Shown in pieces: positions 1 through 64,000 of a stretch of DNA of 64,000 nt. The notes below the pieces were generated by a model that was not told the DNA's origin, searched no databases, and saw nothing but the letters and a program-made list of their open reading frames with translations. The position numbers were made by a program, and so were the translations under genes. The stretch is from NCBI RefSeq assembly GCF_030128875.1, contig NZ_CP124620.1:682001-746000 (forward strand). Reading direction: 5' to 3'. The first letter of the stretch is position 1. Each line of letters starts with the position of its first letter. This DNA comes from Stenotrophomonas sp. BIO128-Bstrain (lineage in GTDB: Bacteria; Pseudomonadota; Gammaproteobacteria; Xanthomonadales; Xanthomonadaceae).

Positions 1-138
1 TTCGAGCAGACGCAACTGGCGGCTGATCGCGCCATGGGTGACATGCAAGGCGTCGGCCGCCCGGCCGACCCCGCCCAGGCGGGCGGCCGCCTCGAAGCTG
101 CGCAGCGCATTGAGCGGGGGCAACGGTCCGTCGGTCAT
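1..138 (-). CDS. LysR-family transcriptional regulator, N-terminal fragment (window edge)
   Basis: Only the first 46 codons are in the window; the rest lies to the left. The visible part begins [20 protein letters not shown] and continues into an HTH with [15 protein letters not shown], the typical N-terminal winged helix of LysR regulators of the GcvA/TrpI branch. It is divergent from trpB, with the two start codons less than 100 bases apart. In pseudomonads TrpI occupies exactly this position and activates trpBA in response to indoleglycerol phosphate, so a TrpI-like role is a reasonable inference; the effector domain that would decide it is not visible. Confidence 0.85.
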
Positions 139-149
139 GTGAGTTTTCC

Positions 150-193
150 TGACAGGTCGCGACAGATATTATCGATATTCCTGTCATGACAGG
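150..193. promoter_or_regulatory. Candidate operator: palindrome in the LysR/trpB intergenic region
   Basis: Positions 180-193 form a perfect 14-base palindrome, CCTGTCATGACAGG. A related CCTGACAGG/CGACAG pair lies about 25 bases upstream, at roughly 149-166. It sits between the divergent LysR gene and trpB, where a LysR-type regulator would bind. The role is inferred from position and symmetry only. Confidence 0.45.
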
Positions 194-233
194 TGCGTTA
201 AATTGGCAGCCTGTCTCCACCGGCTGTCGCGCT

Positions 234-1456
<1,223 letters not shown>

Positions 1457-1460
<4 letters not shown>

Positions 1461-2155
1461 ATCCGCTGCTGCGCCAGGGAAGTGCGCTGCTGATGGTGGT
1501 CGGCCTGACCGGATGCACGCCGCCGGATCCGCCGGTGCTGCCGGCGCCTGCCGCAGCGGTCGGTGCGGTCGCACCGGCGCGGCAACTGGCCAGCAATGAC
1601 GATGACATCGCCAATCGCCCGATCGAGGACGAGCCGGCGCCGCCTGCCGCGGCGGAGGCCACCGTGGCTGACGAGGCCGCCCCTTCGGTGGTCTCGGTCG
1701 CGCTGGATCATGCAGGCGATGTGCTGATCGGGCAGCGCTTCACCGAGCTCGCCGCCGATGGCCCCTGGCATTCGGCCGGGCTGAGCGAGGGCGAGCCGAG
1801 CGGTGCGTGCGAGTACTACGAGCGGGGCAACCTGCCCGAGGGCGTGTCGATGATGGTCGAGGACGATCACGTGCAGCGCTTTGAACTGGCCCCGATCGAG
1901 GATTCCTACGAGGCCATCACCCAGCCGGGGCCGTTTGGGCTGCGCCTGGGCATGACGCTGGATGAAGCGCTCAAGCGCTTGCCGCCGGGAAGTACGCGCG
2001 CACCGCATGCCTATGACCCGGAAACGGGCGAATACCTGACCTGGCAGGACCCCGGCTCGGATCTGGCGATCCGGCTGGAGATCTTCGACGGGGTGATATC
2101 GAAGCTGTACTGGGGCGCCAGTGGCGCCGTTGAACTGATTGAAGGATGTGCCTGA
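1457..2155 (+). CDS. Putative lipoprotein encoded between trpB and trpA
   Basis: A 232-aa protein with a lipoprotein signal: hydrophobic stretch LLMVVGL followed by TGC at about residue 20, then a Pro/Ala-rich linker to about residue 80 and a compact C-terminal domain rich in acidic and aromatic residues. It starts at GTG 1457, which overlaps the trpB stop (GTGA), so translation is probably coupled; trpA begins directly after its stop. I recognise no catalytic motif or named family. The lipobox predicts export and lipid anchoring, which fits poorly with the cytoplasmic tryptophan synthase encoded on both sides. It is real by codon usage, frame and tight packing, but its function is unknown. 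Confidence 0.85.
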
Positions 2156-2156
2156 G

Positions 2157-2969
2157 ATGTCCGTGGACCGTATCGATGCCTGTTTTGCCCGCCTGCGCGC
2201 TGAAGGTCGCAAGGCGCTGATTCCCTTCATCACCGCTGGTGACCCTGGCCTGGACGCCACCGTGCCGGTGATGCACGCCCTGGCGGCTGCCGGTGCGGAC
2301 GTGATCGAACTGGGGGTGCCGTTCTCCGACCCGATGGCCGACGGCCCCACCATCCAGCGCAGCTCCGAGCGCGCGCTGGGCCGCGGGGCAGGGCTGCGCT
2401 ACGTGCTCGAAACGGTCGCAGCCTTCCGGCGGGACGATGCCACCACCCCGGTGGTGCTGATGGGCTATCTCAACCCGATCGAGATCCATGGCACGGCCCG
2501 CTTCGCGCAGTCGGCGATCGCCGCGGGCGTGGACGGCATCCTGCTGGTCGACCTGCCGCCGGAAGAAGCCGCCGAAACCCGTGAGATCTTCACCGCGGCC
2601 GGTCTGGCGCTGATCCTGCTGGCCTCGCCGACCACGGCCGACGCTCGTCTGGATACCTTGTCCGCGATGGCCGAAGGCTACCTCTACTACGTCAGCTTTG
2701 CCGGTGTGACCGGCGCATCCGAACGGCTGGACAGCAGCGCCGCCAGTGCCCGCCTGCGCGACCTGCGCAGCCGCTCCAGCGTGCCGGTGGTGGCCGGCTT
2801 CGGGATCAAGGATGCGGCCAGTGCGGCGGCCATGGCCGTGGAGGCCGATGGCGTGGTGGTGGGCAGTGCACTGGTGGCCGCATTGGGCGAGGCGCCCGAT
2901 GCCACGGGCGCAGCACGGACCGCGCAGGCATTCCTCACGCCGCTGCGACGCGCTCTCGACGCCGCCTGA
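2157..2969 (+). CDS. trpA: Tryptophan synthase alpha chain
   Basis: Cleaves indole-3-glycerol phosphate to indole and glyceraldehyde 3-phosphate, and channels indole to TrpB. The protein is 270 aa and a TIM barrel. The catalytic acids are E51 (ELGVPFSDP) and D62 (ADGPTIQ), and the phosphate-binding GFGIKD and VVGSALV segments are near the C terminus. The ATG at 2157 follows the lipoprotein stop by one base, with a GAAGGA-type ribosome-binding site about ten bases upstream. An upstream in-frame ATG at 2139 would lie inside the lipoprotein gene and is less likely. It is the third gene of the trpB-lipoprotein-trpA unit. Confidence 0.96.
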   Translation: MSVDRIDACFARLRAEGRKALIPFITAGDPGLDATVPVMHALAAAGADVIELGVPFSDPMADGPTIQRSSERALGRGAGLRYVLETVAAFRRDDATTPVVLMGYLNPIEIHGTARFAQSAIAAGVDGILLVDLPPEEAAETREIFTAAGLALILLASPTTADARLDTLSAMAEGYLYYVSFAGVTGASERLDSSAASARLRDLRSRSSVPVVAGFGIKDAASAAAMAVEADGVVVGSALVAALGEAPDATGAARTAQAFLTPLRRALDAA

Positions 2970-3006
2970 AGCACGCAAACGTACGTACCAGAATGGTTTA
3001 CGTCAG

Positions 3007-3028
3007 CCCCCCGGCAACCGCCGGGGGG
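3007..3028 (+). terminator. Hairpin after trpA, possible terminator
   Basis: A perfect 9-bp stem, CCCCCCGGC-AACC-GCCGGGGGG, lies 38 bases after the trpA stop. It has no T run, so it may be a weak or Rho-assisted terminator, or only an RNA-stabilising hairpin ahead of accD. Confidence 0.45.
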
Positions 3029-3107
3029 TGCCCGAGCATGGAAACGGTGAGCTAGACTGTCCGCCTTTGCGGCCCACGGGCCGCCCTGAACGGAAGTAGC
3101 ATCCCGC

Positions 3108-3991
<884 letters not shown>

Positions 3992-3992
<1 letters not shown>

Positions 3993-5344
3993 TGGCGTCG
4001 CGCAAGTATTTCGGCACCGACGGCATCCGCGGCAAGGTCGGTGAGGGCGTCATCTCCGCCGATTTCGTGCTGCGCCTGGGCAATGCGCTCGGGCGCGCGC
4101 TGACCGAGCGCAACGGGCACCGCCCGGTGGTGGTGATCGGCAAGGACACCCGCATCTCCGGCTACATGTTCGAAGCCGCGCTGGAGGCCGGGCTGGTCGC
4201 GGCCGGTGCGGACGTGCAGCTGCTCGGCCCCATGCCGACGCCGGCGGTGGCCTTCCTCACCCGCACCCTCGGTGCGGATGCCGGCATCGTCATCAGCGCC
4301 TCGCACAATCCGCATTACGACAACGGCATCAAGTTCTTCTCCGCCGATGGCGAAAAGCTCGATGACGCCACCGAGCTGGCCCTGGAAGCGGCGCTCGATG
4401 CGCCGTTCACCACGGTCGAGTCCGAGCGGCTGGGCAAGGCCATGCGCGCGCGTGATGCGGTCGGCCGCTACATCGAATTCTGCAAGGCCAGCGTGCCGCG
4501 CGGGTTCGATCTGCGTGGGCTGAAGATCGTGCTCGACTGCGCGCACGGTGCCACCTACCACGTTGCCCCGCTGCTGTTCCGCGAGATGGGCGCGCAGGTG
4601 GTCAGCATCGGTGATGCACCCAACGGGCTGAACATCAACGATGGCGTAGGCTCGATGCACATCGACAATCTGGCCGCGAAAGTGCGCGAAGTCGGCGCTG
4701 ATTTCGGCATCGCCTTCGACGGTGATGGCGATCGCGTGCTGATGGCCGATGACCAGGGCAATCCGGTCGATGGCGATGACCTGCTGTTCGTGCTGGCCCA
4801 GGCCTGGCAGCGCAGCGGTCGCCTGCATGGCCCGGTGGTCGGTACGTTGATGACCAACTTCGGCCTGGAGCAGGCACTGGAACGGCTGAACATCCCGTTC
4901 CAGCGCAGCGACGTCGGTGACCGGTACGTGCATCAGGCGCTGGTGGAAAACAACGGGGTGCTCGGCGGCGAAGCGTCCGGTCACCTGCTGTGCCTGGACC
5001 GCGCCACCACCGGTGATGCGATCGTCAGTGCGCTGCAGGTGCTGGAAGTGCTGCGCCGTGACGGCACCTCGCTGCGCCAGGTGCTGTCGGTACTCAACAA
5101 GGTGCCGCAGAAGACCGTCAACGTGCGCCTGCAGGGCGCTGCCAAGGCCACCGTACAGGCCGAGAGCGTGCAGGCTGCGCTGCTGGCTGCACAGCAGGCA
5201 GTGAAGGGGCACGGCCGCGCGTTCCTGCGGCCCTCGGGCACCGAGCCGGTGGTGCGTGTCACCGTCGAGGCCGACAGCGCCGAGTTGATGCAGTCCACGC
5301 TGGACAGCCTCTCGGCGGCGGTGAAGGCGGCGGCCGCGGCCTGA
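3992..5344 (+). CDS. glmM: Phosphoglucosamine mutase
   Basis: Converts glucosamine 6-phosphate to glucosamine 1-phosphate on the route to UDP-GlcNAc for peptidoglycan and LPS. The protein is 450 aa, close to the usual 445-450. The N-terminal [10 protein letters not shown] signature, the phosphoserine loop ISASHNP (catalytic serine S104), the metal-binding DGDGDR loop near residue 245 and the C-terminal sugar-phosphate loop RPSGTEP are all visible. ATG 3992 overlaps the accD stop. In many relatives accD is followed by folC, so accD-glmM is a lineage-specific pairing. Confidence 0.96.
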
Positions 5345-5370
5345 GCCGGTAAGCTCGGCCGGAAACTGGA

Positions 5371-5396
5371 AACGCCCCGGGAAACCGGGGCGTTTT
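5371..5396. terminator. Intrinsic terminator, glmM / polysaccharide deacetylase (bidirectional)
   Basis: A 10-bp stem AACGCCCCGG with a GAAA tetraloop is followed by a T run. Because the stem begins with AA and ends with TT, it can also serve the convergent minus-strand deacetylase gene. Confidence 0.87.
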
Positions 5397-5416
5397 CGTT
5401 GCGGCGGGGTAGCGCG

Positions 5417-6271
5417 TTACGGCCCCGGCACCATCTTCTTTTTCTTCGCCTTGAAGCGGTTGAACAGCGGCGCGATCAGCGGGTGGTAACTGTGGGCGAT
5501 GCGCTTGCGCAGCCAGCTCGCCGGGCGGTTGCGGATCGCGAAGCGGTAGATGTGTTCCGGATCGCCACCGACCACGTTGCGGCCGAACGGATGGGTGGTA
5601 TGCAGGTACTTGAAGCCGTGCGCCCGCGCGATCTGCACATAGTCCTCGTCGAAGTCGCCGTACGGCCAGCACAGGGTGTCCGAGACCTCGCCCAGCTGCT
5701 GCTGCAGGACATCGCGCGCTACCGACAGGTCGCCGGCGATGCCCTGGCGCTTGTGCTCGCGGGAGATCGCCTGCTTGAGCCAGCGGGTGTGCGTGTGCGT
5801 GTGGCAATGCACTTCGAAGGTGCCGGCGGCGATCATCGCGCGCGCCTCGCTCCAGCGCATCATCACCTCGTCCGGGCGGTTGTCGCGCAGGATCGCCTCC
5901 TCGCAGCCGCGATGGTCCGGTGTCGCGGGCAGGGTGGCGCCGGGCTGGCCCGCATGCGGGCGGACATCGCCTTCGCCCATCCAGCCGGTCACCACGAACA
6001 CGACCGCGTGCATGCCGTACTTGGCCAGGATCGGATGCGCGTACACCCAGTTGTCCAAGTAACCGTCATCGAAGGTGATCACGATCGACCTGGCCGGCGT
6101 CGGCTTGCCCGCGAGGAAATCCGCGTACTGGTCCAGCGTCAGCGAGGTCCAGCCATTGGCCGCCAGCCAGGCGATCTGGCTTTCGAAGTTTTCCGGCGAG
6201 ACCGTGATCATCCCCGGGGACGGGGAGACATGGTGGTGCATCAGCACCGGGACGGATCTAGCGTTGGCCAT
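5417..6271 (-). CDS. Polysaccharide deacetylase family protein
   Basis: A 284-aa carbohydrate esterase 4 type protein. TFDDGY, the first NodB motif with the catalytic and metal-binding aspartates, is near residues 64-69. A histidine cluster HCHTHTH near residue 155 takes the place of the usual HSxxH metal site, and CWPYG near residue 200 corresponds to motif 3. There is no signal peptide, and the C terminus is very basic (KAKKKK). Such proteins remove N-acetyl or O-acetyl groups from surface glycans. The ATG at 6271 lies inside the end of the upstream glycosyltransferase remnant (14-base overlap), the relic of a two-gene glycan operon. The substrate cannot be told. Confidence 0.88.
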   Translation of the reverse strand: MANARSVPVLMHHHVSPSPGMITVSPENFESQIAWLAANGWTSLTLDQYADFLAGKPTPARSIVITFDDGYLDNWVYAHPILAKYGMHAVVFVVTGWMGEGDVRPHAGQPGATLPATPDHRGCEEAILRDNRPDEVMMRWSEARAMIAAGTFEVHCHTHTHTRWLKQAISREHKRQGIAGDLSVARDVLQQQLGEVSDTLCWPYGDFDEDYVQIARAHGFKYLHTTHPFGRNVVGGDPEHIYRFAIRNRPASWLRKRIAHSYHPLIAPLFNRFKAKKKKMVPGP

Positions 6272-6875
6272 GGCCCAGTTCCTTCAACCACTGGTGGTAA
6301 TAGTGTTCGGTCGCTTCAGTGTGACCGGTCGGGGTGAAGCGGTGCGCGCTGCGCATCCATTCCCAGCCCGCCAGGCCCATCTGCTGGCGGCGGTCGGGCT
6401 GTTCGATCAGGGTACGCAGTGCGTTGGTCAGCGCGGCCTGGTCGCCCAGCGGCGCGAGCAGGGCATTGCTGCCTTCCACCACCATCTCCGGCACGCCGCC
6501 CACGCGCGTGGCCACGATCGGCACGCCGACGTAGGCGGCCTCGAGGAACACCGTGCCGGCCGCTTCCTTGTGGGTGGCCAGCGCGAAGATATCGAAGCCG
6601 GCCATCAACCGGCAAGCGCCCTGGCGGTAACCCAGCAGGTGCACCTGCGCGGCGATGCCGAACTGCTCGCGCAGGGCGATCAGGCGATCCATCACCGGCT
6701 GGCCATCACCGACGATCACCAGCTGCACGCGCGGGTTGGCCTGGCAAAGTGGCGCCATCGCCTTGAGCAGCTCCAGGTGGCCCTTGGGTTCGCGCAGCAC
6801 TGCGACACAACCGACCACGATCTGCTCGTCGCTGAAGCCCAGTTCGGCGCGCACGTCGGCGCGGGTGTCCTGCAG
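6258..6875 (-). pseudogene. Glycosyltransferase family 4 protein, C-terminal half only
   Basis: The open frame covers only the C-terminal Rossmann domain of a GT-B glycosyltransferase. It shows VGCVAVLREPKGHLELL, the nucleotide-sugar site with E-x7-E character (KEAAGTVFLEAAYVGVPIVA) and VGGVPEMV. The longest readable protein is 198 aa from a GTG at 6854, against 350-400 aa for the family. Family-like sequence starts abruptly near QDTRADVRAELGF, and the next 100 bases upstream are non-homologous and run into the divergent dioxygenase gene. The acceptor-binding N-terminal domain is therefore missing, so the product is probably inactive. Its frame remains intact and still overlaps the deacetylase start. 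Confidence 0.75.
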
Positions 6876-6916
6876 GCACTGCCACGGAATGTATCGGTGG
6901 CGGGGTTGGCCCGATC

Positions 6917-6925
6917 TGGCACAAT
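6917..6925 (+). promoter_or_regulatory. Possible extended -10 promoter element for the dioxygenase gene
   Basis: The motif TGGCACAAT resembles an extended -10 (TGn plus CACAAT) and is about 55 bases before the GTG at 6980. No convincing -35 is present. A GGGCCA-CAGC-TGGCCC hairpin (6934-6949) lies in the presumed leader. Confidence 0.35.
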
Positions 6926-6959
6926 GTTCAGCCGGGCCACAGCTGGCCCACCGACCACC

Positions 6960-6983
6960 ATGAACAAGCAGGAATCGCTGTGA
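6960..6983 (+). CDS. Seven-codon upstream reading frame overlapping the dioxygenase start
   Basis: ATG at 6960 reads MNKQESL and stops with TGA at 6981-6983. The TGA overlaps the GTG start of the dioxygenase gene (GTGA). Its position would allow translational coupling, but no clear ribosome-binding site was seen for it. It could be fortuitous. Confidence 0.25.
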   Translation: MNKQESL

Positions 6984-7915
6984 GCCAGATCCCCACCCTC
7001 GACATCACCCGTTTCGACACCGACCGCGATGCGTTCGTGGCTGAGCTGGGTGCGGCCTACCGCGAATGGGGCTTTGCTGGCATCCGCAACCACGGCATCC
7101 CGCAGGCCGATATCGACGCCGCCTACGAGGTCTTCAAGGCCTTCTTCGCGCTGCCCGAAGAGACCAAGCGCCAGTACCACGTGCCGGGCAGTGGCGGCGC
7201 GCGCGGCTACACGGCCTTCGGCGTGGAGACCGCCAAGGGCTCGCAGCACTTTGATCTGAAAGAGTTCTGGCACATCGGCCGGGAGATCCCGGACGACTCC
7301 CCGTACCGTGAGGTGATGGCCCCGAACCTGTGGCCGAGCGAGGTGCCGGGCTTCCGCGAGCGGGGTTACGGGATCTACCAGGCGCTGGACAAGCTGGGCT
7401 CGCGCGTCCTGTCGGCGCTGGCGCTGCACATTGGCCTGCCGGAGGACTTCTTCGCCGACAAGACCAACAACGGCAATTCGATCCTGCGCCCGATCCATTA
7501 CCCCCCGATCACGGCGGAGAACATCCCGAACGTGCGCGCCGGGGCCCATGGCGACATCAACTTCATCACGCTGCTGGTCGGCGCCAGTGCGGCCGGCCTG
7601 GAAGTGCAGTCGCACGAGGGCAAGTGGGTGCCGTTCACCTCCGACGCGGACACCATCGTGGTCAACATCGGCGACATGCTGCAGCGCCTGACCAACCATG
7701 TGTACCCCTCCACGATCCACCGCGTGGTCAATCCCCCGGGCGAACAGGCGCGCCAGCCGCGCTACTCGGTGCCGTTCTTCCTGCACCCGAACCCGGATTT
7801 CCTGATCGACGTGCTGCCGACCTGCATCACCCCGGAGAACCCGAGCCGCTACCCGGAGCCGATCACCGCCCACGGCTTCCTGGAAGAGCGCCTGCGCGAG
7901 ATCAAGCTGAAATGA
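6980..7915 (+). CDS. Isopenicillin N synthase-like Fe(II)/2-oxoglutarate dioxygenase
   Basis: A 311-aa member of the isopenicillin N synthase-like oxidoreductase superfamily, with an N-terminal DIOX_N domain (residues 1-120) and a jelly-roll 2OG-FeII_Oxy domain (about 165-275). The iron triad is visible as H190-x-D192 and H247 (STIHRV); the co-substrate-binding R261-x-S263 follows (RYSVPFF). The GTG start at 6980 has AGGA six bases upstream. Despite the family name, beta-lactam synthesis is not implied: stand-alone bacterial members act on varied small molecules or are uncharacterised. It is monocistronic, ending in a clear terminator. Confidence 0.87.
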   Translation: MSQIPTLDITRFDTDRDAFVAELGAAYREWGFAGIRNHGIPQADIDAAYEVFKAFFALPEETKRQYHVPGSGGARGYTAFGVETAKGSQHFDLKEFWHIGREIPDDSPYREVMAPNLWPSEVPGFRERGYGIYQALDKLGSRVLSALALHIGLPEDFFADKTNNGNSILRPIHYPPITAENIPNVRAGAHGDINFITLLVGASAAGLEVQSHEGKWVPFTSDADTIVVNIGDMLQRLTNHVYPSTIHRVVNPPGEQARQPRYSVPFFLHPNPDFLIDVLPTCITPENPSRYPEPITAHGFLEERLREIKLK

Positions 7916-7920
7916 GCCAC

Positions 7921-7950
7921 GAAGGCCGCCGAAAGGCGGCCTTCTTCATT
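7921..7950. terminator. Intrinsic terminator after the dioxygenase gene
   Basis: Stem GAAGGCCGCC with a GAAA loop and complementary GGCGGCCTTC, followed by TTCATT. It starts five bases after the stop codon. Confidence 0.85.
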
Positions 7951-7953
7951 CCA

Positions 7954-7977
7954 GTAGTGCCGGCCGCTGGCCGGCTC
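7954..7977 (+). repeat. SMAG-type REP palindrome
   Basis: GTAG followed by GCCGGCC-GCT-GGCCGGC (stem 7959-7965 with 7969-7975). The GTAG head and short GC stem match the SMAG REP family known from S. maltophilia; assignment is by pattern. Confidence 0.65.
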
Positions 7978-8038
7978 CAGACATACTGGCCCTGCTGCAT
8001 TCAGCTATTCGCTGCTACGTGTTGGGCGATCGCTGCCA

Positions 8039-8120
8039 TGCCCAGCCGGGACGCGCCGTAAACCCGTCCATGGGGGCTCGACGTGCGCCATCCATGGCGC
8101 CCGACGGTCCCGGCTGGGCA
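8039..8120. repeat. Structured intergenic inverted repeat
   Basis: Outer arms TGCCCAGCCGGGAC (8039-8052) and GTCCCGGCTGGGCA (8107-8120) are perfect 14-bp complements around a 54-base loop, which holds a second hairpin GCGCCA-TCCA-TGGCGC (8085-8100). The loop includes a CCATGGGGGCTCGACG stretch that I associate with dispersed intergenic repeats in this group. The rest of 7978-8381 has no gene that I can support. Confidence 0.6.
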
Positions 8121-8381
8121 CGGCAGCGCTCGCCCCCGACAGATTTCCTCGTCGGATGGCAGGGCAGGGCAGACTCAATGCCGACCGGGCGCTTCGTAGC
8201 TGTTCCATGCAGGCCGACCCACTGTCAGAGGGCAGGCACGTCCACCGGCCCGACGCCCTTGCTTCTAACTTTCGTCCGCAGCGGAAAATAAATATCCAAT
8301 TGAAATGTAAGCGTTTTCCCACCAACGCCATTTCGTTGCATCCGTTATCATGGCCGGCTGATACCCAAAGGAGCCCCCGCC

Positions 8382-9137
8382 ATGCGCCGCAAGATCGTCG
8401 CCGGTAACTGGAAGCTGCACGGCAGCCGCCAATTCGCCACCGACCTGGTCAGTGACCTGGTTGCCGACCTCCCGCTGCAGGGCGTCGACGTCGTGGTCCT
8501 GCCGCCGCTGCCGTATCTGGGCGAGCTGGTCGAAGCCTTCGAAGGCCGCGCCGTCGCGTTCGGCTCCCAGGATGTCAGCAGCAATGAAAAGGGCGCCTAC
8601 ACCGGTGAAGTCTCGGCCACCATGCTGGCCGAAGTCGGGGCCCGCTACGGCCTGGTCGGTCACTCCGAGCGCCGGCAGTACCACGCTGAAAGCAGCGAAC
8701 TGGTCGCCCGCAAGTTCGCCGCCGCTCTGCATGCCGGTCTGACCCCGATCCTGTGCGTCGGTGAGACGCTCGAGCAGCGCGAAGCCAACCAGACCGAGGC
8801 GGTCATCGCCGCCCAGCTGGCCCCCGTGCTGGATCTGGTCGGGGCCGCAGGGTTCGCCCAGGCCGTGGTCGCCTATGAGCCGGTCTGGGCCATCGGCACC
8901 GGCCGGACCGCCTCCAAGGAGCAGGCCCAGCAGGTCCACGCGTTCATCCGTGGCGAAGTGGCCAAGCTCGATGCTAGAATTGCGGATTCACTGTCGATCC
9001 TCTATGGCGGCAGCGTGAAGCCCGACAACGCCGCGGAACTGTTCGCACAGCCCGATGTCGATGGTGGGCTGGTGGGCGGCGCCTCGCTGGTGGCCGCGGA
9101 CTTCCTTGCCATCGCTGCCGCGGCGGCGGGGCGCTAA
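8382..9137 (+). CDS. tpiA: Triose-phosphate isomerase
   Basis: Interconverts dihydroxyacetone phosphate and glyceraldehyde 3-phosphate in glycolysis and gluconeogenesis. The protein is 251 aa. Substrate and catalytic residues N9 and K11 (GNWKLHG), the electrophile H94 (GHSERR) and the base E166 (YEPVWAIGTG, loop 6) are all present, with the phosphate-binding YGGSVKP near the C terminus. A strong AAAGGAG lies upstream of ATG 8382. It is followed by secG after about 55 bases, the arrangement common in gammaproteobacteria. Confidence 0.97.
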   Translation: MRRKIVAGNWKLHGSRQFATDLVSDLVADLPLQGVDVVVLPPLPYLGELVEAFEGRAVAFGSQDVSSNEKGAYTGEVSATMLAEVGARYGLVGHSERRQYHAESSELVARKFAAALHAGLTPILCVGETLEQREANQTEAVIAAQLAPVLDLVGAAGFAQAVVAYEPVWAIGTGRTASKEQAQQVHAFIRGEVAKLDARIADSLSILYGGSVKPDNAAELFAQPDVDGGLVGGASLVAADFLAIAAAAAGR

Positions 9138-9192
9138 TTAGTTACGTTGTCGGCCCAACCGCCGGCACGACATGTCCGAGGACGGATTCGAA

Positions 9193-9633
9193 ATGCTGAT
9201 GTTGATCCTCAATGTGGTCTACGTGCTGGTCGCAGTGGCCATGATCGCGCTCATCCTGATGCAGCGTGGTTCCGGCGCGGCCGCAGGGTCGGGTTTCGGT
9301 GCCGGCGCCTCGGGCACCGTGTTCGGCGCGCGTGGCGCGTCCAACTTCCTGTCCAAGTCGACCAAGTGGCTGGCCGTGGTGTTCTTCGGCATCAGCCTCT
9401 TCATGGCCTGGTACGCCAGCCATGGCTCGCGCCCGGCGGCGCAGCAGGACCTCGGCCTGATGTCGGCGCCGGCCGCCACTGCGCCGGCCGCACCGGCAGG
9501 CGAGCTTCCGGCCGTGCCCAAGGCCCCGGAAACCCCGGCGCAGCAGCCTGTTCCGTCGGCCACTGTGCCGGCTCAGGCGGAAACTCCGAAATCTGGTGAA
9601 GAAAAGCCTTCGGAAGGCACCCAGACTCGCTGA
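9193..9633 (+). CDS. secG: Preprotein translocase subunit SecG
   Basis: Accessory inner-membrane subunit of the SecYEG channel. Two transmembrane helices (about residues 2-24 and 52-72) flank the Gly-rich cytoplasmic loop GSGFGAGASGTVFGARG. The remaining half is an Ala/Pro-rich tail with Gln, Glu and Lys, longer than in E. coli, making 146 aa. I chose ATG 9193 (MLMLILNVV), with GGA six bases upstream, over ATG 9172, which lacks a site and would add seven charged residues before the first helix. Confidence 0.93.
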   Translation: MLMLILNVVYVLVAVAMIALILMQRGSGAAAGSGFGAGASGTVFGARGASNFLSKSTKWLAVVFFGISLFMAWYASHGSRPAAQQDLGLMSAPAATAPAAPAGELPAVPKAPETPAQQPVPSATVPAQAETPKSGEEKPSEGTQTR

Positions 9634-9640
9634 AGACGGT

Positions 9641-9646
9641 TACAAT
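9641..9646 (+). promoter_or_regulatory. Possible -10 box for tRNA-Leu / nuo transcription
   Basis: TACAAT at 9641-9646, eight bases after the secG stop and about 37 bases before the tRNA. No good -35 is seen at the expected spacing, so it may be read-through from secG or a promoter needing other factors. Confidence 0.4.
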
Positions 9647-9682
9647 ATGAGGCGCACTGGAGAACAACCGGTGCGATCGTAA

Positions 9683-9767
9683 GCCCAGGTGGCGGAATTG
9701 GTAGACGCACTACCTTGAGGTGGTAGCGACGAGAGTCGTAGGGGTTCGAGTCCCCTCTTGGGCACCA
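9683..9767 (+). tRNA. tRNA-Leu (anticodon GAG)
   Basis: An 85-base class II tRNA. The acceptor GCCCAGG pairs with CTTGGGC, the anticodon loop TTGAGGT reads GAG, a variable arm and TTCGAGTC T-loop are present, and CCA is encoded at 9765-9767. It lies between secG and nuoA. Confidence 0.96.
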
Positions 9768-9788
9768 TTTGTTTGTAAGCGGGTTCGT

Positions 9789-9807
9789 CTGGCGCGCAAA
9801 GCGCCAG
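9789..9807 (+). terminator. Hairpin between tRNA-Leu and nuoA
   Basis: CTGGCGC-GCAAA-GCGCCAG forms a 7-bp stem 22 bases after the tRNA, without a T run. It may limit exonuclease trimming or attenuate read-through into nuoA. A second palindrome, GCGCCTGCAGGCGC, is at 9840-9853. Confidence 0.35.
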
Positions 9808-9879
9808 GTAGCGGTATCCGTCCACTCCCCCATGCCAAAGCGCCTGCAGGCGCAGCGGCAGAGGCAAGAGAGAATCGCT

Positions 9880-10236
9880 GTGCTGGCCGAATATTTGCCG
9901 TCTCTGCTGTTTCTGATCGTTGCCACCGGTATCGGCGTTGCGCTGATGCTGGTTGGCCGATTCCTCGGTCCCCGACGTCCTGATCTTAAAAAGCTCTCGC
10001 CGTACGAATGCGGCTTCGAGGCTTTCGAGGACGCGCGCATGAAGTTCGATGTGCGCTACTACCTGATCGCGATTCAGTTCATCGTATTTGATCTGGAAAT
10101 CATCTTCATCGTGCCGTGGACCCAGGTCTTCATGGAACTGGGCGCACGTTCGCTGGTCACGATGGGCCTCTTCGTAGGCATGCTTTTCCTCGGTTTCATT
10201 TACGTCTGGAAGAAGGGAGCGCTGGAATGGGAGTAA
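9880..10236 (+). CDS. nuoA: NADH-quinone oxidoreductase subunit A
   Basis: Small membrane subunit of proton-pumping complex I at the junction with the peripheral arm. The 118-aa protein has three transmembrane helices (about residues 6-30, 63-83 and 88-110) and the conserved loop [26 protein letters not shown] split over the two ends of that segment. The start is GTG 9880 ([10 protein letters not shown]) with an AGAGAGA-like site; the longer upstream frame begins right after the tRNA and is not family-like. First gene of nuoA-N; it overlaps nuoB by 10 bases. Confidence 0.95.
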
Positions 10237-10781
10237 TTCAGACGCTCGACGGCCTGATGAACAACCCGGTCCCGGAAGGGCGGGTCGATGACATCCTGCG
10301 CCCCGAAGGCGACAACCCCCTGCTCGAAAAGGGCTACGTGACCACCAGCGTCGATGCGCTGTTGAATTGGGCGCGTACCGGTTCGATGTGGCCGATGACC
10401 TTTGGTCTGGCCTGCTGCGCAGTGGAAATGATGCACGCCGGTGCGGCGCGCCTGGATCTTGACCGTTACGGCGTGGTGTTCCGCCCGTCGCCGCGTCAGT
10501 CCGACGTGATGATCGTGGCCGGCACCCTGGTCAACAAGATGGCTCCGGCCCTGCGCAAGGTCTATGACCAGATGCCGGACCCGAAGTGGGTCATCTCGAT
10601 GGGCAGCTGCGCCAACGGTGGCGGCTACTACCACTACTCCTATGCAGTAGTGCGTGGCTGTGACCGCGTGGTGCCGGTGGACATCTATGTCCCCGGCTGC
10701 CCACCTACCGCCGAAGCGCTGGTGTACGGGATCCTGCAGTTGCAGAAGAAGATCTGGCGTACGCAGACCATCGCCCGCTGA
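10227..10781 (+). CDS. nuoB: NADH-quinone oxidoreductase subunit B
   Basis: Peripheral-arm subunit (184 aa) that holds cluster N2, the last iron-sulfur centre before quinone. The ligands are visible as C63-C64 (LACCAVE), C128 (GSCANGGG) and C158 (PGCPPT). It starts at ATG 10227 inside the end of nuoA, so its translation is probably coupled. The full length and all ligands indicate a functional protein. Confidence 0.97.
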
Positions 10782-10813
10782 CATCCCTCCTGACAAGAGC
10801 ACGCCAAGCCCCC

Positions 10814-11566
10814 ATGGCAGAGCAAGCACATTCCTTCATCGACCGACTTTCCGCACGTTTCGCAGGTGCGCAGGTCTTCGTGGTCGAACCCCGCGGCGAA
10901 GTGACGCTGGAAGTGCCCGCCGCTGACTGGCATGCCACCGCTCTGGCGCTGCGCGACGAATTCGGTTTCGAGCAGGCCGTTGACCTGTGCGGCCTGGATT
11001 ATCTCGGTTATGGCAGCGACGAATGGGATACGGCCGATGTGTCGTCCCAGGGTTTCAGTCGTGGCGTCGAGGGCAAGTCCGTCGGCCGTTTCGCCTGGGG
11101 TGAATTCCCCACCCGCGAAACCAGCGATGGCGCCCAGCCGCAGCCGATCCCGCTGCAGCGGTTTGCCGTGGTCGCCCAGCTGCGTTCCTACCAGCACAAC
11201 CTCACCATGCGCATCCGCTGCTTTGCGCCGAACGAGGAACTGCCAGTGGTCGCCTCGCTGACCAACATCTGGCCGGGCCTGAACTGGTTCGAGCGCGAAG
11301 CGTTCGATCTGTTCGGCGTGATCTTCGAAGGTCACCCGGACCTGCGCCGCATCCTGACCGACTATGGCTTCGTCGGCCATCCGTTCCGCAAGGATTTCCC
11401 GCTGATCGGCAACGTCGAAGTGCGCTACGACGAAGAAAAACAGCGCGTCATCTATGAACCGGTGACCTCGGTCGAACCGCGTGTCGGCGTGCCGCGCGTG
11501 ATCCGTGACGACGCCCGTTTCCAGACCGCTGCCGGTGAATCCGCGCAGTCGGAGGCAAGCAAGTGA
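10814..11566 (+). CDS. nuoC: NADH-quinone oxidoreductase subunit C
   Basis: The 30-kDa subunit of the connecting module (250 aa). The family signature [22 protein letters not shown] is present as [19 protein letters not shown] near residue 160. It is separate from nuoD, unlike the fused NuoCD of E. coli, and overlaps it by four bases (GTGA). The C-terminal tail is variable and Ser/Glu-rich. Confidence 0.96.
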
Positions 11567-12870
11567 GTGAATTCACCCAGGCCAGCCAGGCCTTTGCGAG
11601 CAACCCGGCCGAACTGCGCCAGGAGATCCGCAACTACACGATGAACTTCGGTCCGCAGCATCCGGCCGCGCACGGTGTGCTGCGCCTGATCCTGGAAATG
11701 GACGGCGAAACCATCATGCGTGCCGACCCCCACGTGGGCCTGCTGCACCGTGGTACCGAAAAGCTGGCCGAGTCCAAGCCGTTCAACCAGTCGATCGGCT
11801 ACATGGATCGCCTGGATTACGTGTCGATGATGTGCAACGAGCACGCCTACGTGCGCGCGATCGAGACCCTGATGGGGATCGAGGCGCCGGAGCGTGCGCA
11901 GTACATCCGCACCATGTTCGACGAAATCACCCGCATCCTGAATCACCTGATGTGGCTGGGTTCCAACGCGCTCGATCTGGGCGCGATGGCGGTCATGCTG
12001 TACGCCTTCCGTGAGCGCGAAGAGCTGATGGACTGCTACGAAGCGGTCTCCGGCGCGCGCATGCACGCAGCGTACTACCGTCCGGGCGGCGTCTACCGTG
12101 ACCTGCCGGACCACATGCCCAAGTACAAGGAATCGCGCTGGCACAAGGGCAAGGCCCTGAAGAACCTCAACGCCTCGCGCGAAGGTTCGCTGCTGGACTT
12201 CCTGGAGAACTTCACCGTCGAGTTCCCCAAGCGCGTGGACGAATACGAGACCCTGCTGACCGACAACCGTATCTGGAAGCAGCGTACGGTCGGCATCGGC
12301 GTGGTCACCCCGGAACTGGCCCATGCCTGGGGCATGACCGGCGTGATGCTGCGTGGCTCGGGCATCGCCTGGGATCTGCGCAAGAAGCAGCCGTATGCCA
12401 AGTACGATGCGGTCGAGTTCGACATCCCGCTCGGCAAGGAAGGTGACTGCTACGACCGTTACCTGTGCCGCGTGGCCGAGATGCGCGAATCCAACCGCAT
12501 CATCAAGCAGTGCGTCACCTGGCTGAAGGCCAACCCGGGCCCGGTCATGGTCAAGAACTTCAAGGTCGCGCCGCCCAGCCGCGAAGACATGAAGGACGAC
12601 ATGGAAGCGCTGATCCATCACTTCAAGCTGTTCAGTGAAGGCTACTGCGTTCCGGCCGGCGAAACCTACGCCGCCGTCGAAGCGCCCAAGGGCGAGTTCG
12701 GCTGCTACCTGATGTCCGATGGCGCCAACAAGCCGTTCCGCGTGCACCTGCGCGCGCCGGGCTTCGCCCATCTGTCCTCGATCGACTCGGTCGTGCGCGG
12801 GCACATGCTCGCCGACGTGGTGGCCATGATCGGCACCTACGACCTGGTGTTCGGTGAGGTGGACCGGTGA
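11563..12870 (+). CDS. nuoD: NADH-quinone oxidoreductase subunit D
   Basis: The 49-kDa subunit (435 aa) related to the NiFe-hydrogenase large subunit. With NuoB it forms the quinone site. Conserved segments include [14 protein letters not shown] (about residues 27-40), the [11 protein letters not shown] helix and the C-terminal [20 protein letters not shown] with the terminal FGEVDR. The start is GTG 11563, overlapping the nuoC stop. As expected for complex I, the hydrogenase nickel-binding cysteines are absent. Confidence 0.97.
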
Positions 12871-12899
12871 TCGCATCCGCTTGCACGATGCCTGACACC

Positions 12900-12917
12900 C
12901 GCCGGCTGCTGCCGGCG
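12900..12917 (+). other. Hairpin in the nuoD-nuoE gap
   Basis: A CGCCGGC-TGCT-GCCGGCG stem lies in the 94-base gap between nuoD and nuoE, the largest non-coding gap inside the nuo operon except near the 3' end. A TTTTT tract follows only after about a dozen bases, so it is not a classical terminator; it may be a processing or stability hairpin. Confidence 0.4.
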
Positions 12918-12964
12918 CTGCAGGTTCTGGTTTTTAACGATTTCGTATTCGCTGAGGTCGGCCG

Positions 12965-13492
12965 ATGAAGGCGACAGGTAATTTCGAGGCGGCGCGCGAC
13001 GTCGACCCGATGGTGGTCTTGAGTGACAAGACCCGTGCGCACATCGATCACTGGCTGGCCAAGTTCCCGCCGGATCGCAAGCGCTCGGCTGTCCTGCAGG
13101 GCCTGCACGCCGCACAGGAACAGAATGCGGGCTGGCTGACCGACGAGCTGATCGCCGGCGTCGCCAAGTACCTGGACCTGCCGCCGGTGTGGGCCTACGA
13201 GGTCGCCAGCTTCTATTCGATGTTCGAACTGGAGAAGGTCGGCCGCCACAACGTCGCCTTCTGCACCAACATCAGCTGCTGGTTGAACGGCGCCGAAGAC
13301 CTGGTCGCGCACGCCGAGAAGAAGCTCGGCTGCAAGACCGGTCAGTCCACCGCCGATGGCCGCATCTACCTCAAGCGCGAAGAAGAATGCCTGGCCGGTT
13401 GCGCCGGTGCGCCGATGATGGTCATCAACGGCCATTACCACGAGCGCCTGACCGTCGAGAAAGTCGACGAGCTGCTGGACGGGTTGGAGTAA
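12965..13492 (+). CDS. nuoE: NADH-quinone oxidoreductase subunit E
   Basis: The 24-kDa, thioredoxin-fold subunit (175 aa) of the NADH-dehydrogenase module, carrying [2Fe-2S] cluster N1a. The four ligands are C100, C105 (CTNISC), C142 and C146 (CLAGC). An all-helical N-terminal half precedes the cluster domain, as usual. ATG 12965 follows a GAGGTCGGCCG region. nuoF starts three bases after the stop. Confidence 0.96.
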   Translation: MKATGNFEAARDVDPMVVLSDKTRAHIDHWLAKFPPDRKRSAVLQGLHAAQEQNAGWLTDELIAGVAKYLDLPPVWAYEVASFYSMFELEKVGRHNVAFCTNISCWLNGAEDLVAHAEKKLGCKTGQSTADGRIYLKREEECLAGCAGAPMMVINGHYHERLTVEKVDELLDGLE

Positions 13493-13495
13493 GAC

Positions 13496-14836
13496 ATGGC
13501 ACATCATCACGCACCCAGTGGTCCGGTCGGTCCCGCACCGTTGCCGCACCAGGTGGTCTACACCACCCTGCATTACGACACTCCGTGGTCGTATGAAAAC
13601 TACCTCAAGACCGGCGGTTACGCCGCCCTGCGCAAGATCCTCGAAGAGAAGATCTCGCCGGAGCAGGTCATCGAGATGGTCAAGCAGTCCAACCTGCGCG
13701 GCCGTGGCGGCGCGGGCTTCCCGACCGGCCTGAAGTGGTCCTTCATGCCCAAGGGCACGATGCAGAAGTACATCCTGTGCAACTCGGATGAATCCGAGCC
13801 GGGTACCTGCAAGGACCGCGACATCCTGCGTTACAACCCGCATTCGGTGGTGGAAGGCATGGCGATCGCCTGCTACGCCACTGGCTCGACCGTGGGCTAC
13901 AACTACCTGCGTGGCGAGTTCCACCACGAGCCGTTCGAGAACTTCGAGCAGGCCCTGGCCGACGCGTACGCGAACGGCTGGCTGGGCAAGGACATCCTCG
14001 GCAGCGGCGTGGACATCGACATCTACGGTGCGCTGGGCGCCGGCGCGTACATCTGCGGCGAAGAAACCGCGCTGATGGAATCGCTGGAAGGCAAGAAGGG
14101 CCAGCCGCGCTACAAGCCGCCGTTCCCGGCCAACTTCGGCCTGTACGGCAAGCCGTCGACGATCAACAACACCGAGACCTATGCCTCGGTGCCGGCGATC
14201 ATCCGCAACGGTCCGGAGTGGTTCCAGGGCCTGAGCCTGACCAAGAACGGCGGCCCGAAGATCTTCTCGGTCTCCGGCTGCGTGCAGAAGGGCGGCAACT
14301 TCGAAGTGCCGCTGGGCACCACCTTCGACGATCTGCTGGAAATGGCAGGTGGTCTGAAACCGGGCCGCACGCTCAAGGGCGCGGTCCCGGGCGGCGTCTC
14401 GATGCCGGTGCTGAAGGCTGAGGAGCTCAAGGGCCTGCAGATGGACTACGACACCCTGCGTGCCCTGGGCACCGGTCTGGGGTCGGGCGCCATCGTGGTG
14501 CTGGACGACAGCGTCTGCTGCGTCAAGTTCGCCTGCCGCATCAGCCAGTTCTTCCACAAGGAATCCTGTGGGCAGTGCACCCCGTGCCGTGAAGGCACCG
14601 GCTGGATGCACCGCGTGCTGGAGCGCATCGTCGCCGGCAAGGCCACGATGGAAGACCTGCATCAGTTGAAGACGGTGGCCGGCCAGATCGAAGGCCACAC
14701 CATCTGTGCGTTCGGTGAAGCGGCGGCATGGCCCATCCAGGGCTTCCTGCGCCAGTTCTGGGACGAATTCGAGTACTACATCGTCAACGGTCATTCGATG
14801 GTTGACGGCAAGAAGGTGGAGGCAGCCGCCGCATGA
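13496..14836 (+). CDS. nuoF: NADH-quinone oxidoreductase subunit F
   Basis: The 51-kDa subunit (446 aa) that binds NADH and FMN and passes electrons to cluster N3. The NADH/FMN-binding loop [10 protein letters not shown] is at residues 69-78, and YICGEETAL near 185 belongs to the FMN site. The N3 ligands are C358, C361, C364 (ESCGQCTPC) and C404 (HTICAFG). It overlaps nuoG by four bases (ATGA). Confidence 0.97.
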
Positions 14837-17067
14837 GCGCGCAACCCGTAAACCCGAGCGTGCCACCGGATCATGTGACCGTCGAAATCGACGGCCAGTC
14901 CCTGGTCGTGCCCAAGGGCTCGATGATCATCCAGGCCGCCGACAAGGCCGGCATTCCGATCCCGCGCTTCTGCTACCACGAGAAGCTGCCGATCGCCGCC
15001 AACTGCCGCATGTGCCTGGTCGACGTGGAAAAGTCGCCCAAGCCGGCACCGGCCTGCGCCACGCCGGTCATGGATGGCATGAAGGTCGCCACCCGCAGTG
15101 AAAAGGCGCTGAAGTTCCAGCGCTCGGTGATGGAATTCCTGCTGATCAACCATCCGCTGGACTGCCCGATCTGCGATCAGGGCGGCGAGTGCGAGTTGCA
15201 GGACGTTTCGCTGGGCTATGGCCGTTCGGTCAGCCGCTTCAACGAGCGCAAGCGCGTGGTGCCCGACGAGGACATCGGTCCGCTGGTGGCCACCGAAATG
15301 ACCCGCTGCATCCAGTGCACCCGCTGCGTCCGCTTCACTGCCGACGTTGCCGGTACCTACGAACTGGGTGGCATGTACCGCGGTGAAAACCTGCAGATCG
15401 GCACCTACGACGGCAAGCCGTTGACGACCGAGCTGTCCGGCAACGTCGTCGATGTCTGCCCGGTCGGCGCGCTGACCAACAAGGTGTTCCAGTTCCGCGC
15501 CCGTCCGTGGGAACTGACCGCGCGTGAGTCGCTGGGTTACCACGACGCGATGGGCTCGAACCTGTTCCTGCACGTGCGTCGCGGCGAAGTGCTGCGCGCA
15601 GTTCCGCGCGACAACGAAGCCGTCAACGAATGCTGGCTGTCCGATCGCGACCGCTATTCGCACCAGGGCCTGTACAGCGATGACCGTGCGGTCAAGCCGC
15701 TGCGCAAGGTCAACGGCGAGTGGAAGGAAGTGAGCTGGGCTGAAGGCCTGGCCGCCGCCAAGGAAATCTTCGCCGCGAACCAGGGCGACGACCTCGGCGT
15801 GCTGGTGCACCCGTCGGCCTCGAACGAGGAGGGCGCGCTGCTGGCCCGCCTCGCCAGCGGCCTGGGCACCACCAACATCGATCACCGCATCAACAACCGC
15901 GACTTCTCCGACGCCGCCACCGCCGAAGTCTTCGGCCTGCCGCTGGCCGAGATCGAAGGCGCGGACAGCATCGTCGTGCTCGGCAGCAACATCCGTCACG
16001 AGCTGCCGCTGCTGCATGCCCGCCTGCGCAAGGCACAGACCACGCGCAACGCGAAGATCCATGCCGTCAATCCGGTCGACTTCGATTTCGCGTTCAAGCT
16101 GGCCAGCAAGCAGATCGTTGCCCCGTCGGCCTTCATCGACGCGCTCGGCAATGCCGACCTGCGCGACGCGGTCAAGGGCGCCAGCAATGCCGTGCTGATC
16201 GTCGGTGGCATCGCCGAAAACCACCCGCAGGCTGCCGCGATCCGCGCCGCCGCGCGTGATTTCGCTGCCGCGACCGGTGCCAAGCTGTGCCGCATCCCGC
16301 AGGGCGCCAATGCCGTGGGCCTGACCCGCGCCGGCGTGCTGCCGGCCGGCAAGGACGTCAACGCCATGCTGGCGCAGCCGCGCAAGGCCTACGCCATCTA
16401 CGGCATCGAGCCGGGCCTGGACTTCGCCGACGCCGCCGCTGCCCGCAAGGCACTGGCCGGTGCCCAGGTGGTGGCCTTCAGCCAGTTCGCCTGTGCCTCG
16501 ACCCGCGATGTGGCCGACGTGATCCTGCCGATCGGCGCGCTGCCGGAAGTGGATGCCACCTTGACCAACCTCGATGGTCGCGAGCAGTCGGCGCGTGCCG
16601 GCGGCAAGCTGCCGGGCGAGGCGCGTGAAGGCTGGCGCGTGCTGCGTGCACTGGGCGGCGAACTGTCGCTGACCGGTTTCGAGTTCACCGATCTGGCCGG
16701 CCTGCGCGCCAGCCTGGCCCCGGTCAGCGTCAACGTGTCGTCTTCGGCGGCCACGCCGGTAGCGGGCGAGGGCCTGGAAGTGACCTCGACCGCCGCGATC
16801 TACCGCACCGATGCGGTGGTCCGTCGTGCCCAGGCGCTGCAGTCGCATCCGCTCAACAACGCCCCGCGCATCGTGCTCAACGCCGACGACGCTGCCCGCC
16901 TGCAGTTGGTGGAAGGCCAGATGGCCAAGGTCGGCACCGATGCCGGCCGTGCCACCTTGCCGGTGGTGGTCGACGCCCGCGTTGCCGCTGGGTCGGTCTG
17001 GATTGAATCGGGCCACGGTGCAACCGCACCGCTGGGTGCCGCACGCGTAACGGTGGTGGCTGCATGA
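14833..17067 (+). CDS. nuoG: NADH-quinone oxidoreductase subunit G
   Basis: The 75-kDa iron-sulfur subunit (744 aa). The N-terminal ferredoxin domain has a [2Fe-2S] site (RFCYHE and CRMCLVD). [14 protein letters not shown] then supplies the His/Cys-ligated N5 cluster, and RCIQCTRC with VDVCPVGAL the next 4Fe-4S centre. From about residue 220 it continues into a degenerate molybdopterin-oxidoreductase domain that no longer binds a cofactor. Translation is coupled to both nuoF and nuoH by ATGA overlaps. Confidence 0.97.
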
Positions 17068-18170
17068 ACGAATTGCTGTTGAACGCGGTCGACCCGCTGC
17101 ACCAGTGGCTGCTGTCACTGGGCGACATCGGCGCGCTGCTCTGGATCATCCTGAAGATCCTGGTGATCGCCATGCCGGTGATCATCTCGGTGGCCTTCTA
17201 CGTGGTCTGGGAGCGCAAGCTGATCGGCTGGATGCACGTGCGTCATGGCCCGATGTATGTCGGCATGGGCATCTTCCAGGCCTTCGCCGACGTCTTCAAA
17301 CTGCTGTTCAAGGAAATCATCCAGCCGAGCAGCTCGCACAAGGCGATGTTCATCCTTGCGCCGCTGATCACCCTGGGCCCGGCCTTCGCGGCCTGGTCGG
17401 TGATTCCCTTCGACGCCCGGATCGTGCTCTCCAACGCCAACGCCGGCCTGCTGTACCTGCTGGCGATGACCTCGCTGGGCGTGTACGGCATCATCCTGGC
17501 CGGTTGGGCCTCCAACTCGAAGTACGCGTTCCTCGGTGCGATGCGCGCCTCGGCGCAGATGATCAGCTACGAAATCGCGATGGGCTTTGCCCTGGTCGGC
17601 GTGATGATCGCCTCGGGCAGCCTCAACCTGAGCAACATCGTGATGGCGCAGGCGGGCAGCTCCGGTCTGTTCGACTGGTTCCTGCTGCCGCTGTTCCCGC
17701 TGTTCATCGTGTACTGGGTGTCCGGCGTTGCCGAAACCAACCGCGCGCCGTTCGACGTCGTGGAAGGTGAATCGGAAATCGTGGCCGGCCACATGGTCGA
17801 ATACTCCGGTGGTGCGTTCGCGCTGTTCTTCCTGGCCGAATACGCCAACATGATCCTGATCAGCTTCCTGATCTCGATCTTCTTCCTCGGTGGTTGGCTG
17901 AGCCCGTTCCAAGGTTGGTTCGACATCCAGCTCAGCAACCAGGCCATTGCGCCTTGGGTTGAGTGGATCTGGGTGGGCGGCTGGCCGTGGCTGCTGCTGA
18001 AGGTCTTCTTCTTCGCCAGCTCCTACATCTGGTTCCGTGCCAGCTTCCCGCGCTTCCGTTACGACCAGATCATGCGTCTGGGCTGGAAGGTCTTCATCCC
18101 GCTCACCATCTTCTGGATTGCAGTGACGGCGTTGATGGTGTTTTACGGCGTGATCCAGAAGGGCGTCTAA
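17064..18170 (+). CDS. nuoH: NADH-quinone oxidoreductase subunit H
   Basis: Membrane subunit (368 aa, eight predicted helices) that forms the quinone chamber entrance with NuoB and NuoD. Diagnostic segments are [14 protein letters not shown] (about residues 51-64), the acidic loop [20 protein letters not shown] near 225-245, and [16 protein letters not shown] near the C terminus. It starts at ATG 17064, overlapping nuoG. Confidence 0.97.
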
Positions 18171-18173
18171 GCG

Positions 18174-18662
18174 ATGAACCGAATTACCCATTACTTCAAA
18201 AGCCTGCTGCTCCTTGAGCTGCTCGGTGGTCTGTGGCTGACCCTGAAGTACGCCTTCAAGCCCAAGTACACGCTGATGTACCCGATGGAGAAGTTCCCGC
18301 AGTCGCCGCGTTTCCGCGGCCTGCACGCGCTTCGCCGCTACCCCAACGGCGAGGAACGCTGCATCGCATGCAAATTGTGCGAAGCGGTGTGCCCGGCGCT
18401 GGCGATCACCATCGATTCGGCCAAGCGCGAGGACGGCACCCGCCGTACCACCCGTTACGACATCGATCTGTTCAAGTGCATCTTCTGCGGCTTCTGTGAA
18501 GAAAGCTGCCCGGTGGACTCGATCGTCGAGACCCACATTCTCGAGTACCACTTCGAGAACCGTGGCGAGAACATCGTTACCAAGCCGCAGCTGCTGGCCA
18601 TCGGTGATCGGCTTGAAGCCGAGATCGCCGAGCGTCGCGCCGCCGATGCCGCTTTCCGCTGA
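18174..18662 (+). CDS. nuoI: NADH-quinone oxidoreductase subunit I
   Basis: The 23-kDa ferredoxin-like subunit (162 aa) holding clusters N6a and N6b. The two motifs are complete: C63-C66-C69-C73 and C102-C105-C108-C112. An N-terminal amphipathic helix ([20 protein letters not shown]) anchors it against the membrane arm. ATG 18174 lies three bases after the nuoH stop. Confidence 0.97.
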
Positions 18663-18668
18663 GGTCGA

Positions 18669-19328
18669 ATGATGGATTGGGTAAATATCAGTTTCTGGGT
18701 CTTCTCCATCGTGGCGGGCATTTCCGCTGCGGCGGTGATCAGCGTGCGCAATCCGGTCTATGCCGTGTTGTGCCTGATCCTGACCTTCTTCTCCGTGGCC
18801 TGCATCTGGATCCTGGTCGGCGCCGAGTTCCTGGGCGTGGCCCTGGTGCTGGTCTACGTCGGCGCGGTCATGGTGCTGTTCCTGTTCGTGGTGATGATGC
18901 TGGACATCGATCCCTCCAACCTGCGTGAGGGCTGGGTGCGTTACCTGCCGCTCGGCCTGGTGGTGGCGGTGACGATGCTGGTGCAGATGCTGGTGCTGAT
19001 CGGCGTGAAGGGCAGGGCGGTCAATCCGTTCCCGGCCGACAACGCTGCCGCGCTGGCTGCCGACACGTCCAACATCACCTGGCTGGCCCGCAGCCTGTTC
19101 ACCGAATACCTGCTGCCGTTCGAGTTCGCCGCCGTCATCCTGACCGTGGCCGTGGTTGCCGCCGTGATGCTGACCCTGCGTCGCCGCACCGGCCTGAAGA
19201 CCCAGAACCCGTCCGAGCAGACCATGGTCAAGGGCAGCGACCGCCTGCGCGTGGTCAAGATGGACGCGGAGAAGCCGGTCGTGCACACCAACATCAAGCC
19301 GTCCAGCAACGAGGAGGCGCAGCCATGA
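18669..19328 (+). CDS. nuoJ: NADH-quinone oxidoreductase subunit J
   Basis: A five-helix membrane subunit (219 aa) of the proton path. The conserved third helix with the acidic residue ([20 protein letters not shown]) is at about residues 52-71. The C-terminal tail from about residue 180 is hydrophilic and of variable sequence. Two adjacent ATGs (18669, 18672) are possible starts; the first is given. It overlaps nuoK by four bases. Confidence 0.95.
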
Positions 19329-19630
19329 TCACGCTTGGCCACATTCTGGCGCTCGGCGCGGTGCTGTTCTGCATCAGCCTTGCCGGCATCTTCCTCAACC
19401 GCAAGAACATCATCGTGCTGCTGATGTCCATCGAGTTGATGCTGCTGTCGGTCAACATCAATTTCGTCGGGTTCTCGCGTGAGATGGGTGATACGGCCGG
19501 ACAGCTGTTCGTCTTCTTCATCCTGACCGTGGCCGCGGCCGAGGCCGCCATCGGCCTCGCGATCCTGGTAACCCTGTTCCGTACTCGCCGCACCATCAAT
19601 GTCGGCGAAGTCGATTCGCTGAAGGGCTGA
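19325..19630 (+). CDS. nuoK: NADH-quinone oxidoreductase subunit K
   Basis: A 101-aa MrpC-like subunit with three transmembrane helices and the two conserved membrane glutamates: one in [17 protein letters not shown] (near residue 36), the other in [13 protein letters not shown] (near residue 72). ATG 19325 overlaps nuoJ. Confidence 0.97.
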
Positions 19631-19637
19631 TCCGTAG

Positions 19638-21830
19638 ATGGAAATCACTCTCTCCAAGAGTCTGTTGATCGCAGTGGTGCTCGCACCGCTGTTCGGCAGC
19701 ATCATCGCCGGCCTGTTCGGTCGTCAGGTCGGTCGCGCTGGCGCGCAGGCGGTCACCATCCTCGGCGTGGCGGTCAGCTGCGTGCTGTCCAGCTATGTGC
19801 TGTACATGCTGCTGTGGGGCGGCGCCCAGCCGTTCAACCAGAACATCTATACGTTCTTCGAAGTGGGCCAGTACTCGGCGCACGTCGGCTTAATGGTCGA
19901 CAAGCTCACCGCGATGATGATGGTCGTGGTGACCTTCGTGTCCTTCCTGGTGCACGTGTACACCATCGGCTACATGCAGGATGACCCGGGCTACCAGCGG
20001 TTCTTCAGCTACATCTCGCTGTTCACCTTCTCGATGCTCACCCTGGTGATGAGCAACAACTTCCTGCAGCTGTTCTTCGGCTGGGAAGCGGTGGGCCTGG
20101 TCTCGTACCTGCTGATCGGCTTCTGGTTCAAGCGCCCGACCGCCATCTTCGCCAACATGAAGGCCTTCCTGGTCAACCGTGTCGGTGACTTCGGCTTCAT
20201 CCTCGGCATCGCCGGCGTGTTGTGGGTGTTCGGCACCCTGGATTACGCCACCGTGTTCGCCAACGCGCAGGTGCTGGGCCACCCGGATGCGCTGATCCAG
20301 ATCTGGTCGGGCACGATCAACCTGTTCGGCACCTCCATTCCGGTGATGAGCGAGCCGGTGATCTGGTCGGTCGCCACCGTGATCTGCATCTGCCTGTTCA
20401 TCGGTGCGATGGGCAAGTCGGCCCAGGTGCCGCTGCACGTCTGGCTGCCGGACTCGATGGAAGGCCCGACCCCGATCTCGGCCCTGATCCACGCCGCGAC
20501 CATGGTCACCGCGGGCATCTTCATGGTCACCCGCATGTCGCCGCTGTTCGAGCTGTCCCAGACCGCGCTGAACTTCGTGCTGTTCATCGGTGCCACCACC
20601 GCGTTCTTCACCGGCCTGATCGGCATCGTGCAGAACGACATCAAGCGCGTCGTCGCGTACTCCACGCTGTCCCAGCTGGGCTACATGACCGTCGCCCTGG
20701 GTGTGTCGGCCTACTCGGCGGCCGTGTTCCACCTGATGACCCATGCCTTCTTCAAGGCGCTGCTGTTCCTCGGCGCGGGCTCGGTGATCATCGCCATGCA
20801 CCACGAGCAGGACATGCGCAAGATGGGCGGCCTGCGCAAGTACATGCCGATCACCTTCATCACCATGTGGATCGGTACGCTGGCCCTGGTCGGCACCCCG
20901 TTCTTCTCCGGCTTCTACTCCAAGGACACCATCATCGAGGCCGCGCAGCACCACGCGCATGTGTCCTCGAGCTGGGTGGCGACCTACGGGTACTGGGCGG
21001 TGCTGGGTGGCGTGGTCGTCACCAGCTTCTACAGCTTCCGCCTGCTGTTCCTGACCTTCCATGGCAAGGAACGCTTCCGCGATGCGCATGACGATCACGG
21101 CCATGGCCATGACGATCATCACGCCGCAGACGCGCACGCAGCCGACGCCCACCATGGCGACGCGCATGATGACGATCATGGCCACGGCCATGGCGCGCAT
21201 GAGCCGCACGAAACCCCGTGGGTGGTGACGCTGCCCCTGATCCTGCTGGCGATCCCCTCGATGGTCATCGGTTTCTTCAGCATCGGTCCGATGCTGTATG
21301 GCACCGACTGGGCCGGCCACCACGCCGACACCGCCATCCCGGGCCAGGTGCATTCGTTCTTCACCGGCATCGTTGATTTCTACGACCCGGCGCGCAACAC
21401 CATTGGTGCGCTGGCCGAAGAATTCCACGGCCCGGTGGCTTTCGCGATCCACGGCATGATGGCCCCGGCCTTCATCCTGACGGTGGTCGGCTTCCTGCTG
21501 GCGGCGCTGTTCTACCTGTGGAAGCCGGAACTGGCCGGCAAGGCCCGCAAGACCTTCGCGCCGATCGTGTCGGTGCTGGAGAACAAGTACGGCTTCGACA
21601 AGCTCTGGATCGGCGGTTTCGCCGGCGGCGGTATCAAGCTCGGCAAGGTTTCGCGCGCGATCGACACGAATGTGGTCGATGGTGTGGTGGTCAACGGTTC
21701 GGCGCGCCTGATCGATCTGGCGGCCAACCTGCTGCGTCGCACCCAATCCGGTTTCCTCTATCACTACGCCTTCGCGATGATCATCGGCCTGATTGCCCTT
21801 CTGGGCGTCCTGATGCATTACCTGCGTTGA
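19638..21830 (+). CDS. nuoL: NADH-quinone oxidoreductase subunit L with His/Asp-rich insertion
   Basis: The distal antiporter-like proton-pumping subunit, 730 aa against about 610 in E. coli. Core helices are normal: the essential glutamate lies in FFGWEAVGLVSYLLIGFW (near residue 150), the lysine helix carries GKSAQVPLHVWLPDSMEGPTP split across 255-275, and HAATMVTAGIF follows. Much of the extra length is a hydrophilic loop at about residues 482-525 (nt 21085-21215), with about 15 histidines and many aspartates (DHGHGHDDHH, DDDHGHGHG). It ends in the lateral-helix and final transmembrane region. Such a loop could bind divalent metal, but no function is known to me. Confidence 0.96.
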   Translation: MEITLSKSLLIAVVLAPLFGSIIAGLFGRQVGRAGAQAVTILGVAVSCVLSSYVLYMLLWGGAQPFNQNIYTFFEVGQYSAHVGLMVDKLTAMMMVVVTFVSFLVHVYTIGYMQDDPGYQRFFSYISLFTFSMLTLVMSNNFLQLFFGWEAVGLVSYLLIGFWFKRPTAIFANMKAFLVNRVGDFGFILGIAGVLWVFGTLDYATVFANAQVLGHPDALIQIWSGTINLFGTSIPVMSEPVIWSVATVICICLFIGAMGKSAQVPLHVWLPDSMEGPTPISALIHAATMVTAGIFMVTRMSPLFELSQTALNFVLFIGATTAFFTGLIGIVQNDIKRVVAYSTLSQLGYMTVALGVSAYSAAVFHLMTHAFFKALLFLGAGSVIIAMHHEQDMRKMGGLRKYMPITFITMWIGTLALVGTPFFSGFYSKDTIIEAAQHHAHVSSSWVATYGYWAVLGGVVVTSFYSFRLLFLTFHGKERFRDAHDDHGHGHDDHHAADAHAADAHHGDAHDDDHGHGHGAHEPHETPWVVTLPLILLAIPSMVIGFFSIGPMLYGTDWAGHHADTAIPGQVHSFFTGIVDFYDPARNTIGALAEEFHGPVAFAIHGMMAPAFILTVVGFLLAALFYLWKPELAGKARKTFAPIVSVLENKYGFDKLWIGGFAGGGIKLGKVSRAIDTNVVDGVVVNGSARLIDLAANLLRRTQSGFLYHYAFAMIIGLIALLGVLMHYLR

Positions 21831-21853
21831 TGACCTGTACGGAATAAGAAGAC

Positions 21854-23362
21854 GTGTCGAACTGGCCCCTACTTAGTGTTCTCATCTGGCTGCCGATCAT
21901 CGGCGGTGCATTGATCCTTGCCATCCGGGATGCCCAAACCGCCCGGTGGGCGTCCCTGGGCGTCGCGGTGCTGACCTTCGTGGCCAGCCTGTCGCTGCTC
22001 AGCGGCTATGACACGGGAATCGACGCGCTGCAGTTCGTCGAGACCCGCGCCTGGATCCCCGCCTACGACATCGGCTACAACCTCGGCGTCGACGGCATCG
22101 CGATCGCGCTGATCCTGCTGACCACGCTGGTCTCGGTGCTGGCCCTGATCGGTGCCTGGAGCGCGATCGACAAGCGCGTGAACCAGTACGTGGCCGCCTT
22201 CCTGATCCTGGAAGGTGTCACCGTCGGTATCTTCTCGGCGACGGACGCGATGCTGTTCTACGTGTTCTTCGAAGCGATGCTGATCCCGATGTTCCTGATC
22301 ATCGGTGTCTGGGGCGGCCCGCGCCGCATCTACGCTGCGCTGAAGTTCTTCCTGTACACCTTCCTCGGCTCGGTGCTGATGCTGGTGGCCCTGATCTACC
22401 TGTACCTGAAGGGCGGCAGCTTCCAGCTGGCCGACCTGTACCAGCTGCAGCTGTCGGGCAAGGAACAGACGTGGATCTTCTTCGCCTTCCTGATCGCCTT
22501 CGCGGTCAAGGTGCCGATGTTCCCGGTCCACACCTGGCTGCCGGACGCCCACGTGGAAGCGCCGACCGCCGGTTCGGTGATCCTGGCCGCGATCGCCCTG
22601 AAGATCGGTGGCTACGGCTTCCTGCGCTTCAACCTGCCGATCGTGCCGGACGCCTCGCATGAGTGGGCCTGGCTGGTGATCGCGCTGTCGCTGGTGGCGG
22701 TGATCTACGTTGGCCTGGTCGCCCTGGTGCAGGACGACATGAAGAAGCTGATCGCCTATTCGTCGATCGCGCACATGGGCTTTGTGACCCTGGGTACCTT
22801 CATCGCCATGTGGCTGGTGCGCGACGCCGGCAACCCGGATGCCGCCCGTCTGGGCCTGCAGGGCGCGATGGTGCAGATGGTCTCGCACGGCTTCGTGTCC
22901 GGCGCGATGTTCTCCTGCGTTGGCGTGCTGTATGACCGCATGCACAGCCGCCGCATCGCCGATTACGGCGGCGTGGTCAACGTGATGCCCTGGTTCGCCA
23001 CCTTCGCCATGCTGTTCTTCATGGCCAATGCCGGCCTGCCGGGTACCAGCGGGTTCGTCGGTGAATTCATGATCATCATGGCCAGCTTCCAGCGCAATCC
23101 GTGGCTGGCGCTCGGCGCGGCGAGCACCCTGGTGATCACCGCGGCGTATACGCTGTGGCTGTACAAGCGCGTGTTCTTCGGTGAAGTGGCCAACGCCCAT
23201 GTCGCCGAGCTGAAGGACATCAACGGTCGCGAGTGGCTGGTGTTGGGTGTATTCGCCGTGGGCACCCTTGCCTTGGGCCTGTACCCCAAGCCGCTGACCG
23301 ACCTGATGGAGCCCTCGATCGCGAAGCTGGCGATGCAGATCGCATCCAGCAAGCTGCTGTAA
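21854..23362 (+). CDS. nuoM: NADH-quinone oxidoreductase subunit M
   Basis: The second antiporter-like subunit (502 aa, 14 predicted helices). The key glutamate is in YVFFEAMLIPMFLIIGVWG (near residue 140), and the lysine helix contains AFAVKVPMFPVHTWLPDAHVEAP in two parts near 215-240. The start is GTG 21854 (VSNWPLLSVLIWLP), preceded by a purine-rich AATAAGAAG stretch. The 23-base gap from nuoL and 33-base gap to nuoN contain no clear signal. Confidence 0.96.
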   Translation: MSNWPLLSVLIWLPIIGGALILAIRDAQTARWASLGVAVLTFVASLSLLSGYDTGIDALQFVETRAWIPAYDIGYNLGVDGIAIALILLTTLVSVLALIGAWSAIDKRVNQYVAAFLILEGVTVGIFSATDAMLFYVFFEAMLIPMFLIIGVWGGPRRIYAALKFFLYTFLGSVLMLVALIYLYLKGGSFQLADLYQLQLSGKEQTWIFFAFLIAFAVKVPMFPVHTWLPDAHVEAPTAGSVILAAIALKIGGYGFLRFNLPIVPDASHEWAWLVIALSLVAVIYVGLVALVQDDMKKLIAYSSIAHMGFVTLGTFIAMWLVRDAGNPDAARLGLQGAMVQMVSHGFVSGAMFSCVGVLYDRMHSRRIADYGGVVNVMPWFATFAMLFFMANAGLPGTSGFVGEFMIIMASFQRNPWLALGAASTLVITAAYTLWLYKRVFFGEVANAHVAELKDINGREWLVLGVFAVGTLALGLYPKPLTDLMEPSIAKLAMQIASSKLL

Positions 23363-23395
23363 TCGGGCCGTCGAGAGTATTGATTCCAGGATTTG

Positions 23396-24859
23396 ATGAT
23401 GACCACCTCGCCGCTGTTGCCACTGACCGCCGCTGACCTCCCGCCGCTCGCTCCCGAGCTGGTGCTGGTCGGCAGTGCGTTCGCCCTGTTGATGCTTGAT
23501 CTTTTCATCAGTGAGAAGAACAAGATCTGGACCCACCTGTTCTCGATCGCTGCGCTGGCGGTCGTGTTCTTCATGCTCGCCACCGGAGTGGGCGGGCAGG
23601 GCGAGGTCTTCCACGGCATGTTCGTCCGCGACAACGCGGCCGATGTGATGAAGACCGTGATCGTGCTGTGCAGCGGCCTGACCCTGATCTACGGCTGGAG
23701 CTACCTGCGCGAGCGCAAGCTGTACCAGGGCGAGATCCCGGTGCTGATCCTGTTCGCCACCGCAGGCATGATGATCCTGGTCTCGGCCGGCAGCCTGCTG
23801 ATGGTCTACCTCGGCCTGGAACTGCTGGCGCTGTGCTCCTACGCACTGGTCGCCAGCAACCGTGAAAACGGCCTGGCCTCGGAAGCGGCGATGAAGTACA
23901 TCGTGCTGGGTTCGCTGGCCTCGGGCCTGCTGCTGTACGGCATGTCGCTGATCTACGGCGCCACCGGCTCGCTGCATCTGGATGCGATCAACGCTGCCAT
24001 TCCGCACACCGAAGAGAAGATGCTGCTGCTGACCGGCGCGGTGTTCATGATCGCCGGCGTGGCCTTCAAGCTGGGTGCCGCCCCGTTCCACATGTGGCTT
24101 CCCGACGTGTACCAGGGTGCCCCGGCACCGGTCGCGCTGTTCATCAGCTCGGCCCCGAAGCTGGCCGCGTTCGGCATGGCCTACCGCCTGCTGGAGATGG
24201 GCGTGGGTCCGCTGGCCGACGAGTGGAAGTACCTGATCGGTGGGCTGGCCGCACTGTCGCTGGTGATCGGCAACCTGATGGCGATCGCGCAGACCAACCT
24301 GAAGCGCATGCTGGCCTTCTCGACCGTCTCGCACATCGGCTTCCTGCTGATGGGCATGGCCGGCGGTGGCGAGCGTGGCTACTCGGCGGCGCTGTTCTAC
24401 GCCCTGAGCTACGCGATCATGTCCACGGCCGCGTTCGGCGCGATCATCGCGCTGTCGCGCAATGGCTTTGAAGCCGAGAAGATCGAAGACTTCAAGGGCC
24501 TCAACGCCCGCAACCCGTGGATGGCCGGCCTGGTGCTGTGCATCATGGCGTCGCTGGCAGGCATCCCGCCGTTCCTGGGCTTCTGGACCAAGCTGGCCGT
24601 CCTCGGCGCGGCGATCCAGGGCGACATGCTGTGGCTGGCCATGGTCGGCGTGATCTGCGCCGTGATCGGCTGCTTCTACTACCTGCGCGTCATCAAGGTC
24701 ATGTACTTCGATGAGCCGGTGGGCGAGCCGCTGCCGGCCAACAACGACCGCGTGCTGGGCGTGGTGCTGGGCGTGAACGCGCTGGCGCTGCTGGCCCTGG
24801 GCGTGGCGTGGAACCCGATCATGGTGTGGTGCCAGCAGGCATTTGCACAAATTTCGTAA
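23396..24859 (+). CDS. nuoN: NADH-quinone oxidoreductase subunit N
   Basis: The third antiporter-like subunit (487 aa), last gene of the operon. The core features are the lysine helix FKLGAAPFHMWLPDVYQGAP, ending near residue 245, and the conserved EYGLELLALCSYAL-like helix (here YLGLELLALCSYALVAS). Two consecutive ATGs (23396, 23399) follow AGGATTTG; I give the first, and the second would also work. No terminator was seen directly after the stop. Confidence 0.95.
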   Translation: MMTTSPLLPLTAADLPPLAPELVLVGSAFALLMLDLFISEKNKIWTHLFSIAALAVVFFMLATGVGGQGEVFHGMFVRDNAADVMKTVIVLCSGLTLIYGWSYLRERKLYQGEIPVLILFATAGMMILVSAGSLLMVYLGLELLALCSYALVASNRENGLASEAAMKYIVLGSLASGLLLYGMSLIYGATGSLHLDAINAAIPHTEEKMLLLTGAVFMIAGVAFKLGAAPFHMWLPDVYQGAPAPVALFISSAPKLAAFGMAYRLLEMGVGPLADEWKYLIGGLAALSLVIGNLMAIAQTNLKRMLAFSTVSHIGFLLMGMAGGGERGYSAALFYALSYAIMSTAAFGAIIALSRNGFEAEKIEDFKGLNARNPWMAGLVLCIMASLAGIPPFLGFWTKLAVLGAAIQGDMLWLAMVGVICAVIGCFYYLRVIKVMYFDEPVGEPLPANNDRVLGVVLGVNALALLALGVAWNPIMVWCQQAFAQIS

Positions 24860-24864
24860 AAAAC

Positions 24865-24893
24865 GATACAAACGTGCGCAACTCGTGTAATAT
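24865..24893 (+). promoter_or_regulatory. Possible promoter(s) upstream of the first tRNA-fMet
   Basis: TAATAT at 24888-24893 preceded by TG gives an extended -10; an alternative is TTGCAC (24843-24848) with GATACA (24865-24870) at 16-base spacing, overlapping the nuoN end. The AT-rich patch stands out from its surroundings. A leader of about 80-110 bases to the tRNA is implied. Confidence 0.4.
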
Positions 24894-24980
24894 TCATCTC
24901 CTGAGTTGTTGATGCAGCGGTTTCGCCAGAAGATCGTTGCTAGGAAGTCCCCCGGGCCTTCCGCACTCATCCGCTTCTGC

Positions 24981-25057
24981 TGCGGGGTGGAGCAGTCTGG
25001 CAGCTCGTCGGGCTCATAACCCGAAGGTCGCAGGTTCAAATCCTGCCCCCGCTACCA
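24981..25057 (+). tRNA. Initiator tRNA-fMet (anticodon CAT), copy 1
   Basis: 77 bases with encoded CCA. Initiator features are present: the first base (T) does not pair with position 72 (T), and three G-C pairs (GGG/CCC) flank the anticodon loop CTCATAA. It is identical to copy 2 at 25275-25351. Confidence 0.96.
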
Positions 25058-25094
25058 TATAGCTCCGGTGCAAACCGGAGGCAGTGGACGAATC

Positions 25095-25126
25095 AAGCGA
25101 TACCGGAAACGGTGTCGCTTTTTTCG
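25095..25126 (+). terminator. Intrinsic terminator after tRNA-fMet copy 1
   Basis: AAGCGATACCG-GAAA-CGGTGTCGCTT followed by TTTT, about 37 bases after the tRNA. The stem is 11 bp with one G-T pair. Confidence 0.87.
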
Positions 25127-25137
25127 TTCCAGGCCCG

Positions 25138-25160
25138 GTAGAGCCGACCGTTGGTCGGCT
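25138..25160 (+). repeat. SMAG-type REP palindrome
   Basis: GTAG head, then AGCCGACC-GTT-GGTCGGCT (25142-25149 with 25153-25160). The same core occurs twice near 44850-44915. It lies between the two tRNA-fMet genes. Confidence 0.75.
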
Positions 25161-25234
25161 GCTCTCCTGGGCAGGGGAGGAAACCGTCCCCCGGCTGCCG
25201 TTCCTCGATGCGAGGTATTCGTTTCAACATGGGG

Positions 25235-25263
25235 TTGCACGGGAATGAAAACTCCCTTACAAT
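25235..25263 (+). promoter_or_regulatory. Sigma-70 promoter for tRNA-fMet copy 2
   Basis: TTGCAC (25235-25240), 17-base spacer, TACAAT (25258-25263). Predicted transcription starts about 25270, only some five bases before the mature tRNA end, leaving almost no 5' trailer. Confidence 0.82.
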
Positions 25264-25274
25264 TCCGCTTCTGC

Positions 25275-25351
25275 TGCGGGGTGGAGCAGTCTGGCAGCTC
25301 GTCGGGCTCATAACCCGAAGGTCGCAGGTTCAAATCCTGCCCCCGCTACCA
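25275..25351 (+). tRNA. metY: Initiator tRNA-fMet (anticodon CAT), copy 2
   Basis: Sequence identical to copy 1 over all 77 bases, including the T1/T72 mismatch, GGG/CCC anticodon stem and CCA. It is upstream of rimP-nusA-infB, the place of metY in enterobacteria. Here it has its own promoter and terminator, so it is probably not part of the rimP transcript. Confidence 0.96.
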
Positions 25352-25387
25352 CAGAAAATCTGCAGTGCAGATGCAGTAGACGAAAAG

Positions 25388-25415
25388 GCGATCTCGGTAA
25401 CGAGGTCGCTTTTCT
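25388..25415 (+). terminator. Intrinsic terminator after tRNA-fMet copy 2
   Basis: GCGATCTCG-GTAA-CGAGGTCGC followed by TTTTCTC. The segment around it (CAGTAGACGAAAAGGCGAT) resembles the region after copy 1, suggesting that tRNA plus terminator were duplicated together. Confidence 0.83.
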
Positions 25416-25525
25416 CGTTGGGTCACGGCGCCTTCTGCGGACCTGCCCGCGCCGCTGCCCACGACGAGGGTCACAGCTTGGCTGTTCAGCTTTCCGAACA
25501 GGGACACCAGAGGCCACCCCAACCA

Positions 25526-25554
25526 TTGCACCAGCGCGGTGCAACGGCTATCAT
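25526..25554 (+). promoter_or_regulatory. Promoter for rimP-nusA-infB
   Basis: TTGCAC (25526-25531), 17-base spacer, TATCAT (25549-25554). The -35 and spacer hold an inverted repeat TTGCACC-AGCGC-GGTGCAA that could be an operator. It implies a leader of about 260 bases. Confidence 0.7.
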
Positions 25555-25737
25555 CAGTGGCTTAGCGGACTGTCTTTTCCTATCCCCTCAAGGGATATGA
25601 ACAGGCCCCGCGACCGGCTTCCAGGAACGGCAACCTGTACCCAGGCCGCCGTGACCCCCCGGAACGCTGGGCTCGCAGATTCGCACCACGTGCGCATCTG
25701 CACCGGAATCCAGCATGACCGGAGTTGTACCGGACAG

Positions 25738-25762
25738 GGGCCCAACGGGCCCTTTGTTGTTT
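25738..25762 (+). terminator. Terminator-like hairpin in the rimP leader (possible attenuator)
   Basis: GGGCCC-AAC-GGGCCC followed by TTTGTTGTTT, about 60 bases before rimP. It has the form of an intrinsic terminator inside the leader of the nusA operon, which in E. coli is autoregulated at the level of termination by NusA. Function here is inferred. Confidence 0.55.
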
Positions 25763-25823
25763 CCGGAAGGTGGTCCAAGCCATGGACCAGACCGTATTTC
25801 TTTTCAACGAATCAAGGCCGACT

Positions 25824-26414
25824 GTGAGCGACAAGGCAACCGAAATCGCGAATCTGCTCGCCCCCACCGTTCAGTCGCTGGGTCTCGAGCTGCTGGGCGT
25901 GGAATATCTGACCGCCCCGGGTGGTGCCACGCTGCGCCTGTACATCGACGTGCCGCTGGCCGAACAGCCCGAGCGTATCGTCAACATCGACGACTGCGAG
26001 CGCGTCAGCCGCGAAGTGTCCGCCCAGCTGGACGTCGAAGACCCGATCACGGCGAACTACACGCTGGAAGTGTCTTCGCCGGGCGTGGACCGCCCGCTGT
26101 TCACCGGTGAGCAGTTCCAGCGCGCCATCGGCGAATCGGCCAAGGTGACGCTCAGCCTGCCGCAGGACGGCCGCCGCCGTCTGCAGGGCGAGATCCTCGC
26201 CGTGGATATCGAACAGGGCACGGTGACCTTCAAGGTCGACAATGCTCCGTTCACCGCCGACATCGAAAACATCGACAAGGCACGCATCATGCCGGACTGG
26301 GCCGCCCTCGGCCTGGCTCCGACCAAACCGACTGGCCCGGCACCCAAACAGGGTGGCAAGGCGAACAAGAAACCATCCAACGAGCCGGCGGCCAAAAAGC
26401 CGCGCGCGGAGTGA
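25824..26414 (+). CDS. rimP: Ribosome maturation factor RimP
   Basis: Assists assembly of the 30S subunit (binding of S19 and S12). The protein is 196 aa: an N-terminal alpha/beta domain (to about residue 85) and a C-terminal SH3-like barrel, then an Ala/Lys/Pro-rich tail. The family block [14 protein letters not shown] is at about residues 77-90. I chose GTG 25824 ([10 protein letters not shown]), which has AAGG six bases upstream and matches the E. coli N terminus. An in-frame ATG at 25782, also preceded by a purine-rich site, would add 14 residues. First gene of rimP-nusA-infB. Confidence 0.93.
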
Positions 26415-26418
26415 GCCA

Positions 26419-27930
26419 ATGAGCAAGGAACTTTTGCTGGTAGTGGATGCGGTCGCCAACGAAAAAGGCGTCCCGCGCGAAGTCATCTTCGATGCCATCG
26501 AGGCAGCGTTGGCTTCGGCTGCCAAAAAGCGTTACCCGGAAGAAGAAGTGCTGGCCCGTGTGTCGATCGACCACAAGGACGGCAACTACGAAACCTTCCG
26601 CCGCTGGGAAGTGGTGGCCGATGACGTGGTCATGGAGTCTCCGGACCGCCAGATCCGTCTGATGGACGCCATCGATGAAGCCGACGGCGTGGAAGTCGGC
26701 GATTTCATCGAAGAGCAGATCGAAAACCCGGACTTCGGCCGTATCGCCGCGCAGGCCGCCAAGCAGGTGATCGTCCAGCGCGTGCGCGAGGCCGAGCGTC
26801 AGCAGGTGGTCGATGCGTGGAAGGATCGCGTTGGCGAACTGGTCACCGGTGTGGTCAAGCGCGCCGAGCGCGGCAACATCTATGTGGACCTGGGCGGCAA
26901 CGCCGAGGCCTTCATTCCGAAGGACAAGGGCATTCCGCGCGACGTGCTGCGCGCTGGCGACCGCGTGCGCGGTTACCTGGCCGAAGTCCGTTCGGAACCG
27001 CGTGGCCCGCAGCTGTTCATCAGCCGCGCCGCCCCGGAATTCATGATCGAACTGTTCAAGCTCGAAGTGCCGGAAGTCGGCCAGGGCCTGGTCGAGATCA
27101 AGGCCTGCGCACGTGATCCGGGCGACCGCGCCAAGATCGCCGTGCTGGCCCACGATTCGCGTACCGATCCGATCGGTGCCTGCATCGGCATGCGCGGTTC
27201 GCGCGTGCAGGCCGTGTCCAACGAGCTCAACGGCGAGCGCGTGGACATCGTGCTGTGGAACGAGAACCCGGCCAACTTCGTCATCAATGCGATGGCGCCG
27301 GCGGAAGTGCAGTCGATCATCGTCGATGAAGAAAAGCACTCGATGGACCTGGCCGTGGCAGAAGAACGCCTGGCCCAGGCGATCGGCAAGGGCGGCCAGA
27401 ACGTCCGTCTTGCCAGCCGCCTGACCGGTTGGCAGCTCAATGTGATGACCCAGGACCAGGTGACCGCCAAGTCCGAGGCAGAGCAGGGCGTTGCCCGCCA
27501 GCTGTTCATGGACAAGCTGGAAGTGGATGAGGAAATCGCCGCCATCCTGGTGACCGAAGGCTTCAACACCGTGGAAGAAATCGCCTACGTCCCGGTCGGC
27601 GAACTGCTGGCCGTGGAAGGCTTCGACGAAGACATCGTCGAAGAGCTGCGTGCCCGTGCCCGCGATGCGCTGCTCAACGAAGCGCTGGCGGTGGAAGAAG
27701 GTCTGGAAGACGGCTCGCCGTCGGAAGACCTGCTCGCCCTGGAAGGCATGGACGAGGCAACCGCCTACGCCCTGGCCGGTCACGGCGTGCGTACCAGTGA
27801 GGACCTGTCGGACCTGGCCGCCGACGAGATCCTCGAGTTCGGCATCGAGGACATGGACCAGGAGCGCGCCGCCGCCCTGATCCTTGCCGCCCGAGCCGAG
27901 GAGATCGCCCGCCTGGAGCGCGGCGAATGA
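26419..27930 (+). CDS. nusA: Transcription termination/antitermination factor NusA
   Basis: RNA polymerase-binding factor acting in pausing, termination and antitermination. 503 aa. Order: N-terminal polymerase-binding domain (1-130), S1 domain beginning VTGVVKRAERGNIYVDLG (about 138), two KH domains with GACIGMRGSRVQAV near 250 and AIGKGGQNVRLASRL near 325, and two C-terminal acidic AR repeats (from about 365), as in gammaproteobacterial NusA. ATG 26419 starts four bases after the rimP stop. Confidence 0.97.
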   Translation: MSKELLLVVDAVANEKGVPREVIFDAIEAALASAAKKRYPEEEVLARVSIDHKDGNYETFRRWEVVADDVVMESPDRQIRLMDAIDEADGVEVGDFIEEQIENPDFGRIAAQAAKQVIVQRVREAERQQVVDAWKDRVGELVTGVVKRAERGNIYVDLGGNAEAFIPKDKGIPRDVLRAGDRVRGYLAEVRSEPRGPQLFISRAAPEFMIELFKLEVPEVGQGLVEIKACARDPGDRAKIAVLAHDSRTDPIGACIGMRGSRVQAVSNELNGERVDIVLWNENPANFVINAMAPAEVQSIIVDEEKHSMDLAVAEERLAQAIGKGGQNVRLASRLTGWQLNVMTQDQVTAKSEAEQGVARQLFMDKLEVDEEIAAILVTEGFNTVEEIAYVPVGELLAVEGFDEDIVEELRARARDALLNEALAVEEGLEDGSPSEDLLALEGMDEATAYALAGHGVRTSEDLSDLAADEILEFGIEDMDQERAAALILAARAEEIARLERGE

Positions 27931-27946
27931 GCCAGCGATGAACAGT

Positions 27947-27965
27947 GCCCTGACCCGCTCAGGGC
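27947..27965 (+). other. Hairpin between nusA and infB
   Basis: GCCCTGA-CCCGC-TCAGGGC in the 95-base gap. It is followed by TTAGACT rather than a T run, so it is more likely an RNA-processing or stability element, or lies next to an internal infB promoter, than a terminator. Confidence 0.4.
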
Positions 27966-28025
27966 TTAGACTCCGCGCTGCCTTCGCACGTTTCGAGGGA
28001 GCGCCAACCAGATCATAGGATCCGA

Positions 28026-30668
28026 ATGTCGCAGCAAACCACCATCCGCAAGCTTGCCGAACTGGTCAATACCCCGGTCGATAAACTGCTCGTACAACTT
28101 GCCGAAGCCGGCATGAAGTTCAGCGGTCCCGACCAGGTCGTGACCAGTACCGAGAAGGTGAAGCTCCTGGGCTTCCTTCGTCGCTCGCACGGCAAGACCG
28201 AGCAGCCCGTCGAGAGCACCGACGAAGCCGCCAAGAAGATCACCCTGAACCGTCGCAAGTTGCAGGAAGTGACCGTCAGTGCCGGCCGCAGCAAGACCAC
28301 CGTCAACGTGGAAGTGCGCCAGAAGCGTACCTACATGAAGGACGCCAGCGGCAAGCCGATGACCGCGGATGAGGAGCGCGCCGACATCCTGCGCAAGCTG
28401 GAGGAATCCCGCCAGCGCAATCTGGACGAGCAGCGCGCACTGGCCGAGAAGGACCGTGCGCGCGATGAAGAGATCGCCCGCAAGCGTCAGGAAGAAATCG
28501 ACGCCAAGGAACGTGCCGAAGCCGAGCGCAAGGCGGCTGAAGCCGCTGCCGAAGCGGCCAAGAACGCACCGCCGGCCCCGGCCCCGGTTGCCGCCAAGCC
28601 GGCTGCTGCCGATGCACCGGCGCGCAATGCGCGCCCGGCGGCACCGTCGGCTGCCCGTCCGGCGCCGCGTTCGGACGATCGCAACTCGAACAACAACAAC
28701 AACCGTCCGGGCGCCAAGCGCGACGACGATGGTGGCAACCGCTTTGCCGGTCAGCTGCATCTGTCGGCCGCCGATCGTGCCCGCCGCGGCAACAACAGCA
28801 ACTCGCGCGGTCGTCCGACCGGGCGCGTGCAGCACGGCAGCCGCCGTGACAGCAACCAGTCGCGCAGCGGCGGTGGTGCCCATGGCTTCGAACGTCCGGT
28901 CGCTCCGATCGTGCGTGACGTCACCATCGGCGACACCATCACCGTCGCCGATCTGGCCCAGAAGCTGGCCGTCAAGGGCGGCGATGTGGTCAAGGCGCTG
29001 TTCAAGATGGGCGTCATGGCGACCATCACCCAGACCATCGACCACGACACCGCCGCGCTGGTGACCGAAGAACTCGGCCACAACGTGATCCGTGCCAACA
29101 CCAACGACGCCGAAGACGCGCTGCTGGCGCTGGCCGGTGGCAACCAGGGCGAGCCGGTGGCACGTCCGCCGGTGGTCACCATCATGGGCCACGTCGATCA
29201 CGGCAAGACCTCGCTGCTGGATTACATCCGCCGCACCAAGGTCGCCACGGGCGAAGCCGGTGGCATCACCCAGCACATCGGTGCGTACCACGTTGAAACG
29301 CCGAAGGGCGTGATCAGCTTCCTGGATACCCCGGGCCACGCGGCGTTTACGTCCATGCGTGCCCGCGGTGCCAAGCTGACCGACATCGTGGTGCTGGTGG
29401 TGGCGGCCGATGACGGCGTCATGCCGCAGACCAAGGAAGCCATCCAGCACGCCCGTTCGGCGGGTGTGCCGCTGATCGTGGCGATCAACAAGATCGACAA
29501 GTCCGGCGCCGATCCGATGCGCGTCAAGAACGAGCTGCTCACCGAGCAGGTCGTGTCCGAAGACTTCGGTGGCGATACCCAGATGGTCGAGATCTCGGCC
29601 AAGGCCGGCCTGGGCATCGACGACCTGCTGGACGCGATCTCGATCCAGGCCGAACTGCTGGAGCTGAAGGCCGTGGCCGACGGCCGCGCCAGCGGCGTGG
29701 TCATCGAGTCCTCGCTGGACAAGGGCCGTGGCCCGATCGCCACCGTGCTGGTGCAGCAGGGTTCGCTGAAGAAGGGCGATTACCTGGTCTGCGGTATCCA
29801 GTACGGCCGCGTGCGCGCCCTGTTCGACGAAACCGGCGCACAGCCCGACCAGGCTGGCCCGTCGATTCCGGTGCAGGTGCTGGGTCTGTCCGGCGTGCCG
29901 GATGCCGGCGATGACTTCGTCGTGGTCGAAGACGAGCGTCTGGCCAAGGACGTCGCGCAGCAGCGCGAAACCAAGCGCCGTGAATCGCGCCTGGTGCAGT
30001 CCGCTGGCAGCCGCATGGAAGACATCATGGCGACCCTGGGCAAGGGCGATGGCCAGCAGGTGCTGAACCTGGTGATCAAGGCCGACGTGCAGGGTTCGGT
30101 GCAGGCGCTGAGCCAGGCACTGGTCGCGCTGTCCAACGACGACATCCGCATCAACGTGATCCACTCCGGCGTGGGCGGCATCACCGAGTCGGACGCCAAC
30201 TCGGCGGTTGCCTCCAAGGCCACCGTGATCGGCTTCAACGTGCGTGCCGACGCCTCCGCGCGTCGCATCATCGAGTCCAACGGTGTGGACCTGCGTTACT
30301 TCTCGATCATCTATGACGTGATCGATCAGGTGAAGCAGGTGGCCTCCGGTCTGCTCGGCGTGGAAATCCGCGAAGAGATCATCGGTATCGCCCAGGTCCG
30401 CGATGTGTTCCGCAGCTCGAAGTTCGGTGCGGTCGCAGGCTGCATGATCATCGAAGGTACGGTGAAGCGCAGCAAGCCGATCCGCGTCCTGCGCGACAGC
30501 GTCGTGGTCTTCGAAGGCGAGCTGGAATCGCTGCGTCGCTTCAAGGAGAACGTCGAGGAAGTCCGCAACGGTACCGAATGCGGTATCGGCGTGAAGGCTT
30601 ACAACGACGTCAAGCCGGGTGACCAGATCGAGTGCTTCGAGCGTATCGAAGTGCCGCGCACCCTGTAA
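28026..30668 (+). CDS. infB: Translation initiation factor IF-2
   Basis: GTPase that brings initiator tRNA to the 30S subunit. 880 aa. A small N-terminal IF2_N motif is followed by a long charged helix (about residues 110-180), a low-complexity Ala/Pro/Asn/Arg linker (180-290), a second IF2_N domain, and the GTPase at about 380-550 with G1 [10 protein letters not shown]3 DTPGHAAF and G4 NKID. Beta-barrel domains and the C-terminal tRNA-binding domain follow. The location next to initiator tRNA genes is functionally coherent. Confidence 0.97.
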
Positions 30669-30675
30669 TGTTCCA

Positions 30676-30706
30676 GGCCGGACCGCATCTCGCGGTCCGG
30701 CTTTTT
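30676..30706 (+). terminator. Intrinsic terminator after infB
   Basis: GCCGGACCGC-ATCTC-GCGGTCCGGC followed by TTTTT, eight bases after the stop. It separates rimP-nusA-infB from rbfA, at least partly. Confidence 0.88.
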
Positions 30707-30743
30707 CGCTTTCGCATCACCCTTCAAGACGAGTCCGCCTACC

Positions 30744-31166
30744 GTGCCAAAGACCTTCCATCGAACCGACCGTGTTTCCGCCCAGATCCGCCGTGAACTG
30801 GGAACACTCGTGCACAACGCAGTGCGTGAACACGGCCTGCCTTCGGTGAGCGTCTCCGACGTGGAAATCACCCGTGACATGGCGCATGCCAAGATCTTCG
30901 TCACGGCGCTGATGCCCGAACGTTCGGTGGAAGCGATGAAGGGCCTGAAGGAACTGGCCTGGGGCCTGCGCATGGAGCTGGCGCGTGCGATGAAGCTGCG
31001 CCACGTGCCCGAACTGCACTTCCACTACGATGATTCGGTGGATCGCGGCGAGCGCATCGACAACATCCTGCGCGATCTGCCCGATACGCTGGCGGCAGAG
31101 AAGAGCCGGCAGGGCGATGACGACGGTGGCGACGATGCTGCCGACGAAGGCGAAAAGAACGCCTGA
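30744..31166 (+). CDS. rbfA: Ribosome-binding factor A
   Basis: Late 30S assembly factor that binds near helix 1 of 16S rRNA and supports cold growth. The 140-aa protein has a type II KH fold (residues 1-105), with SVSDVEITRDMAHAKIFVT and the FHYDDSVDRGERID segment, then an acidic Asp/Glu-rich tail. The start is GTG 30744 (VPKTFHRTDRV). It follows the infB terminator, so it needs read-through or its own promoter; none was evident. Confidence 0.95.
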   Translation: MPKTFHRTDRVSAQIRRELGTLVHNAVREHGLPSVSVSDVEITRDMAHAKIFVTALMPERSVEAMKGLKELAWGLRMELARAMKLRHVPELHFHYDDSVDRGERIDNILRDLPDTLAAEKSRQGDDDGGDDAADEGEKNA

Positions 31167-31172
31167 TGGACC

Positions 31173-31200
31173 AACAGCCCGCAAGGGCTGTTGTCTTATG
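31173..31200 (+). terminator. Hairpin after rbfA, probable terminator
   Basis: AACAGCCC-GCAA-GGGCTGTT followed by GTCTTAT, directly after the stop. The stem is good but the T tract is imperfect. Confidence 0.6.
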
Positions 31201-31284
31201 GGGTGGGGCCTGTCGCAGTGCGACCGCTCCGCCGGAGGCCGGATTGACCGGCAGCGCCACACGGCGCCGATTTGAATTGAATGC

Positions 31285-32196
31285 ATGGCACCCCGAATTT
31301 CGTTCCGTCGCCTGGATGGCATCCTGCTGCTCGACAAGCCGACCGGCATGAGCTCCAACGCAGCCTTGCAGGTGGCACGCCGTCTGTACCGCGCCGAGAA
31401 GGGCGGCCACACCGGCAGCCTGGATCCGCTGGCGACTGGCCTGCTGCCACTGTGCTTTGGTGAAGCCACCAAGATCGCCGGCCTGCTGCTCGGCTCGGCC
31501 AAGGCCTATGACGCCGAGGTGGTGCTGGGCCAGACCACCGATACCGATGATTCCGATGGCGCGGTACTGCGCGAGCGGCCGGTGCCGGCCATCAGCGCGG
31601 CCGAGCTGGAGGCTGCCCTGGCACCGCTGCGCGGTCGCATCCGCCAGCGCGCTCCGATCTACTCCGCGCTCAAGCAGGGCGGCGAGCCGCTGTATCTGAA
31701 GGCGCGCCGCGGTGAGGCGATCGAGGCTCCCGAACGCGACGTGGAGGTCCACGCCTTGGAGGTGCTGGACCAGCAGCCGACCCGTCTGTCGCTGCGGGTG
31801 ACCTGCGGTTCAGGCACTTACATCCGCAGCCTGGCCCGCGATCTGGGCGAGACCCTGGGCTGCGGCGCCCATATCGCCGGCCTGCGCCGGCTGTGGGTGG
31901 ATCCCTTCCGTGACGCGCCGATGGTCACCCTGGAGACCCTGCGCGGCCTGGCCGAGCAGGGCGATGAGGCCGGCATGGAGGCCCTGCTGCTGCCGCTGGA
32001 CGCGGGTCTGGCGCATTACCCCCGGGTCACGCTGAACGAGGAGCAGACCCCTCGCTTCCGCGTGGGCCAGCGCATCCGCGATGCTGGCTGGCCGCAGGGT
32101 GGGGTGGTCGTGTTCGGGCCGGGCGAGGCGATCCAGGGCCTGGGGCAGGTCGACGAGACCGGTCTGCTGGCCCCGCAGCGCCTGTTCAACCTCTGA
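31285..32196 (+). CDS. truB: tRNA pseudouridine(55) synthase
   Basis: Makes the universal pseudouridine of the T-loop in elongator tRNAs. 303 aa. The catalytic aspartate is D47 in [13 protein letters not shown]; the KP motif ([12 protein letters not shown], 14-25) and [12 protein letters not shown] (near 175) are present; a PUA-like C-terminal domain follows. ATG 31285 begins [12 protein letters not shown]; the 118-base gap from rbfA holds the hairpin at 31173. Confidence 0.96.
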
Positions 32197-32225
32197 CCGG
32201 CCCCGGCCGGGCACCACCCCGGTCC

Positions 32226-32254
32226 TTGTCCCGGACGGCCGCTGACGTTACAAT
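32226..32254 (+). promoter_or_regulatory. Promoter for rpsO (and pnp)
   Basis: TTGTCC (32226-32231), 17-base spacer, TACAAT (32249-32254), giving a leader of about 110 bases. The leader holds a CCCGC-GTTCT-GCGGG hairpin (32275-32289) and could carry the S15 autoregulatory site known in other bacteria. Confidence 0.72.
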
Positions 32255-32369
32255 TTCGCGGCCTTTTCAGGCTTCCCGCGTTCTGCGGGTTCATCCTTTC
32301 GTTAACGGCGAGTCGCGCGGTACGTCAACCTGACGTTTCTGCGGGCCACGCATCCAAGAGAAAACTGAT

Positions 32370-32630
32370 ATGTCGATCGACACCCAGAAGGTCATTGAAG
32401 AAAACAAGCGCAGCGCGGCTGACACCGGCTCCCCGGAAGTCCAGGTCGCCCTGCTGACCGCCCGCATCGAACTGCTGACCGGCCACTTCAAGACCCACAA
32501 GAAGGATCACCACAGCCGTCGTGGTCTGCTGCAGATGGTCAACCGTCGCCGCAGCCTGCTCGACTACCTGAAGAAGAAAGACGCTCCGCGTTACAAGGCC
32601 CTGATCGAAAAGCTCGGCCTGCGTCGCTAA
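32370..32630 (+). CDS. rpsO: 30S ribosomal protein S15
   Basis: Primary 16S rRNA-binding protein of the 30S platform, also a bridge to the 50S. 86 aa, slightly shorter than the 89 of E. coli. The signature [19 protein letters not shown] is visible as [19 protein letters not shown], followed by [22 protein letters not shown] purine stretch precedes the ATG at 32370. Confidence 0.98.
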
Positions 32631-32643
32631 GCACGAACCCCCA

Positions 32644-32676
32644 CCGCGGCGCAGGAATGCGCCGCGGTTTTGTTTT
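32644..32676 (+). terminator. Intrinsic terminator after rpsO
   Basis: CCGCGGCGCA-GGAA-TGCGCCGCGG followed by TTTTGTTTT. In enterobacteria read-through of the rpsO terminator feeds pnp, and the same could hold here. Confidence 0.9.
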
Positions 32677-32777
32677 GGTAGTACCGCAATAAACGCCTGG
32701 GCCGGACAACCGGTCACCCGTCGGCGGCAAGGGTCGCCCGCGGTCCATTGAAGAAAGCATCATCCAAGGAAACCCCC

Positions 32778-34889
32778 GTGGCAAAAATCACCAAAACCTT
32801 CCAGTACGGCAAGCACACCGTCACGCTTGAAACCGGCGAAATCGCCCGTCAGGCCGGCGGTGCCGTCATCGTCAAGTTCGACGACACCGTGCTGCTGGTC
32901 TCCGCCGTTGCCGCCAAGAGCGCGCGTGAGGGCCAGGACTTCTTCCCCCTGACCTGCGACTATCAGGAGAAGTTCTACGCCGGTGGCCGTATCCCGGGCG
33001 GTTTCTTCAAGCGCGAAGGCCGCGCGACCGAAAAAGAGACGCTGATTTCGCGCCTGATCGATCGCCCGATCCGTCCGCTGTTCCCGGAAGACTACAAGAA
33101 CGAAGTTCAGATCATCGCCACGGTGATGTCGCTGAACCCGGACATCGATGGCGACATCGCTGCCCTGATCGGCGCCTCGGCCGCGCTGTCGCTGGCCGGC
33201 ACCCCGTTCAAGGGTCCGATCGCCGCCGCCAAGGTGGGTTACAAGAACGGTGAGTACATCCTCAACCCGACCGTGACCGAACTGAAGGATTCGGAGCTGG
33301 AACTGGTTGTCGCCGGTACCGCCAACGCCGTGCTGATGGTGGAATCCGAAGCCGCGCTGCTGTCCGAAGACGTGATGCTGGGCGCTGTGACCTTCGGTCA
33401 CCGCGAAATGCAGAAGGTCATCAACGCGATCAACGAGCTGACCGTGGAAGCCGGCACCAAGCCGTCGACCTGGGAAGCCCCGGCCAAGAACACCGCGCTG
33501 ATCAGCGCCCTGCAGGAAGCCATCGGCCCGCGCCTGGGCGAAGCCTTCCAGGTGCGCGACAAGCTGCAGCGCCGTGACGCCATCTCGGCGATCAAGAAGG
33601 ACGTGACCGAGTCGCTGGCAGGCCGTGTGGCCGCTGACGGCTGGAACCCGGCCGAACTGTCGAAGGAATTCGGCGAGCTGGAATACAGCACCATGCGCAA
33701 CTCGGTGCTCGACACCAAGGTCCGCATCGACGGCCGTGCGCTGGACACCGTCCGCCCGATCTCGGTGAAGACCGGCATCCTGCCGCGTACCCACGGTTCC
33801 TCGCTGTTCACCCGCGGTGAAACGCAGGCCATCGTGACCATCACCCTGGGCACCGCCCGTGATGGCCAGGTCATCGATGCCGTTGCCGGTGAGTACAAGG
33901 AAAACTTCCTCTTCCATTACAACTTCCCCCCCTACTCGGTGGGTGAGACCGGCCGCATGATGGGCCCGAAGCGTCGCGAAATCGGCCACGGCCGCCTCGC
34001 CAAGCGCGGCGTGCTGGCAGTGATGCCGTCGCTGGAAGCGTTCCCGTACACCATCCGCGTGGTCTCGGAAATCACCGAATCCAACGGCTCCTCGTCGATG
34101 GCCTCGGTCTGCGGTTCCTCGCTGGCCCTGATGGACGCCGGCGTGCCGGTCAAGTCGCCGGTGGCCGGTATCGCCATGGGTCTGGTCAAGGAAGGCGATC
34201 GCTTCGTCGTCCTGTCCGACATCCTGGGTGACGAAGATCACCTGGGCGACATGGACTTCAAGGTGGCCGGTACTGCTGAGGGCATCTCCGCCCTGCAGAT
34301 GGACATCAAGATCGAAGGCATCACCGAAGAGATCATGAAGCAGGCACTGCAGCAGGCCAAGGCTGGCCGTCTGCACATCCTGGGTGAAATGGCCCACGGC
34401 CTGACCGCCCCGCGCGAAGAGCTGTCGGACTACGCGCCGCGCCTGCTGACCATCAAGATCCACCCGGACAAGATCCGCGAAGTGATCGGCAAGGGTGGTT
34501 CCACCATCCAGGCCATCACCAAGGAAACCGGCACCCAGATCGACATCCAGGATGACGGCACCATCGTCATCGCCTCGGTCAACGCCATCGCTGCGCAGGC
34601 TGCCAAGGCCCGCATCGAGCAGATCACCTCGGACGTCGAGCCGGGCCGCATCTACGAAGGCAAGGTCGCCAAGATCATGGACTTCGGTGCGTTCGTCACG
34701 ATCCTGCCGGGCAAGGACGGCCTGGTCCACGTGTCGCAGATCTCCAGCGACCGCGTCGAGAAGGTCGGCGACGTGCTGAAGGAAGGCGATGTGGTCAAGG
34801 TCAAGGTCCTGGAAGTCGACAAGCAGGGCCGTATCCGCCTGTCGATGAAGGCCGTCGAAGAAGGCGAAGGCGCCGCTGCCGCCGAGTGA
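32778..34889 (+). CDS. pnp: Polyribonucleotide nucleotidyltransferase (PNPase)
   Basis: 3'-5' phosphorolytic exoribonuclease of mRNA turnover and the degradosome. About 703 aa: two RNase PH domains (residues 1-215 and 310-540) with an alpha-helical domain between, then KH (near 555-615, [17 protein letters not shown]) and S1 (near 625-690, [18 protein letters not shown]). I chose GTG 32778 ([11 protein letters not shown]), preceded by AAGGA at seven bases; the in-frame TTG at 32748 would add ten residues without family support. Confidence 0.96.
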
Positions 34890-34910
34890 TCGGCCCACGC
34901 CGATCGGAGG

Positions 34911-34935
34911 GTAGGTGAGGACCGTTGGTCCTCAC
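34911..34935 (+). repeat. SMAG-like REP palindrome
   Basis: GTAG head followed by GTGAGGACC-GTT-GGTCCTCAC. Same architecture and GTT loop as the other REPs but a different stem sequence. It lies between the pnp stop and its terminator. Confidence 0.6.
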
Positions 34936-34947
34936 GCTTTCGCAGAC

Positions 34948-34978
34948 AAAAAAAGCGGGCTTCGGCCCGCTTTTTTTG
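34948..34978. terminator. Strong bidirectional intrinsic terminator
   Basis: AAAAAAAGCGGGC-TTCG-GCCCGCTTTTTTT: an A run, a GC stem with UUCG tetraloop and a T run, symmetric for both strands. It ends pnp on the plus strand and the VOC gene on the minus strand. Confidence 0.95.
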
Positions 34979-35060
34979 TGCCCGCATGTCCAACCAACAG
35001 CGCCGGTTCGCGGTGGAGTGCCATGCCATGCCACGCATGACTGCCGTTGGGTGGGGCGCA

Positions 35061-35531
<471 letters not shown>

Positions 35532-35787
35532 TCAGGCATGCAGGCATACGGGCGGGCGGCGCGGCAGAGCAGGACAGACCGCGCGGTCGTCCGCTGCGGG
35601 CGGCGACTTCGAGTGACGCGTCCGTGGCGCGTACCGGGTGTTGCCGCACGGCCTGTGGACAGCCGCCAGGCCTGCGTGCGTCAGCCGTCAGTGTCCGCTG
35701 GACGGATTCGCAGGACATCACCGCGCAAAGCGCCCGCGCACCACAGCACGCTGCTAACGTGGCTTCGCCTTCGCCCCGGGAGATCCC

Positions 35788-36972
35788 ATGTTCCGTCCAA
35801 CCGTCGCTGTCCTGGCCGTTCTGATCGCCAGCGTGATGCCGCAGGCCGCCTCCGCCATGGAGTCGTTGCCCAAGGTGATCGGCGCGTACTACCCGGGGGG
35901 GGCGGCAGACCGCTACCCAGTGGAGACCATTCCGGCCGATACGCTCACCCATCTGTTCTATGCGTTCGCCACCATCGACCAAGGTCAATGCCTGGTCGCG
36001 CCGCAGGCCGATGCGCATTTCAGGGCACTGGCCGCGCTCAAGCGTGCGCATCCGACGCTGCACACCCTGATCTCGATCGGCGGCTGGAACGCAGGCGGGT
36101 TCTCCGATGCGGCGCTGACCGCGGAAAGCCGCGAACGCTTCGTGGCCTCCTGCGTGGCGACGTTCTTCGAGCGCCATCGCGGCAGCTTCGATGGCGTGGA
36201 CATCGATTGGGAGTTCCCGGTATATGGCGGCCCGACCCAGATCACCGACCGCCCGGAAGATCGCCGCAACATGACCCTCCTGGTGCGCGAGTTCCGCCGC
36301 CAGCTCGATGCGCTGGACAAGAAAGACGGCCAGCACCGGCTGGTCACCGCCGCGCTGCCCGCCGGCCGCGTGCAGACAGATGGCCCGTATGATCCGGCCC
36401 GCAGCTATGAACTCAAGGAGCTCGGCCGCACGCTCGATTTCATCAACCTGATGAGCTACGACATGGGCACCGGCTTCTCGGCGGTGTCCACCTTCAACGC
36501 GCCGCTGCACGCGGTGCCGGAGGATCCGCTGTCGCCGGAACTGAAACGCTGGAACAGCGTGGCCGGGGCGGTGGCCTACTACGAGCAGCACGGTGTGCCG
36601 AAAGACAAGCTGGTGCTCGGCGTGCCGTTCTACGGCCGTGGCTTCCAGCTGGAGAGCGATGCCAACCAGGGCCTCTACCAGCACTACAGCGCGCCGCATC
36701 CGGCCGGCGACTGGCGGCAGATCCAGGCCAGCATGCTCGGCCAGCCCGGCTGGGAGCGGCACTGGCACCCGGTCGCGCAGACGCCGTGGCTGTACAACGC
36801 CACCGGGAAGGTCTTCGTCAGCTATGAGGATCCTACCTCGATCGGTCTGCGCGCCAGCTTCGCCAAGGACAGCGGTCTGCGCGGCGTCTTCATGTGGGAG
36901 CTGACCGGTGACGACGCGCAGGGCAGCCTGCTCAAGGCCATGGTGGCACCGTTCCGGGAACCTGCGAAGTAA
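35788..36972 (+). CDS. Secreted chitinase-like glycoside hydrolase family 18
   Basis: Hydrolyses beta-1,4 linkages in chitin or related N-acetylglucosamine polymers. 394 aa with a signal peptide (MFRPTVAVLAVLIASVMPQA then ASA). The GH18 TIM barrel shows SIGGW (96-100) and the DxxDxDxE motif as FDGVDIDWE (D135, D138, D140, catalytic E142), followed by NLMSYDMG and, near the end, GVFMWELTGDD. No chitin-binding domain is seen, so it is a single-domain enzyme. The ribosome-binding site is GGGAG five bases before ATG 35788. The 334 bases from the divergent VOC gene contain no gene I can support. Confidence 0.93.
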   Translation: MFRPTVAVLAVLIASVMPQAASAMESLPKVIGAYYPGGAADRYPVETIPADTLTHLFYAFATIDQGQCLVAPQADAHFRALAALKRAHPTLHTLISIGGWNAGGFSDAALTAESRERFVASCVATFFERHRGSFDGVDIDWEFPVYGGPTQITDRPEDRRNMTLLVREFRRQLDALDKKDGQHRLVTAALPAGRVQTDGPYDPARSYELKELGRTLDFINLMSYDMGTGFSAVSTFNAPLHAVPEDPLSPELKRWNSVAGAVAYYEQHGVPKDKLVLGVPFYGRGFQLESDANQGLYQHYSAPHPAGDWRQIQASMLGQPGWERHWHPVAQTPWLYNATGKVFVSYEDPTSIGLRASFAKDSGLRGVFMWELTGDDAQGSLLKAMVAPFREPAK

Positions 36973-37009
36973 GCGCGCCGAAGGCCGCCGCCACGCACGC
37001 GGCGTGCCC

Positions 37010-37015
37010 TATGCT
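37010..37015 (+). promoter_or_regulatory. Possible -10 box placing the regulator mRNA start at its ATG
   Basis: TATGCT at 37010-37015 is seven bases before ATG 37023, which would make the mRNA leaderless. No ribosome-binding site precedes the ATG, in line with this, but no convincing -35 is seen. Confidence 0.3.
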
Positions 37016-37022
37016 TGCCGCC

Positions 37023-38621
37023 ATGGAGACCGTCCGCCTGCTGGATCTGCACATCGACCGCCCTGCCCAGCAGGTGCGGCGAGGGGATCAGGTATTGCCG
37101 GTCGGCGGGCTGAGTTGGCGGCTGCTGGACTGCCTGCTGGCCCACGGCAACGCCGTCGTCGATTTCGACACGCTCGCCGATCAGGTCTGGGCACCGGCGG
37201 TGGTCGGCGAGGATGCGATCAGCCAGCGGGTGAAGCTGCTCCGGCAGGCGCTGGGCGATGACGGCCGCCGGCCGCGCTACATCCGCTCGGTTCGTGGCCG
37301 TGGCTACCAGTTGTGCGCCTCGCCGCAGCCGGTGATGCGTGATGCCGTTGCCAGCGCCAGCACGGAGGGCGCTCCCGTCGCACCCGGCGCGCGCGCACCC
37401 GCACGGTGGGTCTGGCTGGCTGGGGTAACGGTCGCCGCTGCTGCCGTCGTGTTCGCCTTGGTACGTCCCGCCAGCGCACCGGCGTCGCCAGCGGAGGCGG
37501 TGCTGCAGCGCGCCGCCTATTACGCGGGTATCGGCCAGGCCAGCAACAACGAACGGGCGATCGCGTTGTACCGCCAGGCGCTGCAGATCGACCCTGAATC
37601 GCTTATCGCACGGCGTGGACTCGCCCGAGCGCTGGCGGCCGATGCCTGCTTGTTCAACGGCGCGCGCGAGCGTGCGCAGGAGGCGCTGGTGTTGAGCAGC
37701 CAGCTGGTGCTCAAGGCGCCGGAAGATGCCGCCGGCTGGGCCGCACGCGGCTATGCCCACGACTGCCTCGGTGCGATGTCGCACGCCATGGCGGACTACC
37801 GGCAGGCACTGCGGCGCGACGCGGGTGACGAGCGCACGCGCGCATCGCTGGCCTATCTGCAGCAGGAAAAAGGCGACCTCGCGCAGGCCCTGCAGGACAA
37901 CCTGTCGCTGCGCGCGCCCGAGCGGGTTCGGTTCCGCGACGTACAGGTCGCACGCGAACTGGAGCTGTTGGGGTTCACCGATGCGGCCGCTCGCCGGCAC
38001 GCGCACAACTTCCAGCTCTATCCGGACAATGTGTTCGCCAACATCGCCTGGCCGCACAGCCTGTTGGCAATGGGGGAGTCGGCCAAAGCACAGCAGGCGC
38101 TGGATCAGGCACTGGCTCGCGGGACGCCACATCCGCAGTTGCTGCGCCTGCAGGGCGAGATGCTGTTGTTGAGCGGGAATCGGAAGGGCGCCGCCGAAGC
38201 CTTCGAGCAGAGCCGGGCATTGCGCCCGCAGCAGTCGATGGGGCAGACCCTGGCCGGCCTCTATGGCGATCCGGCGCCTGCCCCGACCTGGATCGCCGAG
38301 CGCCTGCAGATGCTGGAAGGGCAAGGCGATGATGGCTGGTCCGACACCGCGCTGGAGCGTGCGATGTTGCTGCAGGCCCAGGGCGATGAGGCCGCTGCGC
38401 TGGTGGCCCTGCATCACGCGGTGAACGCCGGCTTCCGCGATGCGGCGTGGTTGCGCGCCACCCCTTTGTTTGCGCCGCTGCACGGTGCGGCCGGCTGGCA
38501 GGAACTGCTCGACACGATCGAGACAGACGTATCCGCCCAGCGCGCCCGGGTGTTGGCCGCCCCATGGCGGCCAACAGACCTCGATGGCCTCAGCGCAGCG
38601 CGGGCAGCAGGAACTCGGTAA
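37023..38621 (+). CDS. CadC/ToxR-type transmembrane regulator with TPR domain
   Basis: A 532-aa protein. Residues 1-95 form an OmpR/PhoB-type winged-helix DNA-binding domain (VDFDTLADQVWAP, DAISQRVKLLRQALGDD, RYIRSVRGRGYQL). A Pro/Ala linker and a single transmembrane helix (WVWLAGVTVAAAAVVFAL, about 130-148) follow, then a periplasmic tetratricopeptide-like region to the end. This layout is that of CadC-like one-component sensors. It lies 50 bases after the chitinase gene. The start at 37023 (METVRLLDLH) is chosen over 37011, which overlaps a possible -10 box. The last 32 bases overlap the convergent serine hydrolase gene. Confidence 0.87.
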   Translation: METVRLLDLHIDRPAQQVRRGDQVLPVGGLSWRLLDCLLAHGNAVVDFDTLADQVWAPAVVGEDAISQRVKLLRQALGDDGRRPRYIRSVRGRGYQLCASPQPVMRDAVASASTEGAPVAPGARAPARWVWLAGVTVAAAAVVFALVRPASAPASPAEAVLQRAAYYAGIGQASNNERAIALYRQALQIDPESLIARRGLARALAADACLFNGARERAQEALVLSSQLVLKAPEDAAGWAARGYAHDCLGAMSHAMADYRQALRRDAGDERTRASLAYLQQEKGDLAQALQDNLSLRAPERVRFRDVQVARELELLGFTDAAARRHAHNFQLYPDNVFANIAWPHSLLAMGESAKAQQALDQALARGTPHPQLLRLQGEMLLLSGNRKGAAEAFEQSRALRPQQSMGQTLAGLYGDPAPAPTWIAERLQMLEGQGDDGWSDTALERAMLLQAQGDEAAALVALHHAVNAGFRDAAWLRATPLFAPLHGAAGWQELLDTIETDVSAQRARVLAAPWRPTDLDGLSAARAAGTR

Positions 38622-39669
38622 GGATGCGGCGCGACTGCGGGTGGGCGTAGCTGCGGTTGTAGGCCTGGCTGGTGATCACCGCGACCAGCTTCTTGCCGGG
38701 TATCACGAACACGTAGTTGCCGCCGTTGCCGGACATGGTCCAGATCGTGGTTTCGTGCCCATCGACCGGAAGCTTCAGCCCCCACCACTGATAGCCGTAG
38801 TCGCTGCCATCACCGGTGGTGGCCTGGGCGCTGACCATCGCGCGGACATAGCGCGCCGGGATCAGCTGCTTGCCCTGCCAGCGCCCCTCGGCGAGCACCA
38901 GCTCGCCCAGCCGCGCGAGGTCCCGGCTACGGTAGCGCGTCCCGCCGCCGCCCATGCCGATGCCTTCCGGGGAGCGGTTCCATCTGCTCGTCGTGATCCC
39001 CAGCGGTCGTTCCAGCGCCTGCGCGGCGTAGTCGGCCAAGGGCTGCTTCGTGGCCTGTTCCAGCACCGCGCCGAGCACGAAGGAATTGGCCGTGCAGTAG
39101 GCATGCGCGCGACCGTGCGGGCTGTCTTCCGGGCGCGTCATCCACGGTGCGAAGCCCTTGACCGGCAGCGACAGCACGAAGTCCAGCCAGTGCTCGGTCA
39201 CGTACATGCGTTCCTCGTGGCCGGCCGAGAACGCGTTTTCGTCATCACATTCCCACAGCGTGCTCATGGTGAGCAGGTCTTCCACGGTGGTGGCGCGCAG
39301 TCGCGGGTCGACCGGATGGTGGGCCGTGAACGCCGGGAAGTAGTCGTACACGCGGGCCTGCACGCCGGGCAGGGAGCCGTCGCCGATGGCGGCGCCGACC
39401 AGCATCGCGGTGACACTCTTGCTGGCCGAGCGCACGTCGTTGAGGGTGTCCGCCGAGCCGCCGTTGAAGTAGCCCTCGTACGCCACCTGGCCGTCCACCA
39501 GCAACACGATGCTGGTGACTTGCTTGATGTCCTGGGTGGCGATCGCCGACTCCAGCGCGGTGATCCGGGCTGCGTCCAACTGGGTGGGCCCGGCCAGTGC
39601 GGTCGGTGGCAGGACAACCGCCAGGGCGAAGATCAGCGCGGCGGAAAAACGGGGGCGACAGGGGTGCAT
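38590..39669 (-). CDS. Serine hydrolase of the beta-lactamase (class C / DD-peptidase) fold
   Basis: A 359-aa protein with a signal peptide (RFSAALIFALAVVLPP then TALA). The nucleophile motif SxxK is SASK near residue 83; a Tyr motif AYCTANS lies near 196, standing for the family YxN; a GNGG segment near residue 320 replaces the KTG box. Such proteins include class C-like esterases, D-aminopeptidases and 6-aminohexanoate hydrolases, and most are not true beta-lactamases. ATG 39669 has GAGGAG eight bases upstream; the in-frame TTG at 39675 is less likely. Monocistronic; convergent with the CadC-like gene. Confidence 0.86.
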   Translation of the reverse strand: MHPCRPRFSAALIFALAVVLPPTALAGPTQLDAARITALESAIATQDIKQVTSIVLLVDGQVAYEGYFNGGSADTLNDVRSASKSVTAMLVGAAIGDGSLPGVQARVYDYFPAFTAHHPVDPRLRATTVEDLLTMSTLWECDDENAFSAGHEERMYVTEHWLDFVLSLPVKGFAPWMTRPEDSPHGRAHAYCTANSFVLGAVLEQATKQPLADYAAQALERPLGITTSRWNRSPEGIGMGGGGTRYRSRDLARLGELVLAEGRWQGKQLIPARYVRAMVSAQATTGDGSDYGYQWWGLKLPVDGHETTIWTMSGNGGNYVFVIPGKKLVAVITSQAYNRSYAHPQSRRILTEFLLPALR

Positions 39670-39777
39670 GGGCAAGGCTCCTCGAGATGAGGGCCGACTA
39701 CGCCATGGGGCGGTCTGAAGTGCTGGAAACCCGGCTGAAGAATTCTGAAGGCCCGCCGCAGCAAGCCTTCGAGGCGA

Positions 39778-41343
39778 TCAGCGTGGTGCACTCCAGACGC
39801 TGTTCGGATCACCATGCCGTGCCCGGCGCAGGCTCGCACGCGCCAGGGTGGCAAAACCAAAGGCCAGTGCCAGCGCCACCGCGTCCACCCAGAACAGCGG
39901 CCAGTAGCCCCGTGCCGCGCTCGCCCACGGCCAGAAGCCGGTCAGGGCGCCATGCATTACCGCTACCAGCGCGGTGCTGATCGCGGCCGCCCACAGCAGC
40001 TCACGGGCCGCCTGGTCGGGGCGACGCAGCGCCGCCCACAGGGCGCAGACGCCCCAGGTGACGAAACAGATCCAGCGGATGCCGTGGTCCACCGCCTGCG
40101 GCGCGACCTGCTCCAGGATCTGTGCGCCGACGAAGCTGGCCGAGATCGCCACGCACAACCCGATGCATACCCCCACGGTCGCGCGGGCCATGTTGATCTG
40201 CGCGCGACCTTGTTCGACCTGGCGTCGCTTGCGCCGCGATTCGATCCACAGCAGGTTGCCGGAGTAGAACAGGAAGGCGCCGCCCAGGCCGAGCAGGAAG
40301 TACAGCCACACCACTACGCCATTGCCGAATTCACCGAAATGCAGCGCATAGGCGGCACTCAGGGTGGCGTGGTTGGCATCGCGTTGGCCAGGCAACTGGC
40401 TGCTCAGCAGGCGGCCGCTGGCCGCATCCAGGCCGACCGCGCCGAGCGGCCCCAGGGTGCCGCCGGATTCGCCGGTGATCTCGATCGTGGCGTTGGCATC
40501 GCCGGCATGGGCGAGCTTGAGGAAGGCCGGCTCGAAATCAGCCACGCCCTGCGCCCGGGCCACCTCGATGGCGCGGGCATGCAGCATGCGCAGGTTGGTT
40601 TCATCGCCTGGCTGGCCGCTGGGCTCGCGTATCGGCGCGGTGTCCATCGCTGCCGGCACCGCCTGCAGCAACTTGCCGTCGAAGATCAGCGGATTGAGCG
40701 CCGCCATCTGCAGGAAGATCAGGCAGAGCAGTGCGCCGGTCACCGCGAACATCAGGTGGAAGGGCAGGCTGAGTACGCCGATCACGTTGTGCGCGTCCTG
40801 CCACATCTGCTTGAGGTTGCGGCCCGGGCGCAGCGCGAACAGATCGCCCAGCAGTCTGGGCAGGTGGATGACCAGCCCGCTGAGCAGGGCCACGCCATAC
40901 AGCAGGCTGACGATGCCCATCAGGTAGGTGCCCGCGACCGGCAGGCCGAGGCTGTAATGCAGCTCGTTGACCAGCTCCGCCAGCCCGGTCTGCGGGGGCG
41001 TGACACTGCCGTCGTAATGGTCCAGCCACGCGTACAGCCAGGTGCCCTTGGCATCCTGCCAATACGCGATCGGCTGCGGGTGATCGCCACCGGGGAAGGT
41101 CATGCCGACGTGGGCACGCGCGGCCAGGTGGCGTTCGAGCACGCCATCGAGCAGGCGTTGCGCGTCGTCCAGGCTCGCGGCCGGCGTGTCCACCGCATGC
41201 GGGGTCTGCCACAGCGGCAGATCGTGGTGGAACAGGGTCAGCGCGCCGGCGTAGAACGCGACGAACAGCGCGAAGCCGGCGACCAGGCCGACCCACGTGT
41301 GCACGGTGGTGAAGGTACGCAGGGTCTGGGAACTGAACTTCAT
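39778..41343 (-). CDS. PepSY-associated transmembrane protein, PiuB type
   Basis: A 521-aa inner-membrane protein with an N-terminal helix preceded by TFTTVHTWVGLVAG, further helices near 145-165, 195-215 and 340-360, and a C-terminal helical bundle. PepSY-like soluble segments lie between the first helices (HPQPIAYWQDAKGTWLY) and near 270-320. This is the PiuB/PepSY_TM family, induced under iron starvation and often next to TonB-dependent siderophore receptors. It is the last gene of a three-gene operon with DUF3325 and DUF3649 proteins. The candidate Fur box upstream supports iron regulation. Confidence 0.88.
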   Translation of the reverse strand: MKFSSQTLRTFTTVHTWVGLVAGFALFVAFYAGALTLFHHDLPLWQTPHAVDTPAASLDDAQRLLDGVLERHLAARAHVGMTFPGGDHPQPIAYWQDAKGTWLYAWLDHYDGSVTPPQTGLAELVNELHYSLGLPVAGTYLMGIVSLLYGVALLSGLVIHLPRLLGDLFALRPGRNLKQMWQDAHNVIGVLSLPFHLMFAVTGALLCLIFLQMAALNPLIFDGKLLQAVPAAMDTAPIREPSGQPGDETNLRMLHARAIEVARAQGVADFEPAFLKLAHAGDANATIEITGESGGTLGPLGAVGLDAASGRLLSSQLPGQRDANHATLSAAYALHFGEFGNGVVVWLYFLLGLGGAFLFYSGNLLWIESRRKRRQVEQGRAQINMARATVGVCIGLCVAISASFVGAQILEQVAPQAVDHGIRWICFVTWGVCALWAALRRPDQAARELLWAAAISTALVAVMHGALTGFWPWASAARGYWPLFWVDAVALALAFGFATLARASLRRARHGDPNSVWSAPR

Positions 41344-41353
41344 CGCATCGCTC

Positions 41354-41617
41354 TCATTGCACCGCGCCGGTCAGGCGCAGCAGCCACAGCAGGCCGAACC
41401 CGGCCACGGCGGTGGCACTCATCACGGCCCACGCCCGCAGCCCGGTGCGGAAGCTGAAGGCCCAGATCGCAGCCAGCATCCACAGCGGGATGAACGCGAT
41501 CAGGCTGGGTACCAGCGCGTTCTGCCACGGCCCCGGCGGCAGCCAGGCGATCAGCCCGGTCGCCGCGGCGGCCACGAAGAACCCCGCCAGGACGCCGGCG
41601 CCGGCCCGTGCCCACAT
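41354..41617 (-). CDS. Small membrane protein, DUF3649-like
   Basis: An 87-aa protein with about three transmembrane segments (AGVLAGFFVAAAATGLIAWL, LIAFIPLWMLAAIWAF and the C-terminal VMSATAVAGFGLLWLL). Position between a DUF3325-like gene and a PiuB-type gene identifies it as the usual DUF3649 member of such operons. Its ATG at 41617 overlaps the preceding stop by one base. Molecular function is unknown; a role in iron or siderophore handling is inferred from context. Confidence 0.78.
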   Translation of the reverse strand: MWARAGAGVLAGFFVAAAATGLIAWLPPGPWQNALVPSLIAFIPLWMLAAIWAFSFRTGLRAWAVMSATAVAGFGLLWLLRLTGAVQ

Positions 41618-41913
41618 CAGCGTGTCACCTGCGCCGGCCGGTGCCAGGCGGCGAGCAGGGGCAGCGCGATCGCCACCAGCATCCAGCTGCACAGCATCAC
41701 CACCACGCCGGTGGCGATGCCCAGATTGGCGATCCACAGCCAGAGCGCCGCCACCGCGGCGATCAGGCTGATCTGCCGGCCCAGGCGGCCGGCCCGGCGC
41801 AGGCGCGGCCAGCGGCAGTGCGGCGAGGCGGCATACAGCGCCAGCGCCGAGAACGCCGAGCCGGCCAGCGCCAGGCTGCAGAAGCCAAGCGAGGTCAGGG
41901 CGACCGTGATCAT
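41617..41913 (-). CDS. Small membrane protein, DUF3325-like
   Basis: A 98-aa, mostly hydrophobic protein with three predicted helices (MITVALTSLGFCSLALAG, a middle helix at IAAVAALWLWIANLG, and IATGVVVMLCSWMLVAIALP). Start ATG 41913 is taken because the longer frame upstream is Pro/Arg-rich and not membrane-like. First gene of the piuB-type operon; the stop overlaps the next start (TGATG). DUF3325 assignment rests on size, topology and neighbours. Confidence 0.76.
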   Translation of the reverse strand: MITVALTSLGFCSLALAGSAFSALALYAASPHCRWPRLRRAGRLGRQISLIAAVAALWLWIANLGIATGVVVMLCSWMLVAIALPLLAAWHRPAQVTR

Positions 41914-41996
41914 CGGGTGGCCGCCAGCGCACGCGGCAGGGCGCGGCAGGCCGGGAAGGAAGCGGGGCAGGGCATGGGGGAATCCAATCGGCAACC

Positions 41997-42014
41997 CTGT
42001 CCTGGTCAGGACAG
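41997..42014. promoter_or_regulatory. 18-base palindrome upstream of the piuB-type operon
   Basis: CTGTCCTG-GT-CAGGACAG is a perfect inverted repeat about 85 bases before the first start codon. It could be a regulator site or an RNA hairpin in the leader. Confidence 0.45.
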
Positions 42015-42020
42015 TAACCC

Positions 42021-42042
42021 GCGCATGGTAATCATTGCCGTT
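42021..42042 (-). promoter_or_regulatory. Candidate Fur box
   Basis: ATGGTAATCATTGCC (42025-42039) is a near-palindrome (GGTAAT-C-ATTGCC, one mismatch) resembling the Fur consensus core. It stands upstream of a PepSY/PiuB operon, a typical Fur target. Confidence 0.6.
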
Positions 42043-42119
42043 TATGGGCGCCACACGTACACATTCAGGCGCCTGGGCGGGGGGGCACGCCGGCGCGCGG
42101 CGGCGCATTCATCGGCAGA

Positions 42120-42148
42120 TTGGTTTAAGATCAGGGCATCTCTATCGA
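42120..42148 (+). promoter_or_regulatory. Putative promoter for thrS
   Basis: TTGGTT (42120-42125), 17-base spacer, TATCGA (42143-42148). Predicted start near 42155 gives a leader of about 170 bases before thrS that contains the threonine leader peptide and terminator. Confidence 0.45.
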
Positions 42149-42191
42149 GGCAACAAGGTGGCCCGCGCCCTGCGCCGGTCTAGCGTGTGAC

Positions 42192-42218
42192 ATGAGCACT
42201 ACCACCGCCCACCGCTGA
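42192..42218 (+). CDS. Putative threonine leader peptide MSTTTAHR
   Basis: ATG AGC ACT ACC ACC GCC CAC CGC TGA encodes an eight-residue peptide with three consecutive threonine codons. It lies 24 bases before a terminator hairpin and about 105 bases before thrS, threonyl-tRNA synthetase. The combination is the classical design of ribosome-mediated attenuation, where scarce charged tRNA-Thr would stall the ribosome and favour read-through. A CCTGCG segment (42169-42174) can pair with CGCAGG (42239-42244), overlapping the terminator 5' arm, a possible alternative structure. No strong ribosome-binding site is seen. Confidence 0.6.
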   Translation: MSTTTAHR

Positions 42219-42241
42219 ACGCCCCCGACGGCCCCTGACGC

Positions 42242-42266
42242 AGGCGCCTTCGTGGCGCTTTTTTAT
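42242..42266 (+). terminator. Intrinsic terminator / attenuator in the thrS leader
   Basis: GCGCC-TTCGT-GGCGC (extended by A-T and G-T pairs) followed by TTTTTT. It is 57 bases before the thrS ATG and directly after the threonine leader peptide. Confidence 0.8.
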
Positions 42267-42322
42267 TGCCTCGCCCCCGGATTCTCCAGGCCCCCTGCGG
42301 GCCACCAGACCAAAGCACTCTC

Positions 42323-44227
42323 ATGATCGCGATCACGCTCCCCGACGGCAGCCGCCGTGAATTCGAACATCCCGTCAGTGTCATGGACGTCGCCCAGTCG
42401 ATCGGCGCCGGCCTAGCCAAGGCCACCATCGCCGGTTCGGTGGATGGCGTGCTGGTCGATGCCAGTGACGTCATCGACCACGATGCCAGCCTGCGCATCA
42501 TCACCGCCAAGGACGAGGAGGGCGTTGAGATCATCCGCCACTCCGCCGCCCATCTGGTTGGTCATGCGGTCAAGCAGCTGTACCCGGACGTCAAGATGGT
42601 GATCGGCCCGGTCATCGCCGAAGGCTTCTACTACGACATCTACTCCGAGCGTCCGTTCACGCCCGAGGACATGGCCGCCATCGAAAAGCGCATGGCTGAG
42701 CTGATCGCGCAGGACTACGACGTGATCAAGAAGGTTACCCCGCGTGCGGAGGTCATCGAGATCTTCAAGGCGCGTGGCGAAGACTACAAGCTGCGCCTGA
42801 TCGAAGACATGTCGCCGGAGATCCAGGCGATGGGCATGTACTACCACCAGGAATACGTGGACATGTGCCGCGGCCCGCACGTGCCCAACACGCGCTTCCT
42901 GAAGGCCTTCAAGCTGACCCGCATTTCCGGCGCCTATTGGCGCGGCGACGCGCAGAACGAGCAGCTGCAGCGCGTCTACGGCACCGCCTGGGCCGACAAG
43001 AAGCAGCTCGATGCGTACATCAAGCGCATCGAAGAGGCGGAGATGCGCGACCACCGTCGCATCGGCAAGCAGCAGGACCTGTTCCACCTGCAGGAAGAGG
43101 CCCCGGGCCTGGTGTTCTGGCACCCGAAGGGCTGGGCGCTGTGGCAGGTGGTCGAGCAGTACATGCGCAAGGTGTACCGCAATACCGGCTACGGCGAAGT
43201 GCGCTGCCCGCAGATCCTGGACGTGTCGCTGTGGCAGAAGTCCGGCCATTGGGACAACTACCAGGACGCGATGTTCTTCACCGAGTCGGAGAAGCGTACC
43301 TACGCGCTCAAGCCGATGAACTGCCCGGGCCACGTGCAGGTGTTCAACCAGGGGCTGCACAGCTACCGCGATCTGCCGATCCGCTACGGTGAGTTTGGTG
43401 CCTGCCACCGCAACGAGCCCTCCGGCGCGCTGCACGGCATCCTGCGCGTGCGTGGCTTTACCCAGGACGACGGCCACGTGTTCTGCACCGAAGACCAGGT
43501 CGAGGCGGAAGTGACCGCGTTCCACCAGCAGGCGCTGGCGGTGTACCAGCACTTCGGCTTCGAGGAGATCCAGGTCAAGATCGCGCTGCGCCCCGAATCG
43601 CGCCTGGGCGATGACAGCACGTGGGACAAGGCGGAGGGCGCATTGCGCTCGGCCCTGTCCAGCTGCGGGGTGGAATGGCAGGAGCTGCCGGGCGAGGGCG
43701 CCTTCTACGGCCCAAAGATCGAGTACCACCTCAAGGATGCCATCGGCCGTACCTGGCAGTTGGGCACGATGCAGGTCGACTTCATGATGCCTGGCCGCCT
43801 TGGCGCCGAGTATGTGGACGAAAACAGCCAGAAGAAGCATCCGGTCATGCTGCACCGCGCGATCGTCGGTTCCATGGAGCGTTTCCTGGGCATCCTGATC
43901 GAGCACCATGCCGGCCAGTTCCCGGCCTGGCTGGCCCCGACCCAGGTGGTGGTGGCCAATATCACCGACGCTCAGGCTGAATACGTCAGTGAAGTCAGGA
44001 AAACCCTTGCAGATCAAGGGTTCCGCGTGAACGCCGATTTGCGCAACGAGAAGATCGGATATAAGATTCGCGAGCATACGCTGCAGCGGGTCCCGTACCT
44101 GCTGGTGGTTGGCGACCGTGAGAAGGAAAATGGCGCCGTGGCCGTGCGTACGCGCTCTGGCGAAGATCTGGGCAGCATGTCCGTCCAGGCCTTCATCGAG
44201 CGGTTGCAGGCAGAACAGTCCGTGTAA
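42323..44227 (+). CDS. thrS: Threonine-tRNA ligase
   Basis: Class II aminoacyl-tRNA synthetase with editing. 634 aa: N-terminal TGS domain (1-62), editing domain with [16 protein letters not shown] (about 73-88) and the downstream [13 protein letters not shown], catalytic core (about 240-530) with zinc ligands in MNCPGHV and GHRNEPSG-type (here [12 protein letters not shown]) motif 2, and C-terminal anticodon-binding domain. ATG 42323 ([10 protein letters not shown]) is used; a TTG 57 bases upstream lies in the terminator T run and is rejected. First gene of thrS-infC-rpmI-rplT-pheST-ihfA, the enterobacterial order. Confidence 0.97.
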
Positions 44228-44290
44228 GAAAGTCCCGGCCCTGCGGATGCTCCGCGATGGGCCGGTTTGATTCCTCTGGGAGATTGCAAT

Positions 44291-44815
44291 ATCAGTACCC
44301 CTGACAACAAACAGAACCGCAAGAATCAGGAAATCCGGGTGCCGCGCGTCCGCGTGATCGGCAGCGACGGAGAAATGATTGGTGTGTTGACGCGTGACGA
44401 AGCGCTGTCGATGGCCGAAGACGAAGGTCTGGACCTGGTCGAGATTCAGCCGCAGGCTGATCCGCCGGTGTGCAAGATCATGGACTTCGGCAAGTTCAAG
44501 TTCGAAGCGCAGAAGAAGGCCAACGAGGCCAAGAAGAAGACCAAGCAGGTCGAGATCAAGGAAGTGAAGTTCCGCCCGGTCACCGATGAAGGTGATTACC
44601 AGATCAAGCTGCGCAAGATGCGCGGGTTCCTGGAAGAGGGCGACAAGATCAAGGTCAACATCCGCTTCCGTGGCCGTGAAATGAGCCATCAGGAACTGGG
44701 TCGCGAGATGGCCAGCCGGATCGAGGGTGATCTGGGCGAAGACATCGTGATCGAGTCCCGTCCGCGCCTTGAAGGCCGGCAGATGGTGATGATGATCGCG
44801 CCGAAGAAGAAGTAA
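44291..44815 (+). CDS. infC: Translation initiation factor IF-3, ATC start
   Basis: Prevents premature 50S joining and checks start codon-anticodon pairing. 174 aa: N-terminal domain (1-80), Lys-rich linker ([16 protein letters not shown]), and C-terminal domain with [26 protein letters not shown] split over about 95-120. No ATG, GTG or TTG lies at the family start. The frame is open from TTG 44267, but GGGAG sits about eight bases before ATC 44291 ([13 protein letters not shown]), which fits the family N terminus. E. coli infC uses the non-standard ATT for autoregulation by IF-3, so an ATC start here is plausible. Confidence 0.92.
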
Positions 44816-44848
44816 CCGGCCATCGGGCCTGGCCCGAACCGGCGGGAA

Positions 44849-44871
44849 GTAGAGCCGACCGTTGGTCGGCT
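44849..44871 (+). repeat. SMAG-type REP palindrome, copy A of a tandem pair
   Basis: GTAG followed by AGCCGACC-GTT-GGTCGGCT. It shares a 22-base core with copy B (44893-44915) and with the element at 25138. It is in the infC-rpmI gap. Confidence 0.8.
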
Positions 44872-44892
44872 GGACAGCCCACCGCGGCAAAG

Positions 44893-44915
44893 GTAGAGCC
44901 GACCGTTGGTCGGCT
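44893..44915 (+). repeat. SMAG-type REP palindrome, copy B of a tandem pair
   Basis: Same core as copy A, 44 bases downstream in the same orientation. No gene is supported in 44916-45069; the rpmI promoter follows. Confidence 0.8.
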
Positions 44916-45069
44916 GCCCAGCCCCGGCCGCACTTCTCCGTGCACCACGCAGCGGGCGCCCATCGGCGCCTTCTGTCGTTTCCCGCGCGCGGCCTGGCGT
45001 CACGCCGGGCTCGCGCCCGTTCCGTTCAGGTTCGGCCGCGCCGCGGTAAACACCCGCCCAATCAAGCGT

Positions 45070-45098
45070 TTGCAACTGTCCGTATACACGGGCATAAT
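45070..45098 (+). promoter_or_regulatory. Promoter for rpmI-rplT
   Basis: TTGCAA (45070-45075), 17-base spacer, CATAAT (45093-45098). It gives a leader of about 190 bases before rpmI. Confidence 0.72.
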
Positions 45099-45104
45099 GG
45101 GCGG

Positions 45105-45291
45105 CCCCGTTTTGCGGGGGTGCTGTTTTGAACGGTTTCCCGCCCCACAAAGGCACGCTGTTCCAACGGCAAACAGGACCGGCCTGGTTCCCATCGGGGA
45201 TCCCGGGCTTACAAGCAGGCAAGGGCACGGACGGAAAGTGTGGCAATGCCACCGCCCTGGTCAGTGACAAAACATCATCAAGGACATAGCA
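45105..45291 (+). other. Structured leader of rpmI-rplT, possible L20 autoregulatory region
   Basis: The leader holds CCCCG-TTTTG-CGGGG (45105-45119) followed shortly by TGTTTTG, and GTGGC-AAT-GCCAC (45240-45252), among other GC hairpins. In E. coli L20 represses rpmI-rplT through a structured leader. I infer a similar role from position and length; no specific L20 site was identified. Confidence 0.4.
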
Positions 45292-45489
45292 ATGCCCAAG
45301 ATCAAGACCAACCGGGCGGCGGCCAAGCGTTTCCGCAAGACCGCCTCCGGCAAGTTCAAGGCTGGCCACGCCAACCGCAGCCACATCCTCACGAAGAAGT
45401 CGACCAAGCGGAAGCGCAATCTGCGTCAGACGAACCATGTTCGTGCAGAAGACGCAGGCCGTTTGAACCGTATGCTTCCCTACCTCTGA
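45292..45489 (+). CDS. rpmI: 50S ribosomal protein L35
   Basis: 65-aa basic protein of the large subunit. Conserved [19 protein letters not shown] and the C-terminal RLNRMLPYL are visible. ATG 45292 is preceded by AAGGA about eight bases upstream. Ten bases separate it from rplT. Confidence 0.98.
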
Positions 45490-45499
45490 GGACTGACCC

Positions 45500-45859
45500 A
45501 TGGCACGAGTAAAGCGTGGCGTACAGGCGCGTCGCCGCCACAAGAAAATTCTGACCCTGGCGAAGGGTTACTACAACGCTCGCCGCAAGGTCTTCCGCGT
45601 TGCCAAGCAGGCCGTGATCAAGGCACAGCAGTACGCCTACATCGGCCGTAAGCAGAAGAAGCGCAATTTCCGTTCGCTGTGGATCACCCGCATCAACGCG
45701 GCTGCCCGCATCAACGGCCTGAGCTACAGCCGTTTCATGAACGGCCTGCTCAAGTCCGGCATCACCCTGGACCGTAAGGTTCTGGCTGACATCGCCGTGC
45801 ACGACGCAGCTGGTTTTGCTGCACTGGCCGAAAAGGCCAAGGGCGCACTGGCGGCATAA
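45500..45859 (+). CDS. rplT: 50S ribosomal protein L20
   Basis: 119-aa 23S rRNA-binding assembly protein. A long basic N-terminal extension ([20 protein letters not shown]) and the motif [20 protein letters not shown] are present. Ribosome-binding site GAGGA precedes ATG 45500. It is cotranscribed with rpmI and also the likely autoregulator of that unit. Confidence 0.98.
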
Positions 45860-45871
45860 GTCCATTCCCCT

Positions 45872-47051
<1,180 letters not shown>

Positions 47052-47055
47052 CAGC

Positions 47056-47083
47056 GTAACCGCCGGGCAGCCCCCGGCGCTAC
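47056..47083 (-). repeat. SMAG-like REP palindrome in the pheS-pheT gap
   Basis: On the minus strand it reads GTAG then CGCCGGG-GGCTG-CCCGGCG and ends in GTTAC. It fits the GTAG-headed REP pattern with a looser match than the copies at 25138 and 44849. Confidence 0.5.
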
Positions 47084-47141
47084 GTCGCACCACCATTCAT
47101 CACGGCCCAGGCGCCTGCGCCGGGCCCACCAGGGTGACACC

Positions 47142-49523
47142 ATGAAATTCTCTGAAAACTGGCTGCGCAGCCACGTCCCGACCACCGTCTCGCGCGATGA
47201 ACTCAGCGCGGTGCTGACCGCGATCGGTCTGGAAGTGGAAGAGGTCGATGCGCTGGGCGATGGCCTGCAGCATGTGGTCGTGGCGAAGATCATTTCCGCC
47301 GAACGCCATCCCGAAGCCGACCGCCTGCAGATCTGCCAGGTCGATGCGGGGCAGGGCGAGCACCTGCAGATCGTATGCGGTGCGCCGAACGCGCGCCCGG
47401 GCCTGGTCGCACCGCTGGCAATGGTGGGCGCCCAGATCGGTGATCTGAAGATCAAGCCGGCCAAGCTGCGTGGCGTGGAATCCAACGGCATGCTGTGCTC
47501 GGCCAAGGAGCTGGGCCTGGACACCGATGCGTCCGGCCTGTTCGAACTGCCCGACGATGCGCCCGTCGGCCAGACCCTGGTCGAGTACCTCGGCCTGCCC
47601 GACGCCAGCATCGAGATCAAGCTGACCCCGAACCGCGCCGACTGCTTCAGCATCCGCGGCATCGCCTTCGACGTGGCCGCTGCGTGCGCCAGTGAAGTGG
47701 TGCCGTTCGACGCTGCGCCGGTGGCCGCCGTGGGCACGCGTGAACTGTCCATCCAGCTGGACGCTGGCGCCGAAGCACCGCGTTACGTTGGTCGCGTGAT
47801 CGAGGGCGTCAACGCCCGTGCCGCGACCCCGCTGTGGATGGCCGAGCGCCTGCGCCGCAGTGGGGTGCGCCCGGTGTCGCTGCTGGTGGACGTCACCCAG
47901 TACGTGATGCTCGAGCTCGGCCAGCCGATGCATGCCTTCGATCTGGGCACCCTGCAGGGCAGCATCGGCGTGCGTCGTTCGCGTGCGGGTGAGACCCTGA
48001 AGCTGCTCGATGGTCGCGACGCCGCGCTGGACGACAGCTTCCTGCTGGTCACCGATGCCGACCGCCCGATCGCGCTGGCCGGCCTGATGGGCGGCTTCGA
48101 TACGCGCGTCACCGACGACACCACCAACGTGTTCCTGGAGGCCGCGCACTTCGCGCCCGCCGCGATCATGGGCCGTGGCCGCAAGCTGGGCCTGCACACC
48201 GATGCCGGCCACCGCTTCGAGCGCGGTGTCGACCCGGTGCTGCCGCGCGCGGCGATCGAGTACGCCACCCGCCTGATTTTGGACCTGGCCGGCGGCACCC
48301 CCGCGCCGGTCACCGAGGCCGTGCGCGACGCCGACCTGCCGGCGACCGCCACCATCGGCCTGCGCCGCGCCCGTATCGCGCGCGTGCTGGGCATCCAGAT
48401 CGCCGATGCCGATGTGGAGCGCATCCTGCGCGCGCTGGGCATGGACGTGGCCCCGACCGCTGATGGCTGGCAGGTCACCGCGCCGAGCCGCCGTTTCGAT
48501 ATCGCCATCGAAGAAGACTTGATCGAAGAGCTGGCCCGTATCCACGGGTACGAGCAGATTCCGACCACGCTGCCGGGCGGTGCCTCGCGCATCGCCATGC
48601 CGACCGAGACCCGCCTGGACGACCTGAGCGTGCGCCGCCAGCTGGTGGCCCGTGACCTGCAGGAAACCATCAATTACGCCTTCGTCGATGCCGCGCTGCT
48701 CGCGCAGTGGCAGCTGAGCGAGGGTCTGGTCGCGCTGGCCAATCCGCTGTCGGCCGAACTGGCGGTGATGCGCCCGTCGCTGCTGCCGGGCCTGGTCGCC
48801 ACCCTGGGCCGCAACGCCGCCCGCCAGCTGGGCCGCGTGCGCCTGTTCGAACTGGGGCGCGTGTTCCACCAGCAGGCTGGCGAGGGCCAGCCCGCGCCGC
48901 TGGAAACCCAGCGCGTGGCTGCCGCGATCTGTGGCGATGCCGACACCCAGCAATGGGGCCTGCCGACCCGCAAGGTCGACTTCCATGACCTCAAGGGCGA
49001 CCTGGAATCGCTGGCTGGTGCCAGCGGCGCCGAGCTCGAGTTCAGGCCCTCGCAGCGTCCGTACGGCCACCCGGCACGCTCGGCCGAGGTCTACCGTGAC
49101 GGCGTGAGCCTGGGCTGGATCGGCCAGATCCATCCGCGGCTGGCCAAGGCCATGGATATCGACGTGGACGTGGTCGCCTTCGAGCTGGACCTGGCCCCGC
49201 TGGCCGCCCGCGCCCTGCCGCGCGCCACCGACCTGTCGCGCTTCCCGTCGATGCGCCGCGATCTGGCCTTCCTGGTGCCCGAGGCCGCCGCCTGGGCCGA
49301 CCTGGAAGCGACCCTGCGCCGGGCTGCCGGCCCGCTGCTGCGCGAGGTCACGCTGTTCGACCGGTACGTCGGCCAGGGGGTCGAGCCGGGCTTCAAGAGT
49401 CTCGCTATGGGCTTGATTTTGCAGGACAAGTCGCGCACTCTGACGGACCGCGACGTGGATGCGGTGGTGGCCGAGGCGGTCTCTGCCATGGAGCGTGAAC
49501 ATCACGCCCGGATCCGCGGTTGA
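47142..49523 (+). CDS. pheT: Phenylalanine-tRNA ligase beta subunit
   Basis: 793 aa, full length. Order: EMAP/Trbp111-like tRNA-binding domain (about 39-148), B3/B4 editing domain (to about 395, with RGRKLGLHTDAGHRFERGVDP), B5 domain, catalytic-like core without active site, and the C-terminal ferredoxin-fold anticodon-binding domain (from about 700, DLSRFPSMRRDLAFLV). AGGGTGA lies upstream of ATG 47142. The 26 bases to ihfA suggest cotranscription. Confidence 0.97.
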   Translation: MKFSENWLRSHVPTTVSRDELSAVLTAIGLEVEEVDALGDGLQHVVVAKIISAERHPEADRLQICQVDAGQGEHLQIVCGAPNARPGLVAPLAMVGAQIGDLKIKPAKLRGVESNGMLCSAKELGLDTDASGLFELPDDAPVGQTLVEYLGLPDASIEIKLTPNRADCFSIRGIAFDVAAACASEVVPFDAAPVAAVGTRELSIQLDAGAEAPRYVGRVIEGVNARAATPLWMAERLRRSGVRPVSLLVDVTQYVMLELGQPMHAFDLGTLQGSIGVRRSRAGETLKLLDGRDAALDDSFLLVTDADRPIALAGLMGGFDTRVTDDTTNVFLEAAHFAPAAIMGRGRKLGLHTDAGHRFERGVDPVLPRAAIEYATRLILDLAGGTPAPVTEAVRDADLPATATIGLRRARIARVLGIQIADADVERILRALGMDVAPTADGWQVTAPSRRFDIAIEEDLIEELARIHGYEQIPTTLPGGASRIAMPTETRLDDLSVRRQLVARDLQETINYAFVDAALLAQWQLSEGLVALANPLSAELAVMRPSLLPGLVATLGRNAARQLGRVRLFELGRVFHQQAGEGQPAPLETQRVAAAICGDADTQQWGLPTRKVDFHDLKGDLESLAGASGAELEFRPSQRPYGHPARSAEVYRDGVSLGWIGQIHPRLAKAMDIDVDVVAFELDLAPLAARALPRATDLSRFPSMRRDLAFLVPEAAAWADLEATLRRAAGPLLREVTLFDRYVGQGVEPGFKSLAMGLILQDKSRTLTDRDVDAVVAEAVSAMEREHHARIRG

Positions 49524-49549
49524 GCGGGAAGCATGGGGGATAGCAGGCA

Positions 49550-49849
49550 ATGGCATTGACCAAGGCGGAGATGGCCGAGAAGCTGTTCGACGAAGTCGGT
49601 CTGAACAAGCGCGAAGCCAAGGAATTTGTCGACGCGTTCTTCGATGTGCTGCGTGAAGCATTGGAACAGGGACGTCAGGTGAAGCTGTCCGGCTTCGGGA
49701 ATTTCGACCTGCGGCGCAAGAACCAGCGCCCGGGTCGCAACCCCAAGACCGGTGAGGAAATTCCGATTTCCGCCCGTACGGTGGTCACCTTCCGTCCGGG
49801 CCAGAAGCTCAAGGAAAGGGTAGAGGCATATGCTGGATCCGGGCAGTAA
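49550..49849 (+). CDS. ihfA: Integration host factor subunit alpha
   Basis: 99-aa nucleoid protein that bends DNA as a heterodimer with IhfB. The beta-arm has the intercalating proline segment [14 protein letters not shown], and the body shows [21 protein letters not shown] and KLSGFGNF. It follows pheT as in enterobacteria and overlaps the next gene by 20 bases. Confidence 0.97.
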
Positions 49850-50186
49850 CCGAGAACTTCCGCCGATACCGGCCAAGCGCTACTTCACCATCGGTGAGGT
49901 CAGCGAACTGTGCGACGTCAAGCCGCACGTGCTGCGCTACTGGGAAACCGAATTCCCCAGCCTGGAGCCGGCCAAGCGCCGCGGCAACCGCCGCTACTAC
50001 CAGCGCCACGACGTGCTGATGGTCCGCCAGATCCGCGGCCTGCTCTACGAGCAGGGCTACACCATCGGCGGTGCGCGCCTGCGCCTGGAAGGTGCCGATG
50101 CGCGCGAGGAATCGGCGCTGAGCAACCAGATCATCAAGCAGACGCGGATGGAACTGGAAGAAGTGCTTCAATTGCTGCGCCGCTGA
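49830..50186 (+). CDS. MerR-family transcriptional regulator
   Basis: 118 aa. N-terminal MerR winged helix: [28 protein letters not shown] in two parts (about 18-45), then [20 protein letters not shown] short helical dimerisation region follows, with no cysteine metal site and no effector domain. This small MerR-like gene overlapping ihfA is a recurrent neighbour in proteobacteria; its targets are unknown to me. The 20-base overlap indicates coupled translation. Confidence 0.92.
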
Positions 50187-50253
50187 ACCATTTTTCACGC
50201 AAACCCGTTATACTCGTCGGCCCGCTGAGAGGCGGGGACATTGCCAGCATCAT

Positions 50254-50330
50254 CGGGGCGTAGCGCAGCCTGGTAGCGCATCTGCCTGGGGGGCAGAGGG
50301 TCGTCGGTTCAAATCCGGCCGTCCCGACCA
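50254..50330 (+). tRNA. tRNA-Pro (anticodon GGG)
   Basis: 77 bases: acceptor CGGGGCG pairs with CGTCCCG, the anticodon loop CTGGGGG gives GGG, the T-loop is GTTCAAATC and CCA is encoded. It lies 67 bases after the merR-like gene. Confidence 0.96.
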
Positions 50331-50347
50331 ATGTTGGTGATTCGATC

Positions 50348-50382
50348 AAAGGCTTGTGCAGCGATGCGCAGGCCTTTTTTCT
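50348..50382. terminator. Intrinsic terminator after tRNA-Pro
   Basis: AAAGGCTTGTGCA-GCGA-TGCGCAGGCCTTTTTT with a long stem including one mismatch/wobble region. Convergent with the minus-strand gene ending at 50417. Confidence 0.87.
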
Positions 50383-50416
50383 TTGTGGGCTGCTTACCCG
50401 CGGCGGTGCTCACGGC

Positions 50417-51391
50417 TCAGCGAATGTACCCGGACCGCAAGATCACCTCATCCACCGCCGCCACATCGTCGTACCGCAGCTCGATCAACGTGGCGATCGC
50501 CTTGGCTTTGTCCGGTTGTGCCGCGTAGTACGCGCTGGCGATGCGATACCCCACGTAATAACCCAGATCACTGACGCCGAAACGGTTGGCGCTGCTGTTG
50601 TACAGCCAGTCGCGGTAGTCGTTGCCGCGACGGTCCGCCTGGAACTGCCGCTTGAGCTCGGCCTCGTGCGTCGGTCCATACACGTACAGCGGCAGGTCGG
50701 GCTTCTTTCCGGTGACCCGTTCGGCCACCAGTTCCGCCACGCCCTCACGCAGCGCGTACTGCGCCAAGGTGTCGCCGGCCTCGATCTGCTGGGTGTGGAT
50801 GTACTCGTGGATGTTGTTCTGGCCGTTGTTGTGGAATGGCTGGGAGGCATAGAACGTGCGCAGTCGCGTCTGCAACGGCTGGGGAAGTTCGGACACGTCC
50901 ACGGTGTCATCGCCCAGGGCGAGTTCGGCGCCGATCAATACCTTGTCGTCCAACGTGGTGCCGCCGGTGCGCAGCACGCCGATCGCATAGGTGATGCTGG
51001 CCGGGCGCAATGCCGGATACAGGCGTTTCAACGTGGCAAGGTCAGCTTCCAGCCCGGTGGTCGCAGCGAAGGCCCGGTGGGTCAGCGGGCGCACAGACGC
51101 CCAGTAGCGCGGCCAGGCATCGATCGCGGCCACGTACTGCCCGGCGGTATAGGCGCGGGCCTGCATCAAGGCATGCAGGCCGGGCGTGCCCCTGTCGATG
51201 TAGAGCAACTGGATGAGCTGCTGTCTGCGCGCTGGGTCTGGTTCGCTGCGGATCGCATCGTGGGCGATCCAGAAGTTCTCGATGTCGGCGGTGACCACCT
51301 GCGCCGAGCCGTGTTGCTCGGCCGCGGCCGAGCCCAGCGGCAGTAGGCCAGCGATGAGCAGCGTCGGGAGTATCCGCATCCATGGCTTCAT
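50417..51391 (-). CDS. Exported putative zinc metalloprotease (HExxH), DUF2268-like
   Basis: A 324-aa protein with a signal peptide (ILPTLLIAGLLPLGSAAA). A zinc site is visible as NIHEYIHTQQ near residue 195, with REGVAELVAE about 20 residues later supplying a possible third ligand; the C-terminal part has DLGYYVGYRIASAYY. This combination (HExxH, then EGxAE, then GYxxGY) is typical of predicted Zn-dependent proteases of the DUF2268 kind and of GldB-like lipoproteins. The substrate is unknown. No operon partner. Confidence 0.7.
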   Translation of the reverse strand: MKPWMRILPTLLIAGLLPLGSAAAEQHGSAQVVTADIENFWIAHDAIRSEPDPARRQQLIQLLYIDRGTPGLHALMQARAYTAGQYVAAIDAWPRYWASVRPLTHRAFAATTGLEADLATLKRLYPALRPASITYAIGVLRTGGTTLDDKVLIGAELALGDDTVDVSELPQPLQTRLRTFYASQPFHNNGQNNIHEYIHTQQIEAGDTLAQYALREGVAELVAERVTGKKPDLPLYVYGPTHEAELKRQFQADRRGNDYRDWLYNSSANRFGVSDLGYYVGYRIASAYYAAQPDKAKAIATLIELRYDDVAAVDEVILRSGYIR

Positions 51392-51461
51392 GTCGTTCCT
51401 CGTCCGGTGGCTGTCCCACCGTTGGATGCCGGCAGCGGCCAGAAGGTTTAGAGCCGTCGCC

Positions 51462-51923
51462 TCACTGAGCGTGCAACGGCAACGGCCGGTCGATCACCAC
51501 ATCCTTCATCACCAGGGTCGAGGTCAGCCGCTGCACGCCGGGCAGGGCGGAAAGGTGTTCGTCGTAAAGCTGCCGGAACGCGGCCAGGTCGCGGGTGATG
51601 ACGTGCAGCAGGTAGTCCGGATCGCCGAACAGGCGCTGCGCCTGCAGGACCTGGGGCACCTCGGCGACAGCCTGCTCGAAAGCGTCCACGGCGTGGCGGT
51701 CGCCGTCGCGCAGGGTGATGAACACCAGCGCCGAGAACTTCAGGCCCAGCGCGGCGGGATCGAGCTCGGCGCGGTAGCCCCGGATCGCGCCGGACTGTTC
51801 CAGCGCCCGCACGCGACGGTGGCAGGGCGAGACGCTCAGGCCGATGCGCTCGGCCAGTTCGGTCACGGTGAGGCGGCCGTCCTTCTGCAGCTCGGCAAGA
51901 ATCCGCTGGTCGGTGATGTCCAT
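51462..51923 (-). CDS. Lrp/AsnC-family transcriptional regulator
   Basis: 153 aa: N-terminal HTH (DITDQRILAELQKDGRLTVTELAERIGLS split over 2-30, then SPCHRRVRALEQSGAI) and C-terminal RAM ligand-binding domain with GDPDYLLHVITRDLAAF. The start at ATG 51923 has AGGAGG about a dozen bases upstream. It is divergent from a LysE-type exporter gene with a palindrome between them, so it is most likely the local amino-acid-responsive activator or repressor of that exporter and of itself. Confidence 0.92.
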   Translation of the reverse strand: MDITDQRILAELQKDGRLTVTELAERIGLSVSPCHRRVRALEQSGAIRGYRAELDPAALGLKFSALVFITLRDGDRHAVDAFEQAVAEVPQVLQAQRLFGDPDYLLHVITRDLAAFRQLYDEHLSALPGVQRLTSTLVMKDVVIDRPLPLHAQ

Positions 51924-51963
51924 GCGCAAGAGTTTCCTCCTGAGTGGCCGTGCCGGGCAAGTA

Positions 51964-51997
51964 TTTGGAAGCACATTCCAAAGGAGCGGGAATATTC
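51964..51997. promoter_or_regulatory. Candidate Lrp-type operator in the divergent promoter region
   Basis: TTTGGAA-GCACA-TTCCAAA (51964-51982) is a perfect inverted repeat, and GAATATTC (51990-51997) a second palindrome ten bases further. They lie between the divergent Lrp-type and LysE-type genes. Confidence 0.6.
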
Positions 51998-52042
51998 TTC
52001 TGTCTGGCACACGGATCGCGGCAAGACCGCCCTTTGGACCCC

Positions 52043-52660
52043 ATGCAACCCAGCGTCATTGCCGCCTTCTGGGCGGTCTCGATCCTCTTCGTGCTCACCC
52101 CCGGCGCGGATTGGGCGCACGCGATCGCTGCCGGCCTGCGCGGGCGCGCGGTAGTGCCGGCGGTGGCCGGGTTGTTGTCCGGTCACCTGCTGGCGATCGG
52201 GCTGGTCGCTGCGGGCGTCGGCGCGCTGTTCGCCCAGGCACCGGTCGCGCTGCACGTACTGACCGTCCTGGGCGCGCTGTATCTGCTGTGGCTGGGCATC
52301 GGGCTGCTGCGCCATCCGCCGGTCGCCGCCGCCGAAGCGGGGCAGGCCGTGGCGGGCTGGCGCCACTGGGCGGTCAAGGGCGCCTGCGTGAGCGGGCTCA
52401 ATCCCAAGGTGCTGTTGCTGTTCCTGGCGCTGCTGCCCCAGTTCATTTCCGCCAGCGCGGCATGGGCGATGCCTGTGCAGATCCTCGCGCTGGGCATGGT
52501 GCATCTGGTCAGCTGCGCGGCGGTCTATCTGGCCGTCGGGTATGGCGCCGGTGCCGTGCTGCGCACCCGCCCCCGTGCATCACGCGTGGTCGGCCGCATC
52601 TCGGGCGCCGCGATGATCCTGATCGCGGTGCTCTTGCTGAGCGGAACCGGCACACTCTGA
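52043..52660 (+). CDS. LysE/RhtB-family amino-acid exporter
   Basis: 205-aa inner-membrane protein with six predicted helices. The family motif near the first loop reads [28 protein letters not shown] in two pieces (about 13-42), and [17 protein letters not shown] lies near 116-132. ATG 52043 gives the standard family length; the longer upstream frame would run through the operator region. Divergent from the Lrp-type regulator, the normal arrangement for exporter and sensor. The exported amino acid is not predictable. Confidence 0.9.
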
Positions 52661-52691
52661 CCCCACGTTGTTCCCCACCAGGATCCTTCGC

Positions 52692-53537
52692 ATGACCGAA
52701 CAGCTCCATCCCTACGCGACCCCGGGCAGTGCCCCGGTCCCGGCCCCGCGCGTGCGTATCCCGCATCTGCAGCAGATGAAGGAGCGCGGCGAGAAGTGGG
52801 CGATGCTCACCGCCTACGACATGTATACCGCGGCGATCTTCGAAGACGCCGGCATTCCGGTGCTGCTGATCGGCGATTCGGCGTCCAACAACGTGTTCGG
52901 CAACGACTCGCTGCTGCCGGTCACGGTCGATGAGCTGATGCCGCTGGTGCGCGCGGTGAGCCGCTGCACGCGCCGGCCGCTGGTGATCGCCGATCTGCCG
53001 TTCGGTTCCTACCAGGCCTCGCCGGAGCAGTGCTTCCATACCGCCGTCCGTTTCATGAAGGAAGGCGGGGCGCATGCTGTCAAGCTGGAGGGCGGCATCG
53101 AGATGGTGCCGCAGGTACGCAAACTGGTCAGCTGTGGCATTCCGGTAATGGCGCACATTGGCTTCACGCCGCAGTCGGAGCATCAGCTGGGTGGCTTCCG
53201 CGTGCAGGGGCGGGGCGACGATGGCGCGCGCCTGATCGAGGAAGCGCGTGCGCTGGAGGCGGCAGGTGCGTTCGCCGTGCTGATGGAGATGGTGCCCGGC
53301 GCGGTTGCCGCCCAGATCACCGCGGCGCTGAAGATCCCCACCGTCGGCATCGGGGCGGGCAGCGACTGCGATGCACAGGTGCTGGTCTGGCAGGACATGG
53401 CCGGGCTGCGCACCGGCAAGCTGCCGCGCTTCGTGAAGCAGTACGCGGACATGCACGGGCTGCTGCAGAAGGCGGCACGTGAGTTCGCGGCTGAGGTGGG
53501 GGCAGGCACGTTCCCCGGCCCGGAACACACGTTCTGA
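52692..53537 (+). CDS. panB: 3-methyl-2-oxobutanoate hydroxymethyltransferase, actinobacterial type
   Basis: Transfers a hydroxymethyl group from methylenetetrahydrofolate to alpha-ketoisovalerate, the first step of pantothenate synthesis. 281 aa with metal-binding D62 ([12 protein letters not shown]) and D101 ([10 protein letters not shown]) and catalytic glutamate in MEMVPG. Segments such as [42 protein letters not shown] and [10 protein letters not shown], and an N-terminal extension of about 30 residues, match what I recall of mycobacterial PanB (also 281 aa) better than proteobacterial PanB. ATG 52692 has AGGA eight bases upstream. No panC or panD adjoins, so it may be an acquired second copy. 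Confidence 0.9.
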
Positions 53538-53539
53538 TC

Positions 53540-53880
53540 GACAGGCGTATCGCCTGAGGCGCGTGCCCACCCCGCCCAATGCCGCCGGTCAGCATCCGGT
53601 GCTGGATCATCTGGAGCTGATCGTGGGCGCGCAGGGCGATGCGCAGGGGCTGAGCATGCACACGCGGGTGTTCGGGGCTGGCGATTGGACCGGGCAGGGC
53701 GCGTGGCGCTCGGTGTCCTGGGTGCTGCCGGTGCCCGCACGCGGCGGGTTCGTCCGTGCCCGGGGCAGCAGTACTGCCGAGCGCTCGCCACTGCCCGATG
53801 TGCCGGGTGAGGATCCCTGGCCTGCCCCCGCATGCGACGAAGAATGGGCGGGTAGGGGCCATCGGGGTAGAGTGACTGCT
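53540..53880 (+). pseudogene. Decayed C-terminal remnant, possibly of a PHP/metallohydrolase-type protein
   Basis: After panB an open but startless frame reads VPTPPNAAGQHPVLDHLELIV, then THTRVFG, WVLPVPARGGFVRARG and SPLPDVPGEDPW before losing resemblance. Phrases like HPVLDHLxLI, FVRxRGSSTAE and PGEDPW recur, as I recall, at the C terminus of bacterial PHP-domain or CehA-type metallohydrolases. The N-terminal catalytic part is missing and no ribosome-binding site is seen, so I read it as a gene remnant. Assignment of the parent family is tentative. Confidence 0.4.
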
Positions 53881-53909
53881 CAACCCCATGGACGAGGAAA
53901 GAGAAAAAG

Positions 53910-54365
53910 ATGGCGGTGCGCACCTTGCTAGCGGCGGATCTGGAACAGGCCAGCCGCATCTGTATGGCGGCCTTCATGGGATCGGTGGCCGATTCACTGA
54001 CCCCAGTGGGTATCGAGACGTTTTCCCGCATCGCTTCGGTGGAAGGATTCCGTACGCGGATGTCGCACGACAACCTCATGCTGGTGTTCGAACAGCAGGA
54101 CCGTATCGTCGGTGTGGCGGAGCTCAAGGAGGGCCGCCACGTGGCGATGTTGTTCGTGGACCCTGCCGCTCAGCAGCAGGGCATAGGCAAGGCGCTGATG
54201 GCCGCCATGATCGATCACGCACGCGTGGATGTGCTGAGTGTCAGCGCTTCGCTGTCGTCGGTGCCGGCGTATGAGCGCTATGGCTTTGCGTGCGCAGGCG
54301 AGGCGGCCGAATCCTCCGGCCTGAGGTATCAGCCGATGAACATGCAGCTCATGGCCCGCCCCTGA
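53910..54365 (+). CDS. GNAT-family N-acetyltransferase
   Basis: 151 aa. Acetyl-CoA-binding motif A is visible as LFVDPAAQQQGIGKALMAAMI (about 82-102, pyrophosphate loop QQQGIG), followed by SVSASLSSVPAYERYGFACAGEA, the usual motif B. GAGGAAAGAG precedes ATG 53910. Substrate unknown; monocistronic. Confidence 0.88.
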   Translation: MAVRTLLAADLEQASRICMAAFMGSVADSLTPVGIETFSRIASVEGFRTRMSHDNLMLVFEQQDRIVGVAELKEGRHVAMLFVDPAAQQQGIGKALMAAMIDHARVDVLSVSASLSSVPAYERYGFACAGEAAESSGLRYQPMNMQLMARP

Positions 54366-54461
54366 CTTCACACCGTTCAGCCGACGCGTTCACGAAGGTG
54401 AGACAGCCCAGTGGCTACGGTGGAGTCCTGTCATTCAACCCGATTCGGGGAAAGGATCATC

Positions 54462-54635
54462 ATGATCAAGTGGGCCATCATTTTTGCTGTCATCGGCCTG
54501 ATCGCCGGCGCCCTCGGTTTTGCGGGCATCGGTGGCGCCGCCATCGGCATTGCCAAGTTCCTGTTCTGGGCGGGCATCATCATCGCCGTCGTGCTGTTCG
54601 TACTGGGCATGACCATCGCCAAGAAGGTGACCTGA
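54462..54635 (+). CDS. DUF1328 (YtjA-like) small membrane protein
   Basis: 57 aa, two hydrophobic helices (IKWAIIFAVIGLIAGALGFAG and LFWAGIIIAVVLFVLGMTI) with the conserved GFAGIGGAAIGIAKFLF between them, ending AKKVT. AAAGGA lies five bases before ATG 54462. The family is widespread in proteobacteria and stress-related in some, but of unknown function. Confidence 0.92.
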   Translation: MIKWAIIFAVIGLIAGALGFAGIGGAAIGIAKFLFWAGIIIAVVLFVLGMTIAKKVT

Positions 54636-54668
54636 CCGGGCGCGCGCCTGCGCCAACGGTCAGGAACG

Positions 54669-54698
54669 AAGGCCTGCGCGATTTCGCGCAGGCCTTTT
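54669..54698. terminator. Intrinsic terminator after the DUF1328 gene
   Basis: AAGGCCTGCGCG-ATTT-CGCGCAGGCCTT plus TTC: a 12-bp perfect stem. It can serve both converging genes. Confidence 0.87.
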
Positions 54699-54729
54699 CA
54701 TTGGTGGCTCTCGTTCCAGCGCACGCAGC

Positions 54730-55500
54730 TCACTGGAAATACACCGATACCCCCAGCCCGGCCTGCGTGTCCGGGCTGTCCTCATCCAGGCCCACGTCGA
54801 ACGAGGCATCCAGCTGGACTGTCGGGGTCACCATCCAGGTGATGCCAGCCCCCGCTATTCCGGTCGAAGGCTCACCGTCGCTATCGGTGAAGCCCGCCTC
54901 CAGATAGGTGCTGATGGTATCGGTGGCGGCAAAGCTCAGGCTGGGTGCCCAGGTCACGCTGTCCTCGCTGCCACCGCGGGTGACATTGGCGTACAGCGCG
55001 CCGGTCCAGTGATCGTTGAACGCGTACTCGTAGCTCGCACCCAGCGCGTACTGCGTGGCGCCTTCGCTGAAGTCGCGCGAGCCGGTGGCGAAGGTGGTAC
55101 TGGCCAACTGCGCCACGGCGTGCGTGTCCGAGGGCAGGGGCAGGGCGAACTTCAGGCCGACGCCCACATCACCGGCACCGCTGCTGCGCTCGGCGGGGGC
55201 ATTGCGCGGTGCCACGCGCAGATGGTTCCAGGGCGAGGTGAAGGCCTGCAGTTCCACATGGCTGGCCAACCCGATACGGAGGTTGATGTCGGCACTGTAC
55301 TGCGTGCTCAGCACCCCCCCGTCGTCGCGGTCGCGGCTGAAAGCGGGCAGCCCCGCCTCGAGCGCGACGCCACCGCGGGGCAGGGTCGAGGCGGCAAAGC
55401 CCATGCCGGGGCGATCGAAGGCCAGGTCCGGCGGCGCGTCCTGCTGCGCGTGCACCGCACCGGAGAACAGCAGGGAAACCAGCAGGGCCCAACACCGCAT
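54730..55500 (-). CDS. Outer-membrane beta-barrel protein, MetA-pathway/transporter-like
   Basis: 256 aa with a signal peptide (CWALLVSLLFSGAVHAQQ). The rest alternates hydrophobic and polar residues in short strands with Gly/Ser turns (YSADINLRIGLASHVELQAF, GVGLKFALPLP, YALGASYEYAFND, WTGALYANVTRG) and ends in an aromatic (SVYFQ), all typical of a beta-barrel. The pattern fits the phenol-degradation MetA-like transporter family. ATG 55500 has GGAG seven bases upstream; GTG 55506 is an alternative. Monocistronic, with unknown cargo. Confidence 0.78.
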   Translation of the reverse strand: MRCWALLVSLLFSGAVHAQQDAPPDLAFDRPGMGFAASTLPRGGVALEAGLPAFSRDRDDGGVLSTQYSADINLRIGLASHVELQAFTSPWNHLRVAPRNAPAERSSGAGDVGVGLKFALPLPSDTHAVAQLASTTFATGSRDFSEGATQYALGASYEYAFNDHWTGALYANVTRGGSEDSVTWAPSLSFAATDTISTYLEAGFTDSDGEPSTGIAGAGITWMVTPTVQLDASFDVGLDEDSPDTQAGLGVSVYFQ

Positions 55501-55603
55501 GCGCACGCTCCAGGCCGGCCGATACCGGCATCAGGCGCAGTCAGCCTGCCCCTTGGCCAGAATGTAGCACGGTGATTTCGGCGGTCATGTGCAGGTGTCG
55601 GCG

Positions 55604-55625
55604 ACACCCGCCCGAAGGGCGGTGT
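55604..55625 (-). terminator. Hairpin downstream of the mipA operon
   Basis: ACACCCGCCC-GAA-GGGCGGTGT, 11 bases beyond the last stop of the minus-strand operon. The stem is good but no clear T run follows on the minus strand. Confidence 0.45.
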
Positions 55626-55635
55626 GCGATGTCGC

Positions 55636-56052
55636 TCAGCGCGCCGGCCGGGTCATGGCGATGAGGGCATCACGCACGCGCTCGGTCGCCGCGTCCGGCG
55701 TGGCGTCACAACCGAGCACGCAGGCGCGGAGCAGGAAGCCATCGGCGGCATGCCGCGCGGCGGTCAGCCGCGCATCACCACGGTCCAGCGGATGGTCGCG
55801 CAGGACCGCATCGAGCCACGCACGCCGTGCGGTGATCCAGTCGCTGTCGACGTGGTGCGGCCGGCACTGCGCACTGATGGTGCGCCCGATATCGAACAGC
55901 TCGGCGATGTAGGCACGCGAGAACCGGCCATGGGCCTGGCTGTCACGGTCCATGCGCTGCTGGATCGCGCGGTGGAGATTGGCCACGATCGCATGCGCGG
56001 CCAGGTCATCATTGGCTGCTCGCAGCAGCAGGGTATCGGTTGCGTTGTGCAT
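55636..56052 (-). CDS. Unknown 138-aa protein in the mipA operon
   Basis: I do not recognise this protein. It is 138 aa, soluble and largely helical (LLLRAANDDLAAHAIVANLH, YIAELFDIGRTISAQC), with two cysteines near the C terminus (LRACVLGC), and no signal peptide or membrane segment. ATG 56052 has an excellent GGAGG five bases upstream. It follows the ParS/MbcA-like 70-aa gene by 38 bases on the same strand, which makes a toxin-antitoxin-like or regulatory pair imaginable, though it shows no RES, HipA or other known toxin motif. Confidence 0.75.
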   Translation of the reverse strand: MHNATDTLLLRAANDDLAAHAIVANLHRAIQQRMDRDSQAHGRFSRAYIAELFDIGRTISAQCRPHHVDSDWITARRAWLDAVLRDHPLDRGDARLTAARHAADGFLLRACVLGCDATPDAATERVRDALIAMTRPAR

Positions 56053-56090
56053 TCGCGCCTCCAGGACACCGGTGGGGGAAAAACGTGGGT

Positions 56091-56303
56091 TCAGCCGCGT
56101 GGCAGCGCCGGACCGCCCTGCCGCAGCAGCGTGTCCAGCAGCGCGACGACGCGTTCGCCCTGGCCTTGGCAGGCCAGTTCGAACGTGGTCTGCCCGTCGA
56201 GCGCGGGCAGGGGGGAATGCAGAATCCATTCAAGAACGGCGGCGCGGTCCGGTTCGATCTGCAAGGCCAGATCCGCGACACGACGTACGATTCCCTGACG
56301 CAT
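56091..56303 (-). CDS. Minimal MbcA/ParS/Xre-antitoxin C-terminal domain-like protein
   Basis: 70 aa. The segment AAVLEWILHSPLPALDGQTTFELACQ and on to GERVVALLDTLLRQG matches the toxin-binding domain of Xre/MbcA/ParS antitoxins (pattern: W-L, P-x-L-x-G-x-T-x-x-E-L, then V-x-x-L-L). The usual N-terminal HTH is absent. It starts two bases after the mipA stop (TGATCATG) with GGA upstream, so translation is probably coupled. No adjacent RES toxin is evident; the downstream partner is an unknown 138-aa protein. Confidence 0.7.
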   Translation of the reverse strand: MRQGIVRRVADLALQIEPDRAAVLEWILHSPLPALDGQTTFELACQGQGERVVALLDTLLRQGGPALPRG

Positions 56304-56305
56304 GA

Positions 56306-57094
56306 TCAGAATCCGTAACTGAGGGAGAGGGCGGCGGTGTCCATGTGATCGCCACGGGTCATCGGGCTGTCGCGCACGGCATCGGCCAGCGACGTGCGAC
56401 GGATCGATGCGGTCGCGGTCCAGCGGGGGCCCAGCGGCATCACCGCGGCGATGTCCATGTATGGCGACACGCCGCTGCCGGCCGAGTAATGCGCCAGGCC
56501 ACTGCGGGCCGCTTCGCGCTGGCTCACGCCGAAGTAGTAGTCGTTGAGATCGGCGCTGGTGTAGGTCACCCCCACCGCAGGCATGAAGGTCACGCGGCCG
56601 GCGGGAACCGGGTAGGCGTATCGGGCATCGGCCGAGAAGCCGCCCCCGTGCCCGGTCACTTCGGCCTGCGCGTTGGCCTGCAGCACGCCCCAGTCGGCCT
56701 GGTGGCGCCAGGACACGCCCAGCATCCCGGACAGGCTGCGGTTGTCCAGCTGGCGCAGCTGCGGGTCATGACTGTCCCGGCGTTTGAAGCGCATCACGTA
56801 CGGCGAGGCGGTGAGTGCCAGTTCGGACTGCGCGGTCTGGTGGAGGCGATAGCCCACGCTGCCACCGCGGAAGAAGAACGAGCGGCCTTCCCAGCTGACG
56901 ATCGGGGCGGCCAGGCGGTCGGTGTCATAGCCGGCGTACGGGGCCTTGAGGGCGACAACGGCGATGCCGACGCTTCCTTTCCTGCCCGCTTCGGGGGCAT
57001 CGGCGGCCTGGGCGCCGGTGGCGGTCAACGCAGTGCCCAGGGCCAGGCCAAGCAGAGCGGAAGAAGGACGCGAAAAGCGGAAACGGACGTGCAT
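56306..57094 (-). CDS. MipA/OmpV family outer-membrane protein
   Basis: 262 aa with a signal peptide (SALLGLALGTALTATGAQAA). It has MipA/OmpV features: early VVALKAPYAGYDTDRLAAPI, WEGRSFFFRGGSVGYRL near 60-75, repeated beta strands, and a C-terminal SLSYGF ending in Phe for barrel assembly. MipA was described as an MltA-interacting scaffold in E. coli; other members are porin-like or stress-induced. ATG 57094 is divergent from the two-component system, whose regulator may control it. First gene of a three-gene operon. Confidence 0.86.
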   Translation of the reverse strand: MHVRFRFSRPSSALLGLALGTALTATGAQAADAPEAGRKGSVGIAVVALKAPYAGYDTDRLAAPIVSWEGRSFFFRGGSVGYRLHQTAQSELALTASPYVMRFKRRDSHDPQLRQLDNRSLSGMLGVSWRHQADWGVLQANAQAEVTGHGGGFSADARYAYPVPAGRVTFMPAVGVTYTSADLNDYYFGVSQREAARSGLAHYSAGSGVSPYMDIAAVMPLGPRWTATASIRRTSLADAVRDSPMTRGDHMDTAALSLSYGF

Positions 57095-57209
57095 GGACCT
57101 GCCGAAGGGGAACAACCGGAGCCTCATGGTGGGCGCCCTACATTGTCGGAACGTTACGTCGGCCTGCGCGGTACCATCGCCTCCTTCGTACCCCGCAGGC
57201 ACCGCTCCC

Positions 57210-57884
57210 ATGCGCCTTCTTCTCCTGGAAGATGATCCGGAAATGGCCAGCGCGATCCAGGTCAGCCTGGCGCGCCATGGCATGGTGGTCGACGTGGTCG
57301 GCTCGATGGCCCAGGCCGATGAAGCGCTCAAGGCCGGCGTACACCAGATCCTCCTGCTGGACCGCCAGCTCCCCGATGGCGATGGCGCCAGTTTCGTCCA
57401 GGTCGCCCGTGAGCGGGTGCCGAACCTGCCGGTGATCATGCTGACCGCGCGCGCTTCGGTGGCCGACCGGGTCACCGGGCTGGATGTCGGTGCCGATGAT
57501 TACCTGACCAAGCCCTTCGCCGTGGAAGAACTGCTCGCACGGATCCGCGCGATCTCCCGGCGCCCCTCGCAGATCACCCTGCCGGTGTTGTCACTGGGCC
57601 GGCTGCAGTTCGATTTCGTGGCGCGCGAGGCACGCGTTTGCGATGTGCTGCTGGCATTGCCGCGGCGGCAGCTGCTGGTGCTCGAAGCGCTGGCGCTGCG
57701 CCAGGGGCGCACGGTGGGCCGCGCTTCGTTGCTGGAGGCCGTGTACGGTTTTGACGATGCCATCCAGTCCAACGCGCTGGATGCGCATGTCTCCAAGCTG
57801 CGCAAGGCGCTGCTGGAAGCCGATGCCGGCGTGGAGATCCATGTCATGCGCGGCATCGGATACCTGCTCAAGGACACGCCGTGA
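57210..57884 (+). CDS. OmpR-family response regulator
   Basis: 224 aa. Receiver domain 1-115 with acidic pair (LEDD, 7-9), phosphoacceptor D51 (LLLDRQLPDGDG), T79 (MLTAR) and K101 (TKPF). The C-terminal winged helix (about 130-222) has LDAHVSKLRKALLEAD and VMRGIGYLLK. ATG 57210 has no strong ribosome-binding site. The stop overlaps the kinase start (GTGA). Divergence from mipA by 115 bases suggests control of that operon; similar regulator-kinase-mipA groups occur in other proteobacteria. Confidence 0.94.
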   Translation: MRLLLLEDDPEMASAIQVSLARHGMVVDVVGSMAQADEALKAGVHQILLLDRQLPDGDGASFVQVARERVPNLPVIMLTARASVADRVTGLDVGADDYLTKPFAVEELLARIRAISRRPSQITLPVLSLGRLQFDFVAREARVCDVLLALPRRQLLVLEALALRQGRTVGRASLLEAVYGFDDAIQSNALDAHVSKLRKALLEADAGVEIHVMRGIGYLLKDTP

Positions 57885-59245
57885 GACTGCTCAAACCCGA
57901 TTCCCTGGCCTTCAACCTGGTCTGGAAGGTGTGCCTGATCCAGGCGGCGACCATCGCGCTGGCGTTGAGTGCGATGGTGCTGACCTACGGCGACCGTCGC
58001 TCGGCCTACATCGACTGGAAGACCAGTGACCAGATCGCATCGGCGATCTCCGTTGGCGCCCAGGGGCTGGAGGCGGATCCACCGAAGGTCGCCCTGGCCG
58101 TGCCGCGCCCGCCGGCCACGTTCTGGTTCGCCGCCGCCGACGAACGCGGCCGGCGGCTGGTGCATGGCGAGGTGCCCGTGCAGTACCGCCCGTTGGTCGC
58201 GCGGCTGGATCACATCGAGCAGACCGATATCCGCACCCGCATCAATGCCGATGCGCTTGCCGTGCGCGTGGTGGTCGTGGATCGGCCCGAAGGGCGATTG
58301 CACGTGGCGGTGGGCGGCATTCCCGAACGCAGCATCGTGCGGCAGCTGCTGTTGATCTTCCGCTATCTGGGGGGCTGGATCGCATTGCCGGTGCTGGTGA
58401 TCACGCTGGTGGTGGCGCCGTGGGTGATCCACCGCGCGCTGCGCGGGGTCAACCGCGTGGCAGCGCAGGCGGCCGCGATCCAGGTCAACGAGCGTGGCAG
58501 CGGCCTGGATACGCGTGCGGTACCGCTGGAGATCTACCCGCTGGTGGATGCGTTCAACGCGGCGGTGCGCCGCATCGGTGAAAGCTACGACGCCCAGGAC
58601 CGCTTCCTCGCCGGCGCTGCGCATGAGCTGCGCATGCCGATCGCGATTCTGGCCACGCGGCTGGCCGATCTCCCGCCCGGCGAGGCACGCTCGCGCCTGC
58701 AGCTGGACCTGAGCCGCCTGAGCAACATCGCCGAGCAGCTGCTGGATCTGCAGCGGCTGGACCGCCACGGCAGCCAGTCGCAGCGCATCGACCTCTCCGC
58801 ACTGACCCGTGAGGTTGCCGCCGACGTGGCGCCGCTGGTCGTGAATGCCGGTTACGGCTTCTCGGTGGACGCCCCCGACCAGCCGATCTGGGTCCGCGGC
58901 GATCCACATGCACTGCACCGTGTCATCGCCAGCCTCCTGCAGAACGCCATCGCCCACGGCGGTGGCCGCGGCATGATCGCGGTGGCGCTGCACGATGACG
59001 GCAGCCTGTCGGTCAGCGATGAAGGCCCTGGTGTGCCCGAGGCCGAGCGGCTGTCCGTGTTCGAGCCGTTCCATCGGTTGCGGCCCAGCGGCAGCGGCAG
59101 CGGGCTGGGCCTGCATCTCGCGCGTGAGATCGTGCTGCGGCATGCCGGCACCATCGCCGTGGACAGCGCCCCCGGTGGTGGCGCGCGGTTCCTGGTGGTG
59201 CTGCCGGTGGATCCGCGGCCGGTGCTGGCAGCGACCCCGGCATGA
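57881..59245 (+). CDS. Sensor histidine kinase, partner of the OmpR-type regulator
   Basis: 454 aa. Transmembrane helix near 15-36, a small periplasmic region (about 40-150), second helix (YLGGWIALPVLVITLVVAPW, about 162-181), HAMP-like segment, HisKA with phosphoacceptor H248 in AGAAHELRMPIAIL (MPIA in place of the common TPLT), and HATPase_c with LLQNAIAHGG (N box), SDEGPGVPE (G1) and GSGLGLHLAREI (G2). GTG 57881 overlaps the regulator stop. Ligand unknown. Confidence 0.93.
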   Translation: MRLLKPDSLAFNLVWKVCLIQAATIALALSAMVLTYGDRRSAYIDWKTSDQIASAISVGAQGLEADPPKVALAVPRPPATFWFAAADERGRRLVHGEVPVQYRPLVARLDHIEQTDIRTRINADALAVRVVVVDRPEGRLHVAVGGIPERSIVRQLLLIFRYLGGWIALPVLVITLVVAPWVIHRALRGVNRVAAQAAAIQVNERGSGLDTRAVPLEIYPLVDAFNAAVRRIGESYDAQDRFLAGAAHELRMPIAILATRLADLPPGEARSRLQLDLSRLSNIAEQLLDLQRLDRHGSQSQRIDLSALTREVAADVAPLVVNAGYGFSVDAPDQPIWVRGDPHALHRVIASLLQNAIAHGGGRGMIAVALHDDGSLSVSDEGPGVPEAERLSVFEPFHRLRPSGSGSGLGLHLAREIVLRHAGTIAVDSAPGGGARFLVVLPVDPRPVLAATPA

Positions 59246-59314
59246 CCAATGGCAGGTGATCGGGCAGAGGCATCGTGGGACAACGGACAGGTCCCCCTTT
59301 CAGGTGCCGGTTCG

Positions 59315-59563
59315 ATGCGCGTACGTTCGCTGTTCGGTGTGATCGTGATGTCCGGCCTGGCCCTGTCTGGCCTGTCCGGGTGCGCCACCTATGACGATGT
59401 CGCCTCGCGCCCGCAGTGCGAGGATTCGCCGCAGGTGAAGGACCTGCCGGCGCAGGTCGCCCGCCGTGAAAGCCGCTGCAATGAGTTGAACATCCGGTTC
59501 AATGACGGAGGCGGTGGCGACAGCAAGCCGCTCGATTTCGGTGGCAAGAACAAGGACGGCTGA
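59315..59563 (+). CDS. Small lipoprotein
   Basis: 82 aa with signal VRSLFGVIVMSGLALSG and lipobox LSGC (lipidated Cys near residue 20). The mature part has three cysteines and a Gly/Asp-rich tail (NDGGGGDSKPLDFGGKNKDG). I recognise no family. It follows the kinase by 69 bases and may be cotranscribed. ATG 59315 is preferred because the longer frame hides the signal peptide. Confidence 0.75.
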   Translation: MRVRSLFGVIVMSGLALSGLSGCATYDDVASRPQCEDSPQVKDLPAQVARRESRCNELNIRFNDGGGGDSKPLDFGGKNKDG

Positions 59564-59575
59564 TCCCGTGTGGGA

Positions 59576-59851
59576 TCAGCGTTTCGCCGGCCCGGCCGGC
59601 GGCTCAGCGCAGTAGGCGGTGATGACCTCGGCGGTATTCTCCAGCCCCTTGGCCTTCGCCAGCTCCCAAGGACGTTCGCACTGCTGTGTGCGTTCGCACC
59701 AGCGGTAGCCTGCCGAGCCGATGCACCCGTGCGCATCGCGGTCTGCGCCCGGTACGCCCGCAGTGGGTGAGGGTGGCGGTGCAGGATGGGCGCAGGCGGT
59801 GAGGGCGGCGAGCAGGGGAAGCAGGGGAAGCAGGGCGGCTCGAATGGACAT
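59576..59851 (-). CDS. Small Cys-rich putative lipoprotein
   Basis: 91 aa. Signal AALLPLLPLLAALTAC with a lipobox-like LTAC, a Pro-rich spacer, then a compact module GCIGSAGYRWCERTQQC-ERPWEL with three cysteines, and a final Cys (YCAEPP). The module (CxxSAGYxWC...CxRPWE) recurs in small bacterial periplasmic proteins, but its function is unknown to me. GGAGGG lies just before ATG 59851 with a short spacing. Convergent with the lipoprotein gene at 59315. Confidence 0.72.
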   Translation of the reverse strand: MSIRAALLPLLPLLAALTACAHPAPPPSPTAGVPGADRDAHGCIGSAGYRWCERTQQCERPWELAKAKGLENTAEVITAYCAEPPAGPAKR

Positions 59852-60115
59852 GGACCCTCCATGGGCGCTTGAGGTCGCAGGCAGTCTCGCGCTGGGTCCG
59901 TCGATGCCACGTGCAGGATGCCGGGTTCACTCCTCCATCACTTGGCGTGGGCTGATATGACGCGGAACGGTTCCGCCGATGCTGCGTTGTAGTGCATGAC
60001 CAGCGCCGTGGAAGCGATGATGCGTTGAAGCAGGATGCTTGCGACGAGTCTGCGTGGGTATCGCCTGTATCAGGTTCGACGCCAGCTTGTCAGCGCCACG
60101 GCCAGGAGGCACGCC

Positions 60116-61174
60116 ATGAAACTGCTGTTTTCGATGCGTCACATTACGCTTGCTGCGGCACTCACCTTTGTCTGCGCCCAGGCCGATGCCTGCACGCGCG
60201 TGGTGTACCTGGGCGACAACCAGGACGTGATCACCGCCCGCTCGATGGATTGGAAAAGCGATGTCGCCACCAATCTATGGGTGTTGCCCAAAGGCATCAG
60301 CCGCGATGGCCAGGCCGGGCCGCGCTCGATCCGCTGGACGTCGCGCTACGGCAGCGTCGTCGCCACCGGCTACGACATCTCCACCACCGACGGCCTCAAC
60401 GAAGCGGGACTGTCAGCCAATCTGCTGTGGTTGGCCGAATCGGAGTACCCACAGCAGCGTGGCAGCAAACCCGGGCTGGCGATTTCGTTGTGGGCGCAGT
60501 ACGCGCTCGACAATTTCGCCACCGTTGCCGAGGCCGTCGCCGCGCTGGAACGCGAGCCGTTTTCCATCGTGACCGACAAGGTGCCGGGCGAATCGCGACT
60601 GGCCACGCTGCACCTGTCCTTGTCCGACGCCAGCGGCGACAGCGCCATCGTCGAATACATCAACGGCAGGCAGGTGATCCATCACGATCGCGTTTACCAG
60701 GTGATGACCAACTCGCCCGTGTTCGACCAGCAGTTGGCGCTGAACGCGTACTGGCAGGAGATTGGTGGCACCGTGATGCTGCCCGGCACCAACCGCTCGG
60801 CCGATCGGTTCGCACGCGCGAAGTTCTACATCAACGCCATTCCCAAAAGTGAAGAGGCGGTGGTGGCGCTGGCGAGCGTGTTCAGTGTGATCCGCAATGT
60901 GTCCGTGCCCTATGGAATCACCACGCCGGGGGAGCCGAACATTTCTTCCACCCGCTGGCGAACTGTCGCCGATCACAAGCGCAAGCTGTATTTCTTCGAA
61001 TCGGCGATGACCCCCAATACCTTCTGGGTGGATCTCAACAAGGCCGATTTTTCGCGCGGTGCGCCGGTGCTGAAACTCGACCTGGGGCCGGACCAGCGCA
61101 ATGTGTTCGCCGGCGACGCGCTGCCCCGATTCCAGCCGGCCGAACCTTTCCGGTTCCTTGGTACCGATAGTTGA
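60116..61174 (+). CDS. Exported linear-amide C-N hydrolase (choloylglycine hydrolase family)
   Basis: 352-aa Ntn hydrolase. The signal peptide (HITLAAALTFVCAQADA) is followed directly by CTRVVYLGDN, so cleavage after ADA would expose the catalytic Cys as the new N terminus. Family features include ARSMDWKSD, TTDGLNEAGLSANLLWL, ALDNFATVAEAV and DASGDSAIVEYING. Members cleave bile salts, penicillin V or acyl-homoserine lactones; which of these applies cannot be told. Strong site AGGAGG six bases before ATG 60116. The 264 bases before it contain no gene I can support. Confidence 0.88.
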   Translation: MKLLFSMRHITLAAALTFVCAQADACTRVVYLGDNQDVITARSMDWKSDVATNLWVLPKGISRDGQAGPRSIRWTSRYGSVVATGYDISTTDGLNEAGLSANLLWLAESEYPQQRGSKPGLAISLWAQYALDNFATVAEAVAALEREPFSIVTDKVPGESRLATLHLSLSDASGDSAIVEYINGRQVIHHDRVYQVMTNSPVFDQQLALNAYWQEIGGTVMLPGTNRSADRFARAKFYINAIPKSEEAVVALASVFSVIRNVSVPYGITTPGEPNISSTRWRTVADHKRKLYFFESAMTPNTFWVDLNKADFSRGAPVLKLDLGPDQRNVFAGDALPRFQPAEPFRFLGTDS

Positions 61175-61292
61175 GCAAAATCAGACTAATCCGATACCCG
61201 TAGGCTGCGGCCTGCTCTATCGTTCCTGCTGAGGGATGGATCCCTCCCGTCGTGAGCTTCTCGCCCAGGCATGCCGCAAAGGAACGATCCGC

Positions 61293-61496
61293 ATGGTGAT
61301 CAAACTGCAACATATCGAACGCCGCTGGCACGTCGTGCATCCGGCCAAATCCGCACCGATCGCATTCCGCAACGGTGCCACCGCCTTTGACTTCGCCGAT
61401 GCCCTAGCGCGCGAGCATTTTGCCGAAACCGGCAACAGCAGCGCCGTCCGGGTGCAGGTGCTGGAAACCTACGTGGACGCCGTGCGCTACGGCTGA
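61293..61496 (+). CDS. Small conserved-looking hypothetical protein
   Basis: 67 aa, soluble: HIERRWHVVHPAKSAPIAF, then an Ala-rich helix (ATAFDFADALAREHFAET) and SAVRVQVLETYVDAV. It resembles small DUF2188-like proteins (a WxV strand followed by AxxxA helix), with low certainty. ATG 61293 has AAAGGA about nine bases upstream; ATG 61236 would add 19 residues. Confidence 0.6.
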   Translation: MVIKLQHIERRWHVVHPAKSAPIAFRNGATAFDFADALAREHFAETGNSSAVRVQVLETYVDAVRYG

Positions 61497-61663
61497 TCGG
61501 CCGTGAAGCAGCCACCAGAACGGATGTGACCGGCTTCGGTCGGCTCAGTCAGCCTCGCGTCGGGTACCTAAATAGGGCATGAAATCAGCGACTTCTGGCC
61601 TATGTCGCCCGGCCGGACGATCACCGATCCTGTGCGCCTCCCCACACAGCATCGAGGTCCCCC

Positions 61664-62221
61664 ATGTCCAACAACCGCCCTTCCCAGGCAGCCAGACGAT
61701 TGCGCTGGGCCGTGGTGCCGGCCCTGATGGCGCTGGCCGGTGCCGCCCAGGCGCAGAACTACGACCGCTACTACGACGACGGTTACAGCGGCGGACCGGT
61801 GCGTTGCGAGTCGATCAAGAACCGCACGCAGCAATGCGCCTTGCCGGGCCGTGCCCGTCTGGTGCGGCAGATCTCCGGCTCGCCCTGCGTGGAAGGGCAG
61901 ACCTGGGGCCAGGCCCGCAACGGCGTATGGGTGACGCAGGGTTGCCGGGCCGAGTTCATCGCCGAAGGTGGCCGCGGCGGCCGCTGGAATGGCGGCGGTG
62001 GCTGGGGGCACAACGGCGGCGGCAACAGTGGCCGGGGCCAGATCCTGACCTGCGATTCCAATGACCATCGCCGTCAGCGCTGCGTGGCCAATGTGCGCCG
62101 CGAGGCGCGGCTGATCCGCCAGACCTCGCGCAACGCCTGCATCGAAGGCCGCACCTGGGGCTGGGACCGTACCGGGGTCTGGGTGGACGGCGGCTGCCGG
62201 GCACAGTTCCAGATTTACTGA
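61664..62221 (+). CDS. DUF3011 domain protein with two repeats
   Basis: 185 aa, exported: signal RRLRWAVVPALMALAGAAQA. Two homologous modules of about 54 residues, VRCESIKNRTQQC...GCRAEF (about 46-98) and LTCDSNDHRRQRC...GCRAQF (about 128-182), each with four cysteines and a W-G/GVW core. A Gly/Asn/Arg-rich linker separates them. This is the DUF3011 pattern, common in Xanthomonadaceae; function unknown. Monocistronic. Confidence 0.87.
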   Translation: MSNNRPSQAARRLRWAVVPALMALAGAAQAQNYDRYYDDGYSGGPVRCESIKNRTQQCALPGRARLVRQISGSPCVEGQTWGQARNGVWVTQGCRAEFIAEGGRGGRWNGGGGWGHNGGGNSGRGQILTCDSNDHRRQRCVANVRREARLIRQTSRNACIEGRTWGWDRTGVWVDGGCRAQFQIY

Positions 62222-62267
62222 GGGCCGCTGCACAGCGCCAGGGTGCGTGATGCAGGCTGAAACGAAC

Positions 62268-62294
62268 GAGGCCGCGTCGATCAGACGCGGCCTC
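62268..62294. terminator. Hairpin between DUF3011 gene and dxs (convergent)
   Basis: GAGGCCGCGTC-GATCA-GACGCGGCCTC, an 11-bp perfect stem. Only GGTGTTT follows on the plus strand, so termination strength is uncertain. Confidence 0.55.
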
Positions 62295-62337
62295 GGTGTT
62301 TCTGCGGCGAGCCCACCCGACGGTGGCCGACAGCGCG

Positions 62338-64000
62338 TCAGCCCGCTGCGCTGAGCGCCTGGCCGCTGTTGACCAGCATTGGCCAGCGCTTGAGCACGGC
62401 CTGGCGGATGCCGGCGGCATCGATGCCGGCTTCGGCCAGCAGGTCTTCGCGGCTGGCATGGTGCTGGAAGCTGTCCGGCAGGCCCAGGTGCAGGAACGGC
62501 TTGAGCACGTTCTCGGCATTGAGCAGCTCGGCCACGCCGGAGCCGGCACCGCCGGCGACCACGTTGTCTTCGATGGTGACGAAGCCTTCGTGGCGCTGCG
62601 CAAGGTCCAGCAGCAGGGCACGGTCCAGCGGTTTGATGAAGCGCATGTTGACCACGGTCAGGCCCAGCTCGCGGCCCACCTGTTCGGCGGCGGTCACGGT
62701 GCTGCCGAAGGCGAGCAGGGCGATGCGGCTGCCCGGCAGGCGCAGCTCGGCCCTGCCGATTTCCAGCGTGGACAGGTCGGTGCCGGCCGCAACACCGGTG
62801 CCGCTGCCGCGCGGGTAGCGCACCGCTGCCGGGCCGGGATGACGCAGGCCGGTGGTCAGCATCTGGCGGCACTCGGCCTCATCGGAGGGGGCCATGACCA
62901 CCATGTGCGGAACGCAGCGCAGGAAGCTCAAGTCCAGGTTGCCGGCATGGGTCGCGCCATCCGGGCCGACCACACCGGCGCGGTCGATCGCGAACAGCAC
63001 ATCCAGCTCCTGCACGGCCACGTCGTGGACCAGCTGGTCGTAGGCGCGCTGCAGGAAGGTCGAGTAGATCGCCACCACCGGCTTGGCGCCCTGGGTGGCC
63101 ATGCCCGCCGCCAGGGTCACGGCGTGCTGTTCGGCGATGGCCACATCGAAGTAGCGGTCCGGGTATTCCTTGCTGAAACGCACCAGGCCAGAGCCCTCGC
63201 GCATCGCCGGGGTGATGCCCATCAGCTTCGGTTCGGCTGCGGCGGCATCGCACAGCCAGTCGCTGAAGACGTCGGTATAGGTGGGCTTCTTGGTCCCGCC
63301 CTTGGCGACCAGGCCCTTGTCCGGATCGAACGGGCCAACCGCGTGGTAACCGATCTGGTCACCTTCGGCGCGCTCGTAACCCTTGCCCTTGGTGGTCATC
63401 ACGTGCAGCAGCTTCAGGCCTTTCAGGCTCTTGAGCGTTTTCAGCGTGGCGACCAGCGCCGGCACGTCGTGGCCGTCGATCGGCCCGGTGTAATGGAAGC
63501 CCATTTCCTCGAAGAACGTGGACGGCACGAACATGCCCTTCCAGTGTTCTTCCCAGCGCTTGACGAAGCGCGCGGTCGGGTTGTGCTTCTTGTCGCCGAG
63601 GATCTTCTTGCCGCCTTCGCGCAGCGCGTTGAGCGTGCGGCTGCCGGTGGCCCGGCCGAGCATCTTGGTCAGCCCGCCGACGGCCTCGGAGATCGACATG
63701 TTGTTGTCGTTGAGGATCACCAGCAGGTTCGGTTCCTGCTCCATGCCGCCGGCGTGGTTGAGGGCCTCGTAAGCCATGCCGGCGGTCATCGCGCCATCGC
63801 CGATCACGGCCACGACCTTGCGGTCATCGCCTTCGGCCTGGCGTGCGATCGCCATGCCCAGCGCTGCGGAGATCGAGGTCGAGGAATGGCCGACGCCGAA
63901 GGTGTCGTACTCGCTTTCCTCGCGCTTGGGGAACGGCGCGACGCCATCCTTCTGCTTGACCGTGTGGATCTCGTCGCGGCGGCCGGTCAGGATCTTGTGC
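62338..64000 (-). CDS. dxs: 1-deoxy-D-xylulose-5-phosphate synthase (5' end outside window)
   Basis: Thiamine-diphosphate enzyme condensing pyruvate and glyceraldehyde 3-phosphate, the entry to the MEP isoprenoid pathway. About 554 residues are visible, to the natural C terminus; the first 80 or so lie beyond 64000. The visible part runs from [13 protein letters not shown] through [17 protein letters not shown], the ThDP site [19 protein letters not shown], and LNDNNMSIS; the second half has [15 protein letters not shown] and the transketolase C-terminal domain. The frame is intact throughout. Confidence 0.97.

Follow-up and report, generated by a model that had tools for sequence, protein, structure and literature searches.

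In Escherichia coli, the leader peptide thrL carries threonine codons and is followed by an intrinsic terminator and the biosynthesis genes thrABC, and leader-peptide attenuation likewise governs an aminoacyl-tRNA synthetase gene in the pheM-pheST system. The thrS gene of the same organism is the textbook example of a synthetase that controls its own translation via tRNA mimicry, by means of an operator situated at the thrS start. In phage T4 gene 25, finally, the ribosome-binding site is split, and a hairpin joins the Shine-Dalgarno sequence and the start codon.

The leader described here precedes thrS in a 64,000-nt stretch of DNA from Stenotrophomonas sp. BIO128-Bstrain, hereafter the window. 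It resembles thrL-thrABC in that a Thr-codon leader peptide is followed by an intrinsic terminator and then by the gene under presumed control, and differs from it in that the target is thrS rather than a set of biosynthesis genes, the upstream open reading frame (uORF) has eight codons where the E. coli peptide is longer, and a hairpin module lies upstream. With pheM-pheST, in which we know of no module of the type Shine-Dalgarno, hairpin and AUG, it shares a synthetase gene as the candidate target of leader-peptide attenuation, the amino acid being a different one. The E. coli thrS operator serves the same gene and the same need, but acts on translation through protein binding at the thrS start and without a uORF, and its pattern is found in only 1 of 234 leaders of the kind analyzed here. 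The likeness to T4 gene 25 lies in a candidate hairpin between Shine-Dalgarno sequence and start codon; unlike the phage gene, the frame concerned here would be a regulatory uORF, and the arrangement would overlap an attenuator pairing partner.

A Thr-containing leader peptide directly before thrS, described as threonine-dependent, has been reported for Streptomyces lividans (thrL); in the part of that report consulted it has 18 residues with two Thr, is said to be leaderless, and its termination is said to be unclear (PMC8079986). The window leader is thus similar in that a Thr leader peptide adjoins thrS, and dissimilar in peptide length, in the number of Thr residues and in its hairpin module, no such module being described in that part of the S. 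lividans report; the principle of a Thr leader before thrS is therefore already in print, for another phylum (PMC8079986). Among the matches listed in the open PMC literature, as far as their excerpts go, we found no Thr leader before thrS in the order to which the window belongs: the excerpt of one mentions E. coli threonyl-tRNA synthetase and not thrS (PMC2965389), and those of two others have no bearing on the matter (PMC4833913, PMC2330054).

The thrS locus and its relatives

The features of the locus are collected in Table 1. The positions that the first-pass annotation had given for the Thr frame and the terminator, and the identity of thrS behind them, were all confirmed, and the uORF recurs, together with a block of conserved sequence upstream of it, in 234 distinct leaders. 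In the window the uORF reads ATG AGC ACT ACC ACC GCC CAC CGC TGA. The first 271 residues of ThrS are 99% identical to the product in a record titled Stenotrophomonas bentonitica, and the nearest named relatives of the locus are titled Stenotrophomonas. A strict promoter scan makes no call at the -10-like hexamer, near whose place TTTAAGAT, TTTACCAT or CTAGAAT is found in relatives, among the matches listed. A T-box reading was prompted by AAGGTGGCCCGCG, which we take to resemble a T-box sequence, and was rejected, for Rfam families give no match in window positions 38000-50000 at E <= 1.

Table 1. Features of the thrS leader region, in window coordinates
Feature	Position	Strand	Basis
-10-like hexamer TAAGAT, presumed leader promoter	42126..42131	+	seen in sequence; promoter role inferred
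AAGGTGG, Shine-Dalgarno-like, 5' of hairpin P1 (region 1)	42155..42161	+	GGTG at this place 5' of P1 in 232/234 distinct leaders
Hairpin P1: GGCC / C.C mismatch / GCGC, loop, GCGC / GGTC	42160..42180	+	fold; covariation in relatives
TAGCGTGTGAC, 11-nt spacer from P1 to uORF, consensus nAGnGTGYGAC	42181..42191	+	conserved in relatives
uORF MSTTTAHR*, Thr codons at positions 3, 4 and 5	42192..42218	+	sequence and conservation
Alternative hairpin GGC-CCUG-ACG-CAGG-GCC, candidate antiterminator, overlapping the 5' arm of the terminator	42230..42248	+	fold
Intrinsic terminator AGGCGCC-TTCGT-GGCGCTT and T-run	42242..42266	+	terminator scan; stem 42242-42260, T-run to 42266
thrS, threonyl-tRNA synthetase, 634 aa	42323..44227	+	reading frame and similarity

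A frame of the MSTTTAHR type is present in all 80 thrS loci that were fetched, beginning MSTT in 77 and MSTI in 3. For genome searches we used a covariance model of the upstream block that was built from close relatives, and very divergent leaders are therefore under-sampled. At E <= 0.1 the model finds the block in 227 of the 247 genomes from f1, the window's own family, and in 47 of 54 genera; at E <= 0.001 in 150 of the 197 genomes from f12, another family that is probably Rhodanobacteraceae; and at E <= 0.05 in 74 of 200 genomes from the order at large, some of the weak matches in this last set being due to chance. Examination of 257 loci, with leaders retained only where thrS follows, left 254 leaders before thrS and 234 distinct ones, namely 131 of f1 (a group that includes a lone f3 locus, L155, and the titled thrS loci) and 103 of f12; the counts below refer to distinct leader sequences, among which related genomes are still represented. 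Four matches that do not precede thrS were excluded as chance matches (L153 and L154, both coding loci of one kind, as well as L171 and L172), and three loci in which the block is present are absent from the counts because the pattern for the thrS start missed them (L124, L128, L131). One retrieved record, L015, is titled Bacillus subtilis and has a thrS that resembles those of Stenotrophomonas (96% identity across 271 residues); mislabelling or contamination of the assembly is the probable reason.

A direct search for thrS in 30 genomes that the model does not match was successful in 28 of them; the resulting set of 27 loci (L263-L289) omits L290, on a truncated contig, and L291, a second paralog. 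The latter (genome G414) encodes an additional threonyl-tRNA synthetase with about 50% identity to that of the window, and no Thr uORF is listed before it. Inspected by eye, the 17 usable no-match loci of the two main families comprise 10 with a uORF of at least two Thr codons, 5 with a single-Thr uORF (L270-L273, L281) and 2 in which no Thr uORF was seen (L274, L279).

Conserved Thr codons, upstream block, P1 covariation and terminator enrichment

Codon 3 of the uORF encodes Thr in 234 of the 234 distinct leaders, codon 4 in 205 and codon 5 in 112, so that the three successive Thr codons highlighted by the first-pass annotation do not hold as a conserved feature; in the aligned leaders the conserved element is the Thr pair at codons 3-4. 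The peptide has eight residues in 202 leaders, which is very small for a sensor of this sort. Codon 2 and the peptide end vary between the families: the f1 peptide is otherwise fairly constant (Ser2 in 117, Ala6 in 111 and His7 in 92 of 131), and that of f12 is different and more varied (Ala2 in 47 and Phe6 in 54 of 103). Among f12 leaders, codon 5 is Thr in 15 of the 23 that have another residue at codon 4, and in 11 of the 80 that have Thr there (Fisher p 3e-6, without correction for relatedness). Codon 3 is specifically ACT in 220 of 234 leaders, the 14 exceptions all belonging to f12 and each having CGA as codon 4, and ACT is used for only 2 of the 83 Thr codons in five reading frames of the window (two of them read in part). 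These codon counts indicate that the uORF codons are retained as Thr, and ACT seems to be kept at the nucleotide level as well. A comparison of relatives had been proposed along with the original assignment, and its outcome agrees with it: Thr codons and terminator are kept, and the peptide ends differ between families.

The most conserved part of the leader, nevertheless overlooked in that first reading, lies 5' of the uORF and consists of AGGUGG, a covarying hairpin (P1) and AGNGUGYGAC before the AUG; this block is conserved beyond what a classical attenuator needs. Within it, 254 of the 257 loci show AGNGTGYGACATG free of substitutions, one of them with an extra base, and the remaining 3 carry it too, the loci having been picked with a model that contains that same sequence. 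The fold of P1 in the window is worth -11.8 kcal/mol, with a z of only -0.62 against shuffles. Across relatives, 39 distinct arm pairs are 89.4% paired, as opposed to 81.7% after shuffling (0 of 500 shuffles as high), and double-changed cells number 18 against 5.9, a value that none of 500 shuffles reaches; pairs changed on both sides, 5 against 3.7, do not differ significantly (106 of 500 as high), and the column shuffles behind these comparisons leave relatedness in. A three-helix fold derived from close relatives (P1 with GUGY/RCAC and GGU/ACC) fails as a whole in the wider alignment, since, by eye, codon 2 changes in f12 break helix 2 and codon 4 often breaks helix 3; P1, tested alone after this rejection, holds.

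A terminator-like site 3' of the uORF is present in 217 of the 234 leaders. In f1 it is found in 114 of 131, compared with 23-37 in ten shuffled sets, and in f12 in 103 of 103, compared with 19-33. The 39-nt terminator stretch of the window, taken alone, folds no better than its shuffles (z -0.74; 42 of 200 as stable). Sixteen Xanthomonas loci (L067-L082) were noted to keep block and uORF, many of them without an intrinsic terminator that stands out clearly: in 8 the scan detects none, and in 6 of the remaining 8 its scores are low. The sensor may have a different output in such Xanthomonas leaders. The scan is also negative in, for example, L100, L126, L156 and L161, which keep uORF and block.

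As to the alternative pairings, the segments CCTGCG (42169-42174) and CGCAGG (42239-42244), which the first-pass annotation had proposed to pair with each other in overlap with the 5' arm of the terminator, are indeed present in the window; both parts occur together in just 6 of 234 leaders (5 of 131 in f1, 1 of 103 in f12), which rules the pair out as a conserved device. The alternative hairpin of Table 1 is fairly stable in the window (-9.7 kcal/mol, z -2.06, 7 of 200 shuffles as stable), but a statistically supported antiterminator did not emerge from either of two tests across relatives, in which the native combination was equalled or bettered by 982 and 926 of 1000 arm swaps and the mean z against shuffles was -0.03 and 0.15, the arm hardly varying. 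Pairing between region 1 and the segment that follows the uORF is moderately supported: the native mean is -11.02 against -10.00 kcal/mol in 66 f12 representatives (0 of 2000 permutations as low) and -9.68 against -9.05 kcal/mol in 61 f1 representatives (9 of 2000 as low), relatedness having been removed only in part from these permutations. The native pairing beats both swap means in just 32 of 66 and 30 of 61 representatives, respectively; a register-locked version of the test with 52 distinct f12 leaders gives a modest 0.593 against 0.548 (54 of 5000 as high), and in L003, a near-identical relative of the window, the pairing is weak (-8.2 kcal/mol).

Probable attenuation of thrS and competing readings

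We consider it probable that the leader controls thrS by ribosome-mediated attenuation of transcription, the signal sensed being the charging of tRNA-Thr. A Thr leader peptide in control of thrS, as the first-pass annotation had it, finds strong support at the level of sequence, in the conservation of Thr codons 3 and 4 and in the terminators; of that first reading, the Thr codons and the terminator stood, and the proposed pairing and the run of three Thr did not. Thr codons, terminators and the average region 1 pairing make the classical logic, with a putative middle step, likely. Two observations speak against it: outside the Thr codons the f1 peptide, too, is fairly constant, and the upstream block is kept more strictly than attenuation of the classical kind demands. 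According to the mechanism we propose, the leader RNA would take up ribosomes, probably via AGGUGG brought near the AUG of the eight-codon uORF by P1. With ample Thr-tRNA the uORF would be finished fast, the post-uORF segment would re-pair with region 1 (AAGGUGG), and the terminator would stop transcription; with Thr-tRNA in short supply, the ribosome would stall at codons 3-4 against P1 and block the region 1 pairing, the downstream RNA would fold such that the terminator fails, and thrS would be transcribed. Within this scheme we infer that the ribosome stalls, that an antiterminator forms, that the ribosome-binding site is split and that the leader responds to threonine.

How ribosomes would be loaded onto the uORF deserves separate consideration. 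In 229 of the 234 leaders the 14 nt before the uORF AUG contain neither AGG nor GGA, and AGGUGG can pair with the 16S tail at -7.4 and -10.4 kcal/mol in two variants. In one genome of genus g39 (L268) P1 is missing, and what is left is GGAAGAGGTG-ACGAC-ATG with uORF and terminator, GAGGTG lying 5 nt from the ATG; two other loci of the same genus (L128, L131) have GGAAGAGGTGG-P1-GAGCGTGCGACATG. A locus of family f11 (L282) has GAGGTGGCACATG, likewise without P1. Our preferred reading, which we infer with caution, takes AGGUGG as the putative Shine-Dalgarno sequence of the uORF and P1 as the bridging hairpin, and the arrangement of Shine-Dalgarno-like element, hairpin and AUG, together with the natural loss of the hairpin, makes a split-site role within an attenuator testable. 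A weak GAG at normal distance from most AUGs counts against a split site: 189 of the 234 leaders have it at -11 to -9, the window having TAG instead, and one GAG-bearing spacer pairs with the 16S tail at -5.8 kcal/mol, the TAG spacer of the window at -3.6.

Other accounts of the same leader can be given. The uORF might act on translation, on mRNA stability or on Rho-dependent termination instead of through the intrinsic terminator, as would suit those leaders, half of the 16 Xanthomonas loci and others such as the four named above, that keep uORF and block where the scan calls no terminator; set against the terminator-like sites in 217 of 234 leaders, and against those seen by eye after all 8 uORFs of a second leader type (see below), we regard such an action as rather unlikely. 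It is improbable, too, that threonyl-tRNA synthetase binds the block and represses, with the uORF as an incidental feature. The NGU of Thr anticodons would be matched by AG-N-GU-GYGAC, in which GU is kept and the preceding base is C, T, A or G, as in the operator-like sites of 14 of 28 other genomes of the class, and the high conservation 5' of the AUG would be accounted for; yet the uORF starts 94-260 nt 5' of thrS in 152 distinct leaders, and the block is therefore not at the thrS start codon, no hairpin with an NGU loop is conserved (the stem of close relatives is, by eye, not kept in f12), and Thr at codon 3 of every leader would go unexplained.

That the element is a small RNA gene with its own terminator, thrS merely lying downstream, is scarcely credible. 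The -10-like hexamer, structured body and terminator, in the absence of an Rfam match, would fit such a gene, but the four model matches outside thrS (L153, L154, L171 and L172, the four examined among the weak matches) lack the ACATG-ACTAC core, the Thr codons are conserved, and in some lineages the uORF stays where the terminator is unclear. The attenuator reading could, conversely, be extended to a two-step sensor, in which a bridged split site would load the uORF, the Shine-Dalgarno sequence would double as protector, and NGUGYGAC, a remnant of an ancestral operator, would dock threonyl-tRNA synthetase, with charging and free enzyme together setting thrS transcription and at least two unrelated hairpin types doing the same job; we offer this extension as a speculation that is unlikely to be correct in full.

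Other leader types, genomes outside the order and genes 3' of thrS

Of the 27 thrS loci that the model does not match, 11 have a second block type, CGTAGTYC-loop-GRACACGATCACC-ATG-ACG-CG, which follows a GA-rich stretch (GGAG or GAGAG, for instance); the 11 are distributed over families f1, f2, f3 and f12. Its peptides begin MTRT (5), MTRN (3), MTRV (2) or MTRI (1), and in consequence of these starts 4 of the 11 loci have a single Thr. Among 200 genomes of the order, 8 have the pattern, in each case before thrS, and 3 of these loci repeat loci of the L263-L289 set; 7 of the 8 have at least two Thr codons and one has a single Thr (MTRAERQH), and a terminator-like site follows the uORF in all 8 by eye. 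Thr uORFs in other lineages are preceded by a second hairpin type. We also note that CGTA...GATCACCATG of the second type (L263-L267, L269-L273, L278) has letters in common with the E. coli-like thrS operator CGTATGGATCACCACTG; it looks as though the start of the second-type uORF had arisen inside an old operator.

Three loci of families f7 and f8 (L283, L286, L288) have the uORFs MIIATRTFTG, MNIWTRTTV and MKTTTKN, whose starts lie 6-7 nt after a -10-like hexamer; these Thr uORFs look leaderless, with translation presumably beginning at or near the transcription start. No Thr uORF was found before thrS in several loci of other families of the order (L284, L285, L287, L289).

Outside the order, the best 30 of 105 genomes of the class with thrS were fetched, 28 of them being outside the order proper. 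By eye, none of these 28 loci has a Thr uORF followed by a terminator, and in 14 of them an operator pattern like that of E. coli lies no more than 75 nt from thrS, as opposed to none of the 27 loci L263-L289 and 1 of the 234 leaders (L150) inside the order. The first-pass suggestion of a solution other than the E. coli-type operator is supported by this distribution: thrS appears to be controlled in another way in members of one bacterial order, and the two solutions can therefore be compared across an evolutionary boundary.

Downstream of thrS the window contains frames for infC, rplT, pheS, pheT and an ihfA-like gene, the names being given by reading of the frames. Between rplT and pheS lies a terminator-like hairpin, GGGGAAGG...CCTTCCCC with a T-run (45917-45950), near which no Phe-rich uORF was seen by eye; it is a possible second attenuator in the thrS gene cluster. 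The infC frame has no ATG at its apparent N-terminus, and its likely start is an ATC after GGGAG (44291-44293), which we liken to the unusual infC start known in E. coli.
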